Positions 1-64,000 of a DNA stretch of 64,000 nucleotides are shown here, piece by piece. Source of the DNA: Conexibacter arvalis. Its GTDB lineage: Bacteria > Actinomycetota > Thermoleophilia > Solirubrobacterales > Solirubrobacteraceae. Position 1 is the first letter of the stretch. Every line of letters begins with the position of its first letter. The position numbers were made by a program, and so were the translations under genes. The DNA is taken from positions 124,001 to 188,000 of the forward strand of contig NZ_JACHNU010000007.1 in the NCBI RefSeq assembly GCF_014199525.1. The letters are read 5' to 3'. A model generated the notes under the pieces. It was not told the origin of the DNA, searched no databases, and worked only from the letters and a program-made list of their open reading frames with translations.

Positions 1-2
1 CG

Positions 3-1703
3 GTCTCGATCGAGACGCCGCTGCTGGAGGGGCCGCTGACCGGCGCGATCCACCTCGGGCAGCCGAAGTCGATGGACGCGCAGACCGGCGAGATGCTGCG
101 GACGCTGCTGATCGCCAGCGGCTACGGGGTGACCGTGAAGCTGGAAGGCAAGATCACGCCCGACCCGGTCACCGGTCGGCTGAGAGCGGTCTTCGCCGAC
201 AACCCGCAGCTGCCGTTCTCGAAGCTGCGGCTGCGCTTCCAGGGCGGTGACCGCGCGCCGCTGACCAACCCGCAGACGTGCGGGACCCACACCACGAGCG
301 CGACGATCACGTCGTGGGGCGGCCAGAGCGTCACCTCCGACAGCTCGTTCGAGATCACGCAGGACGCGAACGGCGATCCCTGCGCGCCGCTCGGGTTCGC
401 CCCGTCGTTCAGCGCCGGGACGGCCAGCGCGCAGGCGGGCGCCTTCACGCCCTTCACGCTCACGTTCGGCCGCGACGACGCCCAGCAGGATCTCGGCGAC
501 CTGACGGTGCAGCTGCCGCCGGGTTTCACCGGCATGCTGGCGAGCGCCGAGCTGTGCGCCGAGGCGCAGGCCGCCGCCGGCACCTGCGGCGAGGCGTCGC
601 GGATCGGCAGCGCGAGCGTGACCGCCGGAGCGGGCGCGAGCCCCTACCAGCTGTCGGGCCGCGTCTACATCACCGGGCCGTACAGGGGCGCGCCGTTCGG
701 GATGTCGATCGTCGTGCCGGCACAGGCGGGCCCGTTCGACCTCGGGACCGTCGTCGTCCGCGCCGCGATCGCGGTCGACCGCACGACGGCGGCGCTGCGC
801 GTCACCTCCGACCCGATGCCGACGATCCTGCAGGGCATCCCGCTGCGGGTGCGGACGGTCTCGATCGCGATCGACCGGCCCGGCTTCATGCTCAACCCGA
901 CGTCGTGCTCGGAGAAGCGCGTCGAGGCGACGATCCGCTCGGCGCAGGGCGCGGCGGCGAGCGTCGGCTCGCGCTTCCAGGTCGGCGGCTGCCGCGCGCT
1001 TCCCTTCAAGCCGAAGCTCGGGCTGCGGATCGGTGCGAGAGGCCGCACGCGCGGCGGGATCACGACGCCGTTCGCCGCGCGGCTGACGACGCGCCCCGGC
1101 GACGGCAACCTGAGAGCGGTCACGGTGAAGCTGCCGCGGACGCTCAACGCGCGGCTGAACGTCGTCAACGACGCCTGCACGCTCGAGCAGTTCCGTGCGG
1201 GCGAGTGCACGAAGCGGGTCGGCACGGGGACGGCGGTGACGCCCCTGCTGAGAGCGCCGCTGAGCGGACCGGCCTACTTCGTCAGAAACCCGGAGCGCAG
1301 AATCCCCGACCTGATGGTCGCGCTGCGCGGCGAGGTCGAGATCGACCTCACGGGCAGGGTGACGATCCCGCGCGACCTGACGATCAAGACGGCGTTCGAC
1401 ACGATCCCCGACGTCCCGATCACGTCGTTCGCGCTGAGACTGGTCGCCGGCAGACGCGGCCCGCTGTCGACGATCCCGAACATGTGCACGGTCAGATCGA
1501 GACGGGCCTCGCTCGCGACGGTCGACTACCGCGCGCAGAGCGGCAGGTTGATCCGCCGCAGACAGCGGATCGCGGTCGACGGCTGCCCCAAGGCGACGGC
1601 GAAGGGCAAGCGGGACGCCAAGGCGAAGGGCAAGCGGGACGCCAACGCGAAGGGCAGGCGGGACGCCAAGGCGAAGGGCAGGCGCGACGCCAAGGGCCGG
1701 TAG
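3..1703 (+). CDS. Secreted cysteine-paired repeat protein, 5' end outside window
   Basis: The frame is open from the first base, so the true start lies upstream. At least 566 residues are visible. Two homologous modules can be seen, each with a 'NP(Q/T)(T/S)C ... F ... C' core (about 285-390 and 895-1000) followed by beta-rich stretches with paired cysteines. This suggests an extracellular, disulphide-stabilised beta-sandwich protein. The last 35 residues are a low-complexity Lys/Arg tail made of 24-nt repeats (AKGKRD units), which could bind polyanions or nucleic acid. Arginine is often encoded by AGA. I do not recognise a named family; similar proteins are common in Solirubrobacterales. It ends 10 bp from the convergent next gene. 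Confidence 0.75.
   Translation, partial: VSIETPLLEGPLTGAIHLGQPKSMDAQTGEMLRTLLIASGYGVTVKLEGKITPDPVTGRLRAVFADNPQLPFSKLRLRFQGGDRAPLTNPQTCGTHTTSATITSWGGQSVTSDSSFEITQDANGDPCAPLGFAPSFSAGTASAQAGAFTPFTLTFGRDDAQQDLGDLTVQLPPGFTGMLASAELCAEAQAAAGTCGEASRIGSASVTAGAGASPYQLSGRVYITGPYRGAPFGMSIVVPAQAGPFDLGTVVVRAAIAVDRTTAALRVTSDPMPTILQGIPLRVRTVSIAIDRPGFMLNPTSCSEKRVEATIRSAQGAAASVGSRFQVGGCRALPFKPKLGLRIGARGRTRGGITTPFAARLTTRPGDGNLRAVTVKLPRTLNARLNVVNDACTLEQFRAGECTKRVGTGTAVTPLLRAPLSGPAYFVRNPERRIPDLMVALRGEVEIDLTGRVTIPRDLTIKTAFDTIPDVPITSFALRLVAGRRGPLSTIPNMCTVRSRRASLATVDYRAQSGRLIRRRQRIAVDGCPKATAKGKRDAKAKGKRDANAKGRRDAKAKGRRDAKGR
1591..1703 (+). repeat. 24-nt coding repeats for Lys/Arg-rich tail
   Basis: Consecutive units of the type gccaaggcgaagggcaagcg encode A-K-A-K-G-K/R-R-D four to five times at the C-terminus of the preceding gene. 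The units differ at a few synonymous or K/R-changing positions. Confidence 0.8.
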
Positions 1704-1713
1704 CCCGCGCGGC

Positions 1714-2091
1714 TCAGTCGCCCGGCGCCTGGCCGGCGGCGAACAGGTCGATGCCGCGCTCGGCGGCGTCGCGGACGGGGCGCAGCGCCTCGCGCTTGCG
1801 CTCGAACTCGGCCGGCGTGTACGCGTGCACGTCGGCCGCCGCGCCCATCTCGGAGGCGTCCCACAGCGAGCCCGCCTGGTACACGCGCTCCAGCCACGGC
1901 ACGCCGTCGAAGAAGCTGGAGATCAGCACGACGACCCACTCCGGGCCGCGCTCGCGCTGCGGCAGCGCGCCGTGCGCGTCGTCGACGCGGGCGCCGCCGA
2001 TCAGCGCGTGCTCGACCGGCCAGCGGTCGCTGACGCGCTGCACGTAGCGGCGCAGCTCGGGCAGGTTGAGGCCGGGATCCTCCGCTTCCAC
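1714..2091 (-). CDS. Degenerate nucleotidyltransferase-like protein
   Basis: 125 residues starting at GTG 2091. The closing segment DVHAYTPAEFERKRE and the region around IGGARVDDAHG resemble small MNT-type nucleotidyltransferases, but the usual GSxxxG and DxD metal ligands are not intact (the expected acidic strand reads EWVVVLIS). It may therefore be inactive or a structural relative only. A CACAAT box sits 7 nt before the start codon, suggesting leaderless transcription. No partner such as a HEPN gene is adjacent, so a toxin-antitoxin role is not supported. Confidence 0.6.
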   Translation of the reverse strand: MEAEDPGLNLPELRRYVQRVSDRWPVEHALIGGARVDDAHGALPQRERGPEWVVVLISSFFDGVPWLERVYQAGSLWDASEMGAAADVHAYTPAEFERKREALRPVRDAAERGIDLFAAGQAPGD

Positions 2092-2133
2092 GCTGACGAT
2101 TGTGGCGCTTCGTGCGGCGCGAGCGCAATCTCC

Positions 2134-3030
2134 TCAGCGCAACGGCTGCCAGTCGACGCCGCGCGCCGCGTAGTTGTACGTCGCTCCGACGGCGTCCTGG
2201 ACGATCAGGCGAGCCCCGCTTCCGTCGCGGTTCGCGATCTCGATCCCGGCCTCGGAGCGCTCGACCAGCAGCCGCCGGCCGTCGGGCGACCAGCGCACCT
2301 GCTCGACGCCGCGCAGCGCCCGCAGCGCTCGCAGCCCGCCGCCGTCCGCGTTCATCACGTTGACCGTCCCCCGACGCAGGAACGCGATCCTGCTGCCATG
2401 CGGCGACCACGCCGGCCGCAGCCCGCCTCGGCGCGTCAGCTGCCGCAGGCCGCGACCGTCGGGACGGACGGTCCAGACCTGTCCGCCGCGGACGAAGGCG
2501 ATCGCGCCTCGTTCCGACCAGCTCGGGGAGGCGGCGTTCGCCGCGAGCCGGCGCGCACGGTGGCCGTAGACGTCGCTCGTCCACAGCTCGCGCGCGCCGT
2601 CTGCGCCCCGCGCGGTCGAGACGGCGAGCCGCGAGCCGCCGGGGGAGAAGACCGGCTCGCCGTCGTCCTCGCCGCGCGGCGGCAGCAGCCGCAGCGCGCC
2701 GCCGTCGCCGTCGAGCAGCGCGAGCGCTCGGCCGGCGTCGAAGACGATCCGCGTCCCGTCCGGCGACCACGAGGGATCGGCGTACTGCGACGGGGCGCAG
2801 TCGCCGGCGTCGGGCAGCCCGGGCGATCTGACGCACTGGCGCAGCGTCCGCGCCGCGCCGCCGCCCGGCTTGAGCGCGCGGATCCCGTCGCTGTATCTGA
2901 ACGGGCCCAGCTCCGGCTCGTCGAGCGTCGTCCAGCCGTAGGCGATCAGGCCGTTCCGCCCGGGAAAGGCGCCGGCCGCCGGGGCTGTCGCAAGCAGCAC
3001 GAGGAGGACGATCGCGACGGTCCTGCCCAT
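2134..3030 (-). CDS. Secreted TolB-like PD40 beta-propeller protein
   Basis: 298 residues with an N-terminal signal peptide (MGRTVAIVLLVLLATAPAAGA, cleavage near residue 21). The mature part contains at least four WD40-like PD40 blades, seen as repeated 'WSPDG(T/R)R(I/L)' motifs: PSWSPDGTRIVF, FSPGGSRLAV, WSPHGSRIAFL and RWSPDGRRLLV. Such propellers usually serve as extracytoplasmic interaction scaffolds. No enzymatic domain is visible. Probably monocistronic; it is separated from the M16 peptidase by about 90 bp. Confidence 0.85.
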   Translation of the reverse strand: MGRTVAIVLLVLLATAPAAGAFPGRNGLIAYGWTTLDEPELGPFRYSDGIRALKPGGGAARTLRQCVRSPGLPDAGDCAPSQYADPSWSPDGTRIVFDAGRALALLDGDGGALRLLPPRGEDDGEPVFSPGGSRLAVSTARGADGARELWTSDVYGHRARRLAANAASPSWSERGAIAFVRGGQVWTVRPDGRGLRQLTRRGGLRPAWSPHGSRIAFLRRGTVNVMNADGGGLRALRALRGVEQVRWSPDGRRLLVERSEAGIEIANRDGSGARLIVQDAVGATYNYAARGVDWQPLR

Positions 3031-3121
3031 GCTGCTGAGACGGCGGGCGCGGCGGGAAGTCGCGCTCCGGCGGCCGACCGGGCGCAGCGGCGGTCGCGGC
3101 GGCCCGGCGGAGCCCTCCGGG

Positions 3122-4375
3122 TCAGGCGAAGTCGGCGGCGGAGTGGGGGCCGACGACCGCGATCGCCAGCTCGTCGGCGATCTCGCGCGCGACCTGCGCG
3201 ACCTCGTCGTAGGTGACGGCGTCGAGCGCCGCGATCGCCGCGTCGGGGTCGACCGGCTCGCCGAAGACGATCGTCTGGGTCGCGCCGTAGCGGGCGACCG
3301 CGTTGGTGTTCTCGAACGCCAGCACCCGCGCGCCGGCGGCGTAGGAGCGGGCGCGCGCCACCTCCTCCTGCGTCGGCCCCTCGTCCCGCAGCTCGGTGAC
3401 GATCTCGCGCATCCGCGCGTAGGCCTCGACCGCCTTGCCCGACTCGAGGCCGGCGGAGAGCTGGAGGATCGGCACGTCGGCGAAGGCGTGCGACAGCGCG
3501 TAGACCGAGTAGGCGAGCCCGCGCTGCTCGCGGATCTCGTCGAACAGGCGCGAGCCCATCGAGCCGCCGAGCAGCGTCGAGTAGATCGCCAGCGCCGCGC
3601 GCGCTCTGCGGTCGCCGACGTCGATCTTCGGCCGGTAGCTCATCCGCAGGTGCGACTGGTTGGAGTCGCGCTCCTCGACCAGCGTGCGCGGCGCGAACGG
3701 CTGGACCGGCTCGTAGCTGCCGTTGGCCGCGATCGTCGGGAAGCGGTCGAACAGCCGCTCCAGCGTCCCGTCGTCGGGCAGGTGGGCGAGATTGCCGACG
3801 AGGAAGGCGCCGCCGCGGGCACCGGCCCACTGGCGCTCGCGGAAGGCAACGATCGCCTCGCGCGTGAAGGTGTCGCGCAGGTGCTCCGCGGGGCCGAGCA
3901 CCGGCCGGCCGAGCGGGTGGTCGCCGAAGGCCGCTCTGTCGATCAGGTGCTCGGCGACCGTCGACGGCTGGTCGTTGGCGCGCGCGATCTCCTGGATCAC
4001 GACGCCGCGCTCGCGGTCGAGCTCCTCGGCGTCGAGCCGCGGCCGGCCGACGAAGTCGGTCAGCAGGTCGATCGCCTCCAGCGCCGTCTCGGCGCGCGTC
4101 GTGATGTGGAAGGCGACGAGGTCGTGGGAGGTGTAGGCGTTGAGCTGCGCGCCGAGGTTCTCGGCCGTCTCGTTGACGTCTCTGTAGGTGACGTACTTCT
4201 CGCCGCCCTTGAAGACGAGATGCTCGAGGAAGTGCGCCATCCCGTTCTCCTCCGGGCGCTCGGTGCGCGCGCCCGCGTCGAACGCGACGAGGACCGTGAC
4301 GGCGCGCGTGCCGTCGAGCTGGACGCGGTGGATCGGGAGCCCGTTGGGGGCCGTCGAGGAGGAGATCGCGGTCAT
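3122..4375 (-). CDS. M16 family zinc metallopeptidase (processing-peptidase type)
   Basis: 417 residues starting at ATG 4375, the methionine just before ISSSTAPNGL; upstream in-frame sequence is not protein-like. It carries the inverted zinc motif HFLEH at residues 48-52 (HxxEH) and the C-terminal inactive-half signature with an 'REQRGLAYSVYA' segment, as in PqqL/YmxG and mitochondrial processing peptidase. In actinobacteria such genes often sit beside pnp; here it diverges from ftsE with 123 bp between start codons. A TATCGT box lies 6 nt before the ATG, so the mRNA is probably leaderless. Confidence 0.93.
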   Translation of the reverse strand: MTAISSSTAPNGLPIHRVQLDGTRAVTVLVAFDAGARTERPEENGMAHFLEHLVFKGGEKYVTYRDVNETAENLGAQLNAYTSHDLVAFHITTRAETALEAIDLLTDFVGRPRLDAEELDRERGVVIQEIARANDQPSTVAEHLIDRAAFGDHPLGRPVLGPAEHLRDTFTREAIVAFRERQWAGARGGAFLVGNLAHLPDDGTLERLFDRFPTIAANGSYEPVQPFAPRTLVEERDSNQSHLRMSYRPKIDVGDRRARAALAIYSTLLGGSMGSRLFDEIREQRGLAYSVYALSHAFADVPILQLSAGLESGKAVEAYARMREIVTELRDEGPTQEEVARARSYAAGARVLAFENTNAVARYGATQTIVFGEPVDPDAAIAALDAVTYDEVAQVAREIADELAIAVVGPHSAADFA

Positions 4376-4498
4376 GTGTCGACGATAGCGGGGCGCCGCG
4401 GTCGCGCCGCGCGCGTGGCGTTTTCCCTGCAAATCCCGTTGCAGGCGGCGCGCCAGGTTGACGGGTTCGGGGCCGCGCCCGCTACCCTCGAACGACTC

Positions 4499-5479
4499 AT
4501 GGCCCTCCCTGCCCGCAAGAACAGCGCCCGCCGTCGCGCGACGGCAGCGCACCCGCCCAAGCACGCCGAGGCCGCCGCGAGCACGCCCGCGCCGTCGCGG
4601 CGCAGCACGCCGGTGATCGACTTCAAGGCGGTCGAGAAGCGCTACGACGTCGGCGCGATCGGCCTCGACCAGGCTTCCTTCTCGGTCCAGCGCGGCGAGT
4701 TCGTCTTCCTCGTCGGCTCGACCGGCTCGGGCAAGTCGACGATCATGCGCCTGCTGATCAAGGAGCTGGAGCCGACCGGCGGCTCGATAGCGGTCGCCGG
4801 CCGCGACCTGGAGGAGATCACCCGCCGGCGCGTGCCGTACTACCGCCGCAACATCGGCGTCGTCTTCCAGGACTTCAAGCTGCTGCCCAACCGCACCGTC
4901 TACGACAACGTCGCCTACGCGCTGCAGGTGACGGGCGGCTCGCGCAAGGACATCCGCGCCAAGGTGCCGGACATCCTGCGCCTCACCGGCCTCTCGACGA
5001 AGCTGCACAACTACCCCGACCAGCTCTCCGGCGGCGAGCAGCAGCGCGTCGCGATCGCGCGGGCGTTCGTCAACCACCCGCCGCTGCTGCTGGCCGACGA
5101 GCCGACCGGCAACCTCGACCCCGAGACGTCGATCGGCATCATGCAGCTGCTCTACCGCATCAACAAGACCGGCACGACCGTGCTCGTCGCCACCCACGAC
5201 CATCAGATGGTCAACAAGATGCGCCGCCGCGTGATCGAGCTCTCGAGAGGGCGGATCGTGCGCGACGAGGCGACCGGCCTCTACGCCCGCGACGAGTCGA
5301 CGCGCGAGTTCGCCGCGCGCCTGCGCAACGATCCGCCGCAGACGCCCGACGTCGTCGGCACCCCCGACGCGATCAGAGCGGCCGCCGCGCGCGAGCGCCG
5401 GATCGACGGCGACGGCGCCGTCGGCGGCGAGCGCCGACCGGTGCAGGCGGCGACGACCACGACGCCCGCAGACGCATGA
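4499..5479 (+). CDS. ftsE: Cell-division ABC ATPase FtsE
   Basis: 326 residues. FtsE powers FtsX at the divisome to activate peptidoglycan hydrolases. Walker A GSTGSGKS is at about 73-80, signature LSGGEQQR at 176-183 and Walker B LLLADEP at 196-202. FtsE-typical [10 protein letters not shown] and EPTGNLDP are present. It is longer than the usual ~225 aa because of a basic, Ala/Pro-rich N-terminal extension of about 38 aa and a C-terminal extension of about 60 aa. The ATG follows a TACCCT box by 10 nt. An alternative start is GTG 4613, which would remove the extension. The stop overlaps the ftsX ATG (ATGA). Confidence 0.96.
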
Positions 5480-6369
5480 AGCTCGGGTTCTTCACACGTG
5501 AGGCCCTGCGCTCGCTGGGCCGCAACGCCGCGCCGAGCTTCGCCGCGCTGGCGACGATCCTGCTGACGATGCTCGTCGTCGGCGTCTTCATCCCGATCGT
5601 CCAGGCGACGACCGGCGCCGCCAACGACGTGCGCAAGCGCGTGCTCGTCGACGTCTACCTGAGAAGAGACGCGTCGCAGAGAGACATCCAGCGCGTCAGA
5701 GCGATGCTCGTCGACACGCCGAACGTCAAGCGCGTCGAGTACATCTCCAAGCAGCAGGCGTACGAGAAGCAGAAGCAGAAGGACCCGGAGGCGTTCGCGC
5801 TGCTCGGCTCCAATCCGCTGCCCGACACCTTCCGCATCACGCCGGAGAACCCCGACGCCGTGCTGTCGATCAAGTCGGAGCTGGCGCCGGCCGCCGCCGG
5901 CGGCGCGCGCACCCCGATCGACCGCTCGATCGACGAGGTCCGCGACCGCCGCGAGGACACGACGAAGATCCTCCAGGTGACGAGATTCGTGAAGCTGATG
6001 GCCGGCACGCTCGCCGCGCTGCTGATCGCCGCCTCGGTCTTCCTGATCGCGAACACGATCCGCCTCTCGCTCTACGCCCGCCGGCGGGAGGTCGAGGTGA
6101 TGAAGCTGGTCGGCGCGACCGACTGGTTCATCCGCTGGCCGTTCGTGATCGAGGGCGTGATCGTCGGGGCGCTCGGGACGCTGCTCGCGATCCTGCTGCT
6201 CGCGGTCGGCAAGATCGCGATCATCGACCCGCTCGCGAACGACTTCGCGCTGATTGCCGCGCCGGAGACGATCGGATTCGGCCTGCTCGTCGCGATCATG
6301 ATGGGCGCCGGGATCGCGATCTCCGCGATCGGCTCGGGCCTCTCGCTGCGCCGCTTCCTGAAGGTCTAG
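5476..6369 (+). CDS. ftsX: Cell-division membrane protein FtsX
   Basis: 297 residues, translationally coupled to ftsE by a 4-bp overlap. Topology is classic: a short cytoplasmic N-terminus with AxRSLGRN, TM1 around 23-45, a large extracytoplasmic loop (about 46-165) that would contact a cell-wall hydrolase, then three TM segments with the FtsX/MacB permease signature (ANTIRLSLYARRREVEVMKLVGA). Length and order match the family. A strong hairpin follows the stop, so the operon is ftsEX only. Confidence 0.96.
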   Translation: MKLGFFTREALRSLGRNAAPSFAALATILLTMLVVGVFIPIVQATTGAANDVRKRVLVDVYLRRDASQRDIQRVRAMLVDTPNVKRVEYISKQQAYEKQKQKDPEAFALLGSNPLPDTFRITPENPDAVLSIKSELAPAAAGGARTPIDRSIDEVRDRREDTTKILQVTRFVKLMAGTLAALLIAASVFLIANTIRLSLYARRREVEVMKLVGATDWFIRWPFVIEGVIVGALGTLLAILLLAVGKIAIIDPLANDFALIAAPETIGFGLLVAIMMGAGIAISAIGSGLSLRRFLKV

Positions 6370-6381
6370 GGAGCGGTCGCC

Positions 6382-6411
6382 ACGGCGGGCGCCGCGTGGG
6401 GCGCCCGCCGT
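6382..6411. terminator. Hairpin between ftsX and the methyltransferase gene
   Basis: Perfect 12-bp stem (ACGGCGGGCGCC / GGCGCCCGCCGT) with a 6-nt loop, 13 nt after the ftsX stop. It stands between two converging genes and can act on both strands. There is no long T-run, as is usual at this GC content. Confidence 0.75.
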
Positions 6412-6466
6412 ATTCCCGCGCCGCGGGCGGCGCCGGCGTCGCCGCGGCCGACGCGCCGCCGCCGCG

Positions 6467-7297
6467 CTACGCCCGCCCGACCGCCAGCAGGTGGGCGCTG
6501 GCGCCGAGCACGCTCGGCTCGCGCTCGACGCGGCGGACCGCCTCCAGCAGCCGCTCGCGGCGCTCGGGGTCGTCGAGCCACCAGCCCTCGTCGCGCACGA
6601 ACGACGCCGGGCCCTCGATCGCGATCACGCCGTCGACCTCGAAGCCGGCGACGGCGACCTCGTCCCACAGCTCGTCGGGATGGTGGAAGTGGGCGGTCGT
6701 GAACCATTCGGCCCGGCCGTCGAGGTTGCGGTGCTCGCCGGTCGCGACCGTGTGCGCGCACATCCCGGCGAAGACCGGGTCGGCGAGCGCCCGCGCGTGG
6801 ATCCCGTCGAGCGTCGAGGCGAAGCGCGAGACCGCCGCCGCCAGCAGCACCCCGCGCGGTCTCAGGACGCGGCGGGCCTCCGCCAGCGCCGCCGCGCGAC
6901 CGTCGCCGTCGAGGTGGTAGAGCGGCCCGAGCAGCAGGACGGCGTCGGCGGAGCCGTCCTCCCACGGAAGCGCCCGCGCGTCGCCGGCCCGCGCGCTCGC
7001 CAGGCCGTCGTCGCCGTCGGCCTCCTGCGCCGCGGAGGCCGCGCGCGCCTGCTCGACGTGCAGCGGGACGGCGTCCAGCAGATGGACCTCGTAGCCGTCG
7101 CGTGCGAGCGGCAGCGCGTGGACGCCGGCGCCCCCGCCGACGTCGAGCACGACGGCCGGCGGCGCGGGCAGCAGCCGCTGCAGCAGCTCGCGGGTGCGCA
7201 CGCCTTCGATGCGGCTGACCGTCTCCAGCCGGGCGTGCTCCAGGCCGAGCTCGTAGTGGGTGAGGATCTCGGGGTCCAGCTGGTGGGCGTCGCTCAT
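6467..7297 (-). CDS. Class I SAM-dependent methyltransferase
   Basis: 276 residues. Motif I is VVLDVGGGAGVHALPLA (about 50-66), with motif II acidic residue LLDAV, motif IV LPWEDGSADAVLLLGPLYHL and motif post-I all in place (Methyltransf_11/25 fold). The substrate cannot be told from sequence; the N-terminal helical segment (HYELGLEHARLETVSRIEGVRTRELL) resembles small-molecule methyltransferases of Streptomyces. A TAGCGT box lies 7 nt before the ATG. It is divergent from the S41 protease gene with 58 bp between starts. Confidence 0.9.
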   Translation of the reverse strand: MSDAHQLDPEILTHYELGLEHARLETVSRIEGVRTRELLQRLLPAPPAVVLDVGGGAGVHALPLARDGYEVHLLDAVPLHVEQARAASAAQEADGDDGLASARAGDARALPWEDGSADAVLLLGPLYHLDGDGRAAALAEARRVLRPRGVLLAAAVSRFASTLDGIHARALADPVFAGMCAHTVATGEHRNLDGRAEWFTTAHFHHPDELWDEVAVAGFEVDGVIAIEGPASFVRDEGWWLDDPERRERLLEAVRRVEREPSVLGASAHLLAVGRA

Positions 7298-7355
7298 TCA
7301 GCCAACGCTAGCGATCCCCTTATCGCCCGCATATGACGATCGATACGCTCCACCT

Positions 7356-8558
7356 GTGCATCGACGCGCCCCTCGCATCCAACTCCTGCTCGGCGGGGCG
7401 CTGATCGCGCTCGTCGCCCTCGCGATCGGGATCTTCCTCGGCGGCCACGCCAACCTCCTGCCCGACCCGGTCCGCAGCGCCCTGGTGCGCGACGACGAGG
7501 GCCAGCTGGTCCAGCGCGCGATCGACACGATCGAGGACAACTACTACCGCCCGATCGAGCGCGGCCAGCTCGTCGACCAGTCGATCGAGGGCGCGGTCGA
7601 CAGCCTCGACGACCAGTTCTCCCACTACTTCGATCCGGCGACCTACAGAAGGTTCCAGCAGTCGACGAACCCGCGCTTCAGCGGCATCGGCGTGACCGTC
7701 CAGCCGCACGAGAGAGGGCTCGTGATCGCGCACGTGATCCCCGACACGCCGGCGGCGAAGGCGGGGCTGCGCCCCGGCGACAAGATCGTCGCCGTCGGCA
7801 GGAACACGCTCGCCGGTCATCCGTCGAGCTACGCGATCGGCCTCATCAAGGGCGAGCCCGGCACGGACGTGACGATCACGACCGAGCGCGACGGCGTGCG
7901 CAGATCCCAGACGATCGAGCGAGCCGAGATCGTCGAGCCGGTCGTCGAGGCGAGATTGGTCTCCACCAGAGCGGGAAAGTACGGCCACGTCGTGTTCACG
8001 AGCTTCACCTCCGATTCGAGCGAGCAGGTGCGCGGGGCGGTCGACCGCATGCTCGACAGAGGCGCGAGAGGGATCGTGCTCGACCTGCGCGGCAACGGCG
8101 GCGGCCTGCTGAGCGAGGCGGTCGAGACCGCCTCGATCTTCATCCCCGACGGGACGATCGTCTCGACCGACGGCCGCAATCGCGAGCGCCACGTCTACAC
8201 CGCCACCGGCGGCGCGATCAGAGAGGACGTGCCGGTCGTCGTGCTGGTCGACCGCAACAGCGCCTCCGCGTCGGAGATCGTCACCGGCGCGCTGCAGGAC
8301 CGCAGACGGGCCGAGGTCGTCGGCACGCGGACCTACGGCAAGGGCGTCTTCCAGGAGGTGCGCGAGCTGCCCAACGGCGGCGCGCTCGACATCACCGTCG
8401 GCCAGTACTTCCTGCCCAGCGGCAAGAACATCGGCGGCAGAGGCGTGAGTGAGGGGGCGGGGATCCAGCCGAACGTGCGGGCGAGAGACGACCCCGACAC
8501 CGCCAGGGACGAAGCGCTCGCCACGGCCGTGAGAACGCTGTCGTCCGGAGCGCGGTGA
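7356..8558 (+). CDS. S41 family C-terminal processing peptidase (CtpA/Tsp type)
   Basis: 400 residues starting at GTG 7356, which directly precedes HRRAPRIQ and a single N-terminal TM anchor (about 9-29). A PDZ domain follows (about 95-175, with GIGVTVQP and GLRPGDKIVAV), then the S41 protease core with the Ser in NSASASEI and the Lys in TYGKGVFQ forming the Ser/Lys dyad. It is predicted to act outside the membrane on protein C-termini. A TACGCT box sits 6 nt upstream (leaderless). Its last 4 bases overlap the RNase R gene. The related Tsp of E. coli can remove ssrA-tagged proteins in the periplasm; that role here is inference. Confidence 0.93.
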   Translation: MHRRAPRIQLLLGGALIALVALAIGIFLGGHANLLPDPVRSALVRDDEGQLVQRAIDTIEDNYYRPIERGQLVDQSIEGAVDSLDDQFSHYFDPATYRRFQQSTNPRFSGIGVTVQPHERGLVIAHVIPDTPAAKAGLRPGDKIVAVGRNTLAGHPSSYAIGLIKGEPGTDVTITTERDGVRRSQTIERAEIVEPVVEARLVSTRAGKYGHVVFTSFTSDSSEQVRGAVDRMLDRGARGIVLDLRGNGGGLLSEAVETASIFIPDGTIVSTDGRNRERHVYTATGGAIREDVPVVVLVDRNSASASEIVTGALQDRRRAEVVGTRTYGKGVFQEVRELPNGGALDITVGQYFLPSGKNIGGRGVSEGAGIQPNVRARDDPDTARDEALATAVRTLSSGAR

Positions 8559-10489
8559 GCCGGCGCGGCGACCGTCGACGCGCCGCCCGCGGCGCCGGCA
8601 AGGGCGGCCGCGGCAAGGGCGCGCGCGGCGCCGGCGGCGGCGCCGGACGCGACGCGCGCCGCTCGACCCGCGGCGGCCGCACGCGACCCGAGGCCGGACC
8701 GCCGGCCCGGCGCGGCCGCGCCGATCGCGACGCCGACGAGGAGCGCGGCCTGCGCTCGCGCGACCGCGAGCGGCCGCAGCCGCGCAGCCACGTCGTCGCG
8801 GTCCTCGAGCAGCGCGGACGCCACCTCGTCGGCGTCCCGTTCCTCCAGCCCGGTCCCCGCCCGATCGTCGAGCGCGACCGCGACAGCGCCGTCGGCGACC
8901 TGGTCCTGCTGCGCCTCTCCAGCCGCGGCGGCAAGGGCCACGCGAAGGTCGAGCGGCGCCTCGGCCGCCCCGACGTCGCGCGCGACGTGCTGGAGGCGCT
9001 GATGCTCGACCGCGGCCTCAGACGCCGCTTCGACCCGGCCGTCGACCGGGCCGCGCGCGACCCCGAGCCGGTCGACGTGCCCGGCCGCCGCGACCTGCGC
9101 GACCTGACGACCTTCACGATCGACCCCGCGACCGCCAAGGACTTCGACGACGCCCTCTCGGCCGAGCGGCTCGGCGAGCGGAGATGGCGGATCTGGGTTC
9201 ACATCGCGGACGTGTCGGCGTACGTGCGGCCCGGCGACCTCGTCGACCGCGAGGCCCACCGCCGCGGCACCAGCGTCTACGTCCCCGGCAAGGTCGAGCC
9301 GATGCTGCCGGAGGGCCTGTCGAACGTCGCCTGCTCGCTGCGGCCCGGCGTCGATCGGCTCGCCGTCACCGCGGAGCTGGAGCTGGACGGGCCGAGCGTG
9401 GTGCGCTCGAGCTTCTACCGCTCGACGATCCGCTCCGACGAGCGGCTCGACTACGACCGCGTCGACCGGATCTTCGCCGGCGAGGAGGAGGCGCGCGAGC
9501 CGTGGGCGGAGCCGCTCGCGGCGGCGCGCGAGGCGTCGGCGGCGCTCGCCGCGCGGCGCGAGGCGCAGGGCGCGCTCGCGATCGAGAGCGTCGAGCCGGA
9601 GTTCGCCTTCGACCGCGAGGGCCACGTGACCGCTGCGGCCGGCGTCGTGCAGACCGAGTCGCACCGCCTGATCGAGCACCTGATGATCCTCGCCAACGAG
9701 CAGGTCGCGAGACTGCTCGCCGGCCGCGGAGCGCCGGCCGTCTACCGCGTCCACGAGCGGCCCGACGGCAGCGCGGCGCAGCGGCTCGTCGCGCAGCTCG
9801 CCTCGCTCGGGGTCCCGACCCCGCCGCTGCCCGAGCATCCGACGCCGCAGCAGGCGGCCGAGGCGATCGCCGCCGCGTCCCATCTCGTCGAGCAGCACGT
9901 GAGACGGACGGGGAGAGGGGCGATCGGGCTCAACTCGCTCGTGCTGCGCTCGCTCACACAGGCGCGCTACGACCCGCGCAACCTCGGCCACACCGGACTC
10001 GGCCTCAGCCACTACTGCCACTTCACCTCGCCGATCCGCCGCTACCCCGACCTCGTCTGCCACCGGGCGCTGCTGGCCGCGATCGGCGCCGGCGAGTCGT
10101 TCCCGGAGGCGTCGCGGCTGCCGGGCGTCGCCGAGTGGGCCTCCGCGCGCGAGCGCGACGCGATGCAGATCGAGCGCGCCGCCGACGACGTCGCCCGCTG
10201 CTTCCTGCTGGAGAGAGAGCTGTTCGAGCGCGGCTTCGAGCGGGAGTTCGAGGGCGAGGTGACCGGCGTGATCGGCGCCGGCGCCTTCGTCGCCTTCGGC
10301 GACGGCTACGAGGGGATGCTGCCGGTCCGCAAGCTCCACGGCGACTGGTGGGAGCTGAACGAGGAGGGCACGATCCTGCACGGCTCGCGCTCGGGCAAGA
10401 CGATCCGGATCGGCGATCGCGTGGTCGTCCAGGTCGACCGCGTCGACGCGCCACGCGGCCGCGTCGACCTGGTCCCACTGGAGCTGTGA
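8555..10489 (+). CDS. rnr: RNase R/RNase II family 3'-5' exoribonuclease
   Basis: 644 residues, GTG start overlapping the protease stop (GTGA). After a basic Gly/Arg-rich N-terminal tail (about 1-65) there is a short OB-like region and then the RNB catalytic domain beginning FTIDPATAKDFDDALS, whose Asp residues bind Mg2+. The sequence HFTSPIRRYPDLVCHR is the classic RNB hallmark. A C-terminal S1 domain (about 550-640) completes the order. RNase R degrades structured and non-stop mRNA and is a known partner of trans-translation, which fits the smpB gene 35 bp downstream. Confidence 0.94.
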   Translation: MSRRGDRRRAARGAGKGGRGKGARGAGGGAGRDARRSTRGGRTRPEAGPPARRGRADRDADEERGLRSRDRERPQPRSHVVAVLEQRGRHLVGVPFLQPGPRPIVERDRDSAVGDLVLLRLSSRGGKGHAKVERRLGRPDVARDVLEALMLDRGLRRRFDPAVDRAARDPEPVDVPGRRDLRDLTTFTIDPATAKDFDDALSAERLGERRWRIWVHIADVSAYVRPGDLVDREAHRRGTSVYVPGKVEPMLPEGLSNVACSLRPGVDRLAVTAELELDGPSVVRSSFYRSTIRSDERLDYDRVDRIFAGEEEAREPWAEPLAAAREASAALAARREAQGALAIESVEPEFAFDREGHVTAAAGVVQTESHRLIEHLMILANEQVARLLAGRGAPAVYRVHERPDGSAAQRLVAQLASLGVPTPPLPEHPTPQQAAEAIAAASHLVEQHVRRTGRGAIGLNSLVLRSLTQARYDPRNLGHTGLGLSHYCHFTSPIRRYPDLVCHRALLAAIGAGESFPEASRLPGVAEWASARERDAMQIERAADDVARCFLLERELFERGFEREFEGEVTGVIGAGAFVAFGDGYEGMLPVRKLHGDWWELNEEGTILHGSRSGKTIRIGDRVVVQVDRVDAPRGRVDLVPLEL

Positions 10490-10523
10490 GCGTGCTCCGC
10501 CCCTTTGTGCCACGCTAGAAGCG

Positions 10524-11009
10524 ATGGCCAAGGGCAAGGGAAAGAAGAAGTTCGCCCCCGGCGACGTCGCGACCAACCGCCAGGCGCGGTTCCGCTTCAG
10601 ACTGCTCGACACCTTCGAGGCCGGCATGGTCCTGACCGGCACCGAGGTGAAGTCGCTGCGCGAGGGCGGGGCGCAGATGAAGGACGCCTACGCGCTCGTC
10701 AGAGGCGGCGAGGTGTGGCTCGTCAACCTGCACATCCCGCCGTACGCCTCCGCCTACCGCGACAACCACCTGCCCGAGCGCGACCGCAAGCTGCTGCTGC
10801 ACAAGCGCGAGATCGAGCGGCTCGTCGGCAAGACGAGAGAGAGAGGCCTCACGCTCGTGCCGACGCGGATCTACTTCAGAGGCCCGCGCGCGAAGTGCGA
10901 GCTGGCGCTCGCGCAGGGCAAGGACCAGTTCGACAAGCGCGAGACGATCAAGGCGCGCGAGCAGGATCGCGAGATGCGCCGCGCGATCCGCGACGCCGAG
11001 CGGTACTGA
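10524..11009 (+). CDS. smpB: SsrA-binding protein SmpB
   Basis: 161 residues. SmpB carries tmRNA to stalled ribosomes. Family landmarks are all present: N-terminal NRQARFRF, the GTEVKSLR loop that contacts the tmRNA elbow, KDAYAL, HIPPYASA, and a basic C-terminal tail KGKDQFDKRETIKAREQDREMRRA that mimics mRNA in the A site. It begins MAKGKGKKKF and ends in DAERY. A promoter-like CACGCT lies 7 nt before the ATG. The tmRNA gene is 1.7 kb downstream on the same strand, separated by two minus-strand genes. Confidence 0.97.
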   Translation: MAKGKGKKKFAPGDVATNRQARFRFRLLDTFEAGMVLTGTEVKSLREGGAQMKDAYALVRGGEVWLVNLHIPPYASAYRDNHLPERDRKLLLHKREIERLVGKTRERGLTLVPTRIYFRGPRAKCELALAQGKDQFDKRETIKAREQDREMRRAIRDAERY

Positions 11010-11013
11010 CCTC

Positions 11014-11034
11014 CACCGGCACGCCTCGCCGGTG
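11014..11034. terminator. Hairpin between converging smpB and marR-type gene
   Basis: 7-bp stem CACCGGC / GCCGGTG with a 7-nt loop, 4 nt after the smpB stop and 11 nt before the stop of the opposing gene. Confidence 0.5.
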
Positions 11035-11045
11035 AGCGCCGCTGG

Positions 11046-11474
11046 TCAGTCGTTCAGCAGCTCCGCGAGCAGCTGGCGCTGCGTCGGCCGCGCAGCTTCG
11101 TAGCGCTCGCGGCCGGCCGGGGTGAGGCAGGCGAAGATGCCGCGGCGGTCGTCGCTGCACATCGAGCGGGAGACGAGGCCGTCGGCCTCGAGGCGCCCGA
11201 TCAGGCGCGACAGCGCGCTCTGGCTGAGGTGGACGGTGTCGGCGAGCGCCTGCATGCGGTTCTGCTCCCTGTCGCAGCCGGCGAGGCGCTCGAGCACCTC
11301 GAACTCGCTGACGCCGAGCTGGTGGCGCTCCTGCAGGACCTTCTCGAGGGCGCCCGTCGTGCGGGCGTGACGGTCGAGCAGCTCCCGCCAGCGGGCGACG
11401 AGCGCGTCGTCGTCGCGGCCGTCGAGGCAGGGACCGGACGGGGCCGTGGCATCGACGGACTGGGAGGCGGACAT
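11046..11474 (-). CDS. MarR family transcriptional regulator
   Basis: 142 residues starting at ATG 11474 (MSASQSVDAT). Winged-helix MarR fold: helices around WRELLDRHART and QLGVSEFEVLERLAG, recognition helix LSQSALSRLIGRLEADGLVSR, and wing residues CSDDRRGIFACLTPAGR. It dimerises and binds palindromes; a candidate palindrome lies 48-72 bp upstream. No obvious target operon other than its own gene is adjacent, so autoregulation is likely and the ligand is unknown. Confidence 0.92.
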   Translation of the reverse strand: MSASQSVDATAPSGPCLDGRDDDALVARWRELLDRHARTTGALEKVLQERHQLGVSEFEVLERLAGCDREQNRMQALADTVHLSQSALSRLIGRLEADGLVSRSMCSDDRRGIFACLTPAGRERYEAARPTQRQLLAELLND

Positions 11475-11698
11475 CACCGGCGATCGTACCAAACAGTCGC
11501 AATATTTGAATCCGCACATTCTGCATGCACAAAGGTTGCGCATGCATGTAGTGTCTGTGTCGGTCCCGCCGCGTCGCGCTCTCGGGCGCGCTCGCGCGGA
11601 TGGCACTCGGCCGCCGTCCGCGCCTCCGGCGCTCGACCGCGATCGCACGTTCCGTCGCCGCGCCGGACAACCCCGCCCGGCGCGGCGACGGCGTGCGC
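11475..11698. other. Intergenic region upstream of the MarR gene
   Basis: 224 bp without a convincing gene. It holds the MarR promoter and operator near 11,490-11,546. The remainder (11,550-11,698) is GC-rich and shows no further feature that I can support. Confidence 0.6.
11522..11546 (-). promoter_or_regulatory. Probable MarR operator (TGCATGC palindrome)
   Basis: Inverted repeat TGCATGC (11522-11528) and GCATGCA (11540-11546) with an 11-nt spacer. On the minus strand it overlaps a TTGTGC -35-like hexamer, followed 17 nt later by TCAAAT, about 20-30 nt upstream of the coding start. The local AT-rich stretch stands out from the surroundings. Confidence 0.6.
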
Positions 11699-12652
11699 TC
11701 AGACGTCCTCGAAGGTGCGCGTCAGGTGGGTCGCGTCCATCCCGACCACGAGCCCCACGATCAGACCGAGGTAGACGGCGACGACCGCCAGCCGCTGGGC
11801 CGGGCGGACTCTGTAGTAGCTGGCCGCCCGCTCGCCGCCGGCTCTCAGCGCCTTCCACCGCCGCCACGTCTCGAAGGCGGCGAAGAGCGCGATCAGGATG
11901 ATGATCGGGTTGGGGAAGGCGAACGCGACGCCGACCATCGCGCCGAGGCCGACGAACCACATCCACGGCGTCATCGCCGCCATCGCGCGACCGCCGTCGA
12001 GCGGCACGACCGGCAGCAGGTTGAAGAGGTTGAGGAAGAAGCCGGTGAACGCCAGCGCCTGCCAGAACTCGTTGCCCGTCAGCAGCCAGACGGGGATCAG
12101 CAGCGCGGCGGCGAACGAGCCAAGGATCGGTCCGGCGAGCCCGACGCGCGCCTCTGCCGCGGCGTCGTCGCCGAGCGACTTCGCCGACACGACCGCGCCG
12201 AGGAAGGGGATGAACATCGGCGCGCTCGCCTCGATCCCCTCGCGGCGCAGCTGGATCACGTGGCCGAGCTCGTGGACGAGCAGCAGCAGCACGAAGCCGA
12301 GCGCGAACTTCCAGCCCCAGATGAGGCTGTAGGCGGCGACGGAGACGAGCATCGAGCCCGACGTCGTCAGCAGCTTCAGCTTCGGCAGGGCCAGCAGCAG
12401 CCCCTTCAACGGGCCGAGGAACTTGACGATCAGCGCGCCGGCGACGAACAGCGGGCCGAACAGCCGGCGCAGCTGCGAGCGCTGCGGCCGCGGAGGCGGC
12501 GGCGCACCCCATGCCGGGTCCGGGCCCCCGGCCGGCGCCGGCTCGCCCCATGCGGGCTGCGGCCCGGCGGGCGCCTGCTCGCTCCACGCGTCGTCGCGCC
12601 GGGCGGCGGGCGTGGGGGAGACGGGCGGAAGCCACTCGGCGCGGTTGTCCAT
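11699..12652 (-). CDS. Site-2-protease-like M50 zinc metalloprotease
   Basis: 317 residues from ATG 12652 (MDNRAEWL). An Ala/Pro/Gly-rich cytoplasmic N-terminus (about 1-60) precedes four to six TM helices. The zinc site HELGH lies in LLLVHELGHVIQLRREG, and the second motif NLLPVVPLDGGRAM matches the NxxPxxxLDGG signature of S2P/RseP/SpoIVFB. It cleaves membrane-embedded substrates, typically anti-sigma factors or regulators. A CACAAT box lies 6 nt before the ATG. It is divergent from tmRNA with 84 bp between them; its substrate cannot be inferred here. Confidence 0.93.
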   Translation of the reverse strand: MDNRAEWLPPVSPTPAARRDDAWSEQAPAGPQPAWGEPAPAGGPDPAWGAPPPPRPQRSQLRRLFGPLFVAGALIVKFLGPLKGLLLALPKLKLLTTSGSMLVSVAAYSLIWGWKFALGFVLLLLVHELGHVIQLRREGIEASAPMFIPFLGAVVSAKSLGDDAAAEARVGLAGPILGSFAAALLIPVWLLTGNEFWQALAFTGFFLNLFNLLPVVPLDGGRAMAAMTPWMWFVGLGAMVGVAFAFPNPIIILIALFAAFETWRRWKALRAGGERAASYYRVRPAQRLAVVAVYLGLIVGLVVGMDATHLTRTFEDV

Positions 12653-12711
12653 CACTCGATTGTGGCAGGCGGGGTCGCGCCGGCCGGCCGTGTCGAGCCG
12701 GCCCGGTCGGC

Positions 12712-12717
12712 TAGACT
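12712..12717 (+). promoter_or_regulatory. -10 box of the tmRNA promoter
   Basis: TAGACT lies 19 nt upstream of the mature tmRNA 5' end, so a short 5' leader would be removed by RNase P. Confidence 0.55.
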
Positions 12718-12736
12718 GAAGGGGCTGTGCATCCCC

Positions 12737-13100
12737 GGGGACGACAGGCTTCGACGTGGTCGATTCGTGGGGATGGTTGCGAGCCGAGGTTCCGGTTGGC
12801 CTCGTTAAACCACCGGAAAAACCATACGTGCGGACTCTCACGAGTACGCCCTCGCCGCCTAGCACCTAGCTAGCGCCGTGAGGTTTCGGCCCTCGCCAGC
12901 CTGCCGCGGGGATCGCCGGAATCAGATGCAGGCTCACCTGGGGAGGTCCGCCTCTGCCGAACCGGGGACACCTTCAGGAGGCTGGTCCCCCGCAACCCGG
13001 CCGGCGAGGCGAGCGGGGGACGAGAACAGAGCGCCGGCTACGCTCGTAGACGCCATCTCTTGCGCGACTGCGGACCCGGGTTCAATTCCCGGCGTCTCCA
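12737..13100 (+). ncRNA. ssrA: tmRNA (transfer-messenger RNA)
   Basis: About 364 nt. The 5' end GGGGACG pairs with CGUCUCC near the 3' end (one G-U) to form the acceptor stem. GACAGGCTTCGAC follows the 5' end, and the T-arm reads GGGTTCAATTCCC. The CCA is not encoded; the sequence after the discriminator A (13100) is ctc. The tag reading frame is GCG GAC TCT CAC GAG TAC GCC CTC GCC GCC TAG, which gives ADSHEYALAA. SmpB and RNase R, its partners, are encoded just upstream. Confidence 0.95.
12830..12862 (+). other. tmRNA proteolysis-tag coding segment (ADSHEYALAA)
   Basis: Ten codons plus TAG inside ssrA. The resume codon is GCG and the terminal ALAA is the usual degradation signal read by ClpXP-type and Tsp-type proteases. 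ADSH at the start matches the mycobacterial style of tag. Confidence 0.85.
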
Positions 13101-13105
13101 CTCCT

Positions 13106-13133
13106 CGAAGACCCCGCCCCGGCGGGGTCTTCG
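13106..13133. terminator. Strong bidirectional terminator after tmRNA
   Basis: Perfect 13-nt inverted repeat (CGAAGACCCCGCC / GGCGGGGTCTTCG) 5 nt after the tmRNA end. With a realistic 4-nt loop the stem is 12 bp. It also lies downstream of the opposing M20 gene. Confidence 0.85.
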
Positions 13134-13212
13134 CGGTTGGAGGGGCTGGCGCGACGGCGGCGGTCGGAGGGCGCCGCGCCGGGCGGGCGACGGCGATCGC
13201 CGCGCCGAGCGC

Positions 13213-14409
13213 TCAACCGCGGTCGAAGGTCTCGTCGAGCGCGCGCGAGAGCGCGACGGCCGTGTCGAGGAGGTCGGCGACCGGGACGCGCTCGTCCGCG
13301 CAGTGGCAGTGCTCGATCCGCCCGGGGCCGAACGTGACCGCCTCGATCCCCGCCTCGACGAGGTGGCCCACGTCGCTGGCGAACGGCGTGCCGTACGCCG
13401 GCGGCTGCGGCCCCGGCTCGGCGCGGACGGTCGCCGCGGCGGCGCGCAGGCGCGCCGCGAACGGCGCGTCGACGGCGATCTCCGCCGGCGGGAAGGCGCC
13501 CGGCAGCAGCTGGGCCTCGACCGCCCAGCCGGGGTCGCCCGCGCCGGCCGCGGCGAGGTGCGCGCGCAGCTCCTCGAGCGCGCCGGCCGGCGTCTCGCCC
13601 GGCAGCAGCCGGCGGTCGAGCGTCAGCTCCAGCGCGTCGGCGACGGCGTTCGCCTTCACGCCCGCGCGCACGACCGTCGGCTCGCAGCTCGGCGCCGGCA
13701 GCAGCGGGTGGCCGCGCTCGGCGAGCGCGGCGCGATGGGCCGCGACCGCCTCCAGCACCGCCGGGAGTCGCCAGATCGGGTTGTCGCCCGCGCCCGCGGT
13801 GCTCGCGTGGACCGAGCGGCCGGCGATCCGCACCCGCAGGTGGCAGAGGCCGCGCGCGGCGGTCGCGACGCGGCAGCTGGTCGGCTCGAGCACGACGCCG
13901 ACGTCGCCGCCGAAGCCGGCCTCCAGCAGCGAGCGGGTGCCCGGCTCGCCGCATTCCTCCCCGACGGCGAAGTGGCCGATCAGCGTCCCGCGCATCCGCT
14001 CGCGGCGCGCCGCCGCACGTCGCAGCAGCGCGATCTGCACCGCAAGCCCGGCCTTCATGTCGCAGGCGCCGCGTCCGTAGACGTGGCCGTCGCGCAGCTC
14101 GCCCGCGAACGGCGGGACGCTCCAGCCGGCCGGATCGTCGACCGGGACGGTGTCGAGGTGGCCGTTGAGGATCACCCGCGGCCCGGCGAACGCGCCCGCC
14201 GCGGTCCCTGCGACGACCGCCGCGAGCGAGTCGCGCTCGGGCAGCGTCTCGACGCGCGCCAGCGCGATCCCCTCGACGCCGCGCAGCTGCGCCTCGACGG
14301 CGTCTGCCATCGCCGCCTCCTGCGTCCCCGGGTTGGTCGACTCGACGGCGACGAGCTGGCGCAGCAGGGCGGTGAGCGCGAGCCCGTCGAGCGATCTGTG
14401 CGCACCCAT
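13213..14409 (-). CDS. M20 family metallohydrolase (ArgE/DapE/ACY1-like)
   Basis: 398 residues from ATG 14409 (MGAHRSLDG). Dinuclear zinc ligands are visible: H in NGHLDTVPVDD, D in GACDMKAG, EE in VGEECGEPG, E in VLEPTS, and the C-terminal H in RIEHCHC. A dimerisation domain with H in GRSVHAS lies in between. The family removes acyl groups from amino acids or cleaves small peptides; the substrate is not resolved. It shares a 63-bp divergent promoter with the RpiR regulator and is probably part of its regulon. Confidence 0.9.
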   Translation of the reverse strand: MGAHRSLDGLALTALLRQLVAVESTNPGTQEAAMADAVEAQLRGVEGIALARVETLPERDSLAAVVAGTAAGAFAGPRVILNGHLDTVPVDDPAGWSVPPFAGELRDGHVYGRGACDMKAGLAVQIALLRRAAARRERMRGTLIGHFAVGEECGEPGTRSLLEAGFGGDVGVVLEPTSCRVATAARGLCHLRVRIAGRSVHASTAGAGDNPIWRLPAVLEAVAAHRAALAERGHPLLPAPSCEPTVVRAGVKANAVADALELTLDRRLLPGETPAGALEELRAHLAAAGAGDPGWAVEAQLLPGAFPPAEIAVDAPFAARLRAAAATVRAEPGPQPPAYGTPFASDVGHLVEAGIEAVTFGPGRIEHCHCADERVPVADLLDTAVALSRALDETFDRG

Positions 14410-14412
14410 CAC

Positions 14413-14457
14413 GCAAAGTGGTTTGCAGAATTGGTCATGCTGCAGTATCTTTGCAGA
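14413..14457. promoter_or_regulatory. Divergent promoter with RpiR operator-like repeats
   Basis: Within 63 bp between two start codons there is GCAAA-gtgg-TTTGC (14413-14426) and a direct repeat TTTGCAGA at 14422-14429 and 14450-14457, spaced 28 bp apart. TGCAG/CTGCA arms lie in between. The AT content is well above the surroundings. Likely RpiR binding sites controlling both directions. Confidence 0.55.
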
Positions 14458-14472
14458 CGTAGGGTTCGCATC

Positions 14473-15381
14473 ATGAGCAACGACTCCCACACCCCCGACC
14501 CCTCAGGCCTCCCCGACGGCGCCGGCTCACCCGAGTGGCTGCGCGAGCGCGTCGCGGAGGTGAAGCTGACGCCGAAGGGCGAGCTGGTCGCGCGCTTCCT
14601 CGCGGCCAATCCGCGCGCGGGGTCGGTCGAGTCGGCCTCGGAGCTGGCCGAGCGGATCGGCGTCAACGTCGCGACGGTCGTCCGCTTCGCGCAGACGCTC
14701 GGCTTCTCGGGGTGGCCCGAGTTCCAGCTCCACTTCCGCCATCGCTACCTCGGCAGCCTGCTGCCGACCGACGTGCTGCGCTCGCACAGGCAGGGCGAGG
14801 GGACGAGCCATCTGGAGGCGGCGATCCGCCGCGACACCGAGAACCTCCAGGCCGCGCTGACCTCCGTCAGCCCCGAGACCGTCGAGCAGGCCGCGCGCAC
14901 GATCTACGACGCGCGCCGCACCGTCGTCGTCGCCAGCGGCAGCTTCGCCGCCGTCGGACAGGTGCTCGCCCACCTCTCCGCCGTGATGGGCCTGCCGGTC
15001 ACGCTGGAGACGCGCGGCGGCGTCTCGACGGTCGCCACCTGCGCCGCGCTCGAAGCCGGCGACTGCCTCGTCGCGATCAGCTTCTGGCGCCAGATGCGCG
15101 ACGTCAGCCGCGCCGCGCGCGACGCCAGAGAGCGGGGCGCGACGGTCGTCGCGATCACCGACTCGGTCTTCTCCCCGCTCGCCGAGATCGCCGACACGAC
15201 GCTGATGGTGCCGACCGAGAGCGCCTCGTTCTTCCAGTCGCTCACCGCGCCCCTGTCCGTCGTCTACGCGCTGCTCGCGCAGCTCGAGGAGCTCGGCGGC
15301 GACGAGGCGGAGAACACGATCGCCCGGGTGCAGCGCGTCTGGGCGGACCTCGACCTCTTCCACCCATATGACACCACTTGA
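14473..15381 (+). CDS. RpiR family (HTH-SIS) transcriptional regulator
   Basis: 302 residues from ATG 14473. The N-terminal HTH_6 domain (about 20-95) contains SASELAERIGVNVATVVRFAQTLGFSGWPEFQ, diagnostic of RpiR. The C-terminal SIS domain (about 125-265) has VVVASGSFAAVGQ, ISFWRQMRDV and VVAITDS and would sense a sugar phosphate or related ligand. It is the first gene of the plus-strand operon; its last 14 bp overlap the alpha/beta hydrolase gene. Confidence 0.94.
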   Translation: MSNDSHTPDPSGLPDGAGSPEWLRERVAEVKLTPKGELVARFLAANPRAGSVESASELAERIGVNVATVVRFAQTLGFSGWPEFQLHFRHRYLGSLLPTDVLRSHRQGEGTSHLEAAIRRDTENLQAALTSVSPETVEQAARTIYDARRTVVVASGSFAAVGQVLAHLSAVMGLPVTLETRGGVSTVATCAALEAGDCLVAISFWRQMRDVSRAARDARERGATVVAITDSVFSPLAEIADTTLMVPTESASFFQSLTAPLSVVYALLAQLEELGGDEAENTIARVQRVWADLDLFHPYDTT

Positions 15382-16225
15382 CGGACCCGTCGGCACGCTC
15401 ACGCCGATCGCGGGCCATGGCACCTTCCACGTGACGATCGGCGCCGGCCGCCCCGTGCTCGTGCTGCACGGCGGCCTCGGCCTCGACCACACCTACCTGC
15501 GGCCATGGCTCGACCCGCTCGCCGACGTCGCCGAGCTGACCTTCTACGACCTCGCCGGCAATGGCCGCTCCGAGCGGATCGACCTGTCGGAGGCGACGCA
15601 CGACCTCTGGCTCGACGAGATCGACGCGATGCGCGCCCACCTCGGCCACGACAGGGTCGTCCTGCTCGGCCACTCCTACGGCGGCTACCTCGCGCAGGAG
15701 TACGCGATCCGCCATCCGGAGCGGCTCGACGGCGTGATCCTCTGCTGCACCGCGCCGGCGCTCGACCACCTCGCCGGAGCGGCCGACGTCGCCGCCGCGC
15801 GCGGGACGGCGGAGCAGGCGCGCGTCGTGCGCGAGGAGCTGTTCCACCCGATGCCCGACGATGCCACCTGGCGGCGCGTCTGGCAGGCGGTGATGCCGCT
15901 CTACTTCAAGCGCTACGACTCGGAGCTCGGCGCGCGGATCGACGCGGCGATGAGCTACAGCGCCGCCGCCTTCAACACCGGCTTCAGCCGCAACCTGCAG
16001 CATTTCGACGTGCGCGGCGAGCTGCCGGGTGTGCAGCTGCCGGCGCTCGTCCTGGGCGGCGCCGACGACTGGATCCTGCCCGTCGAGCACGGCGCCGGCG
16101 TGATCGCCGAGCTGATGCCGCAGGCGCGGCTGGAGGTCTTCGAGGAGAGCGGCCACATGCCGTTCGTCGAGGAGCCCGAGCGATTCGTCGAGGTCGTCGC
16201 GGCCTGGCTGGAGGAGCTGGCGTGA
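15368..16225 (+). CDS. Alpha/beta hydrolase (proline iminopeptidase/lactonase-like)
   Basis: 285 residues. The oxyanion segment is VLVLHGGLGLDHTYL, the nucleophile elbow GHSYGG has Ser at about 102, the acid is in VLGGADDWILP and the catalytic His is in EESGHMPFVEEP. This resembles the proline iminopeptidase/epoxide hydrolase clan. The start is fixed by overlap with the regulator. Next to two dehydrogenases and an importer, it may open a lactone or cleave an ester or amide of the imported compound (inference). Confidence 0.9.
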   Translation: MTPLDGPVGTLTPIAGHGTFHVTIGAGRPVLVLHGGLGLDHTYLRPWLDPLADVAELTFYDLAGNGRSERIDLSEATHDLWLDEIDAMRAHLGHDRVVLLGHSYGGYLAQEYAIRHPERLDGVILCCTAPALDHLAGAADVAAARGTAEQARVVREELFHPMPDDATWRRVWQAVMPLYFKRYDSELGARIDAAMSYSAAAFNTGFSRNLQHFDVRGELPGVQLPALVLGGADDWILPVEHGAGVIAELMPQARLEVFEESGHMPFVEEPERFVEVVAAWLEELA

Positions 16226-17112
16226 GGGCGATCGAGACGGTCGCCTTCATCGGCCTGGGCACGATGGGCGGCCCGATGGCGGCGACGCTGGCGCGCGCCG
16301 GCTTCACGGTCCGCGGCGTCGACGCCAGCGCCGAGCGCCGCGCCGCGGCCGGCCCCGGGGTCGAGCCGTTCGAGACGGTCGCCGAGGCATGCGCGGGCGC
16401 CGACGCCGTGCTGCTGTCGCTGCCCGGCTCCCCGCAGGTCGAGCAGGTGCTGCTCGGCGATCCCGCCTTCCTCGCGGCCGTGCCGGCGGGCGCGCTCGTG
16501 ATCGACACGACGACCGGCGACCCCGCGATCACCCGCCGGATCGGCGAGCGCCTGCGCGAGCGCGGGCATGCGCTGCTCGACGCGCCGGTCAGCGGCGGCG
16601 CGGCCGGCGCGGCCACCGGCGCGTTGACGTTGATGGTCGGCGGCGACCAGGCCGCGTTCGAGCGCGCCGAGCCGCTGCTGCACGCGCTCTCCGGCGGCCG
16701 CCACCAGCGCGTCGGCGGCCAGGGCGCGGGCCACCTCGTGAAGCTGCTCAACAACCTGCTCTGCGCCGTCCACCTGCTGACCGCCTCGGAGGCGGCGCGG
16801 ATCGCGGCGGCCGGCGGGATCGATCCGGCGCGCTTCGTCGCCGCGATCAACGGCGGCTCGGGCCGCAGCGGCGTCACCGAGGTCAACTATCCGCGCTGGA
16901 TCGAGCCGGGCACCTTCGACTCCGGCTTCACGATGGGGCTGATGCGCCGCGACGTCGGCCTCGCGCTCCAGGTCGCCGGTCGGCTCGGCGCCGACACCGA
17001 CGTGCTGCGCGCCGCCGGCGAGGTGTGGGACGCCAGCCGCGCCCAGCTCGGGGACGCAGAGGACTTCAATCGCATCGTGGAGCTCGACCGCTCCGGGGAG
17101 GAGGCGCGATGA
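16222..17112 (+). CDS. Beta-hydroxyacid dehydrogenase (3-hydroxyisobutyrate dehydrogenase family)
   Basis: 296 residues, GTG start overlapping the previous stop by 4 bp. The Rossmann motif is FIGLGTMGGPMA (residues 9-20), the substrate loop LDAPVSGGAAGA, and the catalytic Lys sits in GHLVKLLNNLL. These are the standard features of HIBADH/tartronate-semialdehyde reductase/GlyR1 enzymes. It oxidises or reduces a short beta-hydroxy acid with NAD(P). Its product could be the semialdehyde used by the next gene. Confidence 0.93.
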   Translation: MRAIETVAFIGLGTMGGPMAATLARAGFTVRGVDASAERRAAAGPGVEPFETVAEACAGADAVLLSLPGSPQVEQVLLGDPAFLAAVPAGALVIDTTTGDPAITRRIGERLRERGHALLDAPVSGGAAGAATGALTLMVGGDQAAFERAEPLLHALSGGRHQRVGGQGAGHLVKLLNNLLCAVHLLTASEAARIAAAGGIDPARFVAAINGGSGRSGVTEVNYPRWIEPGTFDSGFTMGLMRRDVGLALQVAGRLGADTDVLRAAGEVWDASRAQLGDAEDFNRIVELDRSGEEAR

Positions 17113-18593
17113 CGCCGGACGTGACGGACCTGCTGGCCCCCTGGTTCGGGGCCGACGAGATCGGCAGCTTCGTCGGCGGCGAGCTCGTCGCCGGCAACGG
17201 CGACGAGGTCGCGCTGGTGGCGCCCGCCGAGGAGCGCGTCGTCGCCGGGTATCGCGACGCCGGCGCGGCGGTCGCGGGGCAGGCGGTCGAGGCCGCCGCC
17301 GAGGGCCAGGCCGCCTGGGCGGCGCTGACGGCGAGCGAGCGCGGCCGCGTCCTGACGGCGATCGGCGCGGGCGTGCGCGACCACGCCGAGCCGCTGGCGC
17401 GGCTGGAGTCGCTGACGGTCGGCAAGCCGGTCGCCGGGGCGCGCCTGGAGGTGCTGCGCGTCGCCGAGATGTTCGAGTACTACGCCGGCTGGTGCGACAA
17501 GCACCACGGCGAGGTGATCCCCGTGCCGAGCGGCCACCTCAACTACACGCGTCCGGAGCCCTACGGCGTCGTCGCGCAGATCACGCCCTGGAACGCGCCG
17601 ATCTTCACGGCCGGCTGGCAGGTCGCGCCGGCGCTCTGCACCGGCAACGCCGTCGTGCTGAAGCCGTCGGAGTTCACGCCGCTGACCTCGCTGGCGCTCG
17701 CGCGGATCGCCCTGGAAGCCGGCCTGCCGGCGGGCGCCTTCAACGTCCTCGCCGGCCTCGGCGCGACGACCGGCGCGGCCGTCGTCGCCGACGCGCGCGT
17801 CGGCAAGGTCGTCTTCATCGGCTCGGTCGAGACCGGCCGGCGGATCGCCCGCGGCGCCGCCGACACGCTCGCCTCGTGCCTGCTGGAGCTGGGCGGCAAG
17901 TCGGCCAACATCGTCTTCGCCGACGCCGATCTCGACCGCGCCGCCGACGGCGCGATCGCCGGGATCTTCTCCGGCTCGGGTCAGAGCTGCGTCGCCGGCT
18001 CGCGGATCTTCGCGCAGGCGTCGATCTACGACGACTTCCTCGCGACGCTCAGCGAGCGGGCCGCCGCCCTGCGCGTCGGCGACCCGCTGGAGGAGACGAC
18101 GCAGATCGGGCCGATCGCGAACGCCCCGCAGCATGCGCGCGTGCGCGCGATGCTGGCCGACGCCGTCGCCGCCGGCGCCCGCGTCGCGACCGGCGGCGAC
18201 CGGCCCGACGGGCTCGATCGCGGCTACTACCTCGCCCCGACGCTGCTGACAGGCGTCGACAACCGCGCCGAGATCGCGCAGGAGGAGATCTTCGGCCCGG
18301 TCGGCTGCGTGATCCCGTTCGCCGACGAGGCGGAGGCGATCGCGCTCGCGAACCACAGCCGCTTCGGGCTGGCTGGCGCGGTCTGGACGCGCGACGTCGG
18401 CCGCGCCCATCGCGTCGCCGCGGCGGTCCGCGCCGGCACCTTCTGGATCAACGACTACAAGACGATCAACGTGATGACACCGTTCGGCGGATTCGGTGAG
18501 AGCGGCTACGGCCGCTCCAGCGGGCGCCAGGCGCTCGCCGAGTACACCCAGCCCAAGAGCGTCTGGGTGGAGGTCGGCGCGGCCGCGAGCTAG
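17109..18593 (+). CDS. NAD(P)-dependent aldehyde dehydrogenase
   Basis: 494 residues, ATG overlapping the previous stop. Catalytic Glu lies in LELGGKSANI and catalytic Cys in GSGQSCVAGSR; the NAD site is ITPWNAPIF and VVFIGSVETGRRI, and C-terminal NDYKTINVMTPFGGFGESGYG is present. It belongs to the betaine/lactaldehyde/5-carboxymethyl-semialdehyde type. It probably oxidises the aldehyde formed by the upstream dehydrogenase. A strong hairpin after the stop separates it from the transporter genes. Confidence 0.95.
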   Translation: MTPDVTDLLAPWFGADEIGSFVGGELVAGNGDEVALVAPAEERVVAGYRDAGAAVAGQAVEAAAEGQAAWAALTASERGRVLTAIGAGVRDHAEPLARLESLTVGKPVAGARLEVLRVAEMFEYYAGWCDKHHGEVIPVPSGHLNYTRPEPYGVVAQITPWNAPIFTAGWQVAPALCTGNAVVLKPSEFTPLTSLALARIALEAGLPAGAFNVLAGLGATTGAAVVADARVGKVVFIGSVETGRRIARGAADTLASCLLELGGKSANIVFADADLDRAADGAIAGIFSGSGQSCVAGSRIFAQASIYDDFLATLSERAAALRVGDPLEETTQIGPIANAPQHARVRAMLADAVAAGARVATGGDRPDGLDRGYYLAPTLLTGVDNRAEIAQEEIFGPVGCVIPFADEAEAIALANHSRFGLAGAVWTRDVGRAHRVAAAVRAGTFWINDYKTINVMTPFGGFGESGYGRSSGRQALAEYTQPKSVWVEVGAAAS

Positions 18594-18605
18594 CCGCGCC
18601 GGATC

Positions 18606-18633
18606 GCCGCGGGCGCCGCAGGGCGCCCGCGGC
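18606..18633 (+). terminator. Intra-operon hairpin between ALDH and transporter genes
   Basis: Perfect 12-bp stem GCCGCGGGCGCC / GGCGCCCGCGGC with loop GCAG, 12 nt after the ALDH stop. It may attenuate read-through or protect one half of the message so that binding protein and enzymes are made in different amounts. Confidence 0.65.
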
Positions 18634-18730
18634 AGGCAGTACGCAGCACCGCACAGGAGTCAGGTTCATTCGCGCCGGGACAGCCCCTCGCAGAGGGGAC
18701 GGGTCGCCCGCGCTCGGAGAGAGAGGCAGC

Positions 18731-19807
18731 ATGGGAGCAGGTGAGCAGGATCGGCAGAGCGGGGGCACGACCCGCGAGGCACGGCTGACGCGACGGGGGC
18801 TGATCGCGGTCGGCGGGCGCGGCGCGCTGGGAGCGACCCTGATGGGCGGCGTGCTGCTCGGCGCGACCGGCTGCAGCCGCTCGAGCAGCGCCGGCGGATC
18901 GGGCGGCGGCGCCGACGGGGCGATCTCGTCGATCGGGTTCGACCACCCGAACAACCAGATCCCCCTGTGGGAGGACATCATGCGCTGGTCGCGCGTCGCC
19001 GCCAGAGAGCGCGACGTGAAGCTGCTGACGACCGCCGACGAGGGCAAGCTCGACCGCCAGGTCGCGAACCTCAACACGTGGATCGCCCAGAGAGTCCCGG
19101 CGATCATCTCCTATCCGCTCGAGCCGAGCGCAATCGAGAAGATCGCCGAGCGCGCGCGGGCGAGAGGGATCATCTGGGTCACGTACGCGGCCAACCTGCA
19201 GAACCAGGACGGCGCCGTGCTGCTGAACAACGTCCGCTCCGGCGAGCTGCTCGGCGAGGCGGCGGCGAGATTCGTCAACGAGAGACTCGGCGGGAGAGGC
19301 AAGGTGCTGCACCTGACCTTCCCGGACGGCGGGCAGATCGGCCGCGAGCGCGACAAGGGCGTCGTCGACGCGCTCAAGCGGCACGCGCCGGGCGCCGAGA
19401 TCGTCGCCTCCCAGAAGGCGGTCGACCAGGCGACCGGCCTGTCGGTGACCAGCTCGGTGCTGAGCGCCCACCCCGACCTCAACGTCGTCGTCGGCATGAA
19501 CGACGACGGCGCCATCGGCGCCTACCGCGCCTTCCTCGACCGCGGCCGCAAGCCGAACGACCCGAAGGTCTTCATCGGCGGCCAGGACGGAGCGAAGCCG
19601 GCGCTGGAGCTGATCAAGAGAGGGACGATCTACCGCGCGACCTCGGCGCTCAGCATCAAGGAGCTCGGCGAGGTCTGCATCACCTTCCCGCTCGACATCG
19701 CCTCCGGCAGAGTCAGAAGAGGCGCGACGATCGACGTGCCCGTCCACCTGCTGACGGCCGACGACGGCGCGAAGGTCGACCAGCTCCTGTCCGAGCTCTC
19801 TGCGTAG
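18731..19807 (+). CDS. Sugar-type ABC transporter substrate-binding lipoprotein
   Basis: 358 residues. A twin-arginine-like TRRGLIAVGG and a lipobox LLGATGC with the lipidated Cys at 48 show export and membrane anchoring. The mature protein is a periplasmic-binding-protein-like domain (PBP type 1, RbsB/XylF class) with the NDDGAIGAYRAF and PVHLLTAD segments. Strong RBS (GGAGAGAGAGG). Many Arg codons are AGA. Followed 12 bp later by the ATPase gene. Ligand unknown; the neighbouring enzymes suggest a hydroxylated acid or sugar derivative. Confidence 0.93.
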   Translation: MGAGEQDRQSGGTTREARLTRRGLIAVGGRGALGATLMGGVLLGATGCSRSSSAGGSGGGADGAISSIGFDHPNNQIPLWEDIMRWSRVAARERDVKLLTTADEGKLDRQVANLNTWIAQRVPAIISYPLEPSAIEKIAERARARGIIWVTYAANLQNQDGAVLLNNVRSGELLGEAAARFVNERLGGRGKVLHLTFPDGGQIGRERDKGVVDALKRHAPGAEIVASQKAVDQATGLSVTSSVLSAHPDLNVVVGMNDDGAIGAYRAFLDRGRKPNDPKVFIGGQDGAKPALELIKRGTIYRATSALSIKELGEVCITFPLDIASGRVRRGATIDVPVHLLTADDGAKVDQLLSELSA

Positions 19808-19819
19808 GAGGCGGACGGC

Positions 19820-21328
19820 GTGTTCCAAGTCCGCGGACTGAGCAAGCGATACGGCGGTGCCGTCGCGCTCGACGACGTCGACCTGACGGTCGAGGCGGGG
19901 GAGATCCATGCCCTGCTCGGGCCCAACGGCGCGGGCAAGAGCACGTTGATCCGTTGCATCACCGGCGGCGTGGCGCCGGACGAGGGCGAGATCGTCATCG
20001 ACGATCTGCGCTTCTCGGCGCTCACGCCGCGGGAGGCTCGCAGAGCCGGCGTCGGGACGGTCCACCAGCACCTGAGCCTGATCGACACGCTCGACGTGAC
20101 CGACAACATCTTCCTCGGCTGCGAGCTGCGGCGCGGCCCACTGCGGCGTCGCGCCGCGCAGCGCCGCGCGGCCGGGGAGGCGCTCGAGCTGGTCGGCGCG
20201 CGCGAGGAGATCGCCGTCGATGCGCAGATCGGCGACCTGTCGGTGCCGCAGCGCCAGCTGGTCGAGATCGCGAAGGTGCTGCGGCGCGGCGGCATCCGCG
20301 TGCTGATCCTCGACGAGCCGACGGCGGCGTTGACCGACGTCGAGGCGCAGGGGCTCGCCGAGCGGTTGCGCGCGCTGCGCGCCCAGGGGCTCCACATCAT
20401 CTACACGACCCACTTCATCGACGAGGTGTTCGCGTTGGCCGACCGGCTGACGGTGCTGCGCGACGGCCGCGCGATCGTGCGCGACACCGCCGTCGCCGAC
20501 ACGACGCCGTCGGCCGTGATCGATGCGATCGCCGGCGAGCGGGGGCAGAGCGCGGTCGCGCGCCCCCGCATGCGCGCGCGCATGAGCGAAGCGCCGATGC
20601 TGGAGCTGGAGGAGCTGAGCGGGCCGCGCTTCGGGCCGATCTCGCTCGAGGTCCGGCCGGGCGAGATCGTCGGCCTCTTCGGTCTGCTCGGCTCGGGCCG
20701 CACCGAGCTGCTCGAGACGATCTTCGGCGCGCGCAGACCGACCGCCGGCGCGATGCGGTTCGACGGCAGAGCGCTGCCGGCCGCCGGCCCGGCGCGCGCG
20801 ATCGAACGAGGGCTGGCGCTCGTGCCGGGCGACCGCCTCCGCCAGGGCATCTTCGCGTCGCTGTCGGCGCGCGACAACGTCGTGCTGCCGAGCGTCGGCG
20901 GCTTCGCGCGCGGCGGGCTGCGCGACGTCGCGCGCGAGCGGAGCGTCTTCGACGCGATGGCGCGGGGCTACCGGCTGCGGCCGCCGCGTGGCGATGCGCT
21001 CGCGCGCGAGCTCTCCGGCGGCAACGCCCAGAAGCTGGTCGTCGGCCGCTGGCTGGCGGCGCTCGACCGCACGCGGCTCGTCCTGCTCGACGAGCCGACC
21101 CAGGGCATCGACATCGGTGCCCGTCACGACATCTACGAGATCCTGCGCGCGACCGCGGCCGAGGGGAAGGGCGTGATCTTCACCTCCTCGGACCCCGACG
21201 AGGTCGTCGCCGCCGCCGACCGTGCGCTCGTGCTGCGGCGCGGGCGCGTCGTCGCCGAGCTGAGCGGCCGCGACCTCAGCGAGAGCGCGCTGCTGGACAT
21301 CTCCCAGACCGCGGAGGTCGCTGCATGA
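19820..21328 (+). CDS. Sugar ABC transporter double ATPase (RbsA/MglA class)
   Basis: 502 residues from GTG 19820, preceded by TAGGAGGCGG. Two ABC modules are present. Domain 1 has Walker A GPNGAGKST and Walker B LILDEPTAALTD. Domain 2 has a degenerate Walker A GLLGSGRTE, signature LSGGNAQK and Walker B LLDEPTQGIDIGA. This layout is specific to the RbsA/XylG/MglA group that energises RbsC-type permeases. The stop overlaps the permease ATG. Confidence 0.95.
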   Translation: MFQVRGLSKRYGGAVALDDVDLTVEAGEIHALLGPNGAGKSTLIRCITGGVAPDEGEIVIDDLRFSALTPREARRAGVGTVHQHLSLIDTLDVTDNIFLGCELRRGPLRRRAAQRRAAGEALELVGAREEIAVDAQIGDLSVPQRQLVEIAKVLRRGGIRVLILDEPTAALTDVEAQGLAERLRALRAQGLHIIYTTHFIDEVFALADRLTVLRDGRAIVRDTAVADTTPSAVIDAIAGERGQSAVARPRMRARMSEAPMLELEELSGPRFGPISLEVRPGEIVGLFGLLGSGRTELLETIFGARRPTAGAMRFDGRALPAAGPARAIERGLALVPGDRLRQGIFASLSARDNVVLPSVGGFARGGLRDVARERSVFDAMARGYRLRPPRGDALARELSGGNAQKLVVGRWLAALDRTRLVLLDEPTQGIDIGARHDIYEILRATAAEGKGVIFTSSDPDEVVAAADRALVLRRGRVVAELSGRDLSESALLDISQTAEVAA

Positions 21329-22380
21329 CGACGATCGAGAAGGCCGGGGAGGCACGCGGCACGGCCGCGGCTCCCGGCCGCTTCCGAGCCGGATTCGGCC
21401 GGCTGCTGACCGAGAGCCCGCTGCTGGTCGGGCTGCTGCTGCTCGTGGCGCTCTTCACCGCGCTCTCGGCCGACTTCCTGACGCTCGACAACATGCGCGT
21501 GGTCGGGCTGCAGAGCGCCCAGCTGGGCATCGTCGCCGTCGGCGTCGCGCTGCTCGTGCTGTGCGGCCACGTCGACCTGTCGGTCGGCTCGACGATGGGG
21601 CTCTGCGGCGTGCTCGCCGGCTACCTGATGAGCAACGCCGACGTCAGCCCGCTGCTGGCGGCGCTGGTCGCACTCGGCGCCGGCGCGACCGTCGGGGCGC
21701 TCAACGGCTTCATGTGCGCCTACCTCGGCTTCTCGCCGATCGTCGTGACGCTCGGCATGCTGACCGCCGTCCACGGCGTCACCTTCCTGATCACGTCGGG
21801 CACCGTCTTCGGCTTCGGCGACGGCTTCGGCACGCTCGGCAACGGGTCGGTAGCGGGGATCCCCGTGCCGGTCCTGATCGCGGCGGCGGTGTTCGCGCTC
21901 GGGGCGATCTTCCTCACGCTCGCCCCGGGCGGGCGCCACGTCTACGCGATCGGCGTCAACAGAGAGGCGGCCTATCTGGCCGGGATCCCGGTCCGGCGGC
22001 TGCCGTTCGTGCTGTTCGTGCTGACCGGTCTGCTGGCCGCGCTCGCCGGCCTGATCGAGACGGCGCGGCTCGACAGCGCTCCGGCCAGCTCGCTCGGCGT
22101 CGGCTTCGAGCTGAACGTGCTGACCGCCGTGCTGCTCGGCGGCATCGCCTTCAACGGCGGTCGCGGCAACCTGCTCGGCGTGCTCGCGGGCGTGCTCTTC
22201 CTCGGCGTGCTGCAGAACGGCCTGGCGATCATGAACGTTCCGTTCGCCTGGCAGGCGATCGCCAGCGGCCTGGCGCTCGTGCTCTCGATCGGCCTCGACA
22301 GCATCACGACGAAGCTGTCCGATCGCTGGCGGGCGAAGCGCCGGCGGGCCGCCGAGGCGATCGAGGCGGCGGGGGCATGA
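21325..22380 (+). CDS. Sugar ABC transporter permease (RbsC/XylH class)
   Basis: 351 residues, translationally coupled (ATGA). About ten hydrophobic segments; the BPD_transp_2 signature is visible as GHVDLSVGSTMGL and GVNREAAYLAGIPVRR. The basic C-terminus (RWRAKRRRAAEA) is cytoplasmic. It is the last gene of the RpiR operon and converges on the kinase gene with only 9 bp between stops. Confidence 0.95.
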   Translation: MTTIEKAGEARGTAAAPGRFRAGFGRLLTESPLLVGLLLLVALFTALSADFLTLDNMRVVGLQSAQLGIVAVGVALLVLCGHVDLSVGSTMGLCGVLAGYLMSNADVSPLLAALVALGAGATVGALNGFMCAYLGFSPIVVTLGMLTAVHGVTFLITSGTVFGFGDGFGTLGNGSVAGIPVPVLIAAAVFALGAIFLTLAPGGRHVYAIGVNREAAYLAGIPVRRLPFVLFVLTGLLAALAGLIETARLDSAPASSLGVGFELNVLTAVLLGGIAFNGGRGNLLGVLAGVLFLGVLQNGLAIMNVPFAWQAIASGLALVLSIGLDSITTKLSDRWRAKRRRAAEAIEAAGA

Positions 22381-22389
22381 GCCCCCGCC

Positions 22390-23451
22390 TCAGCCGGCCG
22401 CGCGCATCGCCCGCCGGCAGCCCCGCTCGAGCACGTGGGCGGCGAGCCAGAAGCGCTTGAAGGCCGGGTTCGTCGTCTGGCCTCTCGCGTAGCGGTAGTA
22501 GATCTGCTGCGCGATCCCCGCGAGGCGGAACATCCCGTAGACCTCGTAGAACGGCCAGTCGCCGGGGTCGAGTCCGGTCGCGGCGCAGTAGCGCTCGACG
22601 ATCTGCCGCCGCGTCGGCATCCCCGGCAGGTGCGACGGCTGGCGGCGGAACCACTGCGCGCCGCGGCCGTCGCCCGGCTCGATCCAGTACGAGAGCGAGG
22701 CGCCGAGATCCATCAGCGGATCGCCGAGCGTCGCCAGCTCCCAGTCGAGCACGGCCCGCACGCGGGTCGGCTCGGCGGCGTCGAGCACGAGGTTGTCGAG
22801 GCGGAAGTCGTTGTGGATCACGCAGGTGCGCACGTCGGCCGGCTGGCGCTCGTCGAGCCACCGCATCACGGCTCTGAACGACGGCACGTTCCACGTCTTC
22901 GCGCGGGTGTAGCGCTCCGACCAGCCGGCGATCTGCCGCGCGACGTAGCCGCTGCCGCGCCCGAGGTCGCCGAGGCCGGCGGCGGCCGGGTCGATTCCGT
23001 GCAGCTCGACGAGCAGGTCGACGAACCGCTCGCCGATCGCCGCCATCCGCGCCGGGTCGGTGCCGACCTCGGGCGGCATCGAGCGGCGCGGGATCACGCC
23101 CGGCACCCGCTCCATCAGGTAGAAGTCGCTGCCGAGCACCGCGTGGTCGGTGCAGAGCGCGACCATCTCCGGGACGTAGGGGAAGACCGGCTTCAACGCC
23201 AGCTGGATGCGGTGCTCGCGCGCCATGTCGTGGGCCGAGGAGGCCTTCGTGCCGGCCGGCGGGCGGCGCAGGATCAGGTCGCGGTCGTCGTAGCGCAGCA
23301 GGTAGGTGAGGTTCGACGCGCCGCCGGCGAACTGCCGCACGTGCGGCGGCCCGTCGGGCAGCGACGCGCCGCCGGGCGTCCCGCGCAGCCAGGCGTCGAC
23401 CGCCGCGACGTCGAAGGCGTCCTCCTCGCGGACGGCGCGATCGTCGCTCAC
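22390..23451 (-). CDS. APH-fold phosphotransferase of the ACAD10/11-associated type
   Basis: 353 residues. GTG 23451 is chosen because GGGGAGG sits 6 nt upstream; an earlier GTG at 23466 has no such site. Kinase-like motifs: VIHNDFRLDNLVLD (catalytic D and metal-binding N) and VLDWELATLGDPLMDLG (DFG equivalent). Substrate-side residues FAGGASNLTYLL and LILRRPP match the APH domain of human ACAD10/11 and bacterial LvaA rather than antibiotic kinases. The adjacent acyl-CoA dehydrogenase supports phosphorylation of 4-hydroxyacyl-CoA (family knowledge plus inference). Confidence 0.85.
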   Translation of the reverse strand: MSDDRAVREEDAFDVAAVDAWLRGTPGGASLPDGPPHVRQFAGGASNLTYLLRYDDRDLILRRPPAGTKASSAHDMAREHRIQLALKPVFPYVPEMVALCTDHAVLGSDFYLMERVPGVIPRRSMPPEVGTDPARMAAIGERFVDLLVELHGIDPAAAGLGDLGRGSGYVARQIAGWSERYTRAKTWNVPSFRAVMRWLDERQPADVRTCVIHNDFRLDNLVLDAAEPTRVRAVLDWELATLGDPLMDLGASLSYWIEPGDGRGAQWFRRQPSHLPGMPTRRQIVERYCAATGLDPGDWPFYEVYGMFRLAGIAQQIYYRYARGQTTNPAFKRFWLAAHVLERGCRRAMRAAG

Positions 23452-23500
23452 GATCGTCCTCCCCACGCCGCGCGAAGGAGGCCCTGCCGAGTTCGCGCGA

Positions 23501-23530
23501 CCGAACGCGAGCCCTCGGGCGAGCGTTCGG
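23501..23530 (-). terminator. Hairpin between acyl-CoA dehydrogenase and kinase genes
   Basis: Outer arms CCGAACGC / GCGTTCGG and inner arms GCCC / GGGC form a stem just 3 nt after the acyl-CoA dehydrogenase stop. It may partly terminate or stabilise the upstream message. Confidence 0.5.
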
Positions 23531-23533
23531 CGC

Positions 23534-24757
23534 TCACAGGAGCGGCTCCTCGTCGCCGCGCTGCCGGCGCAGCTCGCGCCGCGCGATCGACAGCTTGTGG
23601 ACCTCGTCGGGGCCGTCGGCCAGCCGCAGCGTCCGCATGTGCGCGTACATCCAGGCCAGCGGCGTGTCGTCGGAGACGCCTGCGCCGCCGTGGACCTGGA
23701 TCGCGCGGTCGATGATCTTCAGCGCGACGTTCGGCGCCGCGACCTTGATCGCCGCGACCTCGATCCGCGCGTTCTTGCCGCCGACGCGGTCGACCAGCCA
23801 CGCCGTCTTCAGCACGAGCAGCCGCAGCATCTCCAGCTCGATGCGCGCCTCGGCGATCCAGTCGCGGATGTTGGAGCGGGTCGAGACCGGCTTGCCGAAG
23901 GTCTCGCGCGCGTCGGCGCGGGCGCACATCAGCTCCAGCGCCCGCTCGGCGGCGCCGATCGCGCGCATGCAGTGGTGGATCCGACCCGGGCCGAGGCGCG
24001 CCTGCGCGATCAGGAAGCCGGCGCCCGGCTGGGCGATCACGTTCTCGGCCGGGACGCGCACGTCGGTGAACTGCAGCTCGGCGTGGCCCTCGGGGTCGTG
24101 GTAGCCGAAGACCGGCAGCGAGCGGACGACCTCCAGCCCCGGCGTGTCGAGCGGCACCAGCACCATCGACTGCTGCGCGTAGACGTGGGCGTCGGGATCG
24201 GTCTTGCCCATCACGATGAGGACTCTGCATCTGGGGTGCAGGACCCCGGTCGTCCACCACTTGCGGCCGTTGAGGACGAGCTCGTCGCCGTCGCGGACCA
24301 TGCTCATCTGCACGTTGGTCGCGTCGGAGGAGGCGACGTCGGGCTCGGTCATCGCGAAGCCCGAGCGGATCTCGCCGTCGAGCAGCGGCTGCAGCCAGCG
24401 GGCCTTCTGCTCGTCGGTGCCGAACTGGTGCAGCACCTCCATGTTGCCGGTGTCGGGCGCGGCGCAGTTGGTCGCCTCGGCGGCGATCATCGTGCGGCCC
24501 ATCAGCTCGGCGAGCGGCGCGTACTCGAGGTAGGTCAGGCCCGGCCCGTGCGCCGGATCCGGAAGGAACAGGTTCCACAGGCCGCGGCGGCGCGCCTCCT
24601 CCTTCAGCTCCTCCATGATCGGCGGGTGGACGTGCGGCGTGTCGCCGCCGCGCACCTGCTCGACGTAGAGCTGCTCCGCCGGGTAGACGCGTTCGTCCAT
24701 GAATGCCTGGAGCCGCTGCTGGAAGTCCTTGGCGCGCTCGCTCAGCTCGAAGTCCAT
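23534..24757 (-). CDS. Acyl-CoA dehydrogenase, ACAD10/11-like
   Basis: 407 residues from ATG 24757 ([12 protein letters not shown]). Three ACAD domains are in order: the N-terminal helical domain, a middle beta domain with [16 protein letters not shown] and GRKWWTTG, and a C-terminal domain with [12 protein letters not shown] and [15 protein letters not shown]. It uses FAD. The set of motifs resembles the ACAD half of ACAD10/11 and LvaC, where a phosphorylated 4-hydroxyacyl-CoA loses phosphate. The kinase half is encoded by the next gene on the same strand. Confidence 0.92.
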
Positions 24758-24787
24758 GCGTTCCTCTCTCGCTCCGTCTCCGCTTCA

Positions 24788-24816
24788 GGCAGGTCGCGCG
24801 TCCGGCGCGACCTGCC
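24788..24816 (-). terminator. Terminator of the TetR-SDR operon
   Basis: Perfect 12-bp stem GGCAGGTCGCGC / GCGCGACCTGCC with a 5-nt loop, 12 nt downstream of the SDR stop on the minus strand and 31 nt upstream of the acyl-CoA dehydrogenase start. Confidence 0.75.
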
Positions 24817-24827
24817 GCTCTCGATCG

Positions 24828-25628
24828 TCATCGGGCCTGCCGCTCCTCGTCCGGCGCCGGCCGCGGGCCGGGCAGGTTGCGGAACTGGAACGGCGCCGGC
24901 GAACGCCCGATCTGGCAGAACCAGCACTCGCCGGTCATCTCGCCGGCGAAGAGCCGCAGCGCGGTGTCGGCGACGATCTGCGGGTCGAGCAGCTCGAAGC
25001 CCGCGGCGCGCAGGCCGTCTCTGACGTGGGCGATCAGCGGCGTCTCGGCGAAGGTCGGGCAGACCGCGTTGAAGCGGATCCCGTCGCCGGCCAGGAGCGG
25101 GCCGAGGGAGCGCGTCAGCCCGACGACCGCGTGCTTGTTGGCGGCGTAGATCGGGTCGGCCGGGACGGCGGTCAGGCCGGCGAGCGAGGCGGTCACGACG
25201 ATCGACCCGCCGCCGCGCGCCTTCAGCGCCGGCAGCGCCGCCTGGGTCCCGAAGACGACGCCGCCGAGGTTGGCGCCCATCGCGCGCCGGTAGCGCGCGA
25301 GGTCGAACTGGTCGCCGACGATCGTGTCGCTCGTGACGCCGGCGTTGAGCAGCACGAGGTCGAGCCCGCCGGCGTGCTCCTGCGCGTAGGCGACGGCGGC
25401 GTGGTTGGCGTCGAGGTCGCTGACGTCGAGCGCGACCGCGTGACCGCCGACCTGCGCGGCGACCTCGCGCGCGCCGGCCTCGTCGATGTCGGCGACGACG
25501 ACCTCGGCGCCGGCGTCCGCGAGCGACAGCGCGGCCAGACGGCCGATGCCGCTGGCGCCGCCGGTGACGAGCGCGACCTTGTCGCGCAGCGCCTCCCGCT
25601 CGGCCGTGGTGGGGGAGGTGTCGGTCAC
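24828..25628 (-). CDS. Short-chain dehydrogenase/reductase
   Basis: 266 residues from GTG 25628 with RBS GGAGGAG. Classical SDR: cofactor site VTGGASGIGRLAA, acidic VVADID (favours NAD), structural NAG in LLNAGV, and the catalytic Ser/Tyr/Lys in VTASLAGL and YAANK. The C-terminal tail includes GECWFCQIGRSPAPF, which is unusual in having two cysteines three residues apart. It overlaps the tetR stop (GTGA), so regulator and enzyme are cotranscribed. Confidence 0.92.
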   Translation of the reverse strand: MTDTSPTTAEREALRDKVALVTGGASGIGRLAALSLADAGAEVVVADIDEAGAREVAAQVGGHAVALDVSDLDANHAAVAYAQEHAGGLDLVLLNAGVTSDTIVGDQFDLARYRRAMGANLGGVVFGTQAALPALKARGGGSIVVTASLAGLTAVPADPIYAANKHAVVGLTRSLGPLLAGDGIRFNAVCPTFAETPLIAHVRDGLRAAGFELLDPQIVADTALRLFAGEMTGECWFCQIGRSPAPFQFRNLPGPRPAPDEERQAR

Positions 25629-26254
25629 CTGCGCTCCTCCTCGATCGGCCGCCCCGGCACGACCAGCACGGAGCGGATCAGGGTCGCGGCCGGCTCGCGC
25701 AGCTCCGCGAGCTCGCCCGCGCGGCCGTGCTCGGCGGCGCCGAGCACGAGTTCGTTGATGCCGCCGACGACGGCCGTCGCGAGCGCGCGCGAGACTGGGC
25801 GCAGGGCCGGCTCCTCCCGCCGCAGCTCGTCGCAGAACGCGACCATCTGGTCGGCGAACCGCTCCATCGTCTCGCGCCGGCGGGCGAGCGCCCGCGGCCC
25901 TGCGCCAAGGATCTCGACGAGGAAGGTGCGCGTCAGCTCCGGCCGCGCCGCCATCGCGCGCAGGTAGGCGCCGACGACCTGCTCGACGCGCTGCTGCCAC
26001 GGCTCTCCGGCGGCCGCCGACGCGGCGGCGGCCGCCTCCATCGCGCCGAGCACGTGGTCGGCGGCGGCGTCGTAGGCCGCGAGGAAGCACGCCTGCTTGT
26101 CGTCGAACTGCTCGTAGAAGGTCCGCTTCGAGACGCGCGCGTGGCGGACGACGTCGGCGATCGTCGTCGGGCCGTAGCCCTTCTCGGCGACGGCGGCGTT
26201 CATGCCGCAGACGAGCCGCTCCCTCGCTCCCTCGATGGCAACCGGCGTGGCCAT
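25625..26254 (-). CDS. TetR family transcriptional regulator
   Basis: 209 residues from ATG 26254 (MATPVAIEGARERL), which places the operator immediately upstream. HTH: GYGPTTIADVVRHARVSKRTFYEQFDDKQACF (about 25-55), the standard TetR DNA-binding helix set. The C-terminal ligand domain is alpha-helical and resembles regulators of lipid catabolism. The perfect 18-bp palindrome between this gene and the divergent flavoprotein gene is the expected binding site. Confidence 0.93.
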   Translation of the reverse strand: MATPVAIEGARERLVCGMNAAVAEKGYGPTTIADVVRHARVSKRTFYEQFDDKQACFLAAYDAAADHVLGAMEAAAAASAAAGEPWQQRVEQVVGAYLRAMAARPELTRTFLVEILGAGPRALARRRETMERFADQMVAFCDELRREEPALRPVSRALATAVVGGINELVLGAAEHGRAGELAELREPAATLIRSVLVVPGRPIEEERR

Positions 26255-26272
26255 TGGTACCGGACGGTACCA
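26255..26272. promoter_or_regulatory. Perfect TetR operator palindrome
   Basis: TGGTACCG-GA-CGGTACCA: two 8-bp arms with no mismatch and a 2-nt centre. It abuts the tetR start codon and lies 9-18 bp before the two possible starts of the flavoprotein gene, so binding would repress both. Confidence 0.85.
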
Positions 26273-26289
26273 TCGCCGCCGTGGAGACG

Positions 26290-27546
<1,257 letters not shown>

Positions 27547-27968
27547 ACGTCACGCGCTTCGGTCCGGTGCATCGTTCTGCGGTCTGGAGGTTGGTCGGAG
27601 GCGGAGGGATGCGCGCTTCCGGTGTATCGAGACTGGAAGGAGGGGCGATGAAACTCCAGTCGAAAGGGTTTCGTCACCTGAATTGCGGTGATCGTTGCAG
27701 TGTCGATCTGTAAATCGTTCCTCTCGACCTGAGGCTGCGCGGGAAGTTGGCGCGTGCGAACTCGCTTTGCCGTTCTTCGGCAGGTTGCTCGACGAAACGC
27801 GGCGAAAACGGTCGGCGGGGCCCTTTCGGGCGAGCGCCGATGCGCGATAATGGACGAAGGTGTCATCGGTCAGACCGAGGAGGCGCGACGGCGGCCATTT
27901 CGCCGCTCGGCTCTAAAGGTCCCCGGTGGAATGCCGAGGTACCCCTAAGGCCACCGCTGCGCTTTGCC
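27547..27968. other. 422-bp intergenic region, lower GC than the window
   Basis: Contains a 21-codon ORF with a strong ribosome site (27648-27713), a GATAAT -10-like hexamer at about 27847-27852 and several short stems. I do not recognise a riboswitch class here. Base composition is visibly less GC-rich, as for a regulatory leader or a recent insertion. Confidence 0.5.
27648..27713 (+). CDS. Possible 21-residue peptide
   Basis: ATG 27648 is preceded by GGAAGGAGGGGCG, the best Shine-Dalgarno sequence in this region (AAGGAGG, 4-nt gap). The ORF ends in TAA, which is rare here, and the peptide has charged and aromatic residues and a CGDRC pair. Codon use is unlike the neighbours (AAA, GGT, TTT, AAT). 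It could be a leader peptide or a small functional peptide; no family is recognised. Confidence 0.35.
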   Translation: MKLQSKGFRHLNCGDRCSVDL

Positions 27969-29861
27969 ATGGACGAACGCCTGATCACCGCCCAGCCGCA
28001 TCCGACCGGCATTCGCCGCCGGATTCGCGGCGCGGTGATCGCGCTGACGGCCGCCGCCGCGATCGTCGCGGCCCCGGCCGGCGCGCTCGCCGCCGGCGGC
28101 AACGAGGGCGTCGCCGAGGCCATCGCAGCGCGCGCCGCCGCACAGGCCGCCGCGCCCGCCAACGCAGCCCCGCAGGCCGCCCAGATTCCCGTCGCCAAGG
28201 CGCCCGAGCAGGCACCTCCGGCTGCCGCGCCGCAGGCCGCCGCGCCCCAGTCCGACACGTCCGCGCCCGCCGCCGCTGCTGTTTCGCCGGTCGAGGCGTC
28301 CGCGCCCGCCGCTGCGGCCCCGCAGCAGGCTGGCGTGCCGGCTGCGAACGCGGCGCCGCAGGCGCATGCGAACGCTGCGGCCCCGCAGCAGGCTGGCGTG
28401 CCGGCTGCGAACGCGGCGCCGCAGGCGCATGCGAACGCTGCGGCCCCGCAGCAGGCTGGCGCACCGTCGCCGAACGCCGCTCCGCCGGCGCACGAGAACG
28501 CGGCCGCGAAGGCGCCCGAGCAGGCTTCCGCTCCCGCGCACACGCCCTCCGCGCCCGCCGCCGCTCCGCAGCAGCACGGCGCGGGTGCCGGTGTCCCGTC
28601 GGCGAATGCGGCGCCGCAGGCGCATGCGAATGCCGCGGCTCCGCAGCATGCCGGCGTGCCGTCGCCGAATGCCGCGCCGCAGGCGCATGAGAACGCGGCT
28701 GCGAAGTTCCGTGAGTCGGTTCCGCAGGATCCCACGCCCGCCGACACGACCCCTGAGCCGCCCGCGACCGATCCCGGCACGACTGACCCGGGCACGACCG
28801 ATCCGGGCACCACTGACCCCGGCACGGCCGATCCGGGCACGACTGACCCGGGCACGACCGATCCGGGCACGACCGATCCCGGCACGGCCGATCCGGGCAC
28901 GACTGACCCGGGCACGACCGATCCGGGCACGACCGATCCCGGCACGACCGATCCGGGCACCACTGACCCCGGCACGACCGATCCGGGCACCACTGACCCC
29001 GGCACGACCGACCCGGGCACGACCGACCCCGGCACGACCGACCCGGGCACCACCGACCCCGGCACGACCGACCCGGAGCCGAGCACGCCCGTCGAGCGCC
29101 CGACGCCCAGAGAGCCGACGCGTCCGGGCGGCGGCGAGCCGACGCATCCGAAGCCGCCGACCGGCAACGGCGTGCTGCGCCCGACGCCTCCGCCGCCGGC
29201 CCCCAGCGGGCCGGTCGACCCGACTCCAAGCGTCGCTCCGCCGTCGGCTCCGAGCGTCTCGGCGCCGGTCGTCACGGAGCCGTTCGTCGCGCCCCCGGCC
29301 GCGAGTGTCGACACCGGTCGCCGCGACACGGGCGGCGCCGGGGCGGGCCTCGATCGCGCGGCCGAGGAAGCGGCGGCGCGCGACGCCGAGACGCGCCGCA
29401 TCGTCCGCAAAGGCTTCGCGGGCTTCGGGCTGACGTCGCTGCAGGAGGACGAGCCGGCCACAGAGAGCGCCGTCGCGGCCGCCGTGAAGGCGGCGGCGGA
29501 GCTCGGGCCGCTCTGCCCCGCGGTCATCCACGGGCCCGCCACGACCAGCCGCGTGCCGATGGCGACGACGCCGCTCGACCCCGAGCGGGTCGTCGAGCGC
29601 AAGCCGCGTCAGATCGACGAGCCGAGCACCGTCCGCGGTCCCCCGGCTCCCTCCGACGCGCCCTCCTCGCCGCTGACCGCGAGCGCCGCCGCCGCCGGTG
29701 CCGGCGCGGGCTCCGCGGGCATCTTCTTCTTCGCGATCCTCGTCGACTCCGTCAGCGCGCAGCTCGCGCAGGCCGAGTCGGTCGCGCCGCCGTGCTCCTT
29801 CGAGAGCAACCTGGCGACGCAGACCTCCGACGACGCGGCGCGCGCTCCACCAGTCGCCTGA
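27969..29861 (+). CDS. Secreted Ala/Pro-rich repeat protein with TDPGT array
   Basis: 630 residues from ATG 27969. A basic N-region (RRRIRG) and hydrophobic core form a signal peptide cut near ALAAGG (about residue 43). Then come 21-residue Ala/Pro/Gln repeats, about 20 TDPGT pentapeptides, Pro-rich linkers (APPSAPSVSAP), a helical segment (AAEEAAARDAETRRIVRKGF) and a C-terminal hydrophobic stretch SAGIFFFAILVDSV that may anchor or sort it. Likely a cell-wall-spanning stalk or adhesin-like surface protein. I cannot assign a family; function is inferred from composition only. Confidence 0.85.
   Translation: MDERLITAQPHPTGIRRRIRGAVIALTAAAAIVAAPAGALAAGGNEGVAEAIAARAAAQAAAPANAAPQAAQIPVAKAPEQAPPAAAPQAAAPQSDTSAPAAAAVSPVEASAPAAAAPQQAGVPAANAAPQAHANAAAPQQAGVPAANAAPQAHANAAAPQQAGAPSPNAAPPAHENAAAKAPEQASAPAHTPSAPAAAPQQHGAGAGVPSANAAPQAHANAAAPQHAGVPSPNAAPQAHENAAAKFRESVPQDPTPADTTPEPPATDPGTTDPGTTDPGTTDPGTADPGTTDPGTTDPGTTDPGTADPGTTDPGTTDPGTTDPGTTDPGTTDPGTTDPGTTDPGTTDPGTTDPGTTDPGTTDPGTTDPEPSTPVERPTPREPTRPGGGEPTHPKPPTGNGVLRPTPPPPAPSGPVDPTPSVAPPSAPSVSAPVVTEPFVAPPAASVDTGRRDTGGAGAGLDRAAEEAAARDAETRRIVRKGFAGFGLTSLQEDEPATESAVAAAVKAAAELGPLCPAVIHGPATTSRVPMATTPLDPERVVERKPRQIDEPSTVRGPPAPSDAPSSPLTASAAAAGAGAGSAGIFFFAILVDSVSAQLAQAESVAPPCSFESNLATQTSDDAARAPPVA
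28311..28500 (+). repeat. 63-bp coding tandem repeats
   Basis: Two units (28311-28373 and 28374-28436) are identical and a third starts at 28437 and diverges. More diverged copies continue to about 28,690. Each encodes a 21-aa Ala/Gln/Pro unit. Confidence 0.85.
28767..29075 (+). repeat. 15-bp coding repeat array (TDPGT)
   Basis: About 20 consecutive copies of a 15-nt unit of the form acc-gat-ccg-ggc-acg, with synonymous changes and two T-to-A amino acid changes. Prone to length variation by slippage. Confidence 0.9.
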
Positions 29862-29931
29862 GTCCACCCCAGCGAGCCGTCCCGCGCGGGACCGGCTCAC
29901 CGTGAACTCAGACACTGGAAGGAGATCCAGC

Positions 29932-30147
29932 ATGGTCGCCACGAACGACCGACTCCACCGTCTCACCACCGCCCGCCGGGATCGCATCACGCGCTCCTCG
30001 CGCGTGAAGCTGCTCGCGAAGCAGGTCGCCGCGGGCGAGTACAAGGTCGACCCCGACAAGCTCGCCGAGGTGCTCGTCGAGCGGGCGAACTTCCATCGCC
30101 AGGTCAAGGCCGACCTGCTGTCGCAGCGTTCCCCGACGGAGCTGTGA
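29932..30147 (+). CDS. FlgM-like (anti-sigma-28) small protein
   Basis: 71 residues from ATG 29932 with RBS GGAAGGAG. The C-terminal half LLAKQVAAGEYKVDPDKLAEVLVER fits the FlgM consensus, in which a Gly-x-Tyr-x-Val-Asp turn joins the two sigma-binding helices. FlgM holds the flagellar sigma factor until the hook is finished. No flagellar gene is within view, so this copy is an orphan; it could control another sigma factor or a remote flagellar regulon. Confidence 0.75.
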   Translation: MVATNDRLHRLTTARRDRITRSSRVKLLAKQVAAGEYKVDPDKLAEVLVERANFHRQVKADLLSQRSPTEL

Positions 30148-30159
30148 TCGCGCCTGACA

Positions 30160-30225
30160 CCGGCGACCGCTGACCCACCTGCGGCCGCGCGGCCTGCAGG
30201 GCAGGGCAGGCCGGGCGGTCGCCGG
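30160..30225. repeat. Long inverted repeat downstream of the FlgM-like gene
   Basis: Perfect 11-bp arms CCGGCGACCGC (30160-30170) and GCGGTCGCCGG (30215-30225) with a GC-rich 44-nt centre, 12 nt after the stop. Probably a terminator or structured 3' end. Confidence 0.5.
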
Positions 30226-30228
30226 CAC

Positions 30229-30248
30229 GGCTCGCGCCTGCGCGAGCC
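30229..30248. terminator. Second hairpin downstream of the FlgM-like gene
   Basis: 8-bp stem GGCTCGCG / CGCGAGCC with loop CCTG. It follows the long inverted repeat and lies 62 nt before the next start. Confidence 0.5.
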
Positions 30249-30310
30249 GAGGAACGACAGATGAACGACGACGCGGAGGAGCCCCGTCAGCGCTCCTCTA
30301 CGATGACCCG

Positions 30311-31396
30311 ATGAAGAGAGCGCTCGTCGGCGCGCTCGCCGTCGCGCTGCTGCTCGGCGTCGCGGCCGCCGCTCCCGCAGCGGCCGGGACCTTCCAGGGC
30401 AGCATCGCGATCAGCTCGATCGGGACGCAGGGCGATCCGAGCGATCCGATCGCGATCGGCGCCGTGGCGACCGTGGTCCAGCAGTGCGATCCGGGCACCC
30501 CGTGCGCATGGCTGCCGTTCGTCACGACCGTGCCCGCCGCTCGGCAGTGCAGCCCGGCGGTCACCGCCTCGACCTGGGTCGGCGACGCCTACGGGCAGAC
30601 AGCCGGCCAGCAGCCGCAGACCTTCTCGCCGACGTGGCGCGAGCGGCCGTCGCAGGCCGCCGGCGCACGCCGCGCCTGCCTCTACGTCCGCACCGCAGGC
30701 GGCGATTCACTCGTCGCGGAGAGCGCATTCACCGTGCCCCCTGCGATCGTGCTGCCGCCCGGCGCGGGCGTGCCGCGCGCGCCGATCCCGCGCGCGATCG
30801 GCGTCCGGCGCGGCTTCGGCTACCGCCTGAGCCTCGCGTCGATCCCGCGCGGCGTCGACCGCACGCGTTTCAGCCTGCTGGCGCGCGCCGCCGCCAAGCG
30901 GTGGGGGCTGCGGCTCGCCGGGCGCACGAACCGCGTCGTGCGCAGCGGCGACCGCGTCGACTCGGTCGGCTTCGCGCCGGGCGTGCCGAGCTATGCGCTC
31001 GGCGTCACGACGATCCGCTCAGTGCGGTGGTTTCGCCGCGTCGACGGGCGTCCGCGGGTCGTGAGACAGCAGGTCGTCGAGCGCGACACCCGCCTCGCGG
31101 TCGGCGCGCCGTGGCATGCCGGCCCCGGCCGGACGCCGCCCGACCGGATCGACCTGCAGACGGTGATCATCCACGAGCTCGGCCACTACGCCGGCAACGA
31201 CCACGTCCGCAACTGCACCAACAGCCCGATGTGGGTCGCGTTGCGGCCCGGCGAGTGGTGGCACGACCGCCGCAACTGGTTCCAGCACGGTTGCGGCAGC
31301 CAGGCCCGCGCCGCCCGCGGAAACGGGTCGGCCGCGGCGGGCAGAGCGCGGCCGATGCTCCACGAGCACGTCTACCGCGACGTCCTCCTCGACTGA
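30311..31396 (+). CDS. Secreted zinc metalloprotease of the metzincin type
   Basis: 361 residues. Signal peptide MKRALVGALAVALLLGVAAAAPAAAG. A beta-rich N-terminal half with three cysteines (about 55-130) precedes a protease half containing the complete metzincin motif HELGHYAGNDH (HExxHxxGxxH). The conserved downstream Met may be M in NSPMWVAL, matching a Met-turn. A domain like the N-terminus of matrixin-type enzymes begins near RFSLLARAAAKRWGL. A TACGAT box lies exactly 6 nt before the ATG, so translation is leaderless. Confidence 0.85.
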   Translation: MKRALVGALAVALLLGVAAAAPAAAGTFQGSIAISSIGTQGDPSDPIAIGAVATVVQQCDPGTPCAWLPFVTTVPAARQCSPAVTASTWVGDAYGQTAGQQPQTFSPTWRERPSQAAGARRACLYVRTAGGDSLVAESAFTVPPAIVLPPGAGVPRAPIPRAIGVRRGFGYRLSLASIPRGVDRTRFSLLARAAAKRWGLRLAGRTNRVVRSGDRVDSVGFAPGVPSYALGVTTIRSVRWFRRVDGRPRVVRQQVVERDTRLAVGAPWHAGPGRTPPDRIDLQTVIIHELGHYAGNDHVRNCTNSPMWVALRPGEWWHDRRNWFQHGCGSQARAARGNGSAAAGRARPMLHEHVYRDVLLD

Positions 31397-31459
31397 GGCG
31401 CCGAGCGGCGCACGTCCGCCCGCAGGCCGGAGCGCGCGCCGTCCGGCACCCCGGGCCGG

Positions 31460-33283
31460 CTACACCCGGCCGGCGTCGGCGGCCGCCTGCTCGGCCGCCG
31501 TCAGCTGCTCCTCGACGAGCGCGAGGCCCGCGTCCCAGAAGCCGGGGTCGGTGAGGTCGAGGCCGACCAGCTCGCCGAGCGCCTCGGGCGCCAGCGAGCC
31601 GCCGGCCGACAGCATCCGCAGGTAGTCGGGCACGAAGCTCGCGCCGTCCTGCTCGTAGCGCCGGTAGACCGACAGCGCCAGGAGCTGCCCGTAGGCATAC
31701 GCGTACACGTAGCCGGGCGTGTTGACGAAGTGGGGGATGTACGACCACCACGTGCGGTAGCCCTCGGTCACCTCGACGGCGTCGCCGAACAGCTCCTCCT
31801 GCGTCTTCGCCCACAGCTCGCCGAACCGCTCGACGCCGAGCTCGCCCTGCTCGCGGCGGGCGGTGTGGATCTCCTGCTCGAACAGGTGCATCGCGGTCTG
31901 GCGGAAGACGGTCGCGATCGCGCCCTCGATCGACTCCGACAGCAGCGACAGGCGCGACGCCGGCGTCGCCGCCGCGTCGAGCAGCCGCCCGAAGACGAGC
32001 GTCTCGCCGAAGACCGACGCGGTCTCCGCGAGCGTCAGCGGCGTGCTCTGGTGGAAGACGCCCTGCGGCGCCGCCAGCGCCGCGTGGACGCCGTGGCCGA
32101 GCTCGTGCGCGAGCGTCAGCACGTCGCGGCGACGCGACGTGTAGTTGAGCATCACGTACGGATGCGCGGACGGGACGGTGTAGGAGCAGAACGCGCCGCC
32201 GCGCTTGCCGGGCCGCACCGGCGCGTCGATCCAGCGCTCGTCGAAGAAGCGGCGCGCCAGCGCGCCGAGGTCGGGCGTGAAGCTGTCGTAGGCGTCGAGC
32301 ACCAGCTCGCGCGCCTCGCGCCACGTGAAGCGCTCGTCCACGTCGGCGACGGTCGCGGCGCGGTCGTAGTCGGCCAGCCGGTCGACGCCGAGCAGTCTCG
32401 CCTTCAGCCGGTACCAGCGCTGCGGCACGTCGTAGCGGTTGCGGACCGCGGTCACGAGCGCCTGCACCGACTCGTCGCTCGCCTCGTTGGCGAGGTTGCG
32501 GGCGGTCAGCCAGTTCGGATAGCTGCGGAGTCGGTCGTCGACGGCCTTGTCGTGCAGCAGCGTGTTGAAGATGAAGGCGCGCGTGCGCAGGCCGGGCTCG
32601 AGCGCGGTGGTGACCGCCTCGGCGGCGGCGCGCCGCTCGTCGCGGTCGGGACCGGAGAGCAGCGCGAGCGCCTGCTCGAGCGAGACCGGCTCGGGCGCGT
32701 CGGGCAATCTCACCTCGACCGCCGACATCAGCTCGGCGAACAGCCGCGTCCAGGCGCCGGCGCCGCTGACGCCCTTCTCGGCGAGGATCCGCTCCTCGGG
32801 CTCGCTCAGCAGGTACGGGCGGTAGCGCCGCTCGGTCCGCAGGTAGTGGGCGAACGACTCGCTGCCCTCGCCGGCGAGCAGCTCCTCGGCGCGCTCGTCG
32901 TCGAGCGCCGCCCACTCCAGCTCGAAGAAGAGCAGTCTCGTCTGGATCGCGGTCGCCTGCTCCTGGACGTGCTGGAGCAGCGCCCCGATCCGCTCGTCGG
33001 CGGTGTCGACGGCGAAGCGCAGCGACGCGAACGAGCCGGCGCGGCCGACCAGCTCGTGCAGGTCGGCGAGCTGTCTCATCGCCTCGCGCAGCCCGTCGGG
33101 ATCGAGCTCGGCGAGTCTGCCGGCATAGGCGGCGGCGAACGCGTCGGCGCGCTCGGCGGCCTGCGCGAGCAGCGCGCGGACGCCGTCCTCGCCCCTGCCG
33201 TCGACGAGCGGGTCGAGGTCCCAAGCGACGCCGGCGACCTCGTCGTCCGCGGGCTCCTGGTTGGTGGCGGGGAGGGTCGTCAT
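31460..33283 (-). CDS. pepF: Oligoendopeptidase F (M3B metallopeptidase)
   Basis: 607 residues, close to the usual 600. The zinc motif HELGH is at 393-397 within LAHELGHGVHAAL, and a conserved downstream Glu lies in LTLAETASVFGE. M3-typical GKRGGAFCSY and YVYAYAYGQLLALS are also present. It degrades peptides of roughly 7-17 residues in the cytoplasm. A TAGAGT box lies 6 nt before the ATG. It is divergent from the riboswitch-controlled Rpf-like gene. Confidence 0.95.
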   Translation of the reverse strand: MTTLPATNQEPADDEVAGVAWDLDPLVDGRGEDGVRALLAQAAERADAFAAAYAGRLAELDPDGLREAMRQLADLHELVGRAGSFASLRFAVDTADERIGALLQHVQEQATAIQTRLLFFELEWAALDDERAEELLAGEGSESFAHYLRTERRYRPYLLSEPEERILAEKGVSGAGAWTRLFAELMSAVEVRLPDAPEPVSLEQALALLSGPDRDERRAAAEAVTTALEPGLRTRAFIFNTLLHDKAVDDRLRSYPNWLTARNLANEASDESVQALVTAVRNRYDVPQRWYRLKARLLGVDRLADYDRAATVADVDERFTWREARELVLDAYDSFTPDLGALARRFFDERWIDAPVRPGKRGGAFCSYTVPSAHPYVMLNYTSRRRDVLTLAHELGHGVHAALAAPQGVFHQSTPLTLAETASVFGETLVFGRLLDAAATPASRLSLLSESIEGAIATVFRQTAMHLFEQEIHTARREQGELGVERFGELWAKTQEELFGDAVEVTEGYRTWWSYIPHFVNTPGYVYAYAYGQLLALSVYRRYEQDGASFVPDYLRMLSAGGSLAPEALGELVGLDLTDPGFWDAGLALVEEQLTAAEQAAADAGRV

Positions 33284-33380
33284 GCCGTCACTCTAGAGGC
33301 TGGCTCGCGTGCGCCGAAGAGGCCGCGCGGAGGCGTCTTCTCCCGCGATCTGCGACCATCTGACGTCCGACAGACGCATA

Positions 33381-33548
33381 GGTGCCGAATCACAGTCGTC
33401 CTGGACGACTTGGAGCGGGGGACCCAACCGAGCCGGATCCGTCCGGCTCACGGGGCGAATCGCCGCCAGCCACTCCGCCATCGGAGGGCTCCGGAGGCGT
33501 AGCGCACTCTTTCAGCGCGAGCCCGTCAGCTCACCTCGTAGGCCGCGA
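33381..33548 (+). promoter_or_regulatory. c-di-AMP (ydaO/yuaA) riboswitch
   Basis: The leader has the class hallmarks in order: GGTGCCGAATC (33381), GGAGCGGGGGACCCAA (33412-33427), a GGGGCGAATCGCC segment (33452-33464), and the long 3' block CGAGCCCGTCAGCTCACC followed by TCGTAGGC (about 33518-33543). It ends 23 nt before the start codon of an Rpf-like cell-wall enzyme, the commonest target of this riboswitch in actinobacteria. Binding of c-di-AMP usually shuts off the gene. Confidence 0.9.
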
Positions 33549-33571
33549 AAGAGAAGCCATATGGAGGTTCC

Positions 33572-34255
33572 ATGCCTGCGACCTGTCCTGACGCGGACGC
33601 TGACGATCTCGTTCATCCCGAACGCTGGGAGCGCTCCCGCGAGCGCTCGCACGCCCGCCGTCTCCTCGCCCTGCGCCGTCGCCGCCGCAAGCGCGGCTCG
33701 CGCAGCCTCGCGGCCATCCTCGCCGCCGCGCTGACGCTCGGCGCCGGCGGCGCCTTCGCGGCGTCGACCGGCGACGCCTCGACCGTCTTGAAGAAGGGCA
33801 GTCGCGGCGCCGTCGTCGTCCAGCTGCAGCAGAAGCTCGACATTCCCGCCGACGGCGTCTTCGGCCCGCAGACCGCGAAGGCGGTGCGCCGCTACCAGCG
33901 CAGCAAGGGCCTGGCGGTCGACGGCGTCGTCGGCCCGCAGACCGCCAGCGCGCTCGGCATCAGCCTCGCGAAGGCGAAGGCCGACTCGCTCCGCAGCAGC
34001 CGCGGCAGCGGCAGCGGCGGCAAGGTCCGCTTGCCGGCGGTCCTCCACTCGATCGCGCAATGCGAGTCGGGTGGCAACCCGCGCGCGATCTCGCCCGGCG
34101 GCACCTACCGCGGCAAGTACCAGTTCGACCGCGCGACGTGGGCCGCCTACGGCCCGGCCGGCGACCCCGCCCGCGCCTCGGAGGCCGAGCAGGACCGCCG
34201 CGCGCTGAAGCTCTACAAGGCCCGCGGCACCCAGCCGTGGCCGAACTGCGCCTAG
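33572..34255 (+). CDS. Rpf-like peptidoglycan hydrolase with peptidoglycan-binding domain
   Basis: 227 residues from ATG 33572 (GGAGG, 4-nt gap). A long basic N-region (RRRRRKRGSR) and a hydrophobic core AAILAAALTLGAGGAFA make a signal peptide. A PG_binding_1 domain follows (about 70-132, with two GPQTA repeats). The C-terminal resuscitation-promoting-factor lysozyme fold has the catalytic Glu at 165 in AQCESGGNP and RGKYQFDRATWAAYG. It remodels the wall during growth or revival and is controlled by the c-di-AMP riboswitch. Confidence 0.95.
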   Translation: MPATCPDADADDLVHPERWERSRERSHARRLLALRRRRRKRGSRSLAAILAAALTLGAGGAFAASTGDASTVLKKGSRGAVVVQLQQKLDIPADGVFGPQTAKAVRRYQRSKGLAVDGVVGPQTASALGISLAKAKADSLRSSRGSGSGGKVRLPAVLHSIAQCESGGNPRAISPGGTYRGKYQFDRATWAAYGPAGDPARASEAEQDRRALKLYKARGTQPWPNCA

Positions 34256-34265
34256 CGCGGTCGCG

Positions 34266-34982
34266 TCACATCCCCTCGGGGGCGGCGCCCGGCGGCTCGC
34301 CCCTGAGGATCCACGCGCCGTCCTCGCGCCGCTCGACCACTCTGCGCCGCGTCAGGTCCGACAGCGCGGTCGTGACCGACGGGCGCTGAGCGCCGACCAG
34401 CCTGCCGAGCACCTGGTGGGTCAGCGGCAGCTCCAGCACGACGCCGTCCGGGCCGACGCGGCCCCAGCGGTCGGCGAGCCCCCAGAACAGCAGCTCCAGG
34501 CGGGCGTCGACGCGGGTCAGATGGCTGGTCGCCTGCGTCGTCGCCAGCTCGGAGGCGCGCCTGATCGCGCGCGCCGCGACGGCGCTGACCAGCTCCGGCC
34601 AGCGGCCGATGATCGCGGTGATGCGGCGGTCGAGGATCGCGAGGCGGACCGGCTGCAACGCCGTCCAGACGACCTGCGGCCGCACGGTGACGACCTCGTC
34701 GTCCCAGTCCCACGGCCGCAGCAGGTCGCCGCGACCGAGCAGCTCGGTGCAGGCGGCGCGCGCGAACGTGACGTCGCGCATCAGCAGCCCGTCGAGCACC
34801 AGCACGCCGAGATGGCCGCTGCCGCCGTCGGCCGGCCGCGTCGGCTCCCACACGCCCGGGGCGATCACCTCGACGGCGGCGATCGCGTGACGGGTGGCGA
34901 GCTGGAGGCTGGTCTCGTCCAGCCCGGCTGCGAGTTCGGGGTCCTCCTCGAGGACCCGCACGAAGGCGTTCCCGCTCGACAT
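34266..34982 (-). CDS. Crp/Fnr family transcriptional regulator
   Basis: 238 residues from ATG 34982 (MSSGNAFVRV). The N-terminal cupin-like sensor (about 30-140) lacks the arginine/serine phosphate cassette of cAMP-binding members (PRPADGGSGHLG is in its place), so another ligand or none is expected. C-terminal HTH_Crp: LPLTHQVLGRLVGAQRPSVTTALSDLTRRRVVER, a clear recognition helix. A TACGCT box sits 8 nt before the start codon. Target genes are not obvious from context. Confidence 0.85.
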   Translation of the reverse strand: MSSGNAFVRVLEEDPELAAGLDETSLQLATRHAIAAVEVIAPGVWEPTRPADGGSGHLGVLVLDGLLMRDVTFARAACTELLGRGDLLRPWDWDDEVVTVRPQVVWTALQPVRLAILDRRITAIIGRWPELVSAVAARAIRRASELATTQATSHLTRVDARLELLFWGLADRWGRVGPDGVVLELPLTHQVLGRLVGAQRPSVTTALSDLTRRRVVERREDGAWILRGEPPGAAPEGM

Positions 34983-35065
34983 CGGGAAACAGCGTATTGG
35001 CGCGCGCACGGCACCGCCACAAGCAACTGTTGCGATTGCGCGTTCGACGGGCTGTCGAGCGGCGC

Positions 35066-35965
35066 TCAGGCGCGCGTGGAGAGCCGCGCGCGAAGCAGCT
35101 CGCCGCCTTCGGGCGCCGGCACCACGTCGAGCGCGTCGGCGAGGCGCTCCAGCAGGCAGCCGAGGCCGGGCAGCTCGGTGTCGCGCACGAGCCGCTGGGC
35201 GCCGCCCTCGACGAGCGGGCCGATCACGAGGTCGAAGCCGCCGTCGCGCTCCTCGATCTCGATCCGCGTCGTGCCGCTGCCGTCGCGCGCGTGCGGCCCG
35301 GCGGCGCCCGCGATCGCGTCGCTGACGATCTGCGCGTCGGAGAGCCGATCGATCGAGAAGTCGGCGCGGGCGGCGACGAGCGAGACGACGCGACCGAGGA
35401 CCGCCGCGGCGTGGTCGCCCGCGGCGAGCGCGAGCGCGACCGCGTCGTCGGGCGGCGCCGGGTCGTGCGAGAGCTGGACCAGCAGCGGCGGCGCCTCCTC
35501 GGCGTCGTCGAGGTCGAATGCGATCCGCACCTCCGTGCCGTGGCGCCCGCCGGCGATCCCGAACTCGTCCGACAGCGAGGCGATCAGCGCGAGGCCGAAG
35601 CCGAGCGGCGGGCCGTCGCCCTCGGAGGGCAGCGGGCGCAGGCCGTGACCGCGATCGCGGACCGTCAGCACGAGCCGGTCGTGGTCGACGCCCATCGTCA
35701 CCTCGAGCGGCCCGTCGTGGTTCTCGTAGGCGTGGACGACGGCGTTGGTGCACGCCTCGGTGACGGCGATCTTCATGTCGGCGGCGCGCGCCGGGGCGAC
35801 GCCGAGGCTGTCGGCGAGGCCGGCGAGCGCCTGGCGAACGAGCGCGACGTTCGCGGGCAGCGCCTGGAGCGTGAAGCGAACGTCGGGGACGCCCGCGGCG
35901 CCGTTTCGGCGCGCGGGGGTCGGCATGCTGCCGGCAGGCGTCGAGGTGCTCGGGCCGTCGCTCAC
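35066..35965 (-). CDS. Anti-sigma-type HATPase with a second degenerate domain
   Basis: 299 residues from GTG 35965, preceded by GGGGG 6 nt upstream. Residues about 30-160 form an RsbW/SpoIIAB-like ATPase: N box EACTNAVVHAYE, G1 box VRDRGHGL and G2 box GFGLALIASLSD. The rest (about 170-299) looks like a second, worn-down copy, with SDAQIVSDAIAGAAG in place of the N box and IGPLVEGGAQRL. It may act as a switch kinase or anti-sigma factor in stress control. No cognate sigma factor or antagonist lies nearby. Confidence 0.8.
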   Translation of the reverse strand: MSDGPSTSTPAGSMPTPARRNGAAGVPDVRFTLQALPANVALVRQALAGLADSLGVAPARAADMKIAVTEACTNAVVHAYENHDGPLEVTMGVDHDRLVLTVRDRGHGLRPLPSEGDGPPLGFGLALIASLSDEFGIAGGRHGTEVRIAFDLDDAEEAPPLLVQLSHDPAPPDDAVALALAAGDHAAAVLGRVVSLVAARADFSIDRLSDAQIVSDAIAGAAGPHARDGSGTTRIEIEERDGGFDLVIGPLVEGGAQRLVRDTELPGLGCLLERLADALDVVPAPEGGELLRARLSTRA

Positions 35966-36138
35966 GTCAACCCCCGTATGTGCGCTGGAGGGCTTCGCCA
36001 AACCTGCATGCGACCGGTGGCTGTCGGATTCCCAACCGATCACGCAGTTCTGCCGCGAGCATCGACACGGCGGCGCAGTCTAGTGATCCGCGCGCCGCGA
36101 CCCTGACACCGCGCCGCGATGCCGTAGCATCGCCCGCC

Positions 36139-36828
36139 GTGGAAGTCGCCGGACCGACCCTCACATTGCGCTATGCGACCGCCGACGACGCCGATGCGCT
36201 GTTCGCGCTCGCGAGCGATCCCGAGGTCACCCGCTTCTTCTCCTGGGGGCCGTACCGCGACCGCGGCGAGCCGCGCGCGTACATCGAGCGTCTGGCCGGC
36301 GAACGCGCGCGCGGCGACCAGCTCGACCTGCTGATCGTCCACCGCGTCGACGGCCCGATCGGCGTCACCGGCCTGTCGGAGCTGTCGCGGCGCGACCGGC
36401 GGGCGGTCGTCGGCACCTGGCTCGGCAGACGGTGGTGGGGGAGCGGCGCCAACCGCGAGTCGAAGGCGCTGGTCGCCCGGCTCGGCTTCGAGCGGCTCGG
36501 ACTGGAGCGGATCGGCGCCTACGCCGACGTCGAGAACGGGCGGTCGCAGCGCGCGCTGGAGCGGATCGGATTCGTGCGGGAGGGGACCCTGCGCCGCTGG
36601 CACCGCCACGGCGACGCGGTCCACGACGTCGTGCTGTTCAGCCTGCTGCGCGCCGAGTTCGCCGGCTCGCCGCTGGCGGCGTTGCCCGCGCAGGTGCGCG
36701 GGGAGCCGCCGGAGGCGTTCGTCGTCGCGCCGGCGGCCCTCCCGGGTCAGGCGAGCGGGGGCGAGGCCGGCGGCGGGGTGACCGGTGCCGGCTCGGCGCC
36801 GTCGTCCTCGGGCGTGATCGGCGGGTAG
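36139..36828 (+). CDS. GNAT family N-acetyltransferase (RimJ/RimL-like)
   Basis: 229 residues from GTG 36139, 8 nt after a TAGCAT box. Acetyltransf_3 fold: TLTLRYATADDADALFALASDPEVTRFF, acetyl-CoA site near WLGRRWWGSGANRESK, and ENGRSQRALERIGFVREGTLRRW. This resembles enzymes that acetylate ribosomal protein N-termini or small amines. The last 27 codons (Gly/Ser-rich) are antisense to the end of the next gene, with an 82-bp tail-to-tail overlap. Confidence 0.9.
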   Translation: MEVAGPTLTLRYATADDADALFALASDPEVTRFFSWGPYRDRGEPRAYIERLAGERARGDQLDLLIVHRVDGPIGVTGLSELSRRDRRAVVGTWLGRRWWGSGANRESKALVARLGFERLGLERIGAYADVENGRSQRALERIGFVREGTLRRWHRHGDAVHDVVLFSLLRAEFAGSPLAALPAQVRGEPPEAFVVAPAALPGQASGGEAGGGVTGAGSAPSSSGVIGG

Positions 36829-37373
36829 GTCTCGGTCACGAGCAGGTGGTAGGCGTTCGCCAGTGAGATGTAGGCGACGCCCATCTTCTGCACGTCCCAC
36901 AGGCCCTTCGGGAACTTGCCGGTGAAGACGATCACGAACCAGGCGAGGATCCCGACCAGCTCGATCAATATGTTGAACAGCCAGACGAGGATCAGCACCG
37001 GGATCAGCAGGACGATCCGCAGCAGCGTCTTCCAGCGCGTGTAGGGGTTCAGCGGCTGCGGGACCGCGAGCCGGATCGGGTACTCCGGGTGCTCGTTGCC
37101 GTCGAACGGCGGGAACTCGTCGGTCAGCAGCCAGACCCAGGCGGTGACGCGCGTGTAGAAGCGCAGGTACTTCGACGTCCAGTCGTAGGCGAACGCCGGA
37201 TAGCTGCCGGTGAAGACGATCGCGAACCAGCCGCAGACGACGCCGACGAGGGCGAGCAGCCCCCATATGATCGAGACGAGCAGCCACGGGATCGCCAGCA
37301 GCAGGCGGAAGAACGTGACGAGCCGGCTCTGCCGCTCTCTGTAGTCGGCCTGGAAGGCCACGGGGTAGGCCAC
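36747..37373 (-). CDS. DUF4389 membrane protein
   Basis: 208 residues from GTG 37373 with RBS AGGAGGAGG. Four hydrophobic segments (about 20-60 and 115-155) and repeated AWFVIVFTG / GWFAIVFTG motifs followed by YP or FP are diagnostic of DUF4389. The two halves are internal homologues (FRLLLAIPWLLVSIIWG versus LRIVLLIPVLILVWLFN). Function unknown. The Pro-rich C-terminal tail overlaps the end of the acetyltransferase gene on the other strand. Confidence 0.88.
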   Translation of the reverse strand: MAYPVAFQADYRERQSRLVTFFRLLLAIPWLLVSIIWGLLALVGVVCGWFAIVFTGSYPAFAYDWTSKYLRFYTRVTAWVWLLTDEFPPFDGNEHPEYPIRLAVPQPLNPYTRWKTLLRIVLLIPVLILVWLFNILIELVGILAWFVIVFTGKFPKGLWDVQKMGVAYISLANAYHLLVTETYPPITPEDDGAEPAPVTPPPASPPLA

Positions 37374-37490
37374 GACGCGGGTACCTCCTCCTGGTCCGGT
37401 GCGGATCTCGGCACATCGAACCAGCCGCCGCGGCGGAACGTGTGAAGAACGCTACAAGTGGGCGCGTTCGGCCCGGCACCGCCCCGCCCG

Positions 37491-38252
37491 CTACGAGCGG
37501 CGCGCCTCCCAGCTGAAGCCGCGGATCGCGAGCGCGACGCCGAGGATCGTCCAGGCGACGATCACGCCGATCGACGACAGCTGGTCGCCGATTCCCGAGC
37601 CGGTCACCATCGCGGCCGAGAGCCCGTCGATCAGGTGCGTCAGCGGCAGGGCCTCGGCGACGCCGGCGAGGAACGACGGGACGTCCGCGGCGTCGTAGAA
37701 GACGCCGGAGACGATGATCAGCGGCAGGAAGATCGCGTTGACGTACGCCGGCGCCGACTCGTTGTTGGGGATCACGTGCGACAGCGCGACGCCGAGCGAC
37801 GAGAAGCAGACGACGCCGAGCACGACGAAGACCACCATCTCGCCGACGTCGGAGGGCCAGTCGACGCCGAAGAAGAGCTTGCCGGCGACGGTGATCAGGA
37901 CCATCTGCATCGCCGTGTTCGTGATCGCGTGGCCGGCGATGCCGAGCAGGAAGGCGCCGCTCGGGATCGGCGTGCCGCGCATCCGCTTCAGCACCCCCAG
38001 CTCGCGCATCGCGGTGACGTTGTAGGCGAGCGCGCTGAAGGTCGTCGAGACGACGCTCATGCCGGCGATGCCCGGCACGATCACGTCGAGGTCCTCCTGG
38101 TTGCCGCTGAAGACCGCGCCGAACAGCGCGAGCAGGACCAGCGGCAGCATGAAGTTGAAGAAGGCCGCGCTGGGGTTGCGCCAGAACATGCGGCGCTCCA
38201 GGCGGTACTGGCGCCAGGTCAGGCTGGCGAAGCTCGGCTGGGCGGCGTCCAT
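37491..38252 (-). CDS. ABC-2 type transporter permease
   Basis: 253 residues, six predicted TM helices. ABC-2 features: an N-terminal amphipathic segment SLTWRQYRLERRMFWRNPSAAFF, MRELGVLKRMRGTPIP (coupling helix) and a late PLTHLIDGLSAAM motif. Its start codon overlaps the ATPase stop by 1 nt (TGATG). With the next gene it forms a two-component exporter for a drug, lipid or polysaccharide. Substrate not deducible. Confidence 0.93.
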   Translation of the reverse strand: MDAAQPSFASLTWRQYRLERRMFWRNPSAAFFNFMLPLVLLALFGAVFSGNQEDLDVIVPGIAGMSVVSTTFSALAYNVTAMRELGVLKRMRGTPIPSGAFLLGIAGHAITNTAMQMVLITVAGKLFFGVDWPSDVGEMVVFVVLGVVCFSSLGVALSHVIPNNESAPAYVNAIFLPLIIVSGVFYDAADVPSFLAGVAEALPLTHLIDGLSAAMVTGSGIGDQLSSIGVIVAWTILGVALAIRGFSWEARRS

Positions 38253-39109
38253 CAGGCGGTCAGCTCCAGGTAGACGTCCTCGAGCGTCGGGCGCGAGACG
38301 CTGAGGCTGTCGAGCTTCTCTCCTCTCGCCAGCGCGGCGGAGGTCAGCTCGTGCAGGAAGGTGGTCGGGTCGTCGGTCTCCTGCTGGTTGAGCAGGCCGC
38401 TGCCGTTGCGCCACGCGACGCGGTAGCGGACCGAGCCGCTGCCGACGCCGAGCTCGCCCGGCGCCCCCTCGACGAGGATGCGGCCGTCCTTGATGATCGC
38501 GACGCGGTCGGCGAGCACCTGCGCCTCGTCGAGGTAGTGGGTCGTCAGCAGGACGGTCTTGCCGAGCGCCTTCAGCGAGCGGATCGTGTCCCACGCGCCG
38601 CGGCGCGCCGCGGGATCGAAGCCGGTCGTCGGCTCGTCGAGGAAGATCAGCTCGGGATCGCCGATCAGCGCGAGCGCGAAGTCGAGCCGGCGCAGCTGGC
38701 CGCCGGAGAGCGTGCGCGTGCGGGCCTGCTCCTTGCCGCGCAGGCCGGCCAGCTCGATCACCTCGTCGACCTCGCGCGGGTCGGGGTAGAGGCCGGCGAA
38801 GTGCTCCAGCACCTCCCGGACCTTGACGTGCCGGTAGATGCCGCTGCTCTGGAGCACGATCCCGACGCGGCTGCGCAGCTCGCGGTCGCGCAGCTGCGGG
38901 TCGTAGCCGAGCACGGCGACCTCGCCGGCCGTCCGCTCGCGGTATCCCTCGAGGATCTCCACGGTGGTCGTCTTGCCGGCGCCGTTGGGGCCGAGGAGGC
39001 CGTAGACCTCACCGCGGCGCACCGAGAAGTCGAGCCCCCGGACCGCCTCAAGATCGCCGTAGCTCTTGCGGAGTCCGCGAACCTCGATCGCAAATTCGCT
39101 GCTGCTCAC
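38252..39109 (-). CDS. ABC-2 type exporter ATPase
   Basis: 285 residues from GTG 39109; a CATCAT box lies 8 nt upstream. Walker A GPNGAGKTT (about 41-49), signature LSGGQLRRL, Walker B LIFLDEPTTGFDP and H-loop TTHYLDEA. A C-terminal regulatory segment ends PTLEDVYLELTA, the usual DrrA/CcmA-type tail. Divergent from the Ppx/GppA gene with 77 bp between starts. Confidence 0.94.
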   Translation of the reverse strand: MSSSEFAIEVRGLRKSYGDLEAVRGLDFSVRRGEVYGLLGPNGAGKTTTVEILEGYRERTAGEVAVLGYDPQLRDRELRSRVGIVLQSSGIYRHVKVREVLEHFAGLYPDPREVDEVIELAGLRGKEQARTRTLSGGQLRRLDFALALIGDPELIFLDEPTTGFDPAARRGAWDTIRSLKALGKTVLLTTHYLDEAQVLADRVAIIKDGRILVEGAPGELGVGSGSVRYRVAWRNGSGLLNQQETDDPTTFLHELTSAALARGEKLDSLSVSRPTLEDVYLELTA

Positions 39110-39186
39110 GAACGACCATGATGCCTCAAAGCGCCCGGACAGCAGCCCGTCGTCCCATCTGCGTGGACGGCTAGCCTCAGTCGACC

Positions 39187-40080
39187 GTGCGCTGCGCCTG
39201 CATCGACATCGGGTCCAACACGACCCGCCTGCTCGTCGCCGACCGCGCCGGAGATGCGCTGACGCCGGTCCTCCAGCTGCGCGCCTTCACGCGCCTCGGG
39301 CGCGTCTGCCGCGCCGGCGAGCCGGTTCCGCCCGCCGCCGTCGCGGCGCTGACGACCGTCGTCGCCGAGCAGGCGAGGGCGGCGCGGGAAGCCGGCGCGC
39401 GGGCGCTGCGCGCGGTCGCGACGGCGGCGCTGCGGCGCACCGCCGACGGCGAGGAGGTGTGCGCGGCCGTCGGTCGGGCCGCCGGCGTCGCCGTCGAGCT
39501 GCTCGGCTCCAAGGAGGAGGCGCGGCTCGCCTTCGCCGGCGCGACCGCCGCGCTCGCGGACGCGTCGGGCGACGAGCCGATCGCCGTCGCCGACATCGGC
39601 GGCGGCTCGAGCGAGCTGATCGTCGGCACGCGCGCCGGCGGCGTCACCTGGTCGCGCTCGCTGCCGATCGGCTCAGGCGACCTGGCGGAGCGGCATCTGC
39701 GCAGCGACCCGCCGCTGCCCGCCGAGCTGGGCGCGATCGCCTCGGCGGCCGAGGCGGCCCTCGCCGGCGTGTCGGTCCCGCCGGTCGCGCGCGCCGTCGC
39801 CGTCGGCGGCAGCGCCACCTCGCTGCGCCGGCTCGTCGGGCCGACGCTCGATCCGGAGGCGCTCGTGCGGGCGGTCGCGACGCTCGCGTCGGCGCCGGCG
39901 GCCGAGATCGCCGCGGCGCACGAGCTCGACCCGGTCCGCGTCCACCTGCTGCCCGCCGGCATCCTCCTGCTCGCGGCGGTCGCCGCGCGCGTCGGCCCCC
40001 TGACCGTCGCCGAGGGCGGTCTCCGCGAGGGCCTGCTGCTCGAGCTGAGCGCCGCCGACGCGGCCGACGCCGCCGGCTGA
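39187..40080 (+). CDS. Ppx/GppA family phosphatase
   Basis: 297 residues from GTG 39187, 9 nt after a TAGCCT box. Actin-like ATPase fold: phosphate-1 loop CIDIGSNTTRLLVAD, phosphate-2 loop ADIGGGSSELIVG, and a conserved AVGGSATSLRRL. Short type (about 300 aa) without the C-terminal HD domain of E. coli Ppx. Members hydrolyse polyphosphate or pppGpp; which one applies here is not clear. An HD protein is encoded 1.5 kb further on the same strand. Confidence 0.92.
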   Translation: MRCACIDIGSNTTRLLVADRAGDALTPVLQLRAFTRLGRVCRAGEPVPPAAVAALTTVVAEQARAAREAGARALRAVATAALRRTADGEEVCAAVGRAAGVAVELLGSKEEARLAFAGATAALADASGDEPIAVADIGGGSSELIVGTRAGGVTWSRSLPIGSGDLAERHLRSDPPLPAELGAIASAAEAALAGVSVPPVARAVAVGGSATSLRRLVGPTLDPEALVRAVATLASAPAAEIAAAHELDPVRVHLLPAGILLLAAVAARVGPLTVAEGGLREGLLLELSAADAADAAG

Positions 40081-40237
40081 GCCTGCCCGAGCGGTCGCCG
40101 GCCGCGCACCGGGCCGCGTGCGTCGCACGCGGCGATCCGCACGCCTTCGCGACGGTCGCGCACCGCCCTCCGCAGCGCCCGTGCCGATCGTCCCGCGCCG
40201 GCCCCGGCGGCTGGCACGCGTGCGCCAAGCTCGCCCG

Positions 40238-41524
40238 ATGCGGCACCGGAGCGGGGGCGAGGAGGGACAGGCGGCGAACGAGTACGTCGCGCTGCTGGCG
40301 ATCGTCGCCAGCGTGCTGGTCGCGCTCGTCGCGCTCTCCTCGGGCGGCGTCGGCAGCCACGTGCTCGCCGGGATCCAGCGAGGGCTCTGCGCGATCGCCG
40401 GCAGCGCCTGTCCCCGCGCTGTCGTCGAGCGCGACAGACTGGCCGCCTGCCCGATCGAGCGGCGCGTCAGCGAGGAGCGGCTGAGTGAGACGATCGCGTC
40501 GGTCAAGCTCGGGTCGACCGGCACGCTGACCGCCGTGCGCGGCTCCGACGGCCGCGTGACCGTGACGCTCTCCGACGGCAGCGCCGCCGGGATCGAGGGC
40601 GGCGCCGGCGCCTGGGTCGCGCTCGGCCGGCGCGTCGGCGAGGAGGCGAAGGCGGGCGCTGCGCTCGTGTGGGGGTCGGGGCGCTCGTGGACCTTCCCCG
40701 ACGCGGCCGCCGCCGAGCGCTTCGTCGCGCGCTACGGCAACAAGGCGACGATGCGCGGCAAGCTGCTCGACGAGGTCCGCGCCGCCTGCTCGATCCTCTG
40801 CGACGCGCTCGGCTGGCGACCGCATCCGCAGCTGCCGGAGCCGGACGAGGTCCATGCCGAGGGCGGCGCGATGGCGACGCTCTCCGGCGCCTTCGGGATC
40901 GGCGGCGGCGGCGACGCGAGCGCCGTCGTCGGCCGGCGCGTCCGCCGCGACGGCGAGACGACGTGGTACCTGCGGCTGAGCGGCAAGGCGACCGCCGAGC
41001 TCGGCCTGCCGGGCGCCGAGGCCGTCACGGCCGCCGGCGGGCAGGCGCTGCTCTCCTACCGCCTCGACGCCGCCGGCAGGCCGCTCGCGCTCGGCGTCAC
41101 CGTCGCCGGCGAGGCGGCGGGCCGCGGCGCGCTCGGCGGCGAGGGGAGACGGCGCGCCGTGAGAGGCGGCGGGAAGGCGAGCTCCAACCGCGGCGGCATC
41201 GTCGAGCTGGAGGCGTCGCTCGACCTCGGCGATCCCGACGACCGCGCCGCCGCCGCGGCGCTGCTCGACGCGCTGCGCTCCAAGCCGACGGCGCTGCCCC
41301 GTCGCGCCGCCGCGCTCGGCGCGCGGATCGTCCAGCGCGGCCAGATCGACCTGCGGCGCTACGCGGTCACGACCGACGGGACCAGGTTCGGCGGGGAGCT
41401 CGCGCTCGGCGTCAAGGTCGGCGGCTCCTTCGAGCGCAGCACGAAGGGGCTGACGCTGCTCGGCGCGGCGACGCGGCTGCCGGGACTCCCGTTCCTGGCG
41501 CGCGACGACTGCCGCGTCGCCTGA
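40238..41524 (+). CDS. Protein with Flp/Tad pilin-like N-terminus and unknown C-terminal domain
   Basis: 428 residues from ATG 40238. Residues 9-42 (EEGQAANEYVALLAIVASVLVALVAL) resemble a class III prepilin: a Gly-Gln, a Glu-Tyr pair and a single hydrophobic helix. The remaining ~380 residues are extracytoplasmic, beta-rich, with paired cysteines (ACP, ACSILC, DDC near the end) and repeated GGEL/GEAAG segments. I recognise no named domain. It could be an adhesin-like pilus subunit or a wall-anchored effector exported by a Tad-type machine. Confidence 0.75.
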   Translation: MRHRSGGEEGQAANEYVALLAIVASVLVALVALSSGGVGSHVLAGIQRGLCAIAGSACPRAVVERDRLAACPIERRVSEERLSETIASVKLGSTGTLTAVRGSDGRVTVTLSDGSAAGIEGGAGAWVALGRRVGEEAKAGAALVWGSGRSWTFPDAAAAERFVARYGNKATMRGKLLDEVRAACSILCDALGWRPHPQLPEPDEVHAEGGAMATLSGAFGIGGGGDASAVVGRRVRRDGETTWYLRLSGKATAELGLPGAEAVTAAGGQALLSYRLDAAGRPLALGVTVAGEAAGRGALGGEGRRRAVRGGGKASSNRGGIVELEASLDLGDPDDRAAAAALLDALRSKPTALPRRAAALGARIVQRGQIDLRRYAVTTDGTRFGGELALGVKVGGSFERSTKGLTLLGAATRLPGLPFLARDDCRVA

Positions 41525-41589
41525 AGCCGCTAGCCTCCCGGCTCGATGGAGCCGTCAACCCCCACAGGCCGGTGAGCAGAGAGGCCGCC

Positions 41590-42435
41590 GTGCCCGAGCC
41601 CGCCGACCTGCACGCGCAGGTCGACCCCTCCGAGCGCCCGCCGCGCGAGGCGATCGCCGACGTGCGGATCCGCGTGCCGACGCGCGGCAACCGCAGACTG
41701 GAGCGGCTGCTGGCGGCCGTCAACGCCGACCAGCAGGTGAAGGCGTGGTGGCATGTCGCCGCGGTCAACGCGACCCGCCGGCTGGGGATGTCGGACCACT
41801 CGTGGATCCACATCCAGATCGTGCTCAACAGCGCGCTGCGGCTGGCGCGGCTGCTGTTCCGCCGGGGCGTCGTGCCGGGCATGGTCGCCGACTACGGCAT
41901 GACGACCAGAGACGCCGAGGTCGTGATCGCGGCCGCCGCGCTCTTCCACGACTCCGGCATGACCGTCCACCGCGCCGACCACGAGGCCTACAGCCTCTTC
42001 CTCACCGCCGACAAGCTGCCGTCGCTGCTGCTCGACGCCTACGAGGAGCCGGAGCGCTCGATCGTCGTCGCCGAGGCGATGCACGCGATCATCGGCCACC
42101 GCCGCCGCGGCAACCCGTTCACGATCGAGGCCGGGATCGTGCGCGTCGCCGACGCGCTCGACATGGCCCGCGGCCGCTCGCGCGTCCCGTTCGAGGCCGG
42201 CCACCAGAACATCCACTCGCTGTCGGCCTACGCGATCGAGGAGGTCAAGATCCTCGCGGGCCGCGACCGCGCCGTCCGCGTCGAGATCGCGATGTCCAAC
42301 AGCGCCGGCATCTTCCAGGTCGACGAGCTGCTCGCGACCAAGCTGCGCGGATCGGGCTTGGAGGAGCACGTCGAGGTGATCGCGCGGATCGACGCCGAGC
42401 ACGAGAGACGGCTCGTGCCGGTCTTCAGGATCTGA
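41590..42435 (+). CDS. HD-domain phosphohydrolase
   Basis: 281 residues from GTG 41590 with GAGAGG 5 nt upstream; GTG 41572 is possible. Metal ligands: H in HSWIHIQIV, the HD pair in ALFHDSGM, H in EAMHAIIGH, and D in VRVADALDMARG. The spacing fits HD hydrolases (COG1418-like). It is soluble and likely acts on a nucleotide or phospho-compound. TAGCCT at 41531 is a candidate -10 box. Not obviously linked to the amidohydrolase operon 110 bp downstream. Confidence 0.88.
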   Translation: MPEPADLHAQVDPSERPPREAIADVRIRVPTRGNRRLERLLAAVNADQQVKAWWHVAAVNATRRLGMSDHSWIHIQIVLNSALRLARLLFRRGVVPGMVADYGMTTRDAEVVIAAAALFHDSGMTVHRADHEAYSLFLTADKLPSLLLDAYEEPERSIVVAEAMHAIIGHRRRGNPFTIEAGIVRVADALDMARGRSRVPFEAGHQNIHSLSAYAIEEVKILAGRDRAVRVEIAMSNSAGIFQVDELLATKLRGSGLEEHVEVIARIDAEHERRLVPVFRI

Positions 42436-42545
42436 GCGCGCCAGCCTGACGTCTCCTGGCACGCCGGCGCGCCCGCGCGTTCGCCGCGGCCGCTCCTCGG
42501 TGATGGACTGAGATGGGGTCGGGGAGACCAGGAGAGGAGCGACCC

Positions 42546-43580
42546 ATGTACGAGAAGGACGGCGAGCGCTACTTCGTCGTCGACGGCCACGTCCACTTCT
42601 GGGACGCCAGCCCCGAGAACCAGGCGAACGAGTTCGGCGCCGGCTTCATCAACTGCTTCTACGACTACCACCGCAACCTCAGCCCGCCGGAGGAGGTCTG
42701 GTCGCTGGAGAGATTCCAGCGCTACAGCGAGCAGGACCTGATGCACGACCTGTTCGAGGTCGGCTACGTCGACGTCGCGATCTTCCTGCCGACCTACCTG
42801 ACCGACTTCTACCGCAGAGGCTTCAACACGACCGAGCAGAACGCGGCCGTCGCCGACCGCCATCCCGGCCGCTTCATCGTCGACGGGTCGTGGGATCCGC
42901 GCGACGGCGACGCCGGGCTCGCCGCGCTCGAGGAGCTGGCCGAGCGCTTCCAGCTGAGAGGCGTGAAGCTGTACACCGCCGAGTGGCGGGGCGACTCGCG
43001 CGGGTGGAGACTCGACACGCCCGAGGCGGCGCGCTACCTGGCGAAGTCGCAGGAGCTGGGGATCCGCAACATCCACGTCCACAAGGGGCCGACGATCTGG
43101 CCGCTGGACCGCGACGCCTTCGACGTCTCCGACGTCGACCACGTCGCGACCGACTTCCCCGACCTCAACTTCATCGTCGAGCACGTCGGCCTGCCGCGGC
43201 TGGAGGACTTCTGCTGGATCGCGACGCAGGAGCCCAACGTCTACGGCGGCCTCGCGGTCGCGATGCCGTTCATCCACACGCGTCCGCGCTACTTCGCGCA
43301 GGTGCTCGGCGAGCTGCTCTACTGGATCGGCGAGGACCGGATCCTGTTCGCCAGCGACTACGCGATCTGGCGGCCGCAGTGGCTGGTCGAGCGCTTCGTC
43401 GACTTCGAGATCCCGGCCGACATGACCGAGTACCCGGAGCTGACGACGACGGTCAAGCGCAAGATCCTTGGCCTCAACGCCGCCGGCCTGTACGACATCG
43501 ACGTCCCGCACGACCTGCGCGTCGGGCTCGCCCCGGAGGAGACGACGGCGATCGGCTCGGAGCCCGCGAGGCCGGCATGA
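42546..43580 (+). CDS. Amidohydrolase (amidohydrolase_2 family), monooxygenase-associated type
   Basis: 344 residues from ATG 42546 with RBS GGAGAGGAG. TIM-barrel metal site: first-strand VDGHVHFWD (HxH), then His in NIHVHKGP and IVEHVGLP, and a catalytic Asp in FASDYAIW. This subfamily is typically found with propane/phenol-type soluble diiron monooxygenases; its role there is not well defined. First gene of a tight trio (ATGA overlap with the next). Confidence 0.9.
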   Translation: MYEKDGERYFVVDGHVHFWDASPENQANEFGAGFINCFYDYHRNLSPPEEVWSLERFQRYSEQDLMHDLFEVGYVDVAIFLPTYLTDFYRRGFNTTEQNAAVADRHPGRFIVDGSWDPRDGDAGLAALEELAERFQLRGVKLYTAEWRGDSRGWRLDTPEAARYLAKSQELGIRNIHVHKGPTIWPLDRDAFDVSDVDHVATDFPDLNFIVEHVGLPRLEDFCWIATQEPNVYGGLAVAMPFIHTRPRYFAQVLGELLYWIGEDRILFASDYAIWRPQWLVERFVDFEIPADMTEYPELTTTVKRKILGLNAAGLYDIDVPHDLRVGLAPEETTAIGSEPARPA

Positions 43581-44272
43581 CGACCCGTGCGGCGGTGCTC
43601 GACGCGCTCGCCGGCGTGCGCGACCCGGAGCTCGACGAGCCGCTGACCGAGCTCGGCTTCGTCAGCGGCGTCTCGCTCGACGACGGCGAGGTCGCCGTCC
43701 GGCTGCGGCTGCCGACCTACTTCTGCTCGCCGAGCTTCGTCTACCTGATGGCCGCCGACGCGCACGCGGCGGTCGCGGCGCTACCGGGGGTGGGCGCCGT
43801 CAGGGTCGAGGTCGACGACCACTTCGCCGGCACGGCGATCGGAGACGCGACCGCGTCGGAGGAGGGCTTCGGCGCCGCCTTCCCGGGCGAGAGCGCCGGC
43901 GAGCCCGACGCCCTGCGGGAGCGCTTCCGGCGCAAGGCGCTCGCCGCGCGCCAGGCGCGGATCGCCGAACGGATGCTCGCCGCCGGCCGCACGCCGGCGC
44001 AGCTCGCCGCCGCGACGCTCGCCGACCTGCCGCCCGAGCCGGACCGCGAGCGCTGCCGCGCGCTGCGGAGCGAGCTGGGGGTCGACGCCGCGCCGGCGGC
44101 GCCGGCGTTCGTGCGCCCGGACGGCGCGCCGCTCGCCAGCGCCGAGGAGCTGACGCGGTTCCTGCGGGTCGCGCGGCTGGTGCGCGTCAGCCTCGAGGGC
44201 AACGGCGAGCTCTGCCGCGGGCTGCTGAGGACGCGCTACGGCGAGCCCGCGCCCGAGGAGGCGATCGCGTGA
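43577..44272 (+). CDS. MIP18/DUF59 family protein, iron-sulfur or diiron maturation
   Basis: 231 residues. N-terminal MIP18 domain (about 8-85): GVRDPELDEPLTELGFVSGV and LPTYFCSPSFVYLMAADAH, keeping the conserved Asp-Pro-Glu and one Cys used for metal delivery. The C-terminal 140 residues are helical and extra to the basic family. Overlaps both neighbours by 4 bp (ATGA upstream, GTGA downstream), which shows tight co-expression. In diiron monooxygenase operons this gene sits in the same place. Confidence 0.88.
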   Translation: MTTRAAVLDALAGVRDPELDEPLTELGFVSGVSLDDGEVAVRLRLPTYFCSPSFVYLMAADAHAAVAALPGVGAVRVEVDDHFAGTAIGDATASEEGFGAAFPGESAGEPDALRERFRRKALAARQARIAERMLAAGRTPAQLAAATLADLPPEPDRERCRALRSELGVDAAPAAPAFVRPDGAPLASAEELTRFLRVARLVRVSLEGNGELCRGLLRTRYGEPAPEEAIA

Positions 44273-45309
44273 GAGGCGCGCGCCTGCACCGCTACCGCGA
44301 ACCGCTGCGCCTCGACGAGCTGCCCGAGCCGGCGGTGCTGGCGCCGAACGACGTGATCGTGCGCGTCGGCGGCGCCGGGCTGTGCCGCACCGACCTCCAC
44401 ATCCAGGAGGGCCAGTGGGCGGAGAAGTCGGGCGTCGAGCTGCCGTACGTGCTCGGGCACGAGAACGCGGGCTGGGTCGAGGAGGTCGGCGCGGCCGTCG
44501 ACAACGTCGCGGTCGGCGACGCGGTGATCGTCCACCCGCTCGTCACGTGCGGGCTCTGCCGCGCCTGCCGCATCGGCGACGACGTCCATTGCGAGAACAG
44601 CAGCTTCCCCGGCATCACGGTCGACGGCGGCTTCGCGGAGCTGCTGCGCACGACCGCCCGCTCGCTCGTCAAGCTCGACGCGGGCCTCGACCCCAAGGAC
44701 GTCGCGGCGCTCGCCGACGCCGGGCTGACCGCCTACCACGTCGTCGCGAAGGCGGCGCGGATCGTGCGCCCCGGCTCGCACGTCGTCGTGATCGGCGCCG
44801 GCGGGCTCGGCCACATCGGGATCCAGTGCCTGCGCGCGATGACCCCGGCCGAGGTGATCGTGCTCGACCCCTCCGAGCGGGCGCTCGCGCTGGCCTCGGA
44901 GCTGGGCGCCGACCACGCCGTGCCCGTCGACGGCTCGCACGTCGAGCGGGTGCGCGAGCTGACCGACGGCCGCGGCGCCGAGGCGGTGATCGACTTCGTC
45001 GGCGAGCACGGGATCATCCCCGACGGCGTCGCGATGCTGCGCGACGCCGGCTCGTACTTCGTCGTCGGCTACGGCGAGAACGTCGACGTGCCGACGATCG
45101 ACATCATCTCGCGCGAGATCAGCTTCATCGGGAACCTCGTCGGCTCCTGGGACGACCTCGCCGAGCTGATGACGCTCACGCGGCAGGGGAAGGTGACGCT
45201 CCACACGACCGCCTACCCGCTCGACGCGGTCAACGACGCGATGGCCGACCTCGACGACGGCCGCGTCCAGGGCCGCGCGATCCTCGTGCCGGCCGGCGCC
45301 GGCGGCTGA
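44269..45309 (+). CDS. Zinc-dependent NAD(P) alcohol dehydrogenase
   Basis: 346 residues from GTG 44269. MDR fold: catalytic zinc ligands Cys (GLCRTDLH), His-Glu (LGHENAGWVEEVG) and a structural-zinc cluster CGLCRACRIGDDVHC. The NAD site is VIGAGGLGHIGIQ and the acidic residue LDPSERA suggests NAD. In propane monooxygenase operons the matching ADH oxidises the secondary alcohol. Last gene of the trio; the converging reductase gene ends 22 bp away. Confidence 0.94.
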   Translation: MRGARLHRYREPLRLDELPEPAVLAPNDVIVRVGGAGLCRTDLHIQEGQWAEKSGVELPYVLGHENAGWVEEVGAAVDNVAVGDAVIVHPLVTCGLCRACRIGDDVHCENSSFPGITVDGGFAELLRTTARSLVKLDAGLDPKDVAALADAGLTAYHVVAKAARIVRPGSHVVVIGAGGLGHIGIQCLRAMTPAEVIVLDPSERALALASELGADHAVPVDGSHVERVRELTDGRGAEAVIDFVGEHGIIPDGVAMLRDAGSYFVVGYGENVDVPTIDIISREISFIGNLVGSWDDLAELMTLTRQGKVTLHTTAYPLDAVNDAMADLDDGRVQGRAILVPAGAGG

Positions 45310-45331
45310 GCGCCGCCGCCGGTCGCGCCGC

Positions 45332-47305
45332 TCACCAGTGCACGCCCTTCATCAGGTGGGCGAGCGCGACCTGCTCGGTCGAGGCGTGCTCGGCCGGGTC
45401 GACGGCGCCCTTCGCCGCGGCCGAGTCGGGGAAGACCTTGTAGGCCATGTGCAGGATCTGGTCGACCGCCTTCGGCGCGAGCGCGTAGGCGACCTCCCCG
45501 AAGGTTCCCAGGCGGGTGTTGATCTGCTTCGGCTTGGAGCGGATCGCCTCGCAGATCAGGTCGGCCGCCTCGTCGGGCGAGATCGTCGGAAACGAGTCGT
45601 AGATTCTCGTCGGCGCGATCATCGCCGTGCGCACGAGCGGCATGTGGATCGTCGTGAAGGAGACGTTGTCGCCGATCGTCTCCGACCCGACGACGCGCGT
45701 GAAGGCGTCGAGCGCCGCCTTGGAGGCGACGTAGGCGGAGAAGCGCGGCGGGTTGGTCTGCACGCCGATCGAGGAGACGTTGACGATGTGGCCGCTTCTG
45801 CGCTCCCGCATGTGCGGCAGCAACTGGATGATCAGCTTGATCGTGCCGAGGTAGTTGAGCTGGATCGTCCGCTCGAAGTCGTGGAAGCGGTCGTAGCTGA
45901 GCGCGATCGAGCGGCGGATCGAGCGGCCGGCGTTGTTGACGAGGATGTCGACCGCCGGATGGTCGGCGAAGATCCGTTCGGTCAGCTGCTCGATCGAGGC
46001 GGTGTCGGAGAGGTCGGCGGTGTAGACGTAGGCGGTCCCGCCGAGCGCCTCGATCTCGCGCTTGGTCTCCTCGAGCTTGTCGGCGCTGCGCGCGACCAGC
46101 AGCGGGATCCCGCCGGCGCGGGCGATCTTCAGCGCGGCGGCGCGGCCGATGCCGCTGGAGGCGCCGGTGATGATCGCCGTCTTGCCGTTGACGGCGCCCT
46201 CGAACGAGTGGTCTCTGAAGAGATCGGGGTCGAGGTTGCGCTCCCAGTAGTCCCACAGCTTCGTCGCGTACGACGACAGCGGCGGCACCTCGATCCCGGT
46301 GCCCTCCAGCGCCCGCTCGGTGTCGCGCGTGTCGAACTGGGCGGCGAGCGCGATGTGGTCGACGATCTCGTCGGGGATGCCGTAGTCGGCGAGCAGGCTT
46401 CTGCGCACGCCCCGCGCCGCCGGCAGCTTCATCAGCATCGACAGCGTCCCCTTCGGCAGCGCGGCCGTCAGCCGACGGTCGATCCGCAGCGCGAGCTGCG
46501 GGGCGTGCGCGGCGCGCGCGAACTCGTTCATCGCCTCGCCGGAGCGCTGCGGGCGCGGGTCGGCGAGGTGGAAGGCCTGACCGTCGAGTCCGGGCTGGTG
46601 GGCGATGTGGTCCATCGCCGCGGCGACGTAGTCGACCGGCACGAGGTTCGTGTAGCCGAGCTCGGGGCCGATCAGCGGGAACCACTGCGGCAGCAGGCTG
46701 CGCAGCTTCTGAATCGCCTTGAAGAAGTAGTAGGGCCCGTCGATCTTGTCCATCACGCCCGTCTGCGAGTGGCCGACGACGATCGCGGGGCGGTAGACGC
46801 GCCACGGACCGCTGGTCTGCGTCCGCGCGATCCGCTCCGACTCGAACTTCGTGCGGTGGTAGGGGTGGTCGAGCTTCTGCCCCTCGTCGAACATGTCCTC
46901 GCGGAAGAGGCCCTTGTAGCTGCCGGCCGCCGCTATCGAGGAGACGTGGTGGAAGGTCCCGGCGCCGATCGCGTTGGAGAGCTCGACGGCATGGCGCGTG
47001 CCCTCGACGTTGGCGACCCGGTTGGCCTCCTCGTCGGCGGTCATGTCGTAGATCGCGGCGAGGTGGAAGAAGTGGTCGACCTGCTGCTCGCGCAGCGCCT
47101 CGACCTCGCGCTCGCCGAGGCCCAGCAGCGGCAGCATCAGGTCGCCGACGACCGGCTTGACGCGCGGCTCCGCGCCCCAGCGGGCGTTCAGCGCGTCGAC
47201 CGATCCGGCCCGCACCAGCACGTACACGTCGCCGTCGCGTTCGAGCAGGCGCTCGACGAGATGGCGGCCGATGAAACCGGTCGCGCCGGTCACGAAGTAG
47301 GTCAT
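45332..47305 (-). CDS. Two-domain fatty acyl-CoA reductase (FAR-like + SDR)
   Basis: 657 residues from ATG 47305 with RBS GGGAGGAG. N-terminal extended SDR (about 1-370): TGATGFIGRHL, Tyr/Lys in PYHRTKFESE. C-terminal classical SDR (about 385-640): ITGASSGIGRAA, NNAGRSI, SAYVASKAAL. Domain order and length match Marinobacter Maqu_2220 and mycobacterial AcrA-type enzymes, which reduce acyl-CoA to alcohol. Candidate -10 box TATAGG is 40 nt upstream. It may make wax-ester alcohols or recycle aldehydes. Confidence 0.9.
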   Translation of the reverse strand: MTYFVTGATGFIGRHLVERLLERDGDVYVLVRAGSVDALNARWGAEPRVKPVVGDLMLPLLGLGEREVEALREQQVDHFFHLAAIYDMTADEEANRVANVEGTRHAVELSNAIGAGTFHHVSSIAAAGSYKGLFREDMFDEGQKLDHPYHRTKFESERIARTQTSGPWRVYRPAIVVGHSQTGVMDKIDGPYYFFKAIQKLRSLLPQWFPLIGPELGYTNLVPVDYVAAAMDHIAHQPGLDGQAFHLADPRPQRSGEAMNEFARAAHAPQLALRIDRRLTAALPKGTLSMLMKLPAARGVRRSLLADYGIPDEIVDHIALAAQFDTRDTERALEGTGIEVPPLSSYATKLWDYWERNLDPDLFRDHSFEGAVNGKTAIITGASSGIGRAAALKIARAGGIPLLVARSADKLEETKREIEALGGTAYVYTADLSDTASIEQLTERIFADHPAVDILVNNAGRSIRRSIALSYDRFHDFERTIQLNYLGTIKLIIQLLPHMRERRSGHIVNVSSIGVQTNPPRFSAYVASKAALDAFTRVVGSETIGDNVSFTTIHMPLVRTAMIAPTRIYDSFPTISPDEAADLICEAIRSKPKQINTRLGTFGEVAYALAPKAVDQILHMAYKVFPDSAAAKGAVDPAEHASTEQVALAHLMKGVHW

Positions 47306-47383
47306 TCCGCTCCTCCCACGGTCTCCGGCCAACCCTATACCCGCGAATCGGGCGAGGGGGACGGAACCCGGTGGAACGAGAAA

Positions 47384-47403
47384 CGCCCCGGCGGACCGGG
47401 GCG
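47384..47403 (-). terminator. Intrinsic terminator after the small membrane protein gene
   Basis: 8-bp stem CGCCCCGG / CCGGGGCG with a 4-nt loop; on the minus strand it is followed by TTTCTCGTT, one of the few T-rich tails in the window. Lies 49 nt after the stop of the 98-aa gene. Confidence 0.75.
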
Positions 47404-47452
47404 TCGATGGCGCTGCTGGAGGGCTGCCCGCCGGAGCGGGAGGGGGCTGGGG

Positions 47453-47749
47453 CTACCAGCCGCCCTTCCACTCGCCGTTCTTGGCGCGGGCCTTGACGGC
47501 CGCCTTGCGCGCGTCTCTGCGCTTGTCGAGCTTCCACTGGAGCATGCTGAGGACGAAGATCAGCAGCGGGAAGAAGGCGATGACGGCGAAGCCGAAGTTC
47601 GTGACGACTCTGTCGGTCGTCTCGCCGTAGGTGCCCTCGCCGGAGACACCGCCGTGGTCGATCCCCGCGAGCGCAACCGGAGCGCTCAGCAGGAGGACGA
47701 GGCTCGTCGCGACGAGCGTGGTGAGCAGGCGTGTGGTCTTGTGCCGCAT
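47453..47749 (-). CDS. Small secreted/membrane protein of unknown function
   Basis: 98 residues from ATG 47749 (MRHKTTRLL). A signal peptide (about 1-29, cut after VALAG) is followed by a short outer loop, a second hydrophobic helix (GFAVIAFFPLLIFVLSMLQW) and a very basic cytoplasmic tail (KLDKRRDARKAAVKARAK). I do not recognise the family, though proteins like this are common in Solirubrobacterales. Divergent from the ABC-F gene. Confidence 0.75.
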   Translation of the reverse strand: MRHKTTRLLTTLVATSLVLLLSAPVALAGIDHGGVSGEGTYGETTDRVVTNFGFAVIAFFPLLIFVLSMLQWKLDKRRDARKAAVKARAKNGEWKGGW

Positions 47750-47840
47750 GAGGGGGCGAACAATAACGAAAGGCAGGACGAAGGCGCCCCGCCCCGACGG
47801 CGCCGCTCGTCCGCTCGCGGACACCTACCATGGGACCGGT

Positions 47841-49778
<1,938 letters not shown>

Positions 49779-49816
49779 CCCGCTCCGGGCAGCGGACGGG
49801 CCTTCGGGGCAGGCTC

Positions 49817-49849
49817 GTTCACCTCGCCGTCACACGTTCGTCACATCCG
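49817..49849 (+). promoter_or_regulatory. Pho-box-like triple direct repeat
   Basis: Three consecutive 11-bp units, GTTCACCTCGC, CGTCACACGTT and CGTCACATCCG. They show TTCACC-N5-GTCACA-N5-GTCACA, as in PhoP/PhoB boxes (TTNACA with 5-bp spacers). They end 27 bp before a TACCGT -10 box, the place expected for activation of the 49,889 gene and phoU. Confidence 0.75.
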
Positions 49850-49888
49850 CGACACACCGGCGCGTCCTCGCGCCCGTACCGTCGCGCC

Positions 49889-50848
49889 ATGAGCGACGTC
49901 GCGATCCAGCGCCACCGCGAGCGGGCCTCCGAGCCGCTCGGCGGCGTCGCCCGGCTCGGCGGCCGCCTCGGCCTCGACGTGCCGCGCGAGGGGTGGCCGA
50001 CCGCGCCCGGGCTGAAGCGGCTGGAGGCGTGCGGCTACGGCTGGGTCCAGCTGCACGCGCCGCCGGTCGAGATGCTCGCCGACCCGGTCAGCGTCCGCCG
50101 GCATGCCGACTGCCTGCGGGCCGTCCTCGCGCCGACGAGCCTCCGCGTCGTCCTGCACGCGCCCGACGACCTGCGGCTCGGCATGCCGCCGCACGACCGC
50201 GCCTTCGAGGGGCTGCTCGACTGCGCCGTCCGGGTCGCGGCGAACATCGTCGTCTGCCACGCCGGCTGCTTCCCGCTCGCCGAGGGCGTCGCCGCCGACC
50301 GCGTCGAGGACCGCCGGCTGGCCGAGGAGCGGTCGCTGCGCCGCGCCGCCGCGCGCGCCGAGCGCGTCGGGGTCGCGATCGCCGTCGAGAACCTCGCTCC
50401 CGCGTATCCGGTCCCGCCGGCGCGGCGCGAGCTGGCGCACTCCGTCACCTGGGTGCACGAGCTGGTGCGGCGGCTCGACTCGCCGGCGGTCGGGCTCGCG
50501 CTCGACCTCGGCCACGCCCACCTGACCGCCCAGCTCGACGCGGAAGCGCGCGACCGGCGCGACGGCGGCTCGCTGACGGAGGCGGTCGCGGCGGCGCTCG
50601 ACGAGGTCGTCCTCTTCCACGTGCACGACAACCTCGGCGCGCGCAGGGGGCCGGGGACGCCGCCCGGGATCGTGCCGCTGCGGCTCGACCTCCATCTGCC
50701 GCCCGGCCGCGGCACGCTGCCCTGGCGTGCGCTGGCGCCGCTGCTGCGCACGCACGACGCTCCGCTGCTGATGGAGATCGCGACCTCGCACCGACCCGAC
50801 CCGCTGCGGCTCGCGACCGTCAGCGCGGAGCTGCTGACGCGCAGCTGA
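49889..50848 (+). CDS. Sugar-phosphate isomerase/AP-endonuclease-like TIM-barrel protein
   Basis: 319 residues, 6 nt after a TACCGT box (leaderless). Xylose isomerase-like/AP endonuclease 2 fold: strands and metal ligands in VQLHAPP, VVCHAGC, AVENLAP, ALDLGHAHL, LFHVHDN and the terminal LLMEIAT, i.e. His, Glu, Asp and His for metal binding. Catalytic activity unknown; relatives include IolE/hydroxypyruvate isomerase-like and deoxyribonuclease IV-like enzymes. Probably cotranscribed with phoU, 16 bp downstream, and under phosphate control from the upstream repeats. Confidence 0.85.
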   Translation: MSDVAIQRHRERASEPLGGVARLGGRLGLDVPREGWPTAPGLKRLEACGYGWVQLHAPPVEMLADPVSVRRHADCLRAVLAPTSLRVVLHAPDDLRLGMPPHDRAFEGLLDCAVRVAANIVVCHAGCFPLAEGVAADRVEDRRLAEERSLRRAAARAERVGVAIAVENLAPAYPVPPARRELAHSVTWVHELVRRLDSPAVGLALDLGHAHLTAQLDAEARDRRDGGSLTEAVAAALDEVVLFHVHDNLGARRGPGTPPGIVPLRLDLHLPPGRGTLPWRALAPLLRTHDAPLLMEIATSHRPDPLRLATVSAELLTRS

Positions 50849-50864
50849 GGCCGAAAGGAGGACC

Positions 50865-51572
50865 ATGGCCGTGTACATGGTCCAGCCACGGCAGGAGTAC
50901 CTCGAGCAGCTCGCGCAGATCGAGCGGCAGACGTTGACCGGCCTCGACCTCGTCGTCGACGCGCTCGACCGCGCGCTGGTCGCGCTGCGCGAGCACGACG
51001 TCGAGCTGGCGAGCGCCGTCGTCGCCGACGACGACAGCATCGACACCCGCTACGTGGAGACCCACCAGGCGATCCTGTCGCTGCTGGCGCTGCAGGCGCC
51101 GGTCGCCGGCGACCTGCGCGTCGTCGCGGCGCTGCTGCACGTGATCCGGCACGTCGAGCGGATGGGCGACCAGTGCGTCACGGTCGCCAAGCTCGTGCCG
51201 CTCGACGACGTCGCGCCGGCCCGCGACGCGCAGCTGCTCGACCGGATCGCGCGGATGGGCGCGCTCGTGCGCGGCCAGGTGCTGCAGGCGCAGCGCGCGT
51301 TCGGTGAGCGCGACCACGCACTCGCCCAGGAGCTGGTGACGCTCGATCGCGAGGTCAACGCGCTCAACCGCGAGATCTTCACGCGCGCGGTCGAGATCGG
51401 AGACGACCCGGAGCGGCGGGAGTGGGCGATGCACATGGCGCTCGTCGCCCGCTGCCTGGAGCGGATCGGCGACAACGCGGTCGACGTCGGCGAGCAGACC
51501 GCCTTCGTCGTGACCGGCCGCTTCCGCGAGTTCTCCGACGCCTCGCAGGCGCCCGCCCCGCGCCCCGAGTGA
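50865..51572 (+). CDS. phoU: Phosphate-signalling protein PhoU
   Basis: 235 residues, RBS AAAGGAGG. Two tandem three-helix PhoU domains with metal-binding signatures: RVVAALLHVIRHVERMGDQCVTVAKL (E/DxxxD type) and MALVARCLERIGDNAVDVGEQTAFVVTGR. PhoU damps the phosphate two-component system when phosphate is plentiful. The pst transporter is not adjacent. A small hairpin 65 nt after the stop ends this unit. Confidence 0.96.
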   Translation: MAVYMVQPRQEYLEQLAQIERQTLTGLDLVVDALDRALVALREHDVELASAVVADDDSIDTRYVETHQAILSLLALQAPVAGDLRVVAALLHVIRHVERMGDQCVTVAKLVPLDDVAPARDAQLLDRIARMGALVRGQVLQAQRAFGERDHALAQELVTLDREVNALNREIFTRAVEIGDDPERREWAMHMALVARCLERIGDNAVDVGEQTAFVVTGRFREFSDASQAPAPRPE

Positions 51573-51609
51573 CGGGCCGCTCCGCCGCGCTGGCCGCGGG
51601 GCCTCGCGG

Positions 51610-51631
51610 CAGTTGTGAACGACCTGTTAAC
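51610..51631 (-). promoter_or_regulatory. Pho-box-like repeat upstream of the response regulator
   Basis: On the minus strand, GTTAACAGGTC then GTTCACAACTG: TTAACA-N5-TTCACA, an exact match to the TTNACA-N5-TTNACA form known for PhoP in Bacillus and similar to actinobacterial PHO boxes. It lies 55-76 bp before the regulator start. Confidence 0.7.
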
Positions 51632-51637
51632 GCAGCC

Positions 51638-51654
51638 GGCGGGACGCTCCCGCC
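51638..51654. terminator. Short hairpin between phoU and the response regulator gene
   Basis: GGCGGGA-CGC-TCCCGCC, 7-bp stem, 66 nt after the phoU stop; just ahead of the TAGACT -10 box of the next gene. Confidence 0.45.
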
Positions 51655-51685
51655 GTCGGCGGAGGGCTTTAGACTTCGACCCACC

Positions 51686-52537
51686 ATGACGACGGCACAC
51701 ACCGCGGGTGCGACCTCCAATCACGACGAGTCGCACGCCTCGGGGTCGCGGACGGCCCCGCTCCGGCTGGCCATCATCGATGGCGACAGCGGTTTCCTCC
51801 AAGTGGTCGAGAAGCGCGTGCGGGCGCGCGGCTGGCAGCAGACGGTGCTCGGCGGCGCCGTGCCGGTCGAAGAGCTCGTCTCGATGCGGCTCGGCGCGCT
51901 CGTGATCGACCTCGCCGTGCTCGGCGCTCCGGGGTGGGCGTACCTCGAGCAGGTCTGCGCCGCGCTGCCGGCGCTGCCGGTGATCGTCTGCACCGGCCCC
52001 TCGACCGTCGCGCAGCGGGTTCGCGCGCTGCGGACCGGCGCCGACGACTGGCTCGGCAAGCCGTGCCACCCGGAGGAGCTGGTCGCCCGCATCGAGGCGA
52101 TCGTGCGCCGCGGGCGGCTCGCCGCCCCGCCGGTCGAGCGCCCGGTCGTCGAGGCCGGCGAGATCGCGATCCGGCCCGACCAGTTCCAGGCGTTCGTCGG
52201 CACCCGCAGCCTCGACCTGACGCGGCGCGAGTTCGAGCTGATCCGCCTGCTCGCCGGCAACGCCGGCCAGGTGCTGGAGCGCGAGACGATCTACCAGCGC
52301 GTGTGGGGCTACGCGATGGCCCACGGCGACCGCTCCGTCGACGTCTTCGTGCGCAAGCTGCGCCAGAAGCTGGAGCGCGCCTCGCCGCAGTGGCGCTACA
52401 TCCACACGCACTTCGGCGTCGGCTACCGCTTCGCGCCTGAGCCGATCGAGCAGCCCGACGCGATCGGCTCGACCGACGCGCCGGAGGAGACCGCCGGCGA
52501 CGCGCTCGGCGACCTGCGCGAACGTGTGCTGCAATAG
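51686..52537 (+). CDS. OmpR/PhoB-family response regulator, probable phosphate regulator
   Basis: 283 residues, 10 nt after TAGACT. A Ser/Thr/His-rich tail (1-25), a receiver domain (about 26-145) with DGDSG acidic pocket, the phosphoacceptor Asp in LVIDLAVLG, T in VCTGPS and K in GKPCHPEEL, then a Trans_reg_C winged helix (SLDLTRREFELIRLLAGNAGQVLERE, SVDVFVRKLRQKLE, THFGVGYRFAP). No histidine kinase is adjacent. Next to phoU and Pho-box repeats, a PhoP/PhoB role is likely. Confidence 0.9.
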   Translation: MTTAHTAGATSNHDESHASGSRTAPLRLAIIDGDSGFLQVVEKRVRARGWQQTVLGGAVPVEELVSMRLGALVIDLAVLGAPGWAYLEQVCAALPALPVIVCTGPSTVAQRVRALRTGADDWLGKPCHPEELVARIEAIVRRGRLAAPPVERPVVEAGEIAIRPDQFQAFVGTRSLDLTRREFELIRLLAGNAGQVLERETIYQRVWGYAMAHGDRSVDVFVRKLRQKLERASPQWRYIHTHFGVGYRFAPEPIEQPDAIGSTDAPEETAGDALGDLRERVLQ

Positions 52538-52545
52538 ACGGTGAG

Positions 52546-52899
52546 ATGAACCAGACCGTCCGCAACGTCGTCATCATCCTCGCGCTCGCCGCGGCGGTGG
52601 CGGTGGTCCCGGGCGGCAGCAACGCGAGCGACGCGATCCTGCAGACGCTCGTCGTGGTGATGCTCGGCGCGCTCGCCTATCTGGCGGTCCGCCTCTACCG
52701 CGAGCGGAAGAGCGACCTCTACGGCCTCGGCGACCGCAACCGCGCGATCCTCTACGGCTCTGCCGGAATGGGCACGATCGCGCTCGTCGGCACCGATCGG
52801 ATGTGGGACACCGGGGCCGGTTCGATCGCGTGGCTGGCGCTGATCGCACTCGCCTGCTTCGGGGTCTATCACGTCTACCGCAGAGCTCGCGAGTACTGA
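52546..52899 (+). CDS. Small membrane protein of unknown function
   Basis: 117 residues; RBS-like GGTGAG 4 nt before ATG 52546, 8 bp after the regulator stop, so probably cotranscribed. Four hydrophobic helices: VVIILALAAAVAVVPGG, TLVVVMLGALAYLAVRLY, ILYGSAGMGTIALVG, IAWLALIALACFGVYHVY. Short charged loops (RERKSDLYGLGDRNR). No family recognised; resembles small DUF proteins common in Thermoleophilia. Confidence 0.8.
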   Translation: MNQTVRNVVIILALAAAVAVVPGGSNASDAILQTLVVVMLGALAYLAVRLYRERKSDLYGLGDRNRAILYGSAGMGTIALVGTDRMWDTGAGSIAWLALIALACFGVYHVYRRAREY

Positions 52900-52954
52900 C
52901 GCCGGCACCGCGCCCGCCGCGGATCGCCAGCCCCCTGGCGGCGCGACTTCGGGC

Positions 52955-53716
52955 GTGCCGGTCTCGACCTATCGCGAGCTGCCGCCGCGACCGCAGCTCG
53001 CCGGGCTGCTGGCATGCACGTGGAGCCAGCACGTCAGCCGGCCGCACCGCCAGCGGATCGTGCCCGACGGCTGCGTCGACCTGATCTGGCTCGCCGACCG
53101 CGAGCTGGTCGTCGCGGGACCCGCGACCGGACCGGCACGCTCCGACCTGCCGGCCGGCTCGACGACCGTCGGCGTGCGCTGGCGGCCGGGGACGGGCGCG
53201 CCGGCGCTCGGACTGCCGCTCGACGCCCTGCTCGACGTGACGGTCCCGCTCTCGGAGCTGTGGGGCCGCGATGCCGCCGACGCGCTCGCCGAGCGCGTCG
53301 CGGGCGCCCCGCCCGGCGCGCGCGCCGAGCTGCTGCAGGACGTCGTCGCGGTGCGCGCGGCCGCCGGCGGGCCGGTCGACCGGCTCGTCACGGCCGCGTG
53401 CCGGGCCGCTGCCTGGGATGCGCTGGCCGGCCGGACGCTCGGCGTGCGCGCGCTCGCCGACGGGCTCGGCGTCAGCGAGCGCCAGCTGCTGCGCCGCTTC
53501 CGCACGGCCGTCGGGTACGGCCCGCGCACGCTCGCGCGCGTCCTGCGCTTCCAGCGCTTCCTCGCCGGCATCTGGGAGCCGTCCGGCGCGACCGCGGAGG
53601 GCGTCGAGCTGGGGCGGCTCGCGGCCGACGCGGGCTACGCCGACCAGTCGCACCTCGTGCGCGACTGCCGCCGGCTCGCCGGCGCCACCCCGTCGCAGCT
53701 GCTCGCGGGCGGCTGA
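52955..53716 (+). CDS. AraC family transcriptional regulator
   Basis: 253 residues from GTG 52955. N-terminal sensor domain (DUF6597 type: YRELPPRPQLAGLLACTW and PDGCVDLIW) and C-terminal HTH_18: TLGVRALADGLGVSERQLLRRFRTAVGYGPRTLARVLRFQRFL and second helix pair LAADAGYADQSHLVRDCRRLAGATPSQLL. It precedes the Tad-like genes by 223 bp; whether it controls them is not clear. Confidence 0.9.
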   Translation: MPVSTYRELPPRPQLAGLLACTWSQHVSRPHRQRIVPDGCVDLIWLADRELVVAGPATGPARSDLPAGSTTVGVRWRPGTGAPALGLPLDALLDVTVPLSELWGRDAADALAERVAGAPPGARAELLQDVVAVRAAAGGPVDRLVTAACRAAAWDALAGRTLGVRALADGLGVSERQLLRRFRTAVGYGPRTLARVLRFQRFLAGIWEPSGATAEGVELGRLAADAGYADQSHLVRDCRRLAGATPSQLLAGG

Positions 53717-53939
53717 GCGCGGGTTGGCGCGCGGCTGTGCGCGGGTTCACGTCCGGCGCGCGTCCGTCCCGCGCGGCTTGCCCGTCGTCGTCCCAGACGA
53801 GCGGCGCCGGCGGTGGCGCGGCACGCGGGCGCGGCGCCGGATGCTGCGGCCGTCGGCGGCGGAGTCGCCGCCGCGGCTGCGCAGATTCGTCGCGAACGCG
53901 TCTCGATCCGCGACAGCGGTCGGAGCGAAGGTGAGCCGC

Positions 53940-54278
53940 ATGTCCGCTCTCAGCTCCGACGACGGTCAGGCGACCGTCGAGCTCATCGCCCTCCTCCCGC
54001 TCCTCTGCCTGCTCGCCGCCGCGCTGTGGCAGATCACGCTCGCCGGCGGGGCCGTCTGGTTCGCGAACGGCGCCGCACGGGCGGCCGCGCGGGCCGAGGC
54101 CGTCGGCGGCGACGCGAGCGCCGCCGCCCGCGGCGCGCTGCCGGCGCGCTTCGAGCGCGGCCTGCGCGTTCGCGCGCGCGACGGCGGCGTCGCTCTCGAC
54201 GTCGCGGTCCCGGCGCTGCTGGGCGGCGGCACGCTCACGACGGTGACCGCCCGCGCCCGCTTCGAGGCGCAGCGATGA
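53940..54278 (+). CDS. TadE-like pilus assembly/pseudopilin protein
   Basis: 112 residues from ATG 53940 (GTG 53931 possible, with GGAG upstream). The segment SSDDGQATVELIALLPLLCLLAAALWQ is the TadE signature: Gly-Gln, then Glu at +5 after cleavage, and a 20-residue hydrophobic helix. The short extracellular C-terminus is beta-rich (LRVRARDGGVALDVAVP). First gene of the Tad-like cluster; its stop overlaps the next start (ATGA). Confidence 0.85.
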   Translation: MSALSSDDGQATVELIALLPLLCLLAAALWQITLAGGAVWFANGAARAAARAEAVGGDASAAARGALPARFERGLRVRARDGGVALDVAVPALLGGGTLTTVTARARFEAQR

Positions 54279-54709
54279 CCGCGCGCACACGCGCGAGCGC
54301 CGCCGCCCAGGATTCGCGCTGGCGTGCAGCGCGGGTCGGCACGGTCGCCGCGCCGACACGGCGGTGGGCGGGCCGCCTCCGCGGCGACGCCGGCCAGTCG
54401 GTCGTCGAGCTCGTCGCGCTGCTGCCGCTGTATGCCGCCGTCGCGATCGGCATCCTGCAGGCGCTCGCCGCCGGCGCGGCGGGGGAGCTCGCCGGCCACG
54501 CGGCGCAGTCGGCCGCGGTCGCGCTCGCACAGGGGAGAGACGGGGCCGCGGCGGCGCGCGGCGCGCTGCCCGGCTGGGCGCGCGACCGAATCGAGGTGCG
54601 GGTGGCGAGAACGCGGGTGACGGTCGTCGTGACCCCGCCGTCGCTGCTCCCCGGCCTCGGCAAGCGGCTGCGCACGACGGCGAGCGCAGACGCGGGACCG
54701 GCGACATGA
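54275..54709 (+). CDS. TadE/TadF-like pseudopilin protein
   Basis: 144 residues. A basic N-terminal extension of about 38 aa, then RGDAGQSVVELVALLPLYAAVAIGILQALAAG, the TadE/F helix, then a short basic extracellular part. Paralogue of the preceding gene. Translationally coupled both ways (ATGA at start, GACATGAG overlap at end), so the three proteins are made together and may form a complex. Confidence 0.85.
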   Translation: MTARTRASAAAQDSRWRAARVGTVAAPTRRWAGRLRGDAGQSVVELVALLPLYAAVAIGILQALAAGAAGELAGHAAQSAAVALAQGRDGAAAARGALPGWARDRIEVRVARTRVTVVVTPPSLLPGLGKRLRTTASADAGPAT

Positions 54710-55629
54710 GCGTCTCGCTGCCGAGCTCAGGCCGGCTCCTCGCCGGCGCGTCGCTGACGCTGCCGGAGGAGCCGGCCGCGACGGTCGCGACGGTCTTCGC
54801 ACCGACGGTCGCGATCCTCTGCGAGCCGACGCGCGATCGCGCGCTCGCCTCGGCCGTCGCGCTCGCACTCGCCGACGCCTGCGGGAGCCCGTGCGCGCTC
54901 GCGGCGGCGGCGGGACGCGGGACGGTCGCGGCGCTGCCGCTGACGCCGGCGGCGCGTCGCGGCGCCGCGCTGCTGCGCCGGCGCGGCTACGACGCCGCGG
55001 GCGTGGGCCGGCTGGCGTGGGTCGCGGATCTGCGCGTGTCACGACGCGCGGGGTCGGCGGGCGCGGGGCCCGACGACTGTGTCGACCCATGTGCGTCGGC
55101 GCGAGCGGTCGGGTCGGCGGGCGCGGGGCCCGACGACCCGCGTACGTCGGCGCGAACAGCGCGGTCGTCGAGCGCGGAGCGCGCCGGCTCGGCAGAGCTG
55201 CGCGCGTCCCTGCGGGCGCGGGCCGGGGGATCGGCGGGCGCCGAGTCCGCCGACCGCCCCGCGGCCGATCCGGTCGACCCGCTCGGCGACGATCCGGTCG
55301 GCGCGGTCGCGGCGATCTCGCTGGAGCTGGCAGGGGCGGCGCGGGCGCTGTCGGTGCCGGCCGCGCTCGCGATCCCGCTGGCTCGCTCGTCGGCGCTCGA
55401 CCGCGTGCTCGGCTGGCATGACGCGATCGTCGTGGTGGAGGACGGACGGTCGACGACGCCGGAGCTGAGCGAGCTCGTGCGCGAGAGCCTCGCCGCGCTC
55501 GACCGGCCGGTCGCCCCGATGGCGCCGCCGTCGCGCGCCCAGGCGCGCGCGGCCGCCGCCGGCATTCGCGCGCCGTCCGCGGCGGCACGGGCGATCGCGG
55601 AGCTGGAGCTGGCGCGCGCTCGGTCATGA
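54706..55629 (+). CDS. Tad-cluster protein of unknown function with duplicated linker
   Basis: 307 residues. Hydrophobic, Ala-rich N-terminal half with alternating beta/alpha pattern (TVAILCEPTRDRALASAVALALADACGS) and a C-terminal half (VGAVAAISLELAGAARALSVPAALAIPLARS, HDAIVVVEDGR) that resemble parts of a Rossmann-like ATPase fold without a P-loop. The centre (about 117-195) is a low-complexity linker carrying a 60-bp duplicate. The last ~20 codons lie in a 70-bp tandem duplication. No family recognised; context points to pilus assembly or its regulation. Confidence 0.7.
   Translation: MSVSLPSSGRLLAGASLTLPEEPAATVATVFAPTVAILCEPTRDRALASAVALALADACGSPCALAAAAGRGTVAALPLTPAARRGAALLRRRGYDAAGVGRLAWVADLRVSRRAGSAGAGPDDCVDPCASARAVGSAGAGPDDPRTSARTARSSSAERAGSAELRASLRARAGGSAGAESADRPAADPVDPLGDDPVGAVAAISLELAGAARALSVPAALAIPLARSSALDRVLGWHDAIVVVEDGRSTTPELSELVRESLAALDRPVAPMAPPSRAQARAAAAGIRAPSAAARAIAELELARARS
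55051..55137 (+). repeat. 60-bp period duplication in the linker
   Basis: A 27-bp stretch beginning gggtcggcgggcgcgg is identical at 55051-55077 and 55111-55137, in frame, encoding GSAGAGPDD twice. Confidence 0.8.
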
Positions 55630-55700
55630 CGGCATCCGCGCGCCGTCCGCGGCGGCACGGGCGATCGCGGAGCTGGAGCTGGCGCGCGCTCGGCCATGAC
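55561..55700 (+). repeat. 70-bp tandem duplication at the 3' end of the Tad-cluster gene
   Basis: Copy 1 (55561-55630) and copy 2 (55631-55700) match at 68 of 70 bases. Copy 1 ends the 307-aa gene with TCATGA. Copy 2 lies outside it and carries the same ...CATGAC end. Differences are at unit positions 6 (T/C) and 64 (T/C). Confidence 0.9.
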
Positions 55701-55748
55701 GTCCGAAACGTTCAAGTCACGCCGGACGCGATCCGCGAAGATCGGACG

Positions 55749-56642
55749 ATGCCCTCGCCGATCGACCTCACCGCCGCCGCCGACTTCGTCTGGCGCAGCG
55801 CCCGGCTGCTCGACCGCCACCGCTTCGCCGCCCTGACGGGATCCGCCGGCGACGAGCCGGTCATTGCGGCGCTGCGTGCGTACCAGAACGCCGACGGCGG
55901 CTTCGGAAACGCGCTCGAGCCCGACCTGCGCGCGCCGGTCAGCCAGCCGCAGCCGGTCGAGCTGGCCTTCCACGTGCTCGACGAGCTCGGCGCCCTCGAC
56001 GACCCGATCGCCGCGCGCGCCTGTGACTGGCTGCTTTCGGTCTCGACGGCGGAGGGCGGCGTCCCGTTCATGCTCCCGTCGGCGCGGGCGTGGCCGCGCG
56101 CGCCGTGGTGGGAGACGAGCGACGAGCCGGCGGCGTCGGTCAACCCGACCGCCGCGCTCGCCGGGCTGCTGCACCGCAACGGCGTCGAGCATCCGTGGCT
56201 GGAGCCGGCGACGGCGTTCGTCTGGAAGGCGCTCGACGGGCCGCTCGACGAGCTCGGCGGCTACGACGCGATCGCGCTGTTCGTCTTCCTCGACGGCGTC
56301 CCTGACCGCGCGCGGGCCGAGACCGCCGCCGCGCGCCTGAGCGAGCTGGTCGCGGACCGCGAGATCGTCGCGCTCGACCCGGCTGCCGAGGGCCACGTCT
56401 TCTCGCCGCTCCAGCTCGCGCCGAGACCGGACGCGCTCGGGCGGCGCGGCTTCTCGGACGAGACGATCGACCGCCACCTCGACGCGCTCGCGGCGAGCCA
56501 GCAGGAGGACGGCGGCTGGCCGGTCTCGTGGCCGACCCAGAGCGTCGCCGCCGAGCAGGAGTGGCGCGGCTGGCTGACCGTCTCCGTGCTGCGCACGCTC
56601 GCCGCCTACGGCCGCGTCTCGCTCGCCGCCGCCCGCGGCTGA
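55749..56642 (+). CDS. Prenyltransferase/squalene-cyclase-fold protein
   Basis: 297 residues from ATG 55749. Repeats of the alpha/alpha toroid kind are seen as AYQNADGGFGNALEPD, CDWLLSVSTAEGGVPF and ASQQEDGGWPVSWP (the QxxDGGW/F motifs). It lacks the DxDD acid motif of cyclases and the zinc ligands of prenyltransferases, so it is probably not an ordinary member of either. Located between two Tad-like genes; a scaffold or glycan-binding role is conceivable. Confidence 0.8.
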   Translation: MPSPIDLTAAADFVWRSARLLDRHRFAALTGSAGDEPVIAALRAYQNADGGFGNALEPDLRAPVSQPQPVELAFHVLDELGALDDPIAARACDWLLSVSTAEGGVPFMLPSARAWPRAPWWETSDEPAASVNPTAALAGLLHRNGVEHPWLEPATAFVWKALDGPLDELGGYDAIALFVFLDGVPDRARAETAAARLSELVADREIVALDPAAEGHVFSPLQLAPRPDALGRRGFSDETIDRHLDALAASQQEDGGWPVSWPTQSVAAEQEWRGWLTVSVLRTLAAYGRVSLAAARG

Positions 56643-56768
56643 CCCGCGCGGCGACCACACCCTGCCGAGCGGCCGGGCATCTCCGACGCTCGGTCTGAGC
56701 AGTCGCTGCGCAGAGACGCAGCGAATGCGTCTGGTTTCGGCACAGCGGCCGCTGGGAGGGTGGAGCGC
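56643..56768. other. Short intergenic region before the TadG-like fusion gene
   Basis: 126 bp. Contains a GGGAGGG ribosome site at 56754-56760 and short inverted stretches (for example CGCTGCGCAGAGACGCAGCG at about 56708-56727) that could be a small hairpin. No other feature supported. Confidence 0.4.
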
Positions 56769-58202
56769 ATGTCCGCCCGCCTCCTCGACCGCTCCGCGCC
56801 GGCACCGCCCGGCGTGCGGCGGCGCGGGCGCGCGGTGCGGCTGGGGGTGAACCGCGGGTGCGCGTTGCAGATCGCCGACGAGCGCGGGCGCGCGGTGCGG
56901 CTGGGGGACGAACGCGGGCAGGCGCTGCTGCTGCTCGTGGGCGCGATCGCGGCAGTGCTGATCGGGACGGTCGTGATCGGTGCGATCGCGCGCGGCATCG
57001 GCGAGCGCGGCAGCAACCAGCGCGCCGCCGACCTCGGCGCGCTCGGCGGCGCGCGGGCGATGCGGGCCGACTACGCGCGGCTGTTCGCGCCGCCGCTGCT
57101 CGGCGGCGCACCGAATCCGGCCCACCTCGATCGCGCCACCTACCTCGCGCGGGCGCGGGCACGGGCCGAGAAGACGGCCCGCATGAACGGCGCCGAGGCG
57201 ATCGAGATCGCCTTCCCCGACGGCGGCTCGTTCGCGCCGACGCGCATCCGGGTCACGGTTCGCGACCCGGCCGTCGTCGAGGTCGGTCGGCAGCGGCGGA
57301 CGGCCGCGGTCGACGCCACCGCGGAGGCCGAGCTGGCCGCCACCGCCGCGGCCGACGCGCTCGAGGCGGGACCGGGCGACTACGCCGGGCCGCTCGCTCA
57401 TCGGCAAGGAAAGCCGATGCGACCCGACGTCGCCGCGGCCTTCGACCGGATGGCGGCAGCGGCGGCGCGTGACGGGATCCAGCTGATCGTCAACAGCGGC
57501 TGGCGCAGCACCGCGGAGCAGGCGCGGCTGTTCGCCGCCAACCCCGACCCGAGATGGGTCGCGCCGCCCGGCAAGTCGCTCCACCGCCTCGGGACCGAGC
57601 TCGACCTCGGCCCGCCGAGCGCCTACGCCTGGCTGGCGGCGAACGCTCCCACTTTCCATTTCGTGAAGCGCTACAGCTGGGAACCTTGGCATTTCGGCTT
57701 CACGCTCAACGCCGGCACGACCTCGGTCGGCTACGGCGGCGGGGGAGACGGGCGCTCGACGATGCCGTCGTTCGTGCCGGCCGCCTATGCGCCGGCGATC
57801 GCGAGAGCGGCGCAGCGGTGGAACGTCTCGGCGGCGCTGCTGGCGGCGCAGCTGTACGCCGAGAGCGGCTTCAACCCCTTCGCCGTCTCCTCGGCCGGCG
57901 CGCAGGGGATCGCGCAGTTCATGCCGGGGACGGCGCGGCAGTACGGCTTGAGCGACCCGTTCGACGCGCCGGCCGCGATCGACGCGCAGGGGCGGATGAT
58001 GCGCGACCTGCTGCGGCAGTTCGGCACCGTCCCGCTCGCGCTCGCCGCGTACAACGCGGGACCCGGCGCGGTCTCCGGCTGCGGCTGCATCCCGCCGTAC
58101 CCGGAGACGCAGGCGTACGTGGCGCGGATCCTCGGCCTGCTGCGGGGCGCGGGCGACACGGCCGGCCTCGCCGCCGGCCTGGAGGTGCGGCTCGTGAGAT
58201 GA
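56769..58202 (+). CDS. TadG-like/VanY/SLT fusion: pilus-linked cell-wall hydrolase
   Basis: 477 residues from ATG 56769 (GGGAGGG 8 nt upstream). Residues about 48-95 are TadG-like: RGQALLLLVGAIAAVLIG then RGSNQRAADLGALGGARA. Residues about 205-320 form an M15 VanY-type carboxypeptidase: H272 and D279 (SLHRLGTELD), E305 and H308 (EPWHFGF). Residues about 330-460 form an SLT transglycosylase with Glu at 365 (ESGFNPFAV), QFMPGTARQYG and LAYNAGPG. This order is unusual for a Tad protein and would cut both peptide and glycan bonds near the pilus. Confidence 0.88.
   Translation: MSARLLDRSAPAPPGVRRRGRAVRLGVNRGCALQIADERGRAVRLGDERGQALLLLVGAIAAVLIGTVVIGAIARGIGERGSNQRAADLGALGGARAMRADYARLFAPPLLGGAPNPAHLDRATYLARARARAEKTARMNGAEAIEIAFPDGGSFAPTRIRVTVRDPAVVEVGRQRRTAAVDATAEAELAATAAADALEAGPGDYAGPLAHRQGKPMRPDVAAAFDRMAAAAARDGIQLIVNSGWRSTAEQARLFAANPDPRWVAPPGKSLHRLGTELDLGPPSAYAWLAANAPTFHFVKRYSWEPWHFGFTLNAGTTSVGYGGGGDGRSTMPSFVPAAYAPAIARAAQRWNVSAALLAAQLYAESGFNPFAVSSAGAQGIAQFMPGTARQYGLSDPFDAPAAIDAQGRMMRDLLRQFGTVPLALAAYNAGPGAVSGCGCIPPYPETQAYVARILGLLRGAGDTAGLAAGLEVRLVR
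56822..56907 (+). repeat. 60-bp duplicate in the fusion gene's N-terminus
   Basis: The 26-bp stretch gcgcgggcgcgcggtgcggc... is repeated at 56822-56847 and 56882-56907, giving two RGRAVRLG units before the TadG-like helix. Confidence 0.75.
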
Positions 58203-58341
58203 GGGCGGCCTTCCCGCCGCGATCCCACCCGGACGCGCCGCCGCGGCACGGGCCCGCCGCTTCGCACGGGCCCGCCGCTTCGCACGGCCCGCCGCGTCGC
58301 GCGAGCCGGCGGCCCGGCCTCACCTATCCTCGACGGGAGGC

Positions 58342-60285
58342 ATGGCCGACGGCAGCAGCAACGGAAACGGATGGGACGACCCGCAGGCGCGGGAGAGCGC
58401 CGCGCAGGCGGCGAGAGCGCGTGACGAGCGGCTGAGAGAGCAGCGGCGGGCGCTGCCCGACCAGCCCGGCGTCTACCTCTTCCGCAACGCGAAGGGGACC
58501 GTCATCTACGTCGGCAAGGCGAAGTCGATCAAGAAGCGGGTCGCGTCGCACTTCTCCAACCCGAGCACGCAGGCCGGGCGCGACCTGCTGCCGATGATCG
58601 ACCGGATCGAGTCGCTGGTCGTCGCGACCGAGGCGGAGGCGCTGCTGGCGGAGCAGAACTTCATCAAGCAGTACAAGCCGCGCTTCAACATCCGCCTGCG
58701 CGACGACAAGTCGTATCCGTACATCGGCATCTCGCTCGACGAGGACTACCCGCGCGTCTACTTCACGCGGGAGCGCCATCGCCGCGAGCGCGCCTACTTC
58801 GGGCCGTACTCGAACGCGAAGCGGGTGCGGGAGACACTCGACCTGCTCGGCAAGATCTTCATGTTCCGGACCTGCGACGGGCCGACCCCCGGCCGGCGCA
58901 GCGGCTCGCCCTGCCTCGACTACTACATCAAGCGCTGCGAGGCGCCCTGCGTCGGCTACGTCACCAGAGACGAGTACCGCGTCGCGATCGACGGCGTGAT
59001 CGACTTCCTCTCCGGCCGCTACAACGCGATCGAGTCGGCGATCGAGGCGAACATGCGCGAGGCCGCCGCCGAGCAGCGGTTCGAGGACGCCGCGCGCGAG
59101 CGCAACCGCCTCAGAGCGATCCGCTCGCTGCTGGAGCGCCAGCGGGTCACCAACGCCTCGGTCGGGACGCTCGACGCGATCGCGATCGCCGTCGAGGGCC
59201 ACGACGCCAACGCGCAGGTCTTCCAGGTCCGCGACGGCGTCCTCTCCGACCGCCAGGGCTTCTATCTCGAGAACGAGGCGGGCGACGACGTCGCCGCCGT
59301 CGCCGAGGCGTTCGTCCTCCAGTACTACGGCAGCGCGCTGATGATCCCGCCGCTGCTCGTCGTGCAGAGAGAGGTCGGCGAGTCCGCGTCCGCGATCGCC
59401 GCGGCGCTCGCCGAGCGGCGCGGCGGGCCGGTCGAGCTGCGCGCCGCCGAGCGCGGCGACAAGAAGCGGATACTCGAGCTGGCCGAGCGCAACGCGAAGC
59501 TCGCGCTCGACCAGGAGAGACTGCGCTCCGAGCGCAGACGCCAGCAGCGGGTCGACGCGCTCGAAGGGCTCCAGAAGGTGCTCGGCCTCGACACGATCCC
59601 GCTGCGGATCGAGTGCTTCGACATCTCGCACGTCGGCGGCACCCACACGGTCGCGTCGATGGTCGTCTTCGAGGCCGGCGCCGCCAAGAAGTCCGACTAC
59701 CGCCGCTTCACCCTGCGCGAAGGGACCGAGGGCGTGCCGGACGACTTCGCCTCGATGGAGGAGGTGCTGACGCGCCGCCTCGGCCAGTACGAGCGCCAGC
59801 ACGACCGCTCTCCGCACGACGAGGGCTACGACTCCAGCTTCGCGTCGCTGCCGAACGTCGTCGTGATCGACGGCGGCAAGGGGCAGCTGTCGGCCGGCAT
59901 GCGCGCGCTCGAGGGCTTCCGCCGCCGCGGCGTCGCGATCGTCTCGCTGGCGAAGAGAATCGAGGAGGTCTTCCTGCCCGGCAGATCGACCCCGATCGTG
60001 CTGCCGCACGACACGCCCGAGCTGCAGCTGCTCCAGCGGATCCGCGACGAGGCCCACCGCTTCGCGATCACACATCACCGCGTCCGCCGCGACAGAGCGA
60101 TGACGGTCTCGGTGCTCGACACGCTGCCCGGCGTCGGGCCGGCGCGCAAGCGGGCGCTGCTGAAGCACTTCGGCTCGCCGGAGGCCTTCCTCGCCGCCAC
60201 GCGAGAGGAGCTCGAGGCGGTCCCCGGGCTGCCCGGCAAGGTCGCCCGCGACCTCTACCTGCAGATCAACAAGACCGGCCACTGA
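58342..60285 (+). CDS. uvrC: Excinuclease ABC subunit UvrC
   Basis: 647 residues, RBS GGGAGG, TATCCT box 11 nt upstream. The GIY-YIG nuclease domain (about 38-115: PGVYLFRNAKGTVIYVGKA), the UVR motif REAAAEQRFEDAARERNRLRAI, a C-terminal RNase H-like nuclease with ECFDISHVGGTHTVASMVVFE and VIDGGKGQLSA, and a terminal helix-hairpin-helix LPGVGPARKRALLKHFGS are all in order. It cuts both sides of bulky DNA damage in nucleotide excision repair. Confidence 0.97.
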   Translation: MADGSSNGNGWDDPQARESAAQAARARDERLREQRRALPDQPGVYLFRNAKGTVIYVGKAKSIKKRVASHFSNPSTQAGRDLLPMIDRIESLVVATEAEALLAEQNFIKQYKPRFNIRLRDDKSYPYIGISLDEDYPRVYFTRERHRRERAYFGPYSNAKRVRETLDLLGKIFMFRTCDGPTPGRRSGSPCLDYYIKRCEAPCVGYVTRDEYRVAIDGVIDFLSGRYNAIESAIEANMREAAAEQRFEDAARERNRLRAIRSLLERQRVTNASVGTLDAIAIAVEGHDANAQVFQVRDGVLSDRQGFYLENEAGDDVAAVAEAFVLQYYGSALMIPPLLVVQREVGESASAIAAALAERRGGPVELRAAERGDKKRILELAERNAKLALDQERLRSERRRQQRVDALEGLQKVLGLDTIPLRIECFDISHVGGTHTVASMVVFEAGAAKKSDYRRFTLREGTEGVPDDFASMEEVLTRRLGQYERQHDRSPHDEGYDSSFASLPNVVVIDGGKGQLSAGMRALEGFRRRGVAIVSLAKRIEEVFLPGRSTPIVLPHDTPELQLLQRIRDEAHRFAITHHRVRRDRAMTVSVLDTLPGVGPARKRALLKHFGSPEAFLAATREELEAVPGLPGKVARDLYLQINKTGH

Positions 60286-60354
60286 CATGGGGTTCGGAGA
60301 CGACATCAACGGGACGTTCACGCCCCCGTCGGCCGGAACAGGCATCATGGGGTC

Positions 60355-61323
60355 ATGAGCGCCTCCCGGCCGAACCGGCTCGGGGATCGTCTGCGTCGGG
60401 GCGGACGTCGCCTGGCGGCCGCGCCCGAGCATGCGGATTCCCGCAGCCCCGCGCTGAACGACCTCGTCGTCATCACCGGCTTCTCCGGTGCCGGCAAGTC
60501 GACCGCCATGGCGGCCTTCGAGGACGAGGGCTACTTCTGCGTCGACAACCTGCCGCCGGAGATGATCCGCTCGCTCGCCGAGCTGTTCATGCACGAGGGC
60601 TCGAAGGTCGAGCGCGCCGCCGTCGTCTCCGACGCCCGCGGCGGCAGCTACTTCGCCGGCCTCGTCGCGGTGCTCGGCGAGCTGGAGCGGGCCGGCGTCG
60701 CCTACAGACTGCTGTTCCTCGAAGCCGACGAGCAGACGCTGCTGACCCGCTACCAGGAGACGCGCCGCCGCCATCCGCTCGCGCCGGGCGGCAGCGTCGC
60801 CGACGGCATCGCGCGCGAGCGCGAGCTGCTGGAGCCGGTGAAGGAGCGGGCCGACGTCGTGATCGAGACGACCGGGCTCAACGCGGGGATGCTGCGGCGC
60901 AAGCTCGCCGACGCGCTGCTGCCGACGCGCACGCCGGGGCGGCTCGCCGTCACGGTCCAGAGCTTCGGCTTCAAGCACGGGCCGGCGCGCGACGCCGACC
61001 TGATGTTCGACGTCCGCTTCCTGCCCAACCCGCACTACGAGGCCGACCTGCGCCCGCTGACCGGTCGCGACCCGGACGTCGCCGCCTACGTCAACCGCGA
61101 CGGCGCGCTCGACGCCTTCTACGAGCACCTCTTCCCGCTGCTCGACTACCTGCTGCCGCAGTACGTCGCCGAGGGCAAGTCCCACCTCACCGTCGCGATC
61201 GGCTGCACCGGCGGCCGCCATCGCTCGGTCGCGATCGCCGAGCAGCTCGCGAGACGGTACCGCGAGGAGGGCGACTACCTCGTCGAGCTGACCCACCGCG
61301 ACGTCGAGCGGCCGACGCGCTGA
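60355..61323 (+). CDS. rapZ: RapZ-like nucleotide-binding protein
   Basis: 322 residues from ATG 60355, 6 nt after a CATCAT box. A P-loop GFSGAGKST (about 42-50) and CVDNLP follow a basic N-terminal tail (PNRLGDRLRRGGRRL). The C-terminal domain has SFGFKHGPARDADLMFDVRFLPNPHY and IGCTGGRHRSVAI, RapZ hallmarks. RapZ-like proteins control envelope precursor synthesis through a small RNA or direct contact. In many actinobacteria uvrC-rapZ continues with yvcK and whiA; here pdxH follows. Confidence 0.95.
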   Translation: MSASRPNRLGDRLRRGGRRLAAAPEHADSRSPALNDLVVITGFSGAGKSTAMAAFEDEGYFCVDNLPPEMIRSLAELFMHEGSKVERAAVVSDARGGSYFAGLVAVLGELERAGVAYRLLFLEADEQTLLTRYQETRRRHPLAPGGSVADGIARERELLEPVKERADVVIETTGLNAGMLRRKLADALLPTRTPGRLAVTVQSFGFKHGPARDADLMFDVRFLPNPHYEADLRPLTGRDPDVAAYVNRDGALDAFYEHLFPLLDYLLPQYVAEGKSHLTVAIGCTGGRHRSVAIAEQLARRYREEGDYLVELTHRDVERPTR

Positions 61324-61383
61324 GCCGCTGACGGCTGGGGCGCCGGCTCGGCGCCCGCGGACGGCCTCTGCGACGATGCGCCG

Positions 61384-61992
61384 ATGACGCGCGCGCTCGA
61401 CGACTCCGATCTGCTCGACGACCCGATCGAGCTGTTCCGCCGCTGGTTCGACGAGGCGGCGCGGACCGGCATGCCGCAGGTCAACGCGATGACGCTCGCG
61501 ACCGTCGACGCCGCCGGCCGTCCCTCCGCCCGCACCGTGCTGCTGAAGGGCGTCGACGACCGCGGCTTCCAGTTCTTCACCAACTACGAGAGCCGCAAGG
61601 CCGGCGAGCTGGCCGCCAACCCGCACGCCGCGCTCGTCTTCCTGTGGATACCGCTGGAGCGGCAGGTGCGGATCGCCGGCGACGTCGTGAGACTGCCCGC
61701 CGAGGAGTCCGACGCCTACTTCGCGACCCGTCCGCGCGGCAGCCAGGTCGGCGCCTGGGCGTCGGAGCAGAGCCGGCCGATAGCGGAGCGCGACGAGCTC
61801 GAACGGCGTTGGCAGGAGCTGGAGGAGCGCTACGGGCACGGCCGCGTGCCGCGCCCGGAGCACTGGGGCGGCTACCTCGTCGTGCCGCGCGAGATCGAGT
61901 TCTGGCAGGGCCGCGAGAACCGCCTCCACGACCGCTTCGCCTACACGCCCGCGATCGGCGGCGGCTGGCAGCGGACGCGGCTGCAGCCGTAG
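61384..61992 (+). CDS. pdxH: Pyridoxine/pyridoxamine 5'-phosphate oxidase
   Basis: 202 residues, 6 nt after GACGAT. FMN enzyme making pyridoxal 5'-phosphate. Motifs: N-terminal [17 protein letters not shown] site [49 protein letters not shown] and the C-terminal PLP site [15 protein letters not shown]. Length and order match the family. Possibly linked in regulation to the MocR gene 0.8 kb downstream. Confidence 0.96.
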
Positions 61993-62047
61993 CGGCGGCG
62001 GCCGGCTCACGGCGGCGGCGACTCGCAGCGGACGCGGCTGCAGCCGT
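61969..62047. repeat. 22-bp direct repeat across the pdxH 3' end
   Basis: cagcggacgcggctgcagcc(gt) occurs at 61969-61990 (the last codons of pdxH) and again at 62026-62047 beyond its stop: a partial duplication of the gene end with a 57-bp period. Confidence 0.75.
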
Positions 62048-62098
62048 GGCGGAGCGGCGCCCGCGCCGGCGGCCGGCTCCGCGCCCGACCGCGCGTGC

Positions 62099-62761
62099 CT
62101 AGAGGCCCCGCTCGGCCGCCCAGCCGGCGACGGCGGGGGAGGGGGCGATCCCGTCGGCGAGCCGCTCGTCGGGCACGGGCGGTCCGGCCCGCAGCGCCAG
62201 CGGGACGACGCCGGCCCATGTGTCGAGCGCGTAGTCCTCCTCGTCATCGACCGGGCCGCCGCTGCGGACCTTCGCCGTCGCCTCGTGCAGTTCCATCGCG
62301 AGCACGCGCGTCGCCTTCAGCTCCTGCGCGCTCGGTGTGCGGATCTCCGCCCAGCGGCCGGGGATCAGCTTCTCCGTGAACGCCTCCAGCGCGGCGGCGC
62401 GCTCGTCGGGGCCCTCGACGAGCACCGCGTCGCCGAGCACGACGACCGAGCGGTAGTTCATCGAGTGGTGCATCGCCGAGCGGGCGAGCACGAGCCCGTC
62501 GACGAGCGTCGTCGTCAGGCAGGCCGGGACGCCGGCGGCCAGCGTGCGCACGAGGCGGCTCGCCGTCGACCCGTGCAGGTAGACGCGGTCGCCGAGGCGC
62601 GCGTGGAGCATCGGGATCACGAACGGCTGGCCGTCGACGGCGAAGCCGACGTGGGAGACGAGCGACTCGTCGAGGATCGCGTCGATCGTCTCGCGGTCGT
62701 GGCGGCCCCGCTTCGGGATGCGTCTGACGCGTGAGCGGGCGGTCGGTTGCGCTGCGGGCAT
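62099..62761 (-). CDS. PNPOx-fold flavoprotein family protein
   Basis: 220 residues from ATG 62761 (MPAAQPTAR), 7 nt after TACCGT. The split-barrel of pyridoxamine-5'-phosphate-oxidase-like proteins: ETIDAILDESLVSHVGFAVDGQPFVIPMLHARLGDRVYLHGS, MNYRSVVVLGDAVLV, and C-terminal GVVPLALRAG. Related to FMN- or heme-binding reductases of COG3467. Divergent from the MocR gene with a shared operator; a role in B6 salvage is inference from this arrangement. Confidence 0.88.
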   Translation of the reverse strand: MPAAQPTARSRVRRIPKRGRHDRETIDAILDESLVSHVGFAVDGQPFVIPMLHARLGDRVYLHGSTASRLVRTLAAGVPACLTTTLVDGLVLARSAMHHSMNYRSVVVLGDAVLVEGPDERAAALEAFTEKLIPGRWAEIRTPSAQELKATRVLAMELHEATAKVRSGGPVDDEEDYALDTWAGVVPLALRAGPPVPDERLADGIAPSPAVAGWAAERGL

Positions 62762-62781
62762 GACGACCACGGTAGGCCGAC

Positions 62782-62828
62782 TTGGCCCGCTGAACCAGGG
62801 CCAAAGATGCGCGAGAATGTGGGGCCAA
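62782..62828. promoter_or_regulatory. Three-site operator between PNPOx-like and MocR genes
   Basis: Inverted pair TTGGCCC (62782-62788) and GGGCCAA (62798-62804), with a third GGGCCAA at 62822-62828 overlapping the MocR start. A GAGAAT -10 box lies 10 nt before the ATG. Such multi-site operators are typical for MocR/PdxR self-control. Confidence 0.65.
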
Positions 62829-64000
62829 ATGGATCTGCTGCTCGATCTCGACGGCGCGCCCGGCGGCACGCTCCGCCGCCGCGCCGAGCACGCGCTGCGC
62901 GAGGCGGTCCGCTCGGGACGCCTGCCCGCCGGCACGCGCCTGCCGGCGACGCGCACGCTCGCCGCCCAGCTCGGCGTCTCGCGCGGCGTCGTCGTCGACG
63001 CCTACGCGCAGCTCGCCGCCGAGGGGTACCTCGTGACGCGGCGCGGCGGCGGGACGACGGTCGCGGAAGGGGCGGCGGCGGGCGGTGCGGCGATCGGCGG
63101 TGCGGTGGCGGGCGGTCGCGCGGCGGCGGCCGGCCGCGCGGCGGCAGGCGGCGCAGCGATCGGCGGCGCGGTGGCGGGCGGCGCGGCGGCGGGCGGCGGC
63201 GCGGCCGTGGACGGCGCGGCGCGGGCTGTGCCGGCTCCGATCCCCGCGACCGACGACGACCCGCCGCTGCGCCACGACCTGCGGCCGGCGCTGCCGGCGC
63301 TCGCCGGCTTCCCGCGGCGGGCATGGCTGGCGGCGCTCGGACGGGCGGTGCGGACGCTCCCGGACGCGCGGCTCGGCTATCCGCATCCGGCCGGCGCGCC
63401 GGAGCTGCGCACGACGCTCGCCGCCTACCTCGGCCGCGTCCGCGGCGTCCGCGCCGAGCCCGAGCGGATCGTCGTCACCGGCGGCTTCCGCCAGGGGCTC
63501 GGCCTGCTGTGGGAGGCGCTCGCCGAGCAGGGCGCGCGGCGGGTCGCGCTCGAGCGGCCCGGCTGGCGCGGCTGGCACCAGACGGCCGCCGCCGCCGGTT
63601 TGGAGACCGTCCCGCTGCTGGTCGACGACGACGGCGCGGTCGTCGACGCGCTGGTCGGGCGCGGCGCGGGTGGCGGTGGTCGAATCGGCGACCGCCGCGA
63701 CGCGGGCGCCGGCGGCGGAGGCGGCGACCGACGTGCCGCGTGCGCCGGCGGCCGAGTCGGCGACCGACGTGCCGCGGGCGCCGGGGCGCTCGACGCGCTC
63801 GCGCTCGACGCGGTCGGACTGTCGCCTGCGCACCAGTACCCGACGGGCGCCGTGCTGTCGCCCGAGCGGCGCAGCGCGGTGGTCGCGTGGGCGCAGCGCA
63901 CCGGCGGGCTGATCGTCGAGGACGACTACGACGCCGAGTTCCGCTACGACCGCCAGCCGATCGGCTCGCTGCAGGGGCTGGCGCCCGACGTCGTCGTCTA
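62829..64000 (+). CDS. MocR (GntR-aminotransferase) transcriptional regulator, 3' end outside window
   Basis: At least 390 codons from ATG 62829; the frame runs off the window. GntR winged helix (about 15-75: AGTRLPATRTLAAQLGVSRGVVVDAYAQLAAEGYL), an Ala/Gly-rich linker (about 83-130), then a class I aminotransferase-like domain with RIVVTGGFRQGLGLL, ERPGWRG, SPAHQYPTG and the PLP-binding Asp in EDDYDAEFRY. Near 63,660-63,790 a low-complexity insertion has codon bias of another frame. Such regulators often sense PLP (PdxR) or an amine; pdxH and a PNPOx-fold gene next door favour the former. Confidence 0.88.
   Translation, partial: MDLLLDLDGAPGGTLRRRAEHALREAVRSGRLPAGTRLPATRTLAAQLGVSRGVVVDAYAQLAAEGYLVTRRGGGTTVAEGAAAGGAAIGGAVAGGRAAAAGRAAAGGAAIGGAVAGGAAAGGGAAVDGAARAVPAPIPATDDDPPLRHDLRPALPALAGFPRRAWLAALGRAVRTLPDARLGYPHPAGAPELRTTLAAYLGRVRGVRAEPERIVVTGGFRQGLGLLWEALAEQGARRVALERPGWRGWHQTAAAAGLETVPLLVDDDGAVVDALVGRGAGGGGRIGDRRDAGAGGGGGDRRAACAGGRVGDRRAAGAGALDALALDAVGLSPAHQYPTGAVLSPERRSAVVAWAQRTGGLIVEDDYDAEFRYDRQPIGSLQGLAPDVVV

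What the first reader, a model, noticed from the sequence alone, without database searches (positions are those of the whole stretch)
53940..58202. Tad-like mini-cluster that ends in a TadG-like protein armed with two cell-wall hydrolase domains
Two overlapping TadE/F-type pseudopilin genes and an unknown third gene are followed, after a toroid-fold gene, by one protein joining a TadG-like membrane segment to a VanY-type carboxypeptidase (H272, D279, E305, H308) and an SLT transglycosylase (E365). A pseudopilin-like protein carrying both a peptide- and a glycan-cutting domain would let a pilus or secretion filament open its own path through the thick wall. No tadA/B/C ATPase or platform gene is in view. 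I know of no described system with this domain order.
Basis: partly seen in the sequence, partly recalled or inferred. Interest (0 to 1): 0.72.

Follow-up and report, generated by a model that had tools for sequence, protein, structure and literature searches.

The report
Tad pilus subunit with wall-cutting enzymes
Bacteria of one actinobacterial class carry a pilus-type subunit fused to two enzymes that cut the cell wall, which could let a filament, probably one that takes up DNA, open its own way through the wall.

Summary
Window 53940-58202 encodes two TadE-type pseudopilins, a third protein, and a 477-aa TadG-like protein fused to a VanY peptidase and an SLT transglycosylase. The fusion is real: 51 of 61 genomes (own plus 60 relatives) show it or a piece of it, active-site residues are conserved, and two tadE genes precede it in 33 of 35 judged loci. 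The third protein has a ParA/MinD fold and is probably a degenerate TadZ/CpaE. The toroid gene is an insertion. The tadA/B/C and cpaB genes lie on another contig; two family searches found no Flp pilin. In one genome of another order NlpC/P60 replaces VanY in the same slot. Among 47 good genomes these Tad genes co-occur with comEC, the DNA-uptake channel gene (38 both, 8 neither, 1 discordant); type IV pilus ATPases do not. This is not corrected for ancestry. Best reading: a split Tad-type pseudopilus, most likely for DNA uptake, whose TadG-like subunit opens the wall. A 2025 paper states that no wall hydrolase has been reported with the Tad pilus. Nothing here was tested at the bench.

The parts
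53940..54278 (+). TadE1: TadE-type pseudopilin, 112 aa, G|xxxxE processing signature (G9, E14)
   Evidence: PF07811 16.5 bits (below cut-off 22.9); NF041390 TadE_Rv3655c 18.4 bits (below cut-off); signature in 66 of 69 and 118 of 122 profile hits upstream of the fusion that were not chosen by motif
54275..54709 (+). TadE2: second TadE/TadF-type pseudopilin, 144 aa, overlaps TadE1 by 4 nt
   Evidence: no Pfam or NCBIfam hit of its own; aligns with TadE1 homologues; family-wide PF07811 in 19 of 29 rows at E<=0.1
54706..55629 (+). gene 3: probably a degenerate TadZ/CpaE-like (ParA/MinD fold) protein, 307 aa, with a low-complexity insert
   Evidence: profile of the window-type proteins (9 rows) matches the profile of L219-type proteins: probability 92.9%, E 3.7e-7; model of L219 matches ParF Z 16.5 (rmsd 2.9, 174 aligned) and MinD Z 16.5 (rmsd 3.1, 184 aligned); collinear with TadZ of canonical Tad loci but at 1.7% hhalign probability
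55560..55699 (+). 70-bp tandem duplication of the end of gene 3 (copies 97% identical)
55749..56642 (+). alpha/alpha-toroid (squalene-cyclase-like) gene; inserted, not part of the conserved cluster
   Evidence: weak PF13243 11.8 bits; homologue in 1 of 40 relative loci, there upstream of TadE1
56769..58202 (+). FUS: TadG-like + VanY + SLT fusion protein, 477 aa
56889..57344 (+). FUS aa 41-192: TadG-like membrane helix and pilin-like alpha/beta domain
   Evidence: model helix 41-106 then helix and strands to 191, ten-residue mean pLDDT 53 at aa 41-50 and 82-98 for aa 51-190; TIGR03816 aa 48-101; hhalign to class-II TadG over 58 columns, E 5.9e-4, probability 29%
57393..57707 (+). FUS aa 209-313: VanY/M15 zinc peptidase, H272 D279 E305 H308
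   Evidence: Pfam 58.2 bits; VanYB 5hnm Z 10.6, rmsd 2.8, 105 aligned; residues invariant
57765..58175 (+). FUS aa 333-469: SLT lytic transglycosylase, E365
   Evidence: Pfam 69.5 bits; Slt 5ohu Z 10.7, rmsd 2.3, 133 aligned; E365 conserved
58342..60285 (+). uvrC: frequent downstream neighbour, not part of the machine
   Evidence: used for the species tree

Best explanation
The locus encodes the pseudopilin/tip half of a split Tad-type (type IVc) filament machine without a recognisable Flp pilin. The motor, platform and alignment half (tadA-tadB-tadC and a cpaB/rcpC gene) lies elsewhere in the genome beside mraZ-mraW. TadE1 and TadE2 would be processed by the genome's single detected prepilin peptidase and polymerised into a short pseudopilus by TadABC. 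The TadG-like fusion would sit in the membrane and at the tip or base with TadE1/TadE2, as proposed for TadEFG tip complexes, and would cut glycan strands (SLT) and peptide stems (VanY) so that the filament can cross the thick wall. The most likely job of the machine is DNA uptake (competence), working with ComEA/ComEC. Shown here: gene content, conservation, intact active-site residues, synteny, one domain swap, and co-occurrence with comEC. Inferred: the complex, enzymatic activity, wall opening, and DNA uptake.
For: (1) Fusion or a piece of it (best match E<1e-60) in 51 of 61 genomes; two TadE genes within 3.5 kb upstream in 33 of 35 judged loci of a 40-locus set, 5 set aside for short flanks, and in 52 of 55 of an 80-locus named set, 25 set aside. 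(2) Active-site residues intact; VanY and SLT folds. (3) Pilin-like N-terminal domain, TIGR03816 in 24 of 26 and PF13400 in 18 of 26 at E<=0.1. (4) One T2SSE ATPase in the genome, TadA, with TadB/TadC and CpaB/RcpC over cut-off; the class-I tad locus stands beside mraZ-mraW in 14 of 16 loci checked, the canonical-type locus in 0 of 5. (5) Gene 3 has a ParA/MinD fold. (6) In G382, of another order of the class, the same locus (TadE, TadE, fusion, uvrC) encodes Tad + NlpC/P60 + SLT: the peptide cutter is exchanged but both chemistries are kept. (7) Co-occurrence in 47 good genomes: fusion/Tad 37 both, 7 neither, 3 discordant; Tad/ComEC 38, 8, 1; fusion/ComEC 38, 7, 2; Fisher p 3e-8 to 4e-6; control fusion/T4P ATPase p 0.19. 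(8) The gene block is missing between a small membrane gene and uvrC in G023, G007, G020 and G031. (9) M. luteus precedent for tad-dependent transformation (PMC4322843, passages) and for a wall hydrolase helping a competence pilus out (LytF, PMC13192262, abstract and passages).
Against: No enzyme activity, filament or transformation has been measured. Fisher tests ignore shared ancestry. On the uvrC tree the triple absence falls in four places of the best tree, not all well supported; the independent-pairs test has only 3 pairs on well-supported branches and is not significant: fusion and ComEC go the same way in 2 and opposite in 1, fusion and Tad on average the same in 1.5 and opposite in 1.0. 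Discordant genomes: G001, G033 and G057 have the fusion without detected Tad; G032, G055 and G058 have Tad without the fusion; G032 and G055 have ComEC without the fusion. The window's own TadE1 and TadG-type scores are under curated cut-offs. The fusion has no Glu at +5, unlike most of its TadE neighbours. Gene 3 matches TadZ itself only at 1.7% hhalign probability. Parts of the class lack the fusion.
Confidence: 0.55

Rival explanations
1. Same Tad-type machine and same wall-opening role, but the filament serves adhesion, surface sensing or protein secretion, not DNA uptake; comEC co-occurs only because both were lost in the same few lineages.
For: Tad systems are mostly known for adhesion (recalled); the tree gives only four joint absences and the independent-pairs test lacks power. 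The Tad locus has response-regulator and kinase genes beside it and HD-GYP- and EAL-type genes nearby (these two names are my reading of the sequence).
Against: No adhesive Flp pilin found: PF04964 and PF14029 gave 0 matches in the own genome, while separate canonical-type Tad loci with Flp exist in G009, G013, G030 and G050. ComEC tracks class-I Tad but not type IV pilus ATPases.
Confidence: 0.22
2. Offensive use: the tip-borne hydrolase attacks the wall of neighbouring cells, as in Tad-dependent (Kil) predation, or in fratricide to release DNA.
For: Kil tips carry adaptable C-terminal modules on the TadG-like subunit (PMC12075869, passages and section 16); a peptidase plus a transglycosylase would suit it.
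Against: No further conserved gene that could be an immunity partner was seen in the block; no PADLOC hit; the enzymes would meet the producer's own wall first; the modules are conserved across the order rather than variable, apart from the one VanY/NlpC swap found.
Confidence: 0.1
3. A membrane-anchored housekeeping wall hydrolase (growth or division) whose TadG-like N-terminus is only an anchor.
For: The fusion has no Glu at +5; class-I tadABC sits beside mraZ-mraW; G001, G033 and G057 keep the fusion without detected tadA or tadC.
Against: Linkage to two TadE genes and joint absence with tadABC; the pilin-like domain beyond the helix is modelled with high confidence; absent from 8 of 47 good genomes.
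Confidence: 0.1
4. The fusion is an assembly or annotation artefact.
For: None found.
Against: Same architecture in many of 61 genomes and in 80 named loci of different records.
Confidence: 0.01

Closest known systems
Tad (type IVc) pilus, TadEFG tip complex (PMC12075869)
   Same: TadA, TadB, TadC, CpaB/RcpC, TadE-type pseudopilins with G|xxxxE, a TadG-like protein with a C-terminal module, probably a TadZ-like protein
   Different: no Flp pilin found; genes split over two loci; the TadG module is a pair of wall hydrolases. Three canonical TadG proteins from the same order carry no hydrolase domain
Micrococcus luteus tad-dependent competence (PMC4322843)
   Same: actinobacterial Tad genes with ComEA/ComEC; distal ORFs weakly TadG-like (PF13400); prepilin peptidase unlinked
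   Different: M. luteus has an Flp pilin, the main component found in its extracellular complexes, and lacks TadZ; the word peptidoglycan does not occur in that paper's text
LytF of Streptococcus sanguinis (PMC13192262)
   Same: a wall hydrolase proposed to let a competence pilus out through a monoderm wall
   Different: separate secreted CHAP enzyme and ComG-type pilus; here the enzymes are fused to a pilin-type subunit
CwlT / VirB1-like bifunctional hydrolases of conjugation systems (recalled; CwlT papers seen in a search listing only)
   Same: glycan cutter plus peptide cutter in one protein serving a trans-envelope machine; the NlpC/P60+SLT version in G382 resembles CwlT (recalled)
   Different: belong to type IV secretion; no TadG-like domain (recalled)
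PleA of Caulobacter (Viollier and Shapiro 2003; title seen in the reference list of PMC5182063)
   Same: a lytic transglycosylase homologue needed for Tad-type pili
   Different: also needed for the flagellum (title); a separate protein (recalled)

Membership tests
Tad (type IVc) system | TadA-type ATPase | tested here: met
   T2SSE 218.9 bits, only match in the genome
Tad (type IVc) system | two separate platform genes TadB and TadC | tested here: met
   two T2SSF matches over cut-off, next to tadA
Tad (type IVc) system | TadE/TadF pseudopilins with G|xxxxE site | tested here: met
   66 of 69 and 118 of 122 profile hits not chosen by motif; the 29 rows were mostly chosen by that motif and are no independent count; PF07811 in 19 of 29 at E<=0.1, window TadE1 under the curated cut-off
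Tad (type IVc) system | TadG-like protein | tested here: met
   PF13400 in 18 of 26 and TIGR03816 in 24 of 26 at E<=0.1; over the PF13400 cut-off in G382; window copy under the TIGR03816 cut-off and without a PF13400 hit
Tad (type IVc) system | RcpC/CpaB | tested here: met
   PF16976 30.4 bits, cut-off 28.8
Tad (type IVc) system | TadZ/CpaE | tested here: inconclusive
   ParA/MinD fold Z 16.5, window-type linked to it by profile, but weak profile match to TadZ itself and no relevant Pfam hit
Tad (type IVc) system | prepilin peptidase in the genome | tested here: met
   one Peptidase_A24 match in G000, unlinked
Tad (type IVc) system | Flp major pilin | tested here: not met
   PF04964 and PF14029: 0 matches in G000; a divergent pilin could escape
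Tad (type IVc) system | one compact tad locus | tested here: not met
   two loci on different contigs
VanY / M15 peptidase | domain match and Zn ligands plus catalytic Glu (pattern recalled) | tested here: met
   58.2 bits; H272, D279, E305, H308 in 40 of 40 loci; VanYB Z 10.6
VanY / M15 peptidase | D,D-carboxypeptidase or endopeptidase activity | not testable with these tools
   needs a muropeptide assay
SLT lytic transglycosylase | domain match and catalytic Glu | tested here: met
   69.5 bits; E365 in 39 of 40 (one gap) and 80 of 80
competence (DNA-uptake) machinery | ComEA and ComEC in the same genome | tested here: met
   ComEC; SLBB+HHH ComEA-type gene directly upstream
competence (DNA-uptake) machinery | gene presence tracks ComEC across genomes | tested here: inconclusive
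   38 both, 8 neither, 1 discordant of 47 for Tad; 38, 7, 2 for the fusion; independent-pairs test not significant
competence (DNA-uptake) machinery | natural transformation depends on it | not testable with these tools
   bench test
competence (DNA-uptake) machinery | other competence genes (dprA, comF) track it | not tested

The most novel reading that the evidence does not exclude
A DNA-uptake machine widespread in one actinobacterial order and present in at least one other order of its class: a Tad-type pseudopilus built from TadE-type subunits without any Flp pilin, whose TadG-like tip subunit is a self-contained wall drill that cuts glycan and peptide, with an exchangeable peptidase module (VanY or NlpC/P60).
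Probability: 0.38. Interest if true: 0.82.

Novelty: new variant of a known kind. Interest (0 to 1): 0.7.

Why it matters
How Tad filaments get through peptidoglycan is an open question: a 2025 structural paper states that no peptidoglycan hydrolase or lytic transglycosylase has been reported with the Tad pilus (PMC12307814, passage; [quoted passage not shown] Here evolution has fused the two, in an order-wide family with intact active sites and a natural domain swap. That makes the question testable with single-gene deletions and active-site mutants, and it points to the possible DNA-uptake filament of a poorly studied group of bacteria.

Tried and rejected
Assembly join: rejected. Toroid gene as a cluster member: rejected, since its homologue is in 1 of 40 loci, upstream of TadE1. 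Flp pilin in the own genome: not found with PF04964 or PF14029. Gene 3 by sequence alone: no Pfam or NCBIfam family for the window copy, and for five relatives only one weak chance hit; the PDB sequence search gave only weak hits to unrelated names. hhalign of gene 3 against TadZ has probability 1.7% despite a collinear alignment; I rely on the fold. Foldseek/VIA for the fusion listed only hydrolase folds; the rows span aa 101-469, so no statement is made about a solved structure for the helix part. Mobile-element origin: one place covers at least 80% of the fusion in 0 of 462 phage and 0 of 1,231 plasmid records that match it; no PADLOC hit. Fusion without TadA in G002, G006 and G015 looked like counter-examples; TadC is present in all three, at contig starts in G006 and G015, and I counted all three as Tad-positive. 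With TadA alone the 47-genome table is 36 both, 3 fusion only, 1 Tad only, 7 neither. G001, G033 and G057 stay unexplained. The independent-pairs test gave no significance. PMC6299819 was searched for Thermoleophilia, Solirubrobacter and Conexibacter and is silent. A search for Tad in Solirubrobacter or Thermoleophilia papers listed nothing relevant in the 15 of 165 shown.

Dropped or unequal rows: G021 and G032 are not in the uvrC tree, and G009 and G025 entered as partial sequences; 14 genomes below 90% completeness or above 5% contamination were left out of the 47-genome counts. TadC was not searched in G017 and G030. Trait tables were typed by hand; type IV pilus ATPases were read from secondary matches of a TadA query, a rough measure. 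G027, G029, G041 and G047, whose TadA is only 52-58% identical, were checked afterwards and have the class-I neighbours. G030 has only the canonical-type TadA and was counted as lacking class-I Tad. G060 shows only the SLT part of the fusion at a contig end. Rows of alignment A1 were chosen by an SLT motif and most rows of A5 by the G|xxxxE motif, so invariance of those motifs there is not evidence; searches are the less biased counts. The two locus sets overlap in genomes.


Full report
WHAT IS THERE. Window 53940-58202 (+) holds TadE1 (53940-54278), TadE2 (54275-54709) and gene 3 (54706-55629) with 4-nt stop/start overlaps, then an alpha/alpha-toroid-type gene (55749-56642), then the fusion (56769-58202, 477 aa), then uvrC and a rapZ-like gene. 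The window is G000:C7:124001-188000 of a 5.2-Mb, 99% complete genome. The best named relatives of the fusion are Conexibacter records, up to 82% identical. G004, called 'same genus' by the tool, has a contig of the same length (84,842 bases) as the Conexibacter sp. CPCC 206217 record, so the genome is Conexibacter-like; this is my inference.

THE FUSION PROTEIN. Pfam finds VanY (58.2 bits) and SLT (69.5 bits), both far over cut-off. NCBIfam finds the Rv3654c TadE-like model at aa 48-101 (20.3 bits, under its cut-off). Over 26 aligned homologues TIGR03816 hits 24 and PF13400 (TadE/G-like) hits 18 at E<=0.1. The alignment shows a nearly invariant G50-Q51 before the membrane helix, a 'QRAADLAAL'-type stretch behind it, and invariant H272, D279, E305, H308 and E365; its rows were chosen by an SLT motif that does not include these five residues. 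In 40 loci found by whole-protein search the four VanY residues are kept in 40 and E365 in 39 (one gap); in 80 named loci all five are kept in 80, with the caveat that the fetching patterns contain H272 and D279. Position +5 after G50 was not Glu in any row read. AlphaFold2 (26-row alignment, mean pLDDT 76) gives a long helix 41-106 and a compact alpha/beta domain to about 192, then the two enzyme domains. Structure comparison matches VanYB 5hnm (Z 10.6, rmsd 2.8, 105 aligned) and Slt 5ohu (Z 10.7, rmsd 2.3, 133 aligned).

CONSERVATION. The fusion or a piece of it (best match E<1e-60) is in 51 of 61 genomes (own plus 60 relatives); in some the match is broken by contig ends or frame, and in G060 only the SLT part is held. 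Of 40 fetched loci, 5 had under 2.5 kb upstream; of the other 35, 33 have two TadE genes within 3.5 kb upstream and the other two have one or two further away; a gene-3-like ORF is found in 27. In 80 named loci, 25 were set aside, and 52 of 55 have two TadE genes nearby, 43 a gene-3-like ORF. Of the TadE profile hits upstream of the fusion, not chosen by motif, 66 of 69 and 118 of 122 have G-x4-E near the N-terminus. In an even draw of 396 genomes of the phylum, 98 match at E<=1e-20; matches spanning VanY and SLT are listed only in the window's class (families f1, f3 and f5 of that draw), while outside the class every listed match starts at model position 282 or later, that is, SLT only; several families of the class (f6, f7) have no match and f8, f9 only SLT. 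In family f5, of another order of the class, seven of seven loci with upstream sequence carry two TadE-type matches before the fusion. G382, also f5, carries a swap: Tad (22.5 bits, cut-off 22.3) + NlpC/P60 (63.1) + SLT (80.3), between TadE genes and uvrC.

GENE 3. No Pfam family fits the window copy. Proteins in the same place in other families read VVAVVGLAPRCGASTVARW... and PLILDV..., like an atypical Walker A and B; that CpaE has such an atypical P-loop is recalled. The window-type profile matches the profile of these proteins (probability 92.9%, E 3.7e-7). The model of one of them (L219, mean pLDDT 81.8) matches ParF and MinD (Z 16.5). The alignment to TadZ of canonical Tad loci is collinear but weak (probability 1.7%). 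I call it probably TadZ/CpaE-like; in the window copy no P-loop can be read.

THE REST OF THE MACHINE. The genome has one T2SSE ATPase, at G000:C8:146550-147776, followed by two T2SSF platform genes. Nearby are a CpaB/RcpC gene over cut-off, a kinase and a response regulator, and mraZ- and mraW-type genes on the other side (my reading). Of 16 class-I loci compared, mraZ and mraW are beside tadABC in 14; of 5 canonical-type loci, in 0. One prepilin peptidase lies elsewhere, in what reads as an aro gene neighbourhood. No Flp pilin was found by PF04964 or PF14029. Flp was found in 4 of 61 genomes, over cut-off in 1; in these four (G009, G013, G030, G050) it stands with a tad cluster of canonical type that carries its own tadA. 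The three canonical TadG proteins I scanned have PF13400 but no hydrolase.

CO-OCCURRENCE. Counting tadA or tadC as Tad, among 47 genomes at least 90% complete and at most 5% contaminated: fusion and Tad 37 both, 2 fusion only, 1 Tad only, 7 neither; fusion and ComEC 38, 1, 1, 7; Tad and ComEC 38, 0, 1 (ComEC only), 8. Type IV pilus ATPases, read from weaker matches, show no association with the fusion (p 0.19) or ComEC (p 0.67) (sources). For all 61 genomes: fusion/Tad 48, 3, 3, 7; fusion/ComEC 46, 5, 2, 8. On a uvrC tree of 59 genomes the triple absence falls in G023, G030, G017 and the group G007/G031/G012/G020, not all on well-supported branches. The independent-pairs test has 3 well-supported pairs and is not significant; for fusion and ComEC one of the three goes the wrong way, as the sister genomes G055 and G057 do. 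In G023, G007, G020 and G031 uvrC lies directly beside a small membrane gene with the block missing between them. G000 has a ComEA-type gene (SLBB + HHH) directly before comEC.

HOW IT MOST LIKELY WORKS. Shown: gene content, conservation, folds, intact active sites, linkage and correlated presence. Inferred: TadE1/TadE2 are processed at G|xxxxE and polymerised by TadABC into a short pseudopilus guided by the CpaB-like protein; the TadG-like domain places the two enzymes at the tip or base, where they cut glycan and peptide and open a local gap; DNA then reaches ComEA/ComEC. TadG as the backbone of a TadEFG tip with a C-terminal module is from PMC12075869 (passages and section 16). Tad-dependent transformation in an actinobacterium is from PMC4322843 (passages). 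A hydrolase helping a competence pilus out is from PMC13192262 (abstract and passages). The statement that no wall hydrolase has been reported with the Tad pilus is from PMC12307814 (passages); PleA is a partial exception (title in the reference list of PMC5182063). Kil system: PMC8460266 (passages). 'Generic' actinobacterial Tad-like systems: PMC6668835 (passages).

NOVELTY. My searches of the open-access library listed no description of a TadG-hydrolase fusion. The parts are all known families and the machine is Tad-like, so I rate it a new variant of a known kind.

Noticed in passing
window 55560-55699: 70-bp tandem duplication (97% identical) of the end of gene 3, right where the toroid-type gene was inserted between gene 3 and the fusion.
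   Followed up: partly
window 56823-56910: The first 45 or so codons of the fusion are outside the conserved part and seem to hold an internal near-repeat (RGRAVRLG twice), so the true start may be nearer the membrane helix.
   Followed up: no
window 52546-52899: A 117-aa membrane protein of unknown family sits upstream; what reads as its homologue stays beside uvrC in genomes that lack the pseudopilin block (G007, G020, G023, G031).
   Followed up: no
L279 (G382), reverse strand 724-1956: TadG-like protein fused to NlpC/P60 and SLT in place of VanY and SLT.
   Followed up: yes
L132-L135 (G013, G009, G030, G050): Second, canonical-type Tad clusters with Flp in a few genomes of the order, with ordinary large TadG proteins in the three scanned.
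   Followed up: partly
L136 (G043), 6.3-12.1 kb: Another tad-like cluster with a TadE-type gene between a TadZ-like gene and tadA.
   Followed up: no
L054 and L063: Long insertions between the TadE genes and the fusion: what reads as an istA/istB-type transposon pair in L054 and membrane glycosyltransferase-like genes in L063.
   Followed up: no
L211, L214, L216, L232: Metagenome bins titled 'Bifidobacterium breve' carry this Solirubrobacterales-type locus, so those record names look wrong.
   Followed up: no
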